Assembly: GCA_013152585.1 (NCBI GenBank)
Contig: JAADGC010000106.1
Span: forward strand, 5,915-39,435
Source of the DNA: Chloroflexota bacterium
GTDB taxonomy: Bacteria > Chloroflexota > Anaerolineae > J102
Direction: 5' to 3'
Length of the DNA stretch: 33,521 bases
Both the position numbers and the translations under genes were made by a program. This document shows, piece after piece, positions 1 through 33,521 of this stretch. A model generated the notes under the pieces. That model made no database searches and was not told where the DNA came from. It saw only the letters and a list, made by a program, of their open reading frames with translations. The stretch's first letter is position 1. Each line of letters starts with the position of its first letter.

Positions 1-1141
1 GGGCTGTGAGGGTAGCGGTGTTTTTCCAGTCGAAACGGGCGGCCTGGGCCAAAAGGGATTCGGGGGCAGGAGGATGGTCGAGTGCCTGTAAAATGGCCGG
101 GGCCAGTGCGGTTTCGTCAGCAACAGGCACCGGCGCCAGGGTGGTGCCAACGACTTCGGGCAGGCTGCTGCTGTCGCTCACCAGTGCCGGTGTGCCGCAG
201 GCCAGGGCTTCGAGCGGGGGGAGCCCGAAGCCTTCGTAACGGGAAGGGAAGAGGAACAGATCGGCCAGACTGTACAGGGCAGGTTTGTCGGCATCGGGCA
301 CGAAGCCCAGCAGCCGCACCTGTTTTTGCAGGGTCAGGCGTTCGATCCAGGGCCGGGGATCGGTCAACCAGGCATTGGCGGGATCGGGAAGTTTGCCGGC
401 GAGCAGGAGGGGCGGCAAGTCGGGCCGCATGTTGCAGGCCTGGCGGTAGGCCCGCAGAAGCAACGGTACGTTTTTGCGCGGATCGAAGCCACCCAGGTAG
501 AACAAAAATCGTGGGGGGAGCTGATAACGCGCCCGTACGTCGGCCAAAGTGACGGCGTCGGTGACGGGAGCGTGGGGAGAGCCGAGGGCTTCGTAGGTGA
601 CATGAATTTGCGCGGGTGGGATGCGAAGATGTCGCTGAATATCCGCGGCGGCGGCCTGGCTGACGGTGAGGACTGCGGCGGCGCCGCGGGCGCTGAGGCT
701 GACCAGGCGGTTGTAGGCGCGGGCCGTGATCTTGGTGGCATAGTCATCCAGAAGCAAGGGAATAAGATCGTGAATGGTGACGACGTTGGTACAAGCGCTC
801 ATCAGGGGCGAGCCCCAGTAAGGCGTCCAAAGGACATCGCCCTGCCAGCGGCGGCAGGTGCCCGGCAGGGTCATTTGCTCCCACAGCAATTTTACCAGGC
901 GGGCGCCACGAGCCCAACGAGGCCAAGCCAGACGCTGTTCGGCAATGCCGGGCGGCACGGGTGTGTCGGTGGCGGGGAGGGGCAAGCCAAGCGGGGGGCG
1001 TTGGGGGCGCAGGAGCAAGATTTGCCAGCCGGGTAGGGCTGCCGGCAGATGCGTCAGCAGGCCATGTAGATATTGCCCGGAGCCGGTGGTGCTCTGTCCC
1101 CAGAACCAACCGTTGACGAGCAGGCGTGGGGCGGTGCTCAA
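1..1141 (-). CDS. GT4-family glycosyltransferase, C-terminus cut by window edge
   Basis: The reverse strand is open from a TTG at 1141-1139 to the window edge, about 380 codons. There is no early ATG, so the TTG is my inferred start; it overlaps the TGA of E1 beta (TTGA, 4-bp overlap), which implies translational coupling. The N-terminus reads RLLVNGWFWGQSTTGSGQYL, the start of a GT-B donor-acceptor fold. FYLGGFDPRKN near residue 212 and LFPSRYEGFGLPPLEALACG near residue 295 are the typical second Rossmann domain, with the E-x7-E nucleotide-sugar motif of GT4 enzymes. It should transfer a sugar from a nucleotide donor onto a glycan or lipid acceptor; the substrates cannot be read. Reading continues through FDWKNTA, normally close to the end of these proteins, so only a few residues are probably missing. 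Confidence 0.88.
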   Translation of the reverse strand, partial: MSTAPRLLVNGWFWGQSTTGSGQYLHGLLTHLPAALPGWQILLLRPQRPPLGLPLPATDTPVPPGIAEQRLAWPRWARGARLVKLLWEQMTLPGTCRRWQGDVLWTPYWGSPLMSACTNVVTIHDLIPLLLDDYATKITARAYNRLVSLSARGAAAVLTVSQAAAADIQRHLRIPPAQIHVTYEALGSPHAPVTDAVTLADVRARYQLPPRFLFYLGGFDPRKNVPLLLRAYRQACNMRPDLPPLLLAGKLPDPANAWLTDPRPWIERLTLQKQVRLLGFVPDADKPALYSLADLFLFPSRYEGFGLPPLEALACGTPALVSDSSSLPEVVGTTLAPVPVADETALAPAILQALDHPPAPESLLAQAARFDWKNTATLTA

Positions 1142-2169
1142 AAGGCGACTAACTCCTTTGCGGCCCGGGCGATTTTGTCGGCGTCGGGCCGATAGGCATC
1201 TTCGAGTGGCGGGCTGAAGGGCACGGGGGTGTCGAGCCCGCCCAGACGAGTGATGGGAGCGTCGAGCCAGGTGAAGGCCTGTTCGGCAATGAGGGCGGCT
1301 ACTTCGGCGCCCAGCCCCAGCAGGCGATTGGCCGAGTGCACGATCAGCACTTTGCCGGTTTTGCGGGCGGTGCTGAGAATGGCGTCTTCATCCAGCGGCT
1401 TCAGTGTGCGCAGATCGAGTACGTCGACTTCGATACCGTCCTGGGCGAGCCTGTTGGCTGCCTCGAGTGCCTCGCGTAGCTGGGCGCCGTAGGTGATGAT
1501 GCTGAGATCGTCGCCGGCGCGCACGAGATTGGCTTTGCCGATAGGCACGAGGATGTCGCCTGGCGGCACATAGCCTTTGAGAGAACGATAGAGGGGCTTG
1601 CTTTCGAAGTAGATGACCGGGTTGTTGTCGCGAATGGCGGCGATGAGCAGGCCTTTGGCATCAGCCGGGGTAGCCGGCGCCACCACCTTGAGGCCGGGTG
1701 TATGGATGAACCAGGCCTCGGGGTTTTGGCTGTGGAAGGGGCCGGAGCGAATGCCGCCATCCGCGGGGGCGCGGATCACCCAGGGCACGGCGCTCCCCCA
1801 GCGATAGTGGGTGGTGGCCGCAAATTGCACAATGCTATCGAAGGCGGTGCTGATGAAGTCGGCAAATTGCATCTCGATGACGGGTCGCAAGCCCATCAGG
1901 GCCATGCCGGTGGCCATGCCGGTGAAGCCGAGCTCGGCCAGGGGGGTGTTGATGACGCGTTCGGGGCCGAATTCGGCTGCGAAGCCTTTGGTGACTTTGA
2001 AGGCGCCACCGAACTCACCCCCAACATCTTCGCCCAAAATGAAGACATTGGGGTCACGGCGCATTTCCAGACGCAGGGCTTCGCTGATGGCGGCGATATA
2101 GCTCATCTGTTGGCGATCGTCGTCGGGGGCAGCGTCGGTGAATCCAAAATTGGTGGTTGTTTCGGTCAT
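1138..2169 (-). CDS. 2-oxoacid dehydrogenase E1 component, beta subunit
   Basis: A 343-residue protein of the transketolase-like beta subunit family (pyruvate, acetoin or branched-chain 2-oxoacid dehydrogenase). With E1 alpha it forms the thiamine-diphosphate decarboxylase of the complex. Visible motifs are ISEALRLEMRRD and FILGEDVG at the N-terminus, TPLAELGFTGMATGMALMG, GPFHSQNPEAWFIHTPGLKV, and a C-terminal domain ending with VEVLDLRTLKPLDED-like and GLGAEVAALIAE segments. The frame is open further upstream, to 2685, but that part is a shadow of E1 alpha. ATG at 2169 follows AGGAGAG with 8-nt spacing and begins MTETTTNFGF. It lies 169 bp after E1 alpha. No E2 or E3 gene follows; the next gene is a glycosyltransferase. 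The substrate class cannot be decided. Confidence 0.93.
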   Translation of the reverse strand: MTETTTNFGFTDAAPDDDRQQMSYIAAISEALRLEMRRDPNVFILGEDVGGEFGGAFKVTKGFAAEFGPERVINTPLAELGFTGMATGMALMGLRPVIEMQFADFISTAFDSIVQFAATTHYRWGSAVPWVIRAPADGGIRSGPFHSQNPEAWFIHTPGLKVVAPATPADAKGLLIAAIRDNNPVIYFESKPLYRSLKGYVPPGDILVPIGKANLVRAGDDLSIITYGAQLREALEAANRLAQDGIEVDVLDLRTLKPLDEDAILSTARKTGKVLIVHSANRLLGLGAEVAALIAEQAFTWLDAPITRLGGLDTPVPFSPPLEDAYRPDADKIARAAKELVAF

Positions 2170-2338
2170 GGATTTGGCTCTCCTGCAAAAGTTTTCAACG
2201 CAGTGGCCGCTGGGTACGCAGAGATTGTTGGTTCTTTTGGATTTCGTGGAGGTCACTGTGAGACCCCTGATATCCGGTTGAGCCAGATTGTTTAACGCAA
2301 AGACCTCTCGCCAAGCCGCAAAGGGTGGGGGCCAAAAG

Positions 2339-3313
<975 letters not shown>

Positions 3314-3433
3314 GTGTGTGTGGTGGTGGGAGGGAGGGAGCTTGATAGTGTGTTGCGGCGGGTTGGCTGGCTCACGGGGCAAAATCCTGCGCTGCGGATG
3401 ACCGAAGCTGATGATAAAGGGCTCTTTTTCTTT

Positions 3434-3449
3434 CTCGGCGTCTCGGCGT
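3434..3449. repeat. Perfect 8-bp tandem pair in intergenic spacer
   Basis: CTCGGCGT occurs twice in direct succession in the spacer between the M3 peptidase and E1 alpha. On the minus strand this reads ACGCCGAGACGCCGAG, followed by an A-rich stretch. It resembles short intergenic remnants with CTTTGCG-type units at 2295-2330 and 25519-25536. No coding potential is evident in 3314-3517. Confidence 0.5.
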
Positions 3450-3517
3450 AAAAAGCTGACCGCGTTATCAGCATTTTCTTCCTGTCGGTCTGAGGTGAGG
3501 CTTCGCTAGCCAAACAC

Positions 3518-5245
3518 TTAGCCAAGCGTATGCAACTGCTGCCGCACCAGCGATATCAACTCGTGCATCGTGGCCCGGTCAAAAGCAAATCTGGCCCCAG
3601 CAGCCGCGAAGAGTTCGGGCAGAGAACGGGTGTAGCCCAGGGCCAGGGCGTGCTGGTAATCGTGTAAGGCCTTTTGGGGATCGCTGAGGGCATTGCGCCA
3701 GATCTGCAGGGCGCCTAGCTGCGCCAGACCGTATTCGATGTAATAGAAAGGCACACCAAAGATGTGTCCTTTGCGATGCCAGCCTGTCTCTTTTTCGGCC
3801 TGCAGGCCCGTGTAGTCGATGCCGGGCATGAAGCGATCCCAAAGCTGGCTCCATGTGCGATCGAGGTGCGAGGCGTCGACATCGGCCGGGGCTTCGGTGT
3901 ACAGCCAATGCTGAAACGCATCCATGACGGCCATGTAGGGGAAGAAGAAAACGATGCCGCGCAGTTGTTCGGCAATGGCGCGGCGCAGATCATGTTCGTC
4001 GTAAAAACCACCCTGGTCTTTTGACCAGTAAGGAATGGTCAGCAGTTCCATCGACATGGATGCCACTTCGGCGAATTCCAGGGGGGCATCGTAGTTCCAG
4101 ACCAGTGATTGCTGGCGATAGGACTGGGCAAAATGAAAGGCATGGCCGCCTTCGTGCAGCAGCGTGCGTACGTTTCGGTGGGAGCCGGCAGCGCTCATAA
4201 AGATGTAGGGCCGGCCGCTGACCGGGAAGCTGTTGCAGTAGCCGCCGGGGGCTTTGTGGGGCCGTGAAGCCAGATCGAGCCAGCCCTGACGCATGTCCCC
4301 AAAACAGGCGCCGACCGCAGGGTTCAGTTGTTGGAAGATGCGATGGACTGTGTCTTCCAGCTCGGCTGCGGTTTGGAAGGGGTGCAGGGGCTCGCTTTCA
4401 GGATCGACGGTGGTGTTCCAGGGGCTGTTGATGCTGGTCTCCCATGGTCGCAAGGATGGAAGATTGAGATCATGGGCGGTTTCCCGATAGAGTTCGGTCG
4501 CCAGGGGGACAACCTCGCTCTCGATGGCATCGTGAAAGGTGGCGGCGTCGGCGGGGGTGTAGTCGAAGCGGCCCTGGGCCAACCATTGATAACTGCGGAA
4601 GTCCTTCAATCCGGCATTGACTGCCAGGCGACGACGGCGCTGCAGTAGTTGTAAAAAGAGCTGGTTGAGATGCTCTCGTCGTTCCAGAAAGGCTGCCAGG
4701 GCCAGACGCCACACTCGCTGCCGTTGGCTGCGGTCGCTATCGGCCAGCAGGACTTCGGCGGCAGGAATGGTTTTTTGCTCGCCCTGCCATTCGATGCTCA
4801 ACCCACCAATGATCTCGTCGTACTGTTTGTCGAGCAGATGCAGTTCGCTGATGATGGGCACGTTTTCGTGGCGAAAAATGTCAGCTTCGGCCCGAAATTT
4901 GCGCCAAATGATGGCGGTTTCGGGGGTGGGCTGGTAGTTTTCGAGGGCCAGCCATTTTTGTTTGAGTCTTTGTTCGGCCTGACTGACAGCAGGCAGAATC
5001 TCTTTGACAAGGTGCCGATAGCGAGCATCGGCTTGCTCATCGGCGGTGTCTTCGGAAATCTGGCGATAGATTTGAGCGCTGGCTTCGTGGATGACGGCGG
5101 CCACATCGCTCCATTGCTGGAGCCAGTCCCTCACATTGGCGGTTGTCAGCGTGGTGGCCTCGAGTTGGGCATAGCTGGGTTCGATGCTGACCCAATCGAG
5201 CGGATCGAAGGTGGATTGGGTACTGGGGGCGGGAGTTGTCGTCAT
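3518..5245 (-). CDS. M3 family oligoendopeptidase (PepF/thimet type)
   Basis: A 575-residue zinc metallopeptidase expected to cut short peptides in the cytoplasm. The zinc site is visible as HEGGH (His364, Glu365, His368) within RTLLHEGGHAFHFAQ, and the third ligand is likely Glu393 in LEFAEVASMSMELL. Length and an otherwise helical sequence fit the M3 family; the region just before the HEGGH (PGGYCNSFPVSGRPYIFMS) matches the M3B oligoendopeptidase pattern. ATG 5245 is the first start, and the residues before it show no Shine-Dalgarno. It is transcribed alone from a strong promoter at 5425-5454 with a leader of about 170 nt carrying a conserved structured element. The substrate range is unknown. 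Confidence 0.93.
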   Translation of the reverse strand: MTTTPAPSTQSTFDPLDWVSIEPSYAQLEATTLTTANVRDWLQQWSDVAAVIHEASAQIYRQISEDTADEQADARYRHLVKEILPAVSQAEQRLKQKWLALENYQPTPETAIIWRKFRAEADIFRHENVPIISELHLLDKQYDEIIGGLSIEWQGEQKTIPAAEVLLADSDRSQRQRVWRLALAAFLERREHLNQLFLQLLQRRRRLAVNAGLKDFRSYQWLAQGRFDYTPADAATFHDAIESEVVPLATELYRETAHDLNLPSLRPWETSINSPWNTTVDPESEPLHPFQTAAELEDTVHRIFQQLNPAVGACFGDMRQGWLDLASRPHKAPGGYCNSFPVSGRPYIFMSAAGSHRNVRTLLHEGGHAFHFAQSYRQQSLVWNYDAPLEFAEVASMSMELLTIPYWSKDQGGFYDEHDLRRAIAEQLRGIVFFFPYMAVMDAFQHWLYTEAPADVDASHLDRTWSQLWDRFMPGIDYTGLQAEKETGWHRKGHIFGVPFYYIEYGLAQLGALQIWRNALSDPQKALHDYQHALALGYTRSLPELFAAAGARFAFDRATMHELISLVRQQLHTLG

Positions 5246-5330
5246 GGTGGGATATAACTCAGGGGGGGAGATGGTTTTATGAGCACATGGGGCCGGTAGC
5301 CCGGCTTCTTAGTGTTTGTCTAGAATGAAC

Positions 5331-5426
5331 CTTCGGGAGGTGGTCACCGATATTTCGGTGCCGGCAGCACTGATGACTACCTCCCGGATGTCAAAAAAGG
5401 GCCCTTTTCTTTGGACGATTCCTTAG
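5331..5426 (-). repeat. Leader element copy 1 (M3 peptidase leader)
   Basis: Read on the minus strand this starts ACTAAGGAATCGTCCAAAGA at the likely transcription start and passes through a T-run and TTGAC. It then enters a 13-14 bp stem, GGGAGGTAGTCA paired with TGACCACCTCCC. Inside the stem are two small hairpins, GTGC-TGCCG-GCAC and ACCGA-AATA-TCGGT. Copy 2 at 5682-5780 has the same first 54 nt at about 78% identity. The element is either a structured 5' UTR or an operator-like repeat. Confidence 0.6.
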
Positions 5427-5454
5427 TATAAACGTGATTCGCTTGTCGGGTCAA
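5425..5454 (-). promoter_or_regulatory. Sigma-70-type promoter of the M3 peptidase gene
   Basis: Minus-strand TTGACC (5454-5449), 18-bp spacer, TATACT (5430-5425). Each hexamer differs from consensus at one position. The predicted start near 5418 leaves a leader of about 170 nt that carries leader element copy 1. Confidence 0.65.
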
Positions 5455-5650
5455 TTGATTCGGAATGATTGGGTGCGTCGCACCGGCACCAACATCCATC
5501 TCACTTTCTCATCTGCGCCTGCACAGACGCCGCAGCGGCCTCGGCCCACGAGTCCCGTTTGTGATAGCAGCTTGCAGCCATGTTTGCGGGGTTGCCGGGC
5601 TGATTGATACTGTATAACGGGCATTGTCGACGCGGTGAATCACGTGTTTT

Positions 5651-5680
5651 TTCAGCATTGCGGTGCGTTTAGTGTACAAT
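5651..5680 (+). promoter_or_regulatory. Probable promoter of the TPR gene
   Basis: TACAAT at 5675-5680 is a good -10. The best -35 at 18-bp spacing is TTCAGC (5651), a weak match. The predicted start near 5687 falls at the beginning of leader element copy 2, the same geometry as on the opposite strand, which strengthens the call. Confidence 0.45.
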
Positions 5681-5681
5681 G

Positions 5682-5780
5682 ACTAAGGAACCGTCTAAAG
5701 AAGAATTCCCATTTTGACTTTCGGAAGGTGGTCACCGATATCTCGGCGCTTGAGGTGTTTCTGACCCCCTTGCGGAGCTC
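5682..5780 (+). repeat. Leader element copy 2 (TPR gene leader)
   Basis: It begins ACTAAGGAACCGTCTAAAGA, then TTTTGAC, then a stem AAGGTGGTCA paired with TGACCCCCTT with one mismatch. Within it are CCGA-TATC-TCGG and a weak GCGC/GTGT hairpin. The CCGA..TCGG hairpin comes first here but last in copy 1 read in the same sense, so the stem interior appears inverted relative to the flanking conserved block. Confidence 0.55.
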
Positions 5781-5895
5781 AATTCCAGACAAGCGCTCAG
5801 GTAGCGCCTTTACGTTGCTTGCACCTGCATTGCAGTAAGATGAAAGCTGAGCACACGAATGCCAGCACCCAATCTCTCCTTAAAAGCGAAAAACC

Positions 5896-6738
5896 ATGAC
5901 CACCACCCCCAATCAACAACTGGACGACATCACCGCTCTCGCCCAGACCGATTTGAAACAAGCACGCAAAACCATGCGCCGACTGGCGCCCGAGCTCCCC
6001 GACACCGCAGCCGTACACACAGCCCTGGGCCTCACCTATATGGCGTTGGAACAACCCCGCGACGCCGTGCGCTCTTTCAAGCGTTCTATCGGACTCGATC
6101 CCAGCAACCCTTTGCCTCACTATCACCTGGGCTCTCTACAGGCCGACATGGGGCAATTACCCCAGGCTATTGCCAATCTGCGCAATGCGGTAGCTGCCGA
6201 GCCCGAAAACGCCGACTACCAGGCGGCGTTGGGTTTTGCCTATTACAAAGCCAATCGCTCGCCAGAGGCCTTGAGTGCGCTCGAAGCCGCCGTCGCCGGC
6301 GGCAAAGAAAGCGACGATATTTTCGCTTCATTGGGCTATCTCTACTACTTCGATGAACGGCTCACCGATGCCCGCGATGCCTTCAGCCGGGCCATTGAAC
6401 TCAATCCCGACTACGCCGAAGTCTACAACAACCGCGGCTTCCTCAACATCCTGCTGCACGATCTGCCGCAAGCGCACATCGATCTGGCACAGTGTATCGC
6501 CAAAGATGCCGAATTCCTGCGTGCACCCTACAATCAAGCTATTGTTACGTGGCTGCAAGGCGATCACGACGCGGCACTCACACAATATCAGCAAACCCAG
6601 CGCCAGGATAAGGGCGGCGTCGAAATGGAACAACATCTGCGGGACTTCGATCAATTCGAAAAAGCCTGGCCCGCCGACGCCGAATTGTCGGAATTACGCG
6701 TCAAGCTGGCCGTGATGCACAAGGCTCAAAGGCGCTGA
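5896..6738 (+). CDS. Tetratricopeptide repeat protein
   Basis: A 280-residue protein made almost entirely of about six TPR units, from residue 39 to about 240. Units such as AAVHTALGLTYMALEQPRDA, PHYHLGSLQADMGQLPQAI and AEVYNNRGFLNILLHDLPQA show the W/L-G-Y-A-F-A-P spacing. There is no signal peptide or membrane segment, so it is probably a cytoplasmic scaffold. ATG 5896 is preceded by AAAAGCG only, not a clear Shine-Dalgarno. It is first in a two-gene plus-strand unit with a phosphoribosyltransferase 57 bp downstream, and its leader of about 208 nt carries element copy 2. The binding partner is unknown. Confidence 0.9.
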   Translation: MTTTPNQQLDDITALAQTDLKQARKTMRRLAPELPDTAAVHTALGLTYMALEQPRDAVRSFKRSIGLDPSNPLPHYHLGSLQADMGQLPQAIANLRNAVAAEPENADYQAALGFAYYKANRSPEALSALEAAVAGGKESDDIFASLGYLYYFDERLTDARDAFSRAIELNPDYAEVYNNRGFLNILLHDLPQAHIDLAQCIAKDAEFLRAPYNQAIVTWLQGDHDAALTQYQQTQRQDKGGVEMEQHLRDFDQFEKAWPADAELSELRVKLAVMHKAQRR

Positions 6739-6795
6739 GCCGTGAAGCAGCCGTCTGGCCCAACTCAATCCGCCCAATCCAAGTAGGAGATGAGC

Positions 6796-7296
6796 ATGCA
6801 AACCGAAGAACTGGGCTGGCAAGATGTCGAAGCTTTGCTTGATCAAATCCTCCCCCAGGTGGCCGGGGAATTCGATGTGCTGATGATGATCACCCGCGGA
6901 GGTATCATCCCCGGAGGTATGCTGGCCGAAACGCTGGATATTTCGGATGTGGTCACGGCGGCAGTCGCCTTTACCCCCGACCCCCAGCTTGAACCTTTCG
7001 CCTGGCCCGCATTCTTACAATTCCCGGATGATGCTCTGTTACAAGACCGCCGGGTGCTCATTGTCGATGATGTGTGGGACAGTGGCCGCACGATCAACTC
7101 GGTACGCGGTCGGGTAAAGATGGCTGGTGGGGAACCGCGCACCTGTGTGTTGCACTACAAGCCCCAACGGTCACGGTTCCGCGAACGCGTCCCCGATTAT
7201 TATGGCGCCGTCACCGACCGCTGGATCATCTATCCCTGGGAAATCACCCGCGGGCCCGACTTTGCCCCTTCGCTGACCCCGCTTACGCTTACCTGA
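6796..7296 (+). CDS. Phosphoribosyltransferase family protein
   Basis: A 166-residue type I PRTase-fold protein. The PRPP-binding loop is VLIVDDVWDSGRT at residues 87-99, and ITRGGIIPGGMLAE near residue 32 is the conserved strand-loop of the fold. The C-terminus (DRWIIYPWEITRG) resembles xanthine-guanine type phosphoribosyltransferases, so a purine base is the likeliest substrate, although the base cannot be fixed. I prefer ATG 6796, with AGGAG six bases upstream; the earlier in-frame ATG at 6790 overlaps that ribosome site. It lies 57 bp after the TPR gene and probably shares its transcript. It ends convergent with mtaB. Confidence 0.85.
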   Translation: MQTEELGWQDVEALLDQILPQVAGEFDVLMMITRGGIIPGGMLAETLDISDVVTAAVAFTPDPQLEPFAWPAFLQFPDDALLQDRRVLIVDDVWDSGRTINSVRGRVKMAGGEPRTCVLHYKPQRSRFRERVPDYYGAVTDRWIIYPWEITRGPDFAPSLTPLTLT

Positions 7297-7383
7297 GTCT
7301 ATTCGTCGCATCTGTTTAGATGAGCCTGACGGACGAGGGCTGCGGTGCGTTTTGTTGCGGCTGGCAGACTGGCTTCTTGCCGT

Positions 7384-7538
7384 CTGGACCTGACAGGTTC
7401 CCAGCTCGAGGCTAACCAGCACATGATCAGGGGGATCGCCGGCAAGCGCCAGGATCCGGGCTGGAACCTGTCAGGTCTCCAGCTCGAGGCTAACCAGCAC
7501 ATGATCAGGGGGGTCGCCGGCAAGCGCCAGCAATCGGG
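7384..7538. repeat. Tandem direct repeat of about 78 bp at the mtaB 3' end
   Basis: Two adjacent copies (about 7384-7460 and 7461-7538) share a nearly identical core from AGCTCGAGGCTAACCAGCAC to GGCAAGCGCCAG, with exactly 78-bp periodicity in that core. The right copy encodes the last residues of MtaB (LALAGDPPDHVLVSLELET); the left copy lies beyond the stop codon. Each unit starts with a small inverted repeat, ACCTGACAGGT or ACCTGTCAGGT. It is a tandem duplication of the gene end. Confidence 0.85.
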
Positions 7539-8775
7539 CATCGTGAATGGTGTTGGTTAGGGTCATCGTGTCCGGAACCATCGCCTCGGCGCGCAGATAA
7601 TGGTCGGTGTAGCCGGTCCAGCGCCGCTGCTGCCCCGCTAATTCTACCCCCTCGCCTTCCCACAGCACCGGCCGGGTTTGGCCTAATGCCCGAGTGAGAT
7701 GAGCCGCTTTCATGGTGGCAGCCAGGGCGTGCATCTCGGCGCTGCGTCGCTTCTTGACATCCGCAGGCACCCTGCCGGGCAAACGCACCGCCGTTGTCCC
7801 CGAACGCGGAGAAAAGCTGAAAATGTGCATGTGCGCAAAGCCGATCTGCTGCACAAACTCAAGCGTAGCCTGCCATTCGGCGTCTGTCTCACCCGGGAAT
7901 CCCACAATGAGATCGGTGGTAAGCATAAGATCGGGGATAGCGGCACGTGCATCTTGCACCAATGCTGCATAACCGGCAGTGTCGCAACGCCGGGCCATGC
8001 GCCGCAACGTGGCATCGCAGCCACTTTGCAGCGGCAAATGCAAGTGCGGCATCAGACGCCGATTTTGCCACAAATCAAAAAAGCCCTGGGGGAGGTCCCA
8101 CGGCTCCAGCGAAGACAGGCGCAGGCGCGGGAGATCCGTCTCCTGCAGCACAGCCTGCACCAACGCCTGCAGATCCGTGCCCCTATCGTATCCGTATCCG
8201 CCCAGATGCACGCCTGTGAGCACCACTTCCTGATGGCCCATGCTATGCAGGGACCGCACCTCTTCCACCACATCGGCAATCGCCCGGCTACGCTCCTGGC
8301 CGCGGACAATGGTGACAATGCAATACGTACAGCGATTACGACAGCCATCCTGCACCTTGATAAAGGCGCGGGTGCGTCCGCCCGGAAAAAGATGCCGGCT
8401 ATCGGGCTCCGTCGCCAGGGCAGGCATGGTACGCCAGTCGATCTGTCGGTCGAGCAGTGCCACCAGATCATCCTTCTCCTGATTCCCAATCACAGTGTCT
8501 ACGCCCAGCAACTGCGCCGTCTTGTCAGGCTCCAGCGTCGCATAACAGCCGCTAACCACCAACGACGCCTGGGGATTCAGGCGATGCAGACGGTTGACAA
8601 ACTGCCGGGACTTGCGCGCGGCTTCGGCCGTAACCGCACAACTGTTCAGCACGATCACATGCGCCTGCTGCGGGCTACTTGTCACCACATGCCCGGCCGC
8701 CTGAAACTGCCGCGCCCACCGTTCGATTTCGGCTTCGTTGAGACGACACCCGAGGGTGGTCAGATAGACATTCAT
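7471..8775 (-). CDS. mtaB: tRNA t6A37 methylthiotransferase MtaB
   Basis: A 434-residue radical-SAM methylthiotransferase. MtaB enzymes add a methylthio group to N6-threonylcarbamoyladenosine 37 in tRNAs reading ANN codons. The N-terminal UPF0004 domain has its three cluster cysteines (C10 in TLGCRLN, C46 in NSCAVT, C77 in SGCYA). The radical-SAM cluster CRNRCTYC gives C145, C149 and C152, and the chain ends in a TRAM-like region (RPVLWEGEG to VPDTMTLTN). TLGCRLN at the N-terminus and VRGQERSR after the cluster favour MtaB over MiaB or RimO. ATG 8775 is six bases after a TAGACT that could be a -10, so the transcript may lack a leader, but no good -35 is visible. The extreme 3' end is tandemly duplicated downstream. 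Confidence 0.93.
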   Translation of the reverse strand: MNVYLTTLGCRLNEAEIERWARQFQAAGHVVTSSPQQAHVIVLNSCAVTAEAARKSRQFVNRLHRLNPQASLVVSGCYATLEPDKTAQLLGVDTVIGNQEKDDLVALLDRQIDWRTMPALATEPDSRHLFPGGRTRAFIKVQDGCRNRCTYCIVTIVRGQERSRAIADVVEEVRSLHSMGHQEVVLTGVHLGGYGYDRGTDLQALVQAVLQETDLPRLRLSSLEPWDLPQGFFDLWQNRRLMPHLHLPLQSGCDATLRRMARRCDTAGYAALVQDARAAIPDLMLTTDLIVGFPGETDAEWQATLEFVQQIGFAHMHIFSFSPRSGTTAVRLPGRVPADVKKRRSAEMHALAATMKAAHLTRALGQTRPVLWEGEGVELAGQQRRWTGYTDHYLRAEAMVPDTMTLTNTIHDARLLALAGDPPDHVLVSLELET

Positions 8776-8859
8776 GGATTCAGTCTACCACGAAAAAGCA
8801 TCAGGGCAGAAGATCGGTCGGGAACAGCGGGTGGGGAGAGCACCCCTGTTAGCCCTGAT

Positions 8860-8888
8860 TTGAACTGCTGCTTCCTTTCTGCTATGAT
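8860..8888 (+). promoter_or_regulatory. Promoter of the pantothenate cluster
   Basis: TTGAAC (8860-8865), 17-bp spacer, TATGAT (8883-8888). The predicted start near 8895 gives a leader of about 170 nt before the truncated panD at 9065. Confidence 0.6.
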
Positions 8889-8998
8889 AAGGGTGCCATC
8901 GACTGGCAACAGCGATGAGCCTGTCTTTCCCTCCAAACCCAACAGTTCGCTCGGATCTTGCAGACCGAGACGGCGAATAATCCCCGTACTCCCCTCGT

Positions 8999-9025
8999 CC
9001 ACAGGTCTGCGATCTGTGGTTTTTT
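8999..9025 (+). terminator. Rho-independent terminator inside the pan leader (attenuator candidate)
   Basis: CCACAGGT pairs with ATCTGTGG (8 bp, one G-U) around the loop CTGCG, followed by six T (9020-9025). It lies between the pan promoter and the first pan ORF, with no upstream plus-strand gene to terminate. A second hairpin (TTCGCTCGG paired with CCGAG..GCGAA, about 8945-8977) lies just before it. This is the geometry of transcription attenuation; the signal sensed is not visible. Confidence 0.55.
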
Positions 9026-9064
9026 CTATGCCCAAAATCCCCCCTTCTCTCCACCTACCACATC

Positions 9065-9202
9065 ATGACATCACGCATCCTCTTCAAAAGCAAAATACAT
9101 CGCCCTACGGTTAGCGACGCCGACTTGCACGACATCGGTTCGATCACGATTGATGAAGACCTGATGGAAGCTGCCGACATCGTGGCCACCCCCATCCCAT
9201 GA
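9065..9202 (+). pseudogene. panD: Truncated aspartate 1-decarboxylase (panD fragment)
   Basis: A 45-codon ORF matches the N-terminus of PanD, which makes beta-alanine from aspartate through a self-generated pyruvoyl group. Conserved positions present are K10, H12, the DADLH segment at 18-22, the Gly25-Ser26 self-cleavage site and [11 protein letters not shown]. PanD is normally about 115-130 residues. Everything after residue 40, including the Arg/Thr/Tyr catalytic segment, is gone and is not found in the other frames. The TGA overlaps the ATG of the next gene (ATGA), so the fragment may remain useful as a coupling leader. There is no Shine-Dalgarno before the ATG. It looks like a deletion remnant, not a working enzyme. 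Confidence 0.8.
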
Positions 9203-10095
9203 CCGCCCCCAAACTGCCCCGGCTCGGCATTATCGGCGCAGGTCGGGTTGGTCAGACGCTGGGAATAGCCGCCTACCGCGCGGGCTACAGCATTGGCGCT
9301 GTGTATAATCGTAGCGCCGCCAGGGCCCGGGCCCTGGCCACACGCACGCAAGCCATCGTCGCGCCTGACATCCCCAGCCTCGTTGCTGACGCCGATCTCG
9401 TGTTGATCGCCGTCCCCGACGACGCCATCGCTGCCGTCGATGCCGCCGGCGCCGCCGCCTGGCGCCCGGAAATGGGCGTCGTTCATCATTCCGGCCTCCA
9501 TCCCGCCTCCATCTTACAGCACGCGGCCGCCGCCGGTGCCCTCACCGGCACCCTGCACCCCCTGCAGAGCATCAGCGACACCAGCACCGGCATCGAACGG
9601 CTGCCGGGCACGTATTTCGGCCTCAGTGGACATCCCAGCCTCATGCCTGTCTTGCAGCAATTGGTACATGATCTGGGCGGGCATTCCCTGATCATACCCG
9701 ACGAGGCCAAAGCCCTCTATCATGCCGCGGCCGTGTTCGCCAGCAACTACCTTGTCACCTGTTTTGCCCAGGCCGTGCACATTTTTGCAGCACTCGGCAT
9801 CGACCAACCCCAGGCCGTGCAGGCACTGTTGCCGCTGGCCCGTGGCGCTGTCGCCAATCTCGACCAGCCAGGTCTACCCCAGGCGCTGACCGGGCCCCTC
9901 AGCCGGGGCGATGTCGGCACCCTTGTTTCTCATCAACAGGCGCTGACGCAGCAGCTTCCGCAACTACTGCCCCTGTATCAAGCATTGGCGCAGGCCAGTA
10001 TGCCCCTGGTCGCCGACCAGCAACAACTCAGCCCTGAAAGTATCGCTCTTCTGACCCGGACGCTCAGCAATTCCCACCCCCAGACAAATTCATAG
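9199..10095 (+). CDS. panG: Rossmann-like DUF2520 protein, probable PanG-type ketopantoate reductase
   Basis: A 298-residue protein. The N-terminal NAD(P)-binding fold carries [13 protein letters not shown] (GxGxxG, residues 10-22), VYNRSAAR and [14 protein letters not shown]. The C-terminal helical domain has the DUF2520 hallmarks [24 protein letters not shown] and [15 protein letters not shown]2520 proteins next to panB and panC include PanG, which reduces 2-dehydropantoate to pantoate as an alternative to PanE or IlvC. The position between a panD remnant and panB-panC, with no panE here, supports that role. ATG 9199 overlaps the panD-fragment stop by 4 bp. Other DUF2520 members have unknown roles, so the function is inferred from context. 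Confidence 0.78.
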
Positions 10096-10142
10096 CAAAA
10101 ACCCCCTCAGGAACCACACGTCTCTTATTGATGGAGATTCCC

Positions 10143-10979
<837 letters not shown>

Positions 10980-10987
10980 AATCCATC

Positions 10988-11854
10988 ATGCAAATCATCT
11001 CCACCGTATCCGCCATGCAAGCACTTCGCCGCAACCTGACCTCGAGCATCGGCCTGGTGCCCACCATGGGCTATCTGCACGAAGGGCACCTGTCGCTGGT
11101 TCGCCGGGCTCGCTGCGAAAACGACATCGTCATCGTCAGCATCTTCGTCAATCCCAGCCAATTCGGCCCCAACGAAGACCTCGGCACCTACCCCCGCGAT
11201 CTCGAACACGATCTTGCTCTCTTGCGCGAGGCACAGGTCGACTATGTCTTTGCTCCCTCGAACGACGAACTCTACCCGCCCCGTTACCAAACCTGGGTCG
11301 AGCTCAGCGAACTGCCCCAACAACTGGAAGGCGCCCGGCGGCCAGGGCACTTCCGCGGCGTCACCACCATCGTCAGCAAGCTCTTTCATCTCACACGCCC
11401 CACGCGTGCCTACTTTGGCCAGAAAGATGCCCAGCAAGCATTGATCCTGCGGCGCATGGTGGCCGATCTCAACTTCGCTTTGCAGATGATCATTTGCCCC
11501 ACGGTGCGCGAGGCGCATGGACTGGCCATGAGCTCGCGCAACAACTATCTCAGCGCCGAGGAGCGGCAGGGCGCGGGTGTGCTGTATCAGGCGTTGCAGG
11601 CGGCGCAAAGCGCCTACGATGCCGGTGAACGGTGCGCCGAGCGCCTGCGGGAGATCATGCGCGATGTGCTGGCCCAGGAACCGCTGGCCCGGCCCGAATA
11701 TATCAGCGCTGCCGATCTCGAGACCCTGACCGAAATCCCGGGTCTCATCACCGGCCCCGCACTGCTCTCATTGGCCGTACCCTTTGCCGGCAAAGCCCGG
11801 CTCATCGACAACATCTGGCTGGGAACCAGCCCCGATACCTTGCCCGCACTGTAA
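10988..11854 (+). CDS. panC: Pantothenate synthetase (pantoate-beta-alanine ligase)
   Basis: A 288-residue ligase that joins pantoate and beta-alanine using ATP to give pantothenate. Visible are PTMGYLHEGHLSLV with the HxGH nucleotide site (H31, H34), FVNPSQFGPNEDLGTYPR, RGVTTIVSKLF, YFGQKDAQQALILRRM and the KMSKS-like SSRNNYLS. The upstream open frame (from 10592) is a shadow of panB; ATG 10988 starts MQIISTVSAM, the normal start, 8 bp after the panB stop. It needs beta-alanine, yet the local panD is broken, so beta-alanine must come from elsewhere in the cell or its surroundings. Confidence 0.97.
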   Translation: MQIISTVSAMQALRRNLTSSIGLVPTMGYLHEGHLSLVRRARCENDIVIVSIFVNPSQFGPNEDLGTYPRDLEHDLALLREAQVDYVFAPSNDELYPPRYQTWVELSELPQQLEGARRPGHFRGVTTIVSKLFHLTRPTRAYFGQKDAQQALILRRMVADLNFALQMIICPTVREAHGLAMSSRNNYLSAEERQGAGVLYQALQAAQSAYDAGERCAERLREIMRDVLAQEPLARPEYISAADLETLTEIPGLITGPALLSLAVPFAGKARLIDNIWLGTSPDTLPAL

Positions 11855-11905
11855 ATCGAATTCGCAGCCCGTCTGACCACTGATCCCTTACTCTCCACTT
11901 CTTCC

Positions 11906-13675
11906 CTACAGCCACTGCGTCAAATCGGCAGTGCTCTCCAACACCAGATCGGCCGACTCGAGGTCGCGGCGGCTACCAAAACCACACAACACCCCGGCGG
12001 TTCGCGCCCCGGCAGCGCGGGCGGCATAAATATCTACCGTGGTATCCCCCACCATCACACATTGCTCAGGCGCCAGACCCAGCCCTGCCGCTGCGGTCAA
12101 CACCGGCTCGGGATGTGGCTTCAAGCGCCGTACGTCATCGGCGGTGATCACCAGTTCGAACATCCCGTCCAGGCCTGTGCTCTGCAGAAAATGTTCTGTG
12201 CTGGCGCGGCCACGGGAGGTGACGAGGGCCAGGCGATAATCTTGGCGCAAGGTGGTCAGCATCTCGGCTACACCGGGGATCAACACCATGTCGGTAGGCG
12301 ATTTTAGCCCCAACATGGTTTGTAACCAGCGGTTCAGGCGCAAGGCCTCATCATCGAGACTCAGCCGGTCAAATTGCGTCAACAGCCAGTTGATCGGACC
12401 TTCGGCCAGCATCAGCCAGTGCCGCAAAAAGGGAATCGCATCCCGGTGGGGAAACAACCGCTGGAGGGGTCCCAGGCGCCGGGCCCATCGCTGTAGCATG
12501 GCATCATCGGTATCAATCAGCGTACCGTCCAGATCAAAAAGCACTGCTGCCACGGGTTGCCCGCGGATCGTGCCCCTCCAGGCCAGGCCCACTGTATCGC
12601 TCTCATCCTTCTCTGCAAAGGGCTCCATATCCAACAACTTACGATAAACGTAGCCCCCAAACAAGCGCACCGAAGCCATGACCGGTGCGGCGATCAACAC
12701 CCCCATCAGGCCGATTTGGCTGGCGCCGATGATCGTGCCGGCAAAGACCACGGCCGGATGCAGACGCACACGACGGCCCACAATACGCGGCAACAAATAA
12801 ATCTGCTCGAACTGAAAAACAATGATGTAAACAATGGCCACAACCACGGCCATAATTAACGGGTTCAGGGGCAACCACGAAGAACCAAACACCAGTGCCA
12901 CCAACACGCCTACCATCGCTGCCAGCACCGGGCCAATCGTGGGCACAAATTCCATCAGACCCGAAATCAGCGCTAACAACAAAACATTCGGCAGCCCCAA
13001 AATCCACATACTCACCCCCACCAGGGCGCCCACCGCCACGCCCAGCACAATTTCCCCGCGGAAGAAACTGCCCCAGATGCTTCCCATCTCATGCAGCAAC
13101 TGCCCCACCTCGTTTCGATACGTGGGGGGAATATGGCCAAACATCCATCCTTCCAGACGGTAGCTATCCTTGAGCAGCCAAAACATCAACACCACAATGT
13201 ACACGGCCCAATACAGGCTGATGGCCAGCCCCGACGCGAATTGTAAGGCTCCTGTGGCCAACGGCGCCAGCATGGCCTGAAACTCCTGCTGAAACTGCTG
13301 GATGAGATCGGCAAAGCTGAGTGTAATCGGCCCCAGATGCAAGGATTGCCCTGCTACATTTTGCAAGAACGGCAAAAAACTGGTGATATCCAGATCGATG
13401 TTGGATATAATCGCCACCAGGCTGGGTGTGATGATTACGGGGGCCAACGCCAGCAACAAGACGGCGATGATGATGATCACGATCACAGCCAGCCCTCGCG
13501 GCCAACCCACCCGACGGCAGAGCCAGTTGGTGGGTGGGTTGAGTAAATAGGCCAGGATAACGGCAATCAAGGTGGGGGCTATCGCCTGGCTGAAGCTGAA
13601 TAACAACCAGATGCTGACCACCACACCGAACACGAGCACCATCCATTTTGTGATAGCCGACCAGCGTGTGTTCAT
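11906..13675 (-). CDS. AI-2E-family transporter fused to a HAD phosphatase
   Basis: A 589-residue fusion. Residues 1 to about 350 form an AI-2E-type permease (DUF20/PerM) with about eight membrane segments, FVPTIGPVLAAMVG-type helices and the typical ending RLHPAVVFAGTIIGASQIGLMGVLIAAP. After a linker of about 25 residues comes a complete HAD hydrolase. It has VLFDLDGTLIDTDD (nucleophile Asp381), VTSRGRAS, RRLKPHPEPVLTAAAGL and VMVGDTTVDIYAARAAG, resembling phosphoglycolate-phosphatase-like enzymes. The frame is continuous with no sign of a frameshift. I start at ATG 13675, 33 bp past the lepB stop; an upstream TTG start would overlap lepB. The substrate of either half is unknown. Confidence 0.87.
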   Translation of the reverse strand: MNTRWSAITKWMVLVFGVVVSIWLLFSFSQAIAPTLIAVILAYLLNPPTNWLCRRVGWPRGLAVIVIIIIAVLLLALAPVIITPSLVAIISNIDLDITSFLPFLQNVAGQSLHLGPITLSFADLIQQFQQEFQAMLAPLATGALQFASGLAISLYWAVYIVVLMFWLLKDSYRLEGWMFGHIPPTYRNEVGQLLHEMGSIWGSFFRGEIVLGVAVGALVGVSMWILGLPNVLLLALISGLMEFVPTIGPVLAAMVGVLVALVFGSSWLPLNPLIMAVVVAIVYIIVFQFEQIYLLPRIVGRRVRLHPAVVFAGTIIGASQIGLMGVLIAAPVMASVRLFGGYVYRKLLDMEPFAEKDESDTVGLAWRGTIRGQPVAAVLFDLDGTLIDTDDAMLQRWARRLGPLQRLFPHRDAIPFLRHWLMLAEGPINWLLTQFDRLSLDDEALRLNRWLQTMLGLKSPTDMVLIPGVAEMLTTLRQDYRLALVTSRGRASTEHFLQSTGLDGMFELVITADDVRRLKPHPEPVLTAAAGLGLAPEQCVMVGDTTVDIYAARAAGARTAGVLCGFGSRRDLESADLVLESTADLTQWL

Positions 13676-13707
13676 GATTGCCTGATCATGTTCTACAGAA
13701 GAGGAGC

Positions 13708-14391
13708 TCAGTGCATAAGACTGAAATCGGATAAAGGCCAATAGCGCAGCCAGGCGCGGCCAACCACATCCTTGATGGCGACGGGACCAAATGAACGCGA
13801 GTCATTGGAATTGTTGCGATTATCACCCATCACAAAGATGGTGTCCTTGGGGATGATCGTGGGCGGATATTGCCCGCGCATGGTTTTATCGAGATAGGGC
13901 TCAGAGAGCGGTACATCGTTGATGAATACCTTGCCATCTCGTACTTCGACTTTCTCACCCGGAAGCCCAATCACGCGTTTGATGAGCATTTCTTTGCCAA
14001 AGCCATCTACACGCACGACGACGATATCGTCCCGCTGGGGGGGATGAAAGTGATAGGATAACTTTTCGATGATCAAACGCTGATGGCCGTACAATGTGGG
14101 TTCCATGCTGTAGCCTTCGACGCGGGTGGCCTGGGCCAAAAACAGATGGATGAGCACGGCGATGAAAATGGCGGGCAAGATAGTCCCGAACATCTCGCCC
14201 ATCAGTTGCCCGGCCACAGAGGGGGATGTCTGGACCTGGGGCAGTGGACGCACGGGGCGGGCCGGCGAGGGGATGAGGCTATAGCTTTGCGGTTGGTCTT
14301 CCGGCCGAATGATGCGGGCATCGGGAGACAGGGTGCCGCGGGGATGATGCGGCTGCGAGATGATGGTTGGTGAATGACTTTCTTCGTTCAT
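13708..14391 (-). CDS. lepB: Signal peptidase I
   Basis: A 227-residue membrane serine protease that removes signal peptides from exported proteins. It has an unusually long proline-rich cytoplasmic N-terminus of about 65 residues, then a single membrane helix at about 67-87. The catalytic Ser95 lies in VEGYSMEPTL and the Lys138 base in EMLIKRVIGLPGE, followed by the conserved FVMGDNRNNSNDSRSFGPV. Three in-frame starts exist (GTG 14463, ATG 14400, ATG 14391). I choose 14391 because a promoter TTGACC-17-TACCAT ends seven bases before it, so ATG 14400 would lie upstream of the transcript start. The permease-HAD gene follows after 33 bp. Confidence 0.92.
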   Translation of the reverse strand: MNEESHSPTIISQPHHPRGTLSPDARIIRPEDQPQSYSLIPSPARPVRPLPQVQTSPSVAGQLMGEMFGTILPAIFIAVLIHLFLAQATRVEGYSMEPTLYGHQRLIIEKLSYHFHPPQRDDIVVVRVDGFGKEMLIKRVIGLPGEKVEVRDGKVFINDVPLSEPYLDKTMRGQYPPTIIPKDTIFVMGDNRNNSNDSRSFGPVAIKDVVGRAWLRYWPLSDFSLMH

Positions 14392-14396
14392 AACAG

Positions 14397-14425
14397 ACAT
14401 GGTATCGAAGTTCGGCTTCGAGGTC
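14397..14425 (-). promoter_or_regulatory. Promoter giving a leaderless lepB transcript
   Basis: On the minus strand TTGACC is followed by 17 bases (which form a TCGAAG/CTTCGA inverted repeat) and TACCAT, then seven bases to ATG 14391. Transcription would begin at or within a base or two of the start codon. Confidence 0.5.
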
Positions 14426-14525
14426 AAAACGGACGAGCCTGCGTCAGCGGCCGGTGGCGTCACCTGGCTTTGGCGATGATGCTATCGCGGAAATGGGGCC
14501 AAAGGGCAGGAATCGAGTGAATGGT

Positions 14526-14560
14526 AAAAAGAACGCGGCCGTGCGCAGGGCACGACCGCG
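14526..14560 (-). terminator. Rho-independent terminator of pnp
   Basis: On the minus strand an 11-bp stem (CGCGGTCGTGC / GCACGGCCGCG, one G-U) with loop CCTGC is followed by TTCTTTTT. It starts 16 bp after the pnp stop. Confidence 0.85.
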
Positions 14561-14576
14561 TGTGCAAACGTTGGGG

Positions 14577-16787
14577 TTAGCGACGAGAGCGATGACCACC
14601 GCGCGAGTTGCGGTCACGGCTGTCGCGGCCACCGCGGCGTCCTCCCGAACCACGACGATCTCGGGCTGCTGCCTCTTCGGCCGTCCAGTTTTCGAGCACG
14701 GCCTGACGGCTGAGCCGAATCTTGCCGGAACCTTCTTCGATGGAGATGACCATTACCATGATTTCGTCGTCCAGCTTGACCACATCTTCGACGCTGTCGA
14801 CACGATAGTCGGCCAGTTGCGAGATGTGTACCATGCCGTCCATGCCGGGAAGAATCTCGACGAAAGCGCCGTAGGGTTCGATGCGATTGACGCGTCCGGT
14901 GTAGATTTGTCCGACCTGGGCATCCTGAGTCATGCCCTCGATCTCCTCGACCGCTTTTTCCGCCGTGACGCCCCCGGCCACGTAGACGGTACCGTCCTCT
15001 TCGATGTCGATTTTGACTTCGTAGTCGGCCTGCAACTTGCGGATGGTTTTACCGCCAGGGCCAATCACCTTGCCAATCTTTTCGGGATTGATGTGCAGGG
15101 TGAGAATGCGGGGGGCATACTCGGACAGGTCTTCGCGGGCGTCGGGCAAAACCGCCAGCATTTTGTCCAAGATGAACAGACGCCCCGTGCGAGCCTGTTC
15201 CAGGGCGGCGGAGAGCAATTCGTAGCTGATCCCATTGATCTTGATGTCCATCTGCAGGGCGGTGATGCCGGCTGCTGTGCCGGCGACCTTGAAGTCCATA
15301 TCCCCCAGGTGATCTTCCATCCCCTGAATGTCAGACAGGACGACATAGCGGCTGTCAGACTGGGTGACGTCCCCTTCGCTGATCAGGCCCATGGCAATGC
15401 CCGCCACGGGGGCAGAGATAGGCACACCGGCATCCATCAGGGACAGGGTGCTGCCACAGACGGAAGCCATCGAGGTGGAACCGTTGGAAGCCAGGGATTC
15501 GGAGACGAGCCGCAGGGTGTAGGGAAATTCACTTTGCGAGGGGATCACCGGTTCCAGCGCCCGTTCGGCCAGAGCACCATGCCCAATCTCGCGGCGTTTG
15601 GGGCCGCGCATGGGCCAGGTTTCGCCGGTGGAGAAGGGCGGGAAGTTGTAGTGATGGATGTAGCGCTTGGTATCCTCGGGAGAGAGGTTGTCGAGGGTTT
15701 GAGCGTCGCGCGGGGTGCCCAGGGTGGCGATGGTCAGCACCTGGGTTTCGCCGCGGGTAAAGAGCCCGCTGCCATGGGTGCGCGGCAGAATATCGACAGC
15801 ACAGGAGATGGGACGGATTGTCTTGGAATCACGACCATCCGGACGGACATTGCGGTCGAGGATGCTGCTGCGAACCTTGACTTTGACAATATTCCCAAAG
15901 GCGGTGCGTAATTCATGGGCGTCGTAGGTTTCGCCCAGCGTCTCCATCATTTCGGTACGGATGGTGGCAAAGGCGGCGCTGAGAGCTTCTTTTCCCAGGC
16001 CGGAAGCAACCGCTTCTTCGACGCGGGTGCTGGCAAATTCGGTGGCGGCGGCGACCGCGGCGGCATCGGGCAAAGCGACGGTGAAACTCACCTTGGGCTT
16101 GCCCAATTGCTCCCGCATTTGATTCTGTAATTCGATGATAGGCTGCATGGCCTCATGGCCGATGCGTAGCCCTTCCAGCATCATGGCTTCGGGGAGCTCG
16201 CTGGCTCCGGCTTCGACCATGAGGATGCCGTCGGCTGTGCCGGCCAACCGCAGATCGAGGAGGCTGGTTTCGATTTCGGCAAAGGTGGGATTGATGACAA
16301 AATGATCATCGATGTAGCCCACACGCACGGCCCCGACAGGGCCACCCCAGGGCACATCAGAAATGGTGAGTGCGGCAGAGGCCGCGTTAATGGCCAGGAC
16401 GTCAAGAGGATTTTCTCCGTCAGCGCTGAGTGCGGTGCAAATGATCTGCACGTCGTTACGGAAGCCCTTGGGGAAAAGGGGGCGTAAAGGACGATCTGTG
16501 AGACGGGCGGTGAGGATCGCCTGTGTAGTGGGGCGACCTTCGCGGCGGAAAAAGCTGCCGGGGATGCGCCCCGCGGCATAGAGACGTTCTTCGAAATCGA
16601 CGCTGAGGGGAAAGAAATCAATCCCTTCGCGGGGGCTCGAGGAAGCCGTTGCGGTCGCCAGGATGACGACTCCTTCCAATTGGATAGTAACAGCCCCTCC
16701 CGCCAGTTTAGCGAGATCGCCTGTCTCCACCGCGATGACTTTATCACCGACCGTGGCTTCGAAATGGTGTTTTTGGTGGTAACTCAT
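14577..16787 (-). CDS. pnp: Polyribonucleotide nucleotidyltransferase (PNPase)
   Basis: A 736-residue phosphorolytic 3'-5' exoribonuclease, central to mRNA decay. Domains in order are RNase PH domain 1 (residues 1-230, with [29 protein letters not shown]), a helical linker, RNase PH domain 2 (about 310-540, with [13 protein letters not shown] and [21 protein letters not shown]), a KH domain ([11 protein letters not shown]) and an S1 domain ([20 protein letters not shown]). The tail is rich in Arg, Gly and Ser ([17 protein letters not shown]), as in many PNPases. ATG 16787 has GAGG seven bases upstream. A promoter candidate lies at 16833-16862 and a strong terminator follows. rpsO lies directly upstream, the usual pairing. 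Confidence 0.98.
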
Positions 16788-16832
16788 AGTTAAACCTCGT
16801 GAGAACTCCCCTCTATCCTACACCGCAGAATG

Positions 16833-16862
16833 ATCTTAGACGACTTACCGTTAAGTTTTCAA
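16833..16862 (-). promoter_or_regulatory. Candidate pnp promoter
   Basis: Minus-strand TTGAAA (16862-16857), 18-bp spacer, TAAGAT (16838-16833), placing the start about 40 nt before the pnp ATG. It allows pnp expression independent of rpsO. Confidence 0.4.
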
Positions 16863-16972
16863 TTTGGTAAGGCCAGGGACTGGGAACTGCGTCGCATTTG
16901 AATTCTGATCCCATGCGGCGCACTTTCCAATTCCTGCTCCTTGCCCATCTGGTGTTCGTTTAGAGAGGTAGC

Positions 16973-17038
16973 AAAAAAAATAGTGATAGCTTATGAAGAA
17001 GCGAGTAGACAGGAAACAAAAATCCTCCTACTCGCTTC
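16973..17038 (-). terminator. Stem-loop terminator after rpsO
   Basis: On the minus strand a perfect 11-bp stem GAAGCGAGTAG / CTACTCGCTTC (17038-17028 with 17008-16998) encloses a 19-nt loop with an inner AGGA/TCCT pairing. An eight-T run (16980-16973) follows only after a 17-nt gap, so it is a less compact terminator than that of pnp. Confidence 0.5.
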
Positions 17039-17055
17039 GTTGTGCGTGAACGCAG

Positions 17056-17325
17056 CTACTTACGCAGGCCCAGTCGCTGAATAAGCTCCTGATAGCGTTG
17101 GACATCAGTACGCTTTAGATACGCCAAGTGGCGACGCCTTTGTCCGACCAGCTTGAGCAAACCTCGACGTGAGTGCTCATCGTGCTTATGCGTATTAAGA
17201 TGGTCGATGAGCTGGTTGATGCGAATAGTTAGCAGTGCCACCTGCACTTCGGGCGAGCCGGTGTCTTGTGGGTGTAGGTGGTATTCCTCAATAATCGCCT
17301 GTTTTCGGGCGGTACTTAGAGACAC
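17056..17325 (-). CDS. rpsO: 30S ribosomal protein S15
   Basis: An 89-residue protein of normal S15 length that binds the central domain of 16S rRNA early in 30S assembly. Family residues are clear: [42 protein letters not shown] and [23 protein letters not shown]. The start is GTG at 17325, with AGGAG nine bases upstream. Its promoter at 17436-17465 leaves a leader of about 100 nt with a GCCCC/GGGGGC hairpin, a possible site for S15 autoregulation as known in other bacteria, though not demonstrated here. pnp follows after a stem-loop. Confidence 0.98.
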
Positions 17326-17435
17326 TTAGGAACTCTCCTTTTTGGGTGCCAGACCACCGCTGGAATACCTCGGCGCATGTTCTAGCGAAGATGAAATGCC
17401 CCCATTCTGGGGCCGATCTACTTACATAGAAAGGA

Positions 17436-17465
17436 ATTATACCACTGAAACGCCCCAATTTCCAA
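17436..17465 (-). promoter_or_regulatory. rpsO promoter
   Basis: Minus-strand TTGGAA (17465-17460), 18-bp spacer, perfect TATAAT (17441-17436). The predicted start near 17429 leaves a leader of about 100 nt. Confidence 0.7.
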
Positions 17466-17587
17466 ATCACCACCGAAATGGTGAACTGGAAATGAAGGCA
17501 ATGACCCGGTTTCATCACCGGCAAGGGGGCGAGAGCGGTGCTTTTGGCGCCAAATCCTGCACTGCGGCCACACAAGCCCGCCGTGAT

Positions 17588-17616
17588 TTGACACCGGGCA
17601 TGTCAGCTATGATACT
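17588..17616 (+). promoter_or_regulatory. Promoter giving a leaderless truD transcript
   Basis: Perfect TTGACA (17588-17593), 17-bp spacer, GATACT (17611-17616), then six bases to the truD ATG at 17623. The expected transcription start coincides with the start codon. An overlapping TATGAT (17608-17613) is a better hexamer but at only 14-bp spacing. Confidence 0.55.
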
Positions 17617-17622
17617 TGGCAC

Positions 17623-18669
17623 ATGACCTCGCCACATCTTCCTCTGATCACGCCCGATCTGCCCGGCATCGGCGGTGTAATCAAAATCGAGCCCGAGCAT
17701 TTTGTTGTCGAAGAAGTCCCCCTCTACGAAGCCATCGGCGCAGGCGATCATCTTTTCGCCCGCATCACCCGTTCTGGCAAAACCACGCAAGAAGTGGTAA
17801 AAATACTGGCGGCCGAGTTGGGCCTGGAGTCGGCCGGCATTGGCTATGCCGGGCTCAAAGACAAACACGCCCAAGTCACCCAGACTTTTTCATTTCCCTA
17901 CGTCTCAAAACCCGCACTCATCCAGGCTTGCGACAAACACGGATTCAAACTCGATGCCCTGACGCCGCACAACAAAAAACTGAAACCCGGCCATCTGCTG
18001 GGCAATCGCTTCCACATCACGATCCTGCATCCTGATGCCGCCGATCCCCTGCCGCAGGCCGAGGCGATTCTGCAGGCATTGCAGCAGCGGGGGCTTCCCA
18101 ACTACTTCGGCAGCCAACGTTTTGGCCACTATGGCGATAACGCCGAACAGGGGATGGCGATCCTGACCGGCCAACGTCCGCGGCCGCGGGAACGTTGGTT
18201 ATACAAATTACTCAGCTCTGCTTATCAGTCATACCTGTTTAATATCTATCTGGCACAACGCATTCAAACAGGCTTTTTCGACCGTCTGATGGCAGGGGAT
18301 ATGGCCAAAAAGACGGATACCGGCGGCATGTTTGTGGTCGAAGACGTTGCGGCAGAGCAAGCCCGTTTCGACCGCGGCGAAATCACCTTTACCGGCCCCT
18401 TGTTCGGATACAAGATGCGGGCGCCCGCGGCCGATGCCGCCGCCTTCGAAGCCGATATCCTGGCCACAAGCCCGGTCAGCCCATCACAATGGCGCCAGCA
18501 CCGCGTCACTGGCAATCGGCGCCCTGGCCGCCTGTTTCTGCAAGCGCCCCAGCTTGATGCCCACCCCCTGGGCTGCCAACTACACTTCTATCTCCCCAAA
18601 GGCGCTTACGCCACCGTTCTCCTAAACGAAATCATGAAAACCGATCCTGGTCCTTTACACGATGTCTGA
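17623..18669 (+). CDS. truD: tRNA pseudouridine(13) synthase TruD
   Basis: A 348-residue TruD-family enzyme that converts uridine 13 of some tRNAs to pseudouridine. The catalytic aspartate is D80 in GYAGLKDKHAQVTQ, and the other family segments are NYFGSQRFGHYGDNAEQG, NRFHITI and LSSAYQSYLFN. The C-terminal part (GPLFGYKMRAP to LFLQAPQLD) completes the inserted TRUD domain. ATG 17623 lacks a Shine-Dalgarno and sits at the predicted transcript start. Its last codons overlap the next gene by 8 bp. Confidence 0.95.
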   Translation: MTSPHLPLITPDLPGIGGVIKIEPEHFVVEEVPLYEAIGAGDHLFARITRSGKTTQEVVKILAAELGLESAGIGYAGLKDKHAQVTQTFSFPYVSKPALIQACDKHGFKLDALTPHNKKLKPGHLLGNRFHITILHPDAADPLPQAEAILQALQQRGLPNYFGSQRFGHYGDNAEQGMAILTGQRPRPRERWLYKLLSSAYQSYLFNIYLAQRIQTGFFDRLMAGDMAKKTDTGGMFVVEDVAAEQARFDRGEITFTGPLFGYKMRAPAADAAAFEADILATSPVSPSQWRQHRVTGNRRPGRLFLQAPQLDAHPLGCQLHFYLPKGAYATVLLNEIMKTDPGPLHDV

Positions 18670-19342
18670 CTTTCCCTCCCGCATTCCCCTGTTTCCCCTG
18701 CCACTGGTACTCTTCCCCGGCCAGTTCAAATCACTGCGTATCTTCGAGCCTCGCCATCGTCGCCTGCTGCACGACTGCCTGAATGAAGCGCTCCCCTTCG
18801 GCATCCTCCTCTCCGAACCCCAGCAAATGGCCGTGATTGACATCCCACCTCACCGCATCGGTGTCATCGTGCAAATTCACAGCGTCGATGCGCTTGACGA
18901 TGGTTCTTACGGGATTGAAATCGCCGTCGAAGAACGCTTCCAGGCATTGACCTTTCATCATTCCCAGTCCTATCTTGAGGCCGACATAGCCGCCTATCCC
19001 CTGCAGCAAACCGACGCCGACCCCGCCCATCATCTGCACCGGGAACTGAGCCAACAACTGTCACGCTATCTACAGGTGTTGACCGAAGCCTCGGGGATTC
19101 AGTTCAACGTGTACGCCATGCCCTCCGAACCCGAAGACCTGGCCTATTTGACGGCGACGGTTTTGCAGATCAACAACCAACAAAAACAGAGCCTGCTCAC
19201 GCAGCCCACGTTGCCGGACATGATGCGTCAGGAACTGCATTTTTTGGCCGGCGAGCTCAATCTGATGTCGTGGATTAATCAGACGATCTCGCATGATCGG
19301 CGCCGGGGCTTTGGCCTCGATCGCTGGCTACACCTCAATTAA
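18662..19342 (+). CDS. LON N-terminal-domain protein
   Basis: A 226-residue protein consisting of the Lon substrate-binding (PUA-like) domain alone. The N-terminus RIPLFPLPLVLFPGQFKSLRIFEPRHRRLL is the family signature, followed by a beta-rich part (HRIGVIVQIHSVDALDDGSYGIEIAVEERF) and a helical C-terminus (LPDMMRQELHFLAGELN). There is no AAA+ ATPase or protease domain, so it is not the Lon protease. Stand-alone LON proteins are widespread and have no settled role. It overlaps truD by 8 bp and is 8 bp from the next gene, so the four plus-strand genes 17623-21023 probably share one transcript. Confidence 0.88.
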   Translation: MSDFPSRIPLFPLPLVLFPGQFKSLRIFEPRHRRLLHDCLNEALPFGILLSEPQQMAVIDIPPHRIGVIVQIHSVDALDDGSYGIEIAVEERFQALTFHHSQSYLEADIAAYPLQQTDADPAHHLHRELSQQLSRYLQVLTEASGIQFNVYAMPSEPEDLAYLTATVLQINNQQKQSLLTQPTLPDMMRQELHFLAGELNLMSWINQTISHDRRRGFGLDRWLHLN

Positions 19343-19350
19343 GCACGATC

Positions 19351-20025
19351 ATGGCCCGCCGTTTGCACCCGTCGCTCCCTTCCTGCCGCCTGCTTGCTGT
19401 CAGCGACAAGGTCGAACCGCGCATCTATGGGCCCAGTATCAAGCGCGTAGCCGGTCAGGTGGCGTTTATCGTTGGCTGTGGCGATCTACCATACTACTAT
19501 CTCGAATACATCGTGTCCATGCTCAACCGGCCCTTTTATTACGTGCATGGCAATCACGACCGTCCTGAATATCGATCCAATAAAAGCGTGATCAAAGAAC
19601 CCCTGGGGGGCGTGAACTTACACCGGCGACTCTATCGTAGCGAAGGCATCCTCATGGCCGGGCTGGAAGGCTCGCACCGCTACAATGCCAACCAGCACTA
19701 TCAGTACACCCAAGGCGAAATGTGGGGCCATGTGCTGTCCCTGGCGCCCACCCTGCTCCTGAACCGTCTCATCTATGGACGCTATCTCGATCTACTCGTC
19801 ACCCATTCGCCTCCCTGCGGCATCCACGATGCCACAGATCGACCCCACATTGGCTTTCGCGCCTTTTTGGCCCTGATGCGTTGGTTCAAACCCCGCTATC
19901 TCCTGCACGGGCATCAGCACGTTTACAACAACCTTGCCACGACCCAAACGCGCTATTATCATACGGATGTCATCAATGTGTATCCGTTCAAAGTCCTGGA
20001 CCTGGATTTTAGTCCCGCGGATTGA
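19351..20025 (+). CDS. Metallophosphoesterase family protein
   Basis: A 224-residue calcineurin-like phosphoesterase. Blocks visible are LLAVSD (first metal aspartate), VGCGDLPYYYLEYI (GD motif), YYVHGNHDR (GNHD), LLVTHSPPCGIHD (second-half histidine) and LLHGHQHVY (GHxH). The first block normally reads DxH. Here it is SDKVEP, so the histidine is missing or replaced. The other four blocks are intact, and some bacterial subfamilies show the same change. Substrate unknown. ATG 19351 follows the LON gene by 8 bp. Confidence 0.87.
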   Translation: MARRLHPSLPSCRLLAVSDKVEPRIYGPSIKRVAGQVAFIVGCGDLPYYYLEYIVSMLNRPFYYVHGNHDRPEYRSNKSVIKEPLGGVNLHRRLYRSEGILMAGLEGSHRYNANQHYQYTQGEMWGHVLSLAPTLLLNRLIYGRYLDLLVTHSPPCGIHDATDRPHIGFRAFLALMRWFKPRYLLHGHQHVYNNLATTQTRYYHTDVINVYPFKVLDLDFSPAD

Positions 20026-20090
20026 TCGCTTCTCGTCCCTCCTTCTCGCTACGAAGCCATCGTTTCGCAGCTCATTTTAAGAACCAACTT

Positions 20091-21023
20091 ATGCCAAACG
20101 ACCTCAACGCCGAGGAACTCCAACGTCGTAATGCCATTCGTTCGGCCCAATTGGGGGCCGACTCGATGGCCTCCCGCGAGTTTAATCGCGCCCGACTGCG
20201 TGTCTTTATGAACGACATCCTGGCGCTGTTGGGTGGCTATCAAAATCAATTGCTCTCATTTTCCGAACTCAGCAAAGCCGCGGCGGTGGGCGAAGCGATT
20301 GATCTGGGCATTCAGGAAGTGCCGCTGGGTGCGATTCAGGGCAGTGTCGATCGCTATCACGATTTCGATCTGGCCTTTCTGCCCAAACACAGTGGCCTGC
20401 GCGATCGTTGGGAACGTGTGGCGACAGCCCGCGATCGTGGTTTGCCCATGCCGCCGGTCGAACTGTATAAGCTCGGTAACATTTATTTCGTGCGTGATGG
20501 TCACCATCGCATCTCAGTTTGCCGCAACCGCGGTGACAAAACCATCCAGGCACATGTCACCGAACTGACCTCCCGCGTCCCGTTGGCCCCCGATCTCAAA
20601 CCCAACGACATCCCCCAGGTCGAAGCCTACGCCGATTTCGTACGCATCACCCATGCCGACGAAATCATGCCCCATGTCGACCTGCGCCTGAGCCAACCCC
20701 AGCATTACGCCCGCCTCATACGACACATCGCCCTCTTCCGCTATCTCAACCGTCGTCCCGGCAGCCCTCCCCGCGAATGGCCCGAGGCCATGCAGGCCTG
20801 GTATGAAGAGCTCTATCTCCCTATTCTGGAGATCATCCTGCGCAACGATATTCTCAAAGAATTTCCGCAGCGCACGCCGACCGACTTGTATTTGTGGCTG
20901 GTCACCAACTACCGCCGCCTGCACCATCGCATGCCCCAGGCACACGAATTCGGTGAAATTCAGCGTCATATCGCCAATTACCTGGCGCCGTTTTTGAATC
21001 TGGATCCGGAGTCTGACGAATAG
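20091..21023 (+). CDS. ParB-like nuclease-fold domain protein, function unknown
   Basis: A 310-residue protein. The middle part (VELYKLGNIYFVRDGHHRISVCRNRG, residues about 123-148) resembles the ParB/sulfiredoxin fold core with the GHHR box. The N-terminus (LNAEELQRRNAIRSAQLG, NRARLRVFMNDILALLGG) is helical and the C-terminal 120 residues are Trp/Tyr-rich helices (WPEAMQAWYEELYLPILEII). I start at ATG 20091 (MPNDLNAEEL), where the helical domain begins; a TTG at 20022 would overlap the previous gene and add 23 unlikely residues. There is no signal peptide. It is not a chromosome-partition ParB: no helix-turn-helix domain is evident and no parA is nearby. It is the last gene of the truD unit. 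Confidence 0.78.
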   Translation: MPNDLNAEELQRRNAIRSAQLGADSMASREFNRARLRVFMNDILALLGGYQNQLLSFSELSKAAAVGEAIDLGIQEVPLGAIQGSVDRYHDFDLAFLPKHSGLRDRWERVATARDRGLPMPPVELYKLGNIYFVRDGHHRISVCRNRGDKTIQAHVTELTSRVPLAPDLKPNDIPQVEAYADFVRITHADEIMPHVDLRLSQPQHYARLIRHIALFRYLNRRPGSPPREWPEAMQAWYEELYLPILEIILRNDILKEFPQRTPTDLYLWLVTNYRRLHHRMPQAHEFGEIQRHIANYLAPFLNLDPESDE

Positions 21024-21052
21024 CGATCTTTTCGTTCGACAAAGCCTTTTTA

Positions 21053-21099
21053 GCCACGGATTTTGCAGGTGTTTTGCTTTTTTCGTAAAAATCCGTGGC
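21053..21099. repeat. 12-bp perfect inverted repeat between convergent genes
   Basis: GCCACGGATTTT (21053-21064) pairs with AAAATCCGTGGC (21088-21099) around a 23-nt loop. Neither strand has a T-run right after the stem, so it is not a standard terminator. It resembles the GCCACGGATT...AATCCGTGGC palindromes scattered between genes in many bacteria. Confidence 0.65.
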
Positions 21100-21130
21100 A
21101 AAAACAAAAAACGCCAGTGTCTCGTCTGGA

Positions 21131-22153
21131 TTAGACGCGATTAAAATACTGACGTATGGTGTGGGCGGCAAACACGCCGCGATCCGTGACAATGCCGGAG
21201 ATCAAATGGGGGGGGGTGATGTCGAAGGCCGGGTAAAGCGCTTTGATGCCCGACACCGCTGTGCGCTGACCCCCACAATAGAGCACTTCCCGGCCATCGC
21301 GCCATTCGATCTCGATGCCGTCGGCGCTTTCGGTGTGGGGATCGGGACCATCGTAGCCCAGCACATAAAAGGGAATGCGATGATAATGGGCGGCCAGGGC
21401 AATCTGAAAGGTGCCCACTTTATTGCTGATGTGGCCGTCGAGCGTAATGCGGTCGGCAGCGCAGATGAATTTGTCGACCATGCCCTGGCTCATCAAGTGC
21501 GCCGGCATGCCATCCGTGATCAACGTGACGTCGATGCCCAGTTCTTTGGCGCATTGGGCTGTCAGCCGGGCCCCTTGCAAATACGGTCGGGTTTCGGTGG
21601 GAATGAGATAAATGGTCTTGTCCTGGTGTTTGGCAATCCACAGCATCCAGCACAGGGCCGCCCCGGCAATGCAATGGGTGAGCACATGATCGCCGTCCTG
21701 CAACAAATCTGCCGCGTATTGGCCGCAAGCCCGGCTCACCTGATTACCGCGTTCGATCTCGCCGTTGACATAGCGCAGGATGGCCTGTTGGGGCTCCTGC
21801 TGCGCCGACAATGCGGCCAGCGCCCGCTCAAGCGCCGCCGGGATGATGTGATGGAGGTCGTCGGCAGTAGGACGGGTTCGCAGCAAGCGCTGGGCGGCCT
21901 GGCGATACGCCTCTGCCGTGGGCGCGGCCAGGGCCAGCCCCAGGCCGGCAGCATAGGCCAGTGGCGGCCCACCCTGCACGACCATGGTTTCAATCGCCCG
22001 CGCCACCTCTTCGACCGTATGGCAGGGCACGTACTCGATTTGGTGCGGGTATAGAGCGCGGTTGAGTAAAACGACAGCCCGCTCGTCGGGATCGTAGTGC
22101 AGAGTTTTGAAGCGATCGGCGAGGATGGCCGGATTGGGGGGGATGGTGTTCAT
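21131..22153 (-). CDS. MtnA-like aldose-1-phosphate isomerase
   Basis: A 340-residue member of the eIF2B-alpha/MtnA family, which includes methylthioribose-1-phosphate isomerase, ribose-1,5-bisphosphate isomerase and 5-deoxyribose-1-phosphate isomerase. Preserved segments are TETRPYLQGARLTAQCAKELG, VTLITDGMPAHLM, ADRITLDGHISNKVGTFQIA and a catalytic-cysteine block THCIAGAAL. It departs from MtnA where QGGPPLAYAAG replaces RGAPAIG and THCIAG replaces THCNAG. No other methionine-salvage gene is near, so the substrate may differ and I give no gene symbol. It lies 5 bp after the membrane-protein gene, implying an operon. Confidence 0.75.
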   Translation of the reverse strand: MNTIPPNPAILADRFKTLHYDPDERAVVLLNRALYPHQIEYVPCHTVEEVARAIETMVVQGGPPLAYAAGLGLALAAPTAEAYRQAAQRLLRTRPTADDLHHIIPAALERALAALSAQQEPQQAILRYVNGEIERGNQVSRACGQYAADLLQDGDHVLTHCIAGAALCWMLWIAKHQDKTIYLIPTETRPYLQGARLTAQCAKELGIDVTLITDGMPAHLMSQGMVDKFICAADRITLDGHISNKVGTFQIALAAHYHRIPFYVLGYDGPDPHTESADGIEIEWRDGREVLYCGGQRTAVSGIKALYPAFDITPPHLISGIVTDRGVFAAHTIRQYFNRV

Positions 22154-22158
22154 GAGCT

Positions 22159-23760
22159 TCAGGGCTGGGGGGGAGTGCCGGCATCGGGGGGGATGGGGAC
22201 GCCGTCCGGCACAGTGCGTAGCTTATCGCAAGGCACAAACTGCACCCGTTCCCAGGTGTCGCCGCGAGATTCAAAGGTGGGGATGTCTTTGATCCAGTGT
22301 TTTTGCCCGTCTTGCTCGATAGCATAAATATGCGGGCTGTTATCACACTTGACCAGCACCGGAGCGATGTCGTCGCCGATATAAGACTGCAACTGGGCCG
22401 GCATATTCACCACTCGCCCGCCCACCAGACCGCTGCCAAACAGCCACGGCGTGGCCAGAATAGTGAACAGCGTCCAGGCCAGATACACGCTGGCCCCCTT
22501 GCCGAAAATCTCGTGCAACGCCTGCACCCAATCCCCTTGCGGCTGCCGGATTTGCTTTAGCAGAAGAGATGCCAGCAGGCCCAGATTGATGATGTTCCAA
22601 CCGATAAACGTCAACCGATTTGGCGTCAGATGATTGTGGGTGGTTCGCCACAAAATGGCTACCAGCGCATACACTCCCGCCACGATCGCCAATAGCGTCA
22701 GCAGCAAAATGCCGCGGCGCAACCAGCTTTGTAGCCGCGGCGAAACGTCCTGACGCTGCCGCGGGGTACCCCCCAACAGTAACAGCACCACAGCGAACAT
22801 CATGCCATTGTAGGTGATGAGGACATTGCGGTTCTCGAATGGCTGACGGAAATGCGTGGGCACCAGGCCCAGATAAATCAGCAAAACCAGCAGACTCAGC
22901 GGCAACAGCAAGTGCATCAACAAGGCAACCAGTTTGCTGAGCCCGGCGCTAAACGATTGCCGAGCCGGGCTTCGGGTGGGATCATAAATCGCGGCCACGG
23001 CCAGCACCGTGATCAGTCCGCCACCGCCAGCAAAAAAGAGACGCACCAGCGTTTCTGTGGGCTCGATGCCCAGTGTCTGGAACATCCCCAAAGAGATGGT
23101 GGTAAATAGTCCCCCGGCAATGGCAAACAAACCCGCCATAAGCGCTACTTCCAACGATTTGCTGAGAAAGGCGAAGCGGTTGGCTGTGTCGTCATGCCTG
23201 GATAACAGCAATGTTCCCACACTGGCCCATGCCAGCAGCGGCAAATGCACGGCCATCAGTATCAGATATTGGCTCTGATAGGTGGCACCGCCGGCCTGAC
23301 GATAAAACAGCAAACTGTAGCCCGCCAGTGCAACCACTGCCGCACCCACGGCTGCGGCCCGCTTTCCCTGCCTGTTTCCGGCCCCCACCAAAAAACTCAT
23401 CACCAGCAGGGCACTGAGCGGCGCCCATAGCAGCACAAACAACGGCATGTGGTTGCCTTCGCCCACCGTCAGATAAAAGCGATCCATATCCGACAAAAAC
23501 CACAGCAGCAGCCCGTTGAGCAGCGCCAGCGGGATCGCCCACGACCAGGCGATGACCCGTTCGGTGGTGGTTTGGGCCAGATCGCGCAGGCGATAATACC
23601 AGGCCGCATAAAAAAGATCCTCAGGTTCGGCCTGGTGCATGTCGATCACGGCCTGAGCGAAATCCGGTGCCTCTTTGCGGGCGGCAGCCTGACGATAACG
23701 CAGCTCCCATTGTTCGGCATCGTCGCCGATTTGTTGCAAACGTTGCTGATAGTCATTCAT
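22159..23760 (-). CDS. Polytopic membrane protein with an extra C-terminal domain
   Basis: A 533-residue protein. Residues 1-70 are soluble and helical (YQQRLQQIGDDAEQWELRYR). About 11-12 hydrophobic segments follow up to residue about 440, beginning at VIAWSWAIPLALLNGLLLWF. The last 90 residues form a soluble domain, VLVKCDNSPHIYAIEQDGQK then HWIKDIPTFESRGDTWERVQ. That pattern (IYLIENGQKRWI-type, then a Pro-rich end) is repeated in some surface proteins of Chloroflexota and Firmicutes. It may be DUF4153-like, but I do not recognise the family firmly. ATG 23760 has GGAG eight bases upstream. Function unknown. Confidence 0.75.
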   Translation of the reverse strand: MNDYQQRLQQIGDDAEQWELRYRQAAARKEAPDFAQAVIDMHQAEPEDLFYAAWYYRLRDLAQTTTERVIAWSWAIPLALLNGLLLWFLSDMDRFYLTVGEGNHMPLFVLLWAPLSALLVMSFLVGAGNRQGKRAAAVGAAVVALAGYSLLFYRQAGGATYQSQYLILMAVHLPLLAWASVGTLLLSRHDDTANRFAFLSKSLEVALMAGLFAIAGGLFTTISLGMFQTLGIEPTETLVRLFFAGGGGLITVLAVAAIYDPTRSPARQSFSAGLSKLVALLMHLLLPLSLLVLLIYLGLVPTHFRQPFENRNVLITYNGMMFAVVLLLLGGTPRQRQDVSPRLQSWLRRGILLLTLLAIVAGVYALVAILWRTTHNHLTPNRLTFIGWNIINLGLLASLLLKQIRQPQGDWVQALHEIFGKGASVYLAWTLFTILATPWLFGSGLVGGRVVNMPAQLQSYIGDDIAPVLVKCDNSPHIYAIEQDGQKHWIKDIPTFESRGDTWERVQFVPCDKLRTVPDGVPIPPDAGTPPQP

Positions 23761-23857
23761 CAGACTTGCTCCGTAAGTAGATGAGATCGGGGGCTGGTGT
23801 CGTGCGTCGCATGACTACCCATGGACCAATCGACCGATCTGCCATTGCCCGCCTGCC

Positions 23858-24565
23858 TCAGGGAAAACGGCGCCGGGCCTTTTCCAGTTCGATGGCCGCG
23901 GCCGAAAAACGATACAGCCGGGCAGGGCGATGATCGCCATAACGCAACTGCTCGGTTTTTTCGATGATACCCTGGCTGAGTACCTTGCGGCGAAAATTAC
24001 GTTTATCCAGCTTTTCCTGCAGCACGATCTCGTACACCTGTTGCAATTCGCTGAGAGTAAAAAGCTCGGGCAGCAGCAAAAAGCCCAGGGCTGTGTATTC
24101 CAGCTTGTAGCGCAGGCGCTGGACGGCGTAGTCGATGATGTGGCCATGATCAAAGGCCAGAGGCGGCAGCGCATACACATTGTACCACTGAGCTTTGCGG
24201 GCATCATCACCGGCGCGGATGACGTGGGTTTCATCGGCCCCGACAATGCCTACATAGGCCACGGTGATCACGCGGCCACGCGGATCGCGATGCGGCGTGC
24301 CAAAAGTGTAAAGTTGTTCCAGATACACCTTCGCCACCCCGGTCTCTTCCCACAGCTCCCGTTGCGCCGCCACTTCCAGTTCCTCATCGATTTCGACAAA
24401 TCCGCCCGGCAAGGCCCAGGTGCCGGCAAAAGGTTCGCGCCCGCGTTCGATCAACAAGACCCGCAATTCCTGCTGCACAAAGGTGAACAGGACCAGGTCG
24501 ACTGTTATCATCGGGCGCGGGTATTTGTAGGTGTAGCCGGCCGATGGTGGCTGCTCTGGGCTCAT
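23858..24565 (-). CDS. NrtR-like Nudix protein with C-terminal winged helix
   Basis: A 235-residue protein. The N-terminal Nudix domain has an intact box (GFVEIDEELEVAAQRELWEE, starting at residue 55, then TGV). The C-terminal 80 residues (LFTLSELQQVYEIVLQEKLD, KRNFRRKVL, RPARLYRFS) match the winged helix of the NrtR family, in which the Nudix domain senses ADP-ribose and the winged helix represses NAD or sugar genes. Because the catalytic box is complete, it could also hydrolyse a nucleoside diphosphate derivative. Its ATG overlaps the TGA of the lipid kinase gene by 4 bp. No NAD-biosynthesis gene is in the window. Confidence 0.87.
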   Translation of the reverse strand: MSPEQPPSAGYTYKYPRPMITVDLVLFTFVQQELRVLLIERGREPFAGTWALPGGFVEIDEELEVAAQRELWEETGVAKVYLEQLYTFGTPHRDPRGRVITVAYVGIVGADETHVIRAGDDARKAQWYNVYALPPLAFDHGHIIDYAVQRLRYKLEYTALGFLLLPELFTLSELQQVYEIVLQEKLDKRNFRRKVLSQGIIEKTEQLRYGDHRPARLYRFSAAAIELEKARRRFP

Positions 24566-25485
24566 GCGATGGTCGGGCGCTGTCCTTCGCTGGGGCCGCA
24601 GATCAAACGTACGGCCTGCGGCAATAAACGGATGTCGAGTTCGTGTGCGTCGGTGTAGATGATCTCACCATCGCTCAGCACCGGCAGCGGATCGTCGCTA
24701 TGGATGCGCAAGCGGTCGGTGCGCAGCAGGGCGACGCGCTTATCCTGGATGTGAGAACCGTTGAAGGTTTTAGGCAATAATTGCATGATTTGCAGACGGT
24801 TCATGGCGTCACCCACGATGACATCAAACAGGCCGTCATCAGCCCGGGCATCGGGGGTGAGGAAAAAGACCCCGCCCGTACGCCAGCCATTACCGACATA
24901 GGCCATGAGAATCGGCTTATCCTCCAGCCTGCCCCCGTCCCATTCGATGGTGACCGTGGGCAGATGATAGTTAAACAAGGCCTTGAACACGCCCCCCAGG
25001 TAGATCAAAGACCCCCGCAGCCATTTGATTTTGGCAGCTTCGATATTGACGCGGGCGCCGAAAGCAATGGTGACATCATTGATAAAAGCGCGATTGTTGA
25101 TACGACCGGCATCAACCAGGCACTCGTATTGGGCGGAGACGAGCGCCTGACAGGCTTGTTCCAGGTCCATCGGCAGCCCGATTTGATAGGCCAGATCGTT
25201 GGCCGAGCCCAATGGCAAAATACCGAGGCGGGCGCTGGCTACGTCGGCCTCGGCCAACAGCCCATTAACCACCTCGTTGATGGTGCCGTCTCCACCTGCC
25301 GCCACGATGGGGTCGAAGCCCGCCTGCACGGCTGCCCGGGCGAGTTCGATGCCATGGTTGGGCGATTGCGTTTGCACGAATTCGAAATCGTAGTCAAGCG
25401 CTTTGAGGATAGCGACAACGCTGTCGGCGTGTTTGGCCGCGCCCCAACGGTTGGAATAGGGATTGAGGATAATCTTGGCTGGCAT
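24562..25485 (-). CDS. Diacylglycerol kinase family lipid kinase
   Basis: A 307-residue DAGK-catalytic-domain protein. The N-terminus KIILNPYSNRWGAAKHADSV opens the fold, AAGGDGTINEVVNGL (residue about 63) is the ATP-site motif, and LPLGSANDLAYQIGLP follows. The C-terminal beta domain (VGNGWRTGGVFFLTPDARAD, DGLFDVIVG) completes the YegS/DgkB-like pattern. It probably phosphorylates diacylglycerol or a related lipid at the inner membrane. I choose ATG 25485 (MPAKIIL); an upstream start at 25557 would overlap glyQS and add a non-conserved stretch. It overlaps the Nudix gene by 4 bp and follows glyQS by 68 bp. Confidence 0.92.
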   Translation of the reverse strand: MPAKIILNPYSNRWGAAKHADSVVAILKALDYDFEFVQTQSPNHGIELARAAVQAGFDPIVAAGGDGTINEVVNGLLAEADVASARLGILPLGSANDLAYQIGLPMDLEQACQALVSAQYECLVDAGRINNRAFINDVTIAFGARVNIEAAKIKWLRGSLIYLGGVFKALFNYHLPTVTIEWDGGRLEDKPILMAYVGNGWRTGGVFFLTPDARADDGLFDVIVGDAMNRLQIMQLLPKTFNGSHIQDKRVALLRTDRLRIHSDDPLPVLSDGEIIYTDAHELDIRLLPQAVRLICGPSEGQRPTIA

Positions 25486-25553
25486 GATGGTGAGAGGGGG
25501 AGAGAGGAGGGCGTTTTTAAGGCAAAGTCGCAAAGATTTTTGGTTCAACTGGC

Positions 25554-28500
25554 TCAAAAACCCTGCAACACAGTCAAATCCGCGATGCCATCGGGCAAAG
25601 CGGCGATATGCTGTACCAGGGCCAGCCGGGCAGAGCGCAGGATAGGATCATCAGCCATGACTAACACTTTGTCAAAGAAGGCATTGACGGGCTGTTTGAG
25701 TGCGTCCAAAACCAGGATCAGGGTGGCGATGTCGGGGCTGCTGGCCAAAGAATCGCTTGATGCCAAATAAACCTGGTGTAAATGGCGGGTGGCAGGCTCG
25801 ATATAGGCATCGGGGTTCAGTTCGTAGCTCTCGTCCAGCTTGCGCACAATGCGTTTGCAGCGGGCATAGGCCGTGAATGTGTCCATCCATTCGGGCCGAG
25901 CCACTGCCGCAGTCAGTTCACGCACGGCGCGATACGCCAGGGCCGGATCATGGCCCTGGGCGGCCAGGATGGCTTCGGTAACATCATGGGCAAAACCTTC
26001 CTCGCGCACCCAGCCATACAGACGGCGGCGGATGAAGGCAAGGACTTCGGTAATGACGGCCTCATTGACCGCCACAGGCTGCAGGTGGGCTGCTGCGTGC
26101 AGGCCGCGGCGCAGATCGAAGGATTGGTCGCTGACAATCAAATTCTGCACACAGCCCAGGGCATCGCGACGCAGGCCAAAGGGATCGGTGGTGCTTTTGG
26201 GCGCCAGGCCCACGGCAAAAAGACCGGTGAGGCTATCCAGGCGATTGGCCAGGTTCAGGGCCAGGCCGGCGGGGCTGAGGGGGGCATCGGGCTTGACGAT
26301 GTAATGCTCGCGAATGGCCTGGGCCACTGCCGCCTCTTCGCCCGCAGCCCGAGCATAAACCTCGCCCATAATACCCTGCAAAGAAGTCATTTCGATCACC
26401 ATGCTCGTGGCCAGATCGGCCTTGCTGAGCCATGCCGCTCGCGCCGCCGTTTCCTGGCCGGCGGCATCCAGGCCGAGTTGCCCGGCCACCAGCGGCGTGA
26501 GCTGTTGCAACCGCTGCACCTTGGCAAACATGGAACCGAGTTTTTCCTGGAAGGTAAGCTTGTGAAGCTCCTGATTGAAATCTTCCAGCGGACGTTTCAG
26601 GTCTTCGCGCACGAAATAGGCGGCATCAGCATAACGGGCGCGGATCACCGCTTCGTTGCCGCGCGTGACCAGCTTAGGGTCACGGTCGGCGCCGTTGGCA
26701 ATGGTGATAAAGGACGGTAACAATGCGCCTTTTGCATCGACCACGGGGAAATAACGTTGATGTTTCTTCATCACCGTGATCAGCACCGGCGCCGGCAGGT
26801 CGAGGAAACGCTCCTCAAAATGCCCCAACAGCGGCAGCGGCTGCTCGACCAGATCCGTGACCTCATCCAACAAATCTTCATCCTCGGGCACGTGGCCATC
26901 GACAGAAGCCGCCAAGTGCTGCAAGCCGATCCGGATTTGCCGCCGACGTTCGTCGCGGTCGAGGAGGATGCCTGCGGCTGCCAGCACATCAAAGGAGGCG
27001 CCGGCGCTGGGGATATGCAGGACGGGCGAGCCATGTGGCCGTAACCCGCGACTGCTGCGGTTGCTGACGACTTGGGCGTAGTTGAATGGCACCACCTGAT
27101 CATCATACAGGGCCAACAGCCAGCGCAAGGGGCGGCTGAAGGCCTGATTCGAGCTGTTCCAGCGCATGGATTTGCCAAAACGGATGCCCGTTACCCAGGA
27201 TTTAAGGATGCCGGGGAGCAGTTGTTGCGTGGGTTGCCCCGCCACGTGTTGTACAGCATAGACATAACGTTTGTTGCCCTCGGACCGCACTTCGAGCTCG
27301 GCGACGGTCAGACCTTTGCTACGCGCAAAGCCGATGGCAGCCTTGGTGGCATTGCCGTCGGCGTCGAATGCCCGTTCGGCGGGGGGGCCGCGGAAAGCCT
27401 GGGTTTCGTCGCCTTGCTGGGCTTCCAGTTTTTTCACGTACACCACAATACGTCGTGGGGTTCCCGAAACATAAACATCTTCATGAGCAAGACGCTGTTC
27501 CTGCAGGGTGATGGGCACGAGGCTCTGCAATTGCTGGATAGCGTTGCGTAATTCGGCAGAGGGCAATTCCTCGACACCAATCTCCAGGATCAAATCGGCT
27601 GCATTTCCGGCAATGGGGGTCGGCTGCGGCCGGGCGTTCTCTGCATCCCGGGCCGTTCCCTCGGCCCCGGCAGCGGTTTTCAGCAGCGGGAAATCCAGGC
27701 GTTGGCGCTGCACCACGTAGGCTTCGGCCACCTGCCGCGACATATTGCGCATGCGATGGAAATAATTGGCGCGTTCGGTCACGCCCACCGCACCACGGGT
27801 ATCGAGCAAGTTGAAGGTGTGAGAGCATTTGAGCACATAGTCGTAGGCCGGGATCACCAAATCGCGGCCAATAGCAACCGCGAATTCAGCCTCGTACAGC
27901 TCGTAAAGCTGCCGCAAGCGCCCGACATCGGCGACATTGAAAGCGTATTCGCAGTGCTCAATCTCCTGCATTTTCAGGACATCACCATAGGTGGGCCCCA
28001 CATCCCACTGCAATTCCCATACTTCTTTCACATCCTGCAGGAACATAGCAATGCGTTCCAGGCCATACGTAATTTCGACGGCCACAGGATCGAGATCGAG
28101 CCCGCCAGCTTGCTGAAAATAAGTAAACTGGGTGATCTCCAGGCCGTCCAGCCAGACTTCCCAACCCAGCCCCCACGATCCCAGGGCCGGGGACTCCCAG
28201 TTATCTTCCACAAAACGCACGTCATGCGCCTGTAGATCGATGCCAATGGCAACCAAACTGTTCAGGAAGAGTTGCTGCGGATCACCGGGGTCGGGTTTGA
28301 GGATGACCTGATACTGGGTGTGCATTTGCATGCGGTTGGGGTTTTCGGCAAAACGGCCGTCGTCGGGCCGATACGAAGGCTCGACATAGCCCACGTTCCA
28401 GGGTTCGGGCCCCAACACGCGCAGGGTGGTGGCAGGATTGGCCGTGCCCGCGCCCACTTTCTCGCTATAGGGCTGCCAGATCAAGCAGCCTTGTCCCGCC

Positions 28501-28559
28501 CAGTACTGTTCGAGGCGGGAGATCATGCCTTGGAATGTCAAAACGGTTTGATTGGTCAT
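25554..28559 (-). CDS. glyQS: Glycyl-tRNA synthetase, fused alpha and beta subunits
   Basis: A 1001-residue class II synthetase that charges tRNA-Gly. Residues 1 to about 300 are the alpha subunit (Gly[66 protein letters not shown]). After a linker of about 25 residues, residues about 325-1001 are the beta subunit (Gly[21 protein letters not shown], then [37 protein letters not shown]). Most bacteria encode the two as separate proteins; single-chain forms are known in Chlamydia and some other lineages. No frameshift or stop interrupts the join. ATG 28559 has GAGG nine bases upstream. Confidence 0.97.
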
Positions 28560-28664
28560 CAGAAAATGCCTCGTATAAATTCCTTCTTCAGCTTTTTTAC
28601 CGAACTCTGGCGTATTTTACATCAATCGCCCCATTTCGGCAGGTTTTCGGGGGAGATAGAGTTT

Positions 28665-28758
28665 TGTCATTCTGATCGCAGCGAAGCATGTCCTGAGCAC
28701 AGCCGAAGGGAATCTCGTTTTCGACGAACGAGACCCTTCGCTATCGCTCAGGGCGACA
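28665..28758. repeat. Palindromic intergenic repeat (CATTCTGA...CTCAGGGCGACA type)
   Basis: The left arm (TGTCATTCTGATCGCAGCGA) and the right arm (CCCTTCGCTATCGCTCAGGG, then CGACAA) are inverted copies with a central ATCTCGTTTTCGACGAACGA region. The left arm has an insertion of about 23 bp (CATGTCCTGAGCACAGCCGA...). This matches a class of palindromes common between genes in many bacterial genomes. It lies between mazG and glyQS and has no coding potential. Confidence 0.7.
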
Positions 28759-28768
28759 ACGGTTTTCG

Positions 28769-29140
28769 CTATTCGAGCACGCGTTTTGCCTGCTGGCGCT
28801 GGCGTTCATGATACTGCGCTGCCAAAGAGCGGCCCTCCTCCACGGTAAAACGTCGATGAGCCTTCTCCTGTCCGGCCCTGAGGGCAGCTTCCATATCGAT
28901 CTGAAAATGATTGGCCAGTTGAAACAGGAAAACAAAGGTGTCGCTCAGTTCTTCGGCCAGAGACAGACGCCGCTCTGACGCCGCCGTATCCTGGCGATAA
29001 CCTTCGAGATAAAGGATTTCGCGGGCCACCTCACCCAATTCTTCCAGGGCATGAACCAATATCTGGCTGACCTGCACCTGATCAAAGCCACGTTCGGCGT
29101 CGTAACGACGTATCCAGTCTTGATATTCGGAGATTTTCAT
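28769..29140 (-). CDS. MazG-like nucleotide pyrophosphohydrolase
   Basis: A 123-residue all-helical protein of the MazG/dUTPase-like superfamily. The metal-binding motif EExxE...ExxD appears as ALEELGEVARE (residue about 31) and SLAEELSDTFVFLFQLANHF (residue about 60), followed by AALRAGQEKAHRRF. Such enzymes hydrolyse NTPs or dNTPs to NMP and pyrophosphate and clear damaged nucleotides; the substrate here is unknown. Its ATG shares one base with the recO stop (TGATG), so translation is coupled. A palindromic repeat separates it from glyQS. Confidence 0.87.
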   Translation of the reverse strand: MKISEYQDWIRRYDAERGFDQVQVSQILVHALEELGEVAREILYLEGYRQDTAASERRLSLAEELSDTFVFLFQLANHFQIDMEAALRAGQEKAHRRFTVEEGRSLAAQYHERQRQQAKRVLE

Positions 29141-29916
29141 CAGCCATTGCCTTTGGAGCGGGTGGGCACGAGCCTGGCGATAAAGTACGGAGATTTCAGC
29201 CGCCGTTCCAACACATAGCGGATGTGTTCGGCCAGGACGCCTTGCACCTGTCGCATACGCGCCGGGCTCAGACGTAGATTGCTGATTTGGGAATAGGACT
29301 GGATTTGCAGGTAGCGCAAGACTTTCAGCGTGCCCACAGCCAGGGGTTCGGCACCTTTACGGCCTTCGCCATGAGCCGGGCACAATACGCCGCCATGCTC
29401 AAGGCTGAAATAATTGCTAACCGGCTGCAAGGCCTCGCCGCATTCCACACATTGATAAAATTGCGGCAGATACCCACTGAGTCGCAGCAGGCTGAGTTCG
29501 AACCAGCGGGCCGTGAGCGCCAGATCATCTGTGGTTTGCAGGTATTCCAATGCCGAAAACAGGAGACTGAATAAATCGGGATGGCTGTCTTCTTCCTGCG
29601 TGAAGGCGTCGAGGAGTTCGCAAAAGTAGAAGGCATAGGCCATGCGATCCAAATCTTGGCGCAGGGGGCGAAAGCTGGTGACGGTTTCGGCCTGGGTGAT
29701 GATATCCCATCCCCGGGCTTTGGCCAGATACAACGCCACATGTGTGAATGGTTCCAGGTGCCCGGCTTTGCGACTGGCCGACTTGCGCACGCCTCGCGCC
29801 ACCAAGACGCGTTTCCCCAGTTGGGGGGTGAAGACGGTGATCACCTTGTCGGCCTCGCCCTGTTCGCGGCTTTTGAGCACGATGGCGCGGGTGCTATAGG
29901 AGCGTTGGCGACGCAT
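29140..29916 (-). CDS. recO: DNA repair protein RecO
   Basis: A 258-residue recombination mediator that loads RecA with RecR. The N-terminal OB fold begins RSYSTRAIVLKSREQGEADK, VITVFTPQLGKRVLVARGVR. The helical part holds a zinc site, CVECG (about residue 157) with GGVLCPAHGEG about 20 residues later. Length and C-terminal layout (YVLERRLKSPYF) are typical. No Shine-Dalgarno precedes ATG 29916; instead there is an A/C-rich run, CAATCCCAATTCCCCAATCC. It overlaps mazG by one base. Confidence 0.95.
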   Translation of the reverse strand: MRRQRSYSTRAIVLKSREQGEADKVITVFTPQLGKRVLVARGVRKSASRKAGHLEPFTHVALYLAKARGWDIITQAETVTSFRPLRQDLDRMAYAFYFCELLDAFTQEEDSHPDLFSLLFSALEYLQTTDDLALTARWFELSLLRLSGYLPQFYQCVECGEALQPVSNYFSLEHGGVLCPAHGEGRKGAEPLAVGTLKVLRYLQIQSYSQISNLRLSPARMRQVQGVLAEHIRYVLERRLKSPYFIARLVPTRSKGNG

Positions 29917-30003
29917 AAGAGATTGCGGATTGGGGAATTGGGATTGCGGATTCAGGCATGGTTCATTTTAACCACCCTCCATCTTTACAAAGGATGCCAG
30001 GAA

Positions 30004-30040
30004 ACCGGGGCGGTTCAGACTGGCGCCGTTTGTCCCCGGT
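30004..30040. repeat. GC-rich hairpin in the cdd-recO spacer
   Basis: ACCGGGG (30004-30010) pairs with CCCCGGT (30034-30040), with inner CGG/CCG pairing. No T-run follows on either strand, so it is a hairpin of unknown role. The remainder of 29917-30149 shows no gene. Confidence 0.4.
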
Positions 30041-30149
30041 CTAGCGATTACCGGGTTCCAAAAGGGTATTGGGCACCGGCATCTTCGTCAGTGCGAAGCA
30101 CTTTGCTTGTGGCTATGCCGCCCTTTGTAATGCGTCCGCTGGCGCCGGC

Positions 30150-30554
30150 TCAATGCGATAGTAAATCTTCGGGAGCGAAGGAATCGGGCAGGAGCTGGGC
30201 CACGGTGGAACGCCGATAGCTGCCCTCGGCATCGGCGATCAATACCACCATATCGGGGGCGAATTCGCGCATCACCTGACGGCAAATACCGCAGGGGCTG
30301 CCACCATTCTCTGTCACCACGGCGATGGCGGCTAAGTGCCGCTGGCCTTCGGAAATGGCCTTGAAAATCGCCACGCGTTCGGCACATACGGTGGCAGAGT
30401 AAGTGGCGTTTTCGATATTGCAGCCGTCGAAAATGTCGCCCGCCATCGTCAAAACCGCGGCTCCCACTGCATAACGAGAATAGGGAGCATAGGCTTTGCT
30501 GCGGGCCTGCATCGCCCTGCGCACCAGCATGGTTTCATCGATGGGGGTGTTCAC
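30150..30554 (-). CDS. cdd: Cytidine deaminase
   Basis: A 134-residue zinc enzyme of the short homotetrameric type that converts cytidine and deoxycytidine to uridine forms. The catalytic block is TVCAERVA (zinc ligand C57, proton shuttle E59) and the second zinc pair is PCGICRQ (C88, C91). APYSRYAVGAAV and GCNIENATYSAT are family segments. ATG 30554 overlaps the TGA of the CBS/CorC gene by 4 bp. cdd next to recO and glyQS is a familiar housekeeping order; era, often in the same group, is absent here. Confidence 0.97.
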   Translation of the reverse strand: MNTPIDETMLVRRAMQARSKAYAPYSRYAVGAAVLTMAGDIFDGCNIENATYSATVCAERVAIFKAISEGQRHLAAIAVVTENGGSPCGICRQVMREFAPDMVVLIADAEGSYRRSTVAQLLPDSFAPEDLLSH

Positions 30555-31843
30555 GGATGTTCCTCATGATTCGCTCGTTCGGCGGCAGCGATCTCTCGTT
30601 CCAATACGATCTGAACTTCTTCGATGCGGTTATCTTCCACTTTTGATACTTCGAGATGCACATGATTCAAGTCCAAAGCATCCCCCTCGTCGGGCACGCG
30701 CTGCAGATGTGAATAAATCATCCCGGCCAGAGTGTTGCTTTCGTCCTCATCTGCCAGTCGCAGATCGAGTTCGCGATTCAAATCGTCCAGATTGATGCGG
30801 CCGCTGGCCACGTAAATACCCTCGCCGATTTTCTGCAAAAGCGGCGCTTCCGAATCGTATTCATCCTGAATTTCGCCGACAATTTCTTCCAGCAGATCTT
30901 CGATGGTCACAACACCGGCTGTACCGCCGTATTCATCTACGACGATGGCAAGATGCGTTTTTTTCGACTGCAGATCTGTCAACAGATCATCGACCATGGC
31001 GGATTCGGGCACAAAATAGGGCCGACGCATCAATTGCGTTATCGGCATATCGCTGGAGCCATCGCGAAAACAGGTAAGCAGGTCTTTGGCATACAAGACG
31101 CCAATGATCTTATCGATAGCTTCATCATAAATGGGAATACGGGAATGTCCCACTTCTACAATAGTATCCAGGGCTGTGGTCAAAGAAGCGTTTTTCTCCA
31201 GGGCAACCACATCCACCCGTGGCACCATCACTTCCTCGACTGTCATTTCGCTAAAGCGAAAAATACTGTTAATCATTTCGCGCTCTTCTGCTTCGATGAA
31301 GCGTTCCTCATCGCCGAAGTTCAGCAGCAGCCGCAGGCCATCCTCGGTGAGGAAGATGTTGCGCACATCCGAACCCTTTCGGGCGCCCGACTTGCGGGCC
31401 AGCCCCAATACCAGCCAGATGACGGGAATAGCCAGGATGAACAGCCAACTGATCGGCCGTACCACACGTAGGGCCACGCCCACAGGATGTTGCACCGCCA
31501 GCAACCGCCCCAAGACCTGAATAAGCACTAAAACCAAGCCCATACCGATCCAGGCTTCGAGCAAATACAGGGTGTTATGGCTGAACTGCCACACCAGCCA
31601 CGTCACCGAGGCTGCGGCCCCGCCGATAGCGACCGTGCGCCAAACCAGGAGGCCGCCCAAAAAGCGTTCGCTTTTGGTCAGTAATGATTCAATCAATAAG
31701 GCCGGGGCTACACCGGCTTCTCCCATCTCCCGTACATGTGCCCGACTCACGGTTGCCAACGAAACTTCGGCTAACGCTACCAATCCCATCAGCAATAAAG
31801 ATCCCGCCAAAGCACCAAAACCCAAACCTAAGGGAACATCCAT
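30551..31843 (-). CDS. CNNM/CorC-type membrane protein with CBS pair
   Basis: A 430-residue hemolysin C / CorC family protein. Residues 1 to about 150 hold the four-segment CNNM transmembrane domain (first helix about 6-30). Then comes [20 protein letters not shown], which opens the CBS pair ([53 protein letters not shown]). The CorC_HlyC domain ([20 protein letters not shown]) ends the chain. These proteins affect Mg2+ or Co2+ movement across the inner membrane. ATG 31843 lies 16 bases after AAGGAGG, longer than usual, but no nearer in-frame start exists. It is the first gene of the unit running to glyQS. Confidence 0.93.
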
Positions 31844-31936
31844 AACAAAGTTTGCAAAACCTCCTTAATAGAAGAAGACATGGATAGGATAAAAAGTGTC
31901 CGTTAAACTATATCATCAGAGGTCTGCAAAACAAAA

Positions 31937-32971
31937 TCAGATACCAGTGATGGTGCTATGCTCTGCGTTTTCGCCCGTGGCTGATTCCCCCGAGATCACC
32001 TGATCGGCGGGGATCTCGACATCATGCAACACCACGTGTGTCCCCACCCGGGTTCGGGCACCCAAACGTACATTCTGCAAAACCGCGCCGGGGCCAATGA
32101 CGCAACCCGTCTGGATATCGGTCTGTCCCAAAAGATGCACGCCCGGCCAAAGTTCGACACCGGGAGCGATGTGGACGTCGGGCATGATGTAGGTGGTATC
32201 GGGATCGATCATGGTGACACCCGCAGACATCCAGGCATGGTTGATGCGTTGGCGCAGAACACGTTCGGCTTCGGACAGATGCACTTTGGAGTTGACCCCC
32301 AGCACCGCGTCAGCATCCTCGGTGGCCACGGCCATCACCGACAGGCCATCCGCATTCGCCAGGGCCACGGTATCCGTGAGGTAGTATTCGCCTTTGGTGG
32401 GGCTGGGCTGAAGGCGTTCGAGCGCAGGCCACAGCCATTCGGCATCAAAACAGTAAACACCGGCATTGAGTTCATGAATGCGCTTTTGCTCAGGTGTTGC
32501 TTCGACCTCTTCGACAATGGCCAGCACCTGATCCTGGCCATCACGCACAATACGTCCAAAACCACGCGGGTTGGGAGAAATAACGGTCAGCAGCGTGAGC
32601 GGGCCCTGATGCTGGCTATGGGCCGCTACCACCTGTCGCAGCAAGTCTACGGTAAGCAAGGGCATGTCGGCAGCAAAAACGATCACGAGATCGGTTTGCC
32701 TGGCCAGCAGGGAGCGGGTTTGCAAGACGGCATGGCCGGTTCCCAGTTGCTGGGATTGCACAACGTACCGCGCCTGGTCGGCGATCTCAGCGCGCACCAA
32801 ATCAGCGCCATGACCGATGACCAATACAGGCTTTTCGGGACTGAGGCGCTGAGCGAGCGAAACGCTATAACGAACCATGGGCTTCCCCGCCAGAGGTTGA
32901 AGTACCTTGGGAAGAGGAGACCGCATACGAGTCCCCTTACCTGCTGCCAGAATGACGGCTGTCAACTTCAT
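31937..32971 (-). CDS. GlmU-like uridylyltransferase with shortened beta-helix
   Basis: A 344-residue protein. The N-terminal nucleotidyltransferase is clearly GlmU type (LTAVILAAGKGTRM, LPKVLQPLAGKPM, QSQQLGTGHAVLQT, FAADMPLL, ELNAGVYCFD, KGEYYLTD), so it should make UDP-GlcNAc or a similar nucleotide sugar from a sugar-1-phosphate. The C-terminal left-handed beta-helix stops after about 90 residues (GVTMIDPDTTYIMPDVHIAP through RVGTHVVLHDVEIP). It lacks the acetyltransferase coils of full GlmU, which is about 450 residues. A separate acetyltransferase would be needed. ATG 32971 (MKLTAVI) is where similarity begins; the upstream frame reaches the 5S region. It starts about 35 bp after the 5S gene on the same strand. 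Confidence 0.85.
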   Translation of the reverse strand: MKLTAVILAAGKGTRMRSPLPKVLQPLAGKPMVRYSVSLAQRLSPEKPVLVIGHGADLVRAEIADQARYVVQSQQLGTGHAVLQTRSLLARQTDLVIVFAADMPLLTVDLLRQVVAAHSQHQGPLTLLTVISPNPRGFGRIVRDGQDQVLAIVEEVEATPEQKRIHELNAGVYCFDAEWLWPALERLQPSPTKGEYYLTDTVALANADGLSVMAVATEDADAVLGVNSKVHLSEAERVLRQRINHAWMSAGVTMIDPDTTYIMPDVHIAPGVELWPGVHLLGQTDIQTGCVIGPGAVLQNVRLGARTRVGTHVVLHDVEIPADQVISGESATGENAEHSTITGI

Positions 32972-32997
32972 GATGGCGCTCTTGCAAACAAAAAGAA

Positions 32998-33129
32998 AAA
33001 GCTTTCTTGGCAATGACCTACTCTCGCAGGGGGCTACCCCCCAACTACCATCGGCGCTGAAGAGCTTAACTGCCGGGTTCGGAATGGGACCGGGTGTTTC
33101 CTCTTCGCTAGAATCACCAAAAAAGCTTT
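32998..33129 (-). other. Extended stem enclosing 5S rRNA, with T-tract
   Basis: On the minus strand AAAGCTTTTTTGG (33129-33117) can pair with CCAAGAAAGCTTT (33010-32998), 13 bp with one G-U. This lengthens helix I of the 5S rRNA by about nine pairs beyond the mature ends. It is followed by TTCTTTTT. Such a stem fits a precursor-processing site, and with the T-tract it may also end the rRNA operon. Confidence 0.55.
33007..33120 (-). rRNA. rrf: 5S ribosomal RNA
   Basis: On the minus strand the universal segments are present: GGTCCCATTCCGAACCCGG, GTTAAGCTCTTCAGCGCCGA, TGGTAGTTGGGGGGT and CGAGAGTAGG. The ends pair as TTGGTGA with TCATTGCCAA to form helix I. About 114 nt is normal; exact ends are estimated. 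It lies about 90 bp after the 23S gene, in the usual 23S-5S order. Confidence 0.95.
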
Positions 33130-33212
33130 ATTCACATAGATATAAAAGGACGTTCAGGATTGACGCCCTAAAAATTGAATAGGATATAAAAGTTCAATTA
33201 CTGTTTCTCACA

Positions 33213-33521
<309 letters not shown>

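Follow-up and report, generated by a model that had tools for sequence, protein, structure and literature searches.

A conserved fusion of an AI-2E transporter with a HAD phosphatase in Anaerolineae, and a catalytically degenerate but constrained form in one family

Background

The closest described systems each contain only part of the architecture reported here. TqsA (YdgG), the AI-2 exporter of Escherichia coli, is a pentamer with the AI-2E fold, and its 344-residue chain carries no HAD-sized tail. We know of no identified substrate for most AI-2E proteins. On the phosphatase side, AlnB (the alnumycin P phosphatase, 4ex6/4ex7) and the phosphoglycolate phosphatases 2hsz and 2nyv are chains of 222-243 residues with no membrane half. 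A related HAD domain is covalently tied to another function in MtlD, the mannitol-1-phosphate dehydrogenase of Acinetobacter baumannii (7ocn), where it is N-terminal (chain residues 6-186) and its partner is a soluble dehydrogenase; dephosphorylation by MtlD pulls its pathway forward. UPF0118 of Halobacillus andaensis, also of the AI-2E family, is a Na+(Li+)/H+ antiporter, and members of the family may differ in function (PMC7221264).

The window analysed here, a stretch of 33,521 nucleotides, comes from a Chloroflexota MAG (G000) of 3.8 Mb in 251 contigs and encodes a protein in which an AI-2E half precedes a C-terminal HAD. Literature searches, judged from titles and the beginnings of abstracts, returned no published description of an AI-2E/HAD fusion; the architecture is a new one built from two well-known families.

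Domain architecture of the window gene

The gene lies at 11906-13675 on the minus strand, with an ATG at 13675 and a stop codon at 11906-11908, and encodes 589 amino acids without an internal stop, which bears out the original prediction of a single uninterrupted frame. The AI-2E_transport domain (PF01594) covers residues 15-335 (12671..13633, minus strand) with a Pfam E value of 3.3e-44 and 151.8 bits, well above the family cut-off of 34.3. The end of the last membrane helix and the linker follow at residues 336-375 (12551..12670, minus strand), as delimited in an alignment of 58 fusions, in which linker positions R337, Y342, D349, P352 and F353 are conserved. Residues 376-585 (11921..12550, minus strand) form a class-IA HAD phosphatase domain, with a cap that we take to be of the C1 type; HAD_2 matches residues 378-562 at 5.7e-33 and 115 bits against a cut-off of 23.8.

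The four predicted HAD motifs are all intact, giving the complete class-IA set (DxD, T/S, K, D...D). Motif alignment places the motif I nucleophile D381 at 12533..12535, within FDLDGT and with D383 two codons further, motif II T486 at 12218..12220, with R488 two codons further, motif III K519 at 12119..12121, and motif IV D544 and D548 at 12032..12046, all on the minus strand. AlnB, 2hsz and 2nyv share this domain and catalytic set. AlnB is the best match both by sequence (1.8e-17) and by fold (VIA-align to 4ex7, Z 25.3, rmsd 3.4 over 178 residues, 33% identity).

An AlphaFold2 model built from ten sequences has a mean pLDDT of 67.5 and a pTM of 0.39; the HAD core is mostly in the 80s, the cap around 50 and residues 355-373 low, and the packing of the two domains in it is not reliable. 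The membrane part of this modest model has the TqsA fold (Foldseek to 7nb6, E 1.4e-7, TM-score 0.55 by target length). By sequence TqsA is matched by phmmer at E 0.45 only, and it is absent among the 50 VIA-align matches listed, which mostly cover residues 369-589. The window gene thus encodes a genuine, conserved two-domain protein, a TqsA-fold transporter followed by a HAD with complete catalytic residues.

Distribution of the fusion and reality of the join

The prediction had suggested looking for the same fusion in related genomes, and it was found there. Full-length fusions are present in 16 of 20 genomes of the window's own family (f1), the window's genome included, and the other 15 are 47-61% identical to the window protein; an order-level search returned the identical 20 genomes. 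In the remaining four, the fusion is split across two contig ends (G013), the match is limited to residues 1-393 (G018), the HAD stands alone with no membrane half (G019), or no fusion match was found (G003, 85% complete). Across the class, at least 75 of 396 genomes carry the full-length fusion, a lower bound since no more than three candidates per genome were scored at E <= 1e-55. These genomes belong to 12 families (f1, f2, f14, f16, f18, f20, f23, f26, f28, f31, f32 and f38), and partial matches cross the join in four further genomes (G013, G081, G082 and G393).

Searches beyond the class were sparse in hits. Among 400 genomes drawn from the phylum, of which the number outside the class is not given, the fusion was found at an E limit of 1e-62 only in G000 and G004, both of f1, and plasmids gave no fusion match at E 1e-20. 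A pattern-based contig scan (29 loci) yielded seven full-length matches, all in MAGs titled Caldilineales, Caldilineae, Chloroflexi, Anaerolineae or Anaerolineales, and the named fusion records L038-L045 include Caldilineales, Caldilineae and Anaerolineae MAGs. As far as sampled, the fusion looks confined to the window's class. The original view that no common family has this architecture therefore holds insofar as the fusion is restricted and no description of it was found, but within its one class it is a stable family.

An assembly or binning artefact at the join might be suspected in a MAG as fragmented as this one, the more so as one relative, G018, may itself be a chimera at motif I. The chance of this is negligible, with the join repeated in so many genomes of the class, the single-contig genomes G242, G299 and G383 among them, and an assembly error at the window's join was ruled out. 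The case named beforehand as refuting the fusion, two separate genes in close relatives together with an assembly error, was not seen; separate genes were found in two more distant families, f6 and f13, and a HAD lacking its membrane half at the locus of the own-family genome G019.

G018 itself (L024:1447-3411, plus strand) has an AI-2E part that passes into a Cof-type HAD at motif I. Relatives of this Cof gene (55-72% identity) occur in all of the five other f1 genomes searched, and in each of them the Cof gene and the fusion or HAD-only locus lie on different contigs. Around the join, G018 has 22 bases exactly in common with the Cof gene of G017 and an 18-base word in common with the G017 fusion gene. 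Given these Cof contigs and shared words, a natural domain swap was not accepted; a chimeric contig at the common 22-base word is likely and a real recombination less probable, and the gene was left out of the counts of both fusions and losses.

Loss of catalytic residues in family f38

Outside f38, 41 of 43 fused HADs and all seven related separate HADs have every catalytic residue. The two exceptions are L076 (K519R) and L102 (K519R and D548A); the latter, an f31 gene at L102:1001-2866 (minus strand), represents a second, separate catalytic loss, the other f31 sequences examined being complete. In f38, K519 is missing from all 34 fused HADs, with S, L, T, P or A in its place, and D548 from 33. 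The nucleophile D381 is replaced by T, E or S in nine of the 34, four of which are near-copies from genus g46, where the alignment is least sure; in the 25 that retain it, the role of K519 might in principle be taken over by a lysine located elsewhere. All 34 retain D383 and R488, and the latter position is Arg throughout the 84 fused or related separate sequences, degenerate ones included.

The degenerate domain has nevertheless stayed constrained. Nei-Gojobori estimates, rough values with synonymous sites near saturation in several sets (dS about 1), gave median HAD dN/dS of 0.107 in f38 genus g130 (15 sequences, 104/105 pairs), 0.043 in g46 (4 sequences, 6/6 pairs) and 0.149 in g92 (4 sequences, 3/6 pairs), the highest single-pair value used in these genera being 0.198. 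The complete HADs of f1 g7, f2, f16 and f23 have medians of 0.128-0.217. The membrane half is more constrained than the HAD in g130 (0.076 vs 0.107) and in g92 (0.069 vs 0.149). Judged by these ratios, the f38 HAD is under purifying selection and not decaying. Since it lacks catalytic residues yet is constrained, catalysis is unlikely to be its only role. The earlier proposal of dephosphorylation coupled to transport is consequently unlikely as a general rule, with all 34 f38 proteins still fused and constrained after losing catalytic residues; such coupling is possible for the window's own protein.

These observations bear on a reading in which the HAD is chiefly a regulatory sensor family-wide, binding a phosphorylated ligand, phosphate or Mg2+ and gating the AI-2E pore, with slow hydrolysis merely resetting the switch in most lineages and gone in f38. 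The f38 losses, the low dN/dS medians in three f38 genera, the invariant R488 and the separate loss of K519 and D548 in L102 all speak for it. The complete catalytic set in nearly all fused HADs outside f38 and in the separate ones speaks against it, being what is expected if turnover matters; R488 also matches a basic residue of ordinary phosphoglycolate phosphatases, so that its retention is no proof, and in two of the three f38 genera the membrane half is under tighter constraint than the HAD. On balance we regard a family-wide sensor as less likely than not, but as a close rival of the mechanism preferred below.

Genomic context and alternative forms

Directly upstream of the window gene lies lepB, encoding signal peptidase I (Peptidase_S26; 13708..14463, minus strand), and further upstream pnp, encoding polynucleotide phosphorylase (14577..16787, minus strand), both named from Pfam matches of the window's genes. 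The other flank holds DUF2520, panB and panC on the opposite strand. A lepB-like gene adjoins the fusion in 19 of 23 fusion loci and pnp is near it in 13, counts that include the doubtful G018 and come from a simple ORF caller, with shadow frames and contig ends hiding some neighbours. HAD-less AI-2E genes also adjoin pnp (L115, L116 and L117), two of the three adjoining lepB too. Since tail-less AI-2E genes occupy the same locus, a single orthologous gene has probably either gained or lost the HAD.

Families f6 (G024, G116, G170 and G185) and f13 (G066, where the AI-2E gene is truncated by the contig start) encode the AI-2E protein and the HAD as adjacent genes. The pairs overlap: with the last start codon before the AI-2E stop taken as the HAD start, the two genes share about 14 to 26 bases. 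The two parts thus also travel together unfused. In f6 a cation P-type ATPase gene is found immediately upstream of the pair (L160:3319-6042, plus strand; also L111 and L113). The HAD of a Thermoflexia MAG (L046) has no AI-2E part in its frame. In G019 the HAD stands alone (L026:1498-2235, minus strand) between panC and lepB, directly after lepB and at the site where relatives have the fusion; it keeps a remnant of the fusion linker, and the membrane half appears to have been deleted.

Other tails occur on AI-2E proteins. Five proteins from f10, f54 and f59 end in a tail of about 317 residues that contains GNAT acetyltransferase domains (L118:1038-3080, minus; L119:1941-4019, plus; L121:1068-3449, minus; L177:2047-4215, minus; L181:2962-5028, plus), and L121 adjoins pnp. 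In G028 a tail-less AI-2E copy stands in tandem with a GNAT-tailed one. In G048 an AI-2E frame runs into a Peptidase_M23 domain (L120:1932-4100, plus strand), a tail considered doubtful given ambiguous residues in the frame and a strange linker.

Two trees were made, both with near-copies and fragments omitted. In a quick AI-2E tree of 93 rows, one clade (SH-aLRT 99) takes in 49 of 53 fused rows, f38 among them, together with the G018 row; the remaining four fused rows (f2, f14 and f28) branch at a fork that the tree does not resolve, and f6 clusters with tail-less proteins (98). In a HAD tree of 63 rows, whose root on a distant outgroup is unsafe, f38 forms a clade (100/100), and the genes that stand separate in f6, f13 and Thermoflexia cluster with the fusions of f14, f2 and f28.

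The separate forms raise the question of whether the halves work together at all. The HAD could be a housekeeping phosphatase that became attached by way of overlapping genes and is simply anchored at the membrane, as the f6 and f13 overlaps, the lone HADs of G019 and the Thermoflexia MAG, and the HAD-less AI-2E genes at the same locus would allow. Functional independence of this kind seems rather improbable to us. The fusion persists in 12 families, f38 kept it after catalytic loss, which a mere housekeeping enzyme does not explain, and GNAT tails in three families suggest that the transporter C terminus is a preferred site for soluble domains.

Membrane orientation

Loop charges were compared across the 58 fusions. 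The outer loop at 86-140 is net positive in none of them, while the loops at 48-62 and 287-307 and the segment after the last helix (336-352) are net positive in 56, 53 and 42, respectively; the loop at 168-206, net positive in 33, is undecided. We infer that the N terminus and the tail, and with it the phosphatase, probably face the cytosol. GNAT acetyltransferases use acetyl-CoA, a cytosolic cofactor, and a cytosolic tail is preferred because the HAD and GNAT tails are both of cytosolic enzyme types. Against this positive-inside reading counts the C terminus of UPF0118, reported to lie outside on the basis of PhoA fusions (PMC7221264).

Substrate clues

The family name suggests that the fusion might export or import autoinducer-2, with the HAD acting on phospho-AI-2. 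The name is the one point in its favour. LuxS (PF02664) was found in 11 of 396 class genomes, many of them drafts, and all 11 belong to f27, in which no fusion was found; as LuxS was found in no fusion-bearing genome, LuxS-made AI-2 is an unlikely cargo and AI-2 is weakened as a substrate. An AI-2E member with another activity, Na+/H+ antiport, is moreover on record (PMC7221264). We consider transport of AI-2 very improbable, and for the fusion the AI-2E name misleads.

Membership of the Na+/H+ antiport group was also considered. The signature given for this group (E179-R182-K215-Q217-D251-R292-R293-E296-K298-S307; PMC7221264) was compared by eye over motifs C and D, and neither is matched. 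The window protein has EFVPTIGP in place of DF-PI-GSI, and has no R-R-T-V-E before the P-R-I-V-G stretch and no equivalent of S307. The antiport group was rejected on this comparison.

The HAD half offers a further lead. It scores 98.8 bits against TIGR01449 (PGP_bact), below the curated cut-off of 180, which is strict in that only one of 14 control genomes passes, and 107.6 bits against PpaX (NF009804), below the cut-off of 218; both names, phosphoglycolate phosphatase and PpaX, were therefore rejected. Within the window's genome the fused HAD is the top TIGR01449 match, at 94 bits in that search. In a comparison of 28 genomes, none of whose scores reaches the family cut-off, it is top in all 12 genomes with a complete fused HAD (G004, G005, G012, G014, G017, G032, G036, G049, G058, G069, G075 and G079); the adjacent HAD is top in both f6 genomes (G116 and G185) and the unfused HAD in G019. 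The fused HAD is top in none of eight f38 genomes, with a near tie in G113 (61.6 vs 61.7 bits), and genomes whose AI-2E protein is tail-less or GNAT-tailed can hold a different HAD with a still higher score (G077, 120.8 bits; G028, 100.3 bits); G103 gave no TIGR01449 match at the limit used. Because the fused HAD is the best TIGR01449-like match in its own genome, our best guess, offered as a lead and no more, is that the substrate may resemble 2-phosphoglycolate or a sugar phosphate. RuBisCO (PF00016) matches occur in nine of 14 genomes with a complete fused HAD vs one of eight f38 genomes, a contrast that we do not lean on because f38 is one clade and the difference may be a single event. 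The window's genome has a RuBisCO_large match with an internal TAG at G000:C92:94-867 (minus strand).

Proposed mechanism

The explanation that we tentatively prefer, while holding it as somewhat less than an even bet, is that an efflux-type transporter carries a cytosolic phosphatase, which dephosphorylates a small metabolite for export and in f38 has become a regulatory ligand-binding domain. A small phosphorylated metabolite would reach the phosphatase at the transporter's inner mouth; once its phosphate is removed, the product could be exported and would be released by the AI-2E half, which is probably pentameric like TqsA. Dephosphorylation and export is favoured by the complete HAD motifs of the fusions outside f38 and of the separate HADs. 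In f38 the HAD would have turned non-catalytic, probably still binding an anionic ligand and regulating the transporter, a regulatory role favoured by the loss of catalytic residues with constraint and R488 kept. The same degenerate HAD fits regulation better than coupled catalysis and so counts against dephosphorylation and export, as do the neighbours pnp and lepB, which give no metabolic hint, the PGP_bact and PpaX scores below their cut-offs, the external C terminus of UPF0118 and the modest confidence of the structural model.

Implications

With a phosphatase attached covalently, the ligand of an AI-2E transporter can be sought among fewer candidates, and the series of adjacent genes, complete fusion and degenerate but selected fusion provides a directly testable comparison. 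The conserved degenerate version in f38, outside the window, is the interesting part. A literature search on HAD pseudophosphatases, judged by title, found none about a transporter; should the f38 domain prove to gate transport, it would represent a bacterial pseudophosphatase whose partner is defined. A more specific scenario, speculative and in our estimate less likely than not, is that the f38 HAD was converted from a working enzyme to a dead but selected ligand sensor gating the AI-2E pore, among relatives with GNAT tails, overlapping genes or no tail. If true, these proteins would document, as a natural series, the change of an enzyme into a regulator of a transporter.
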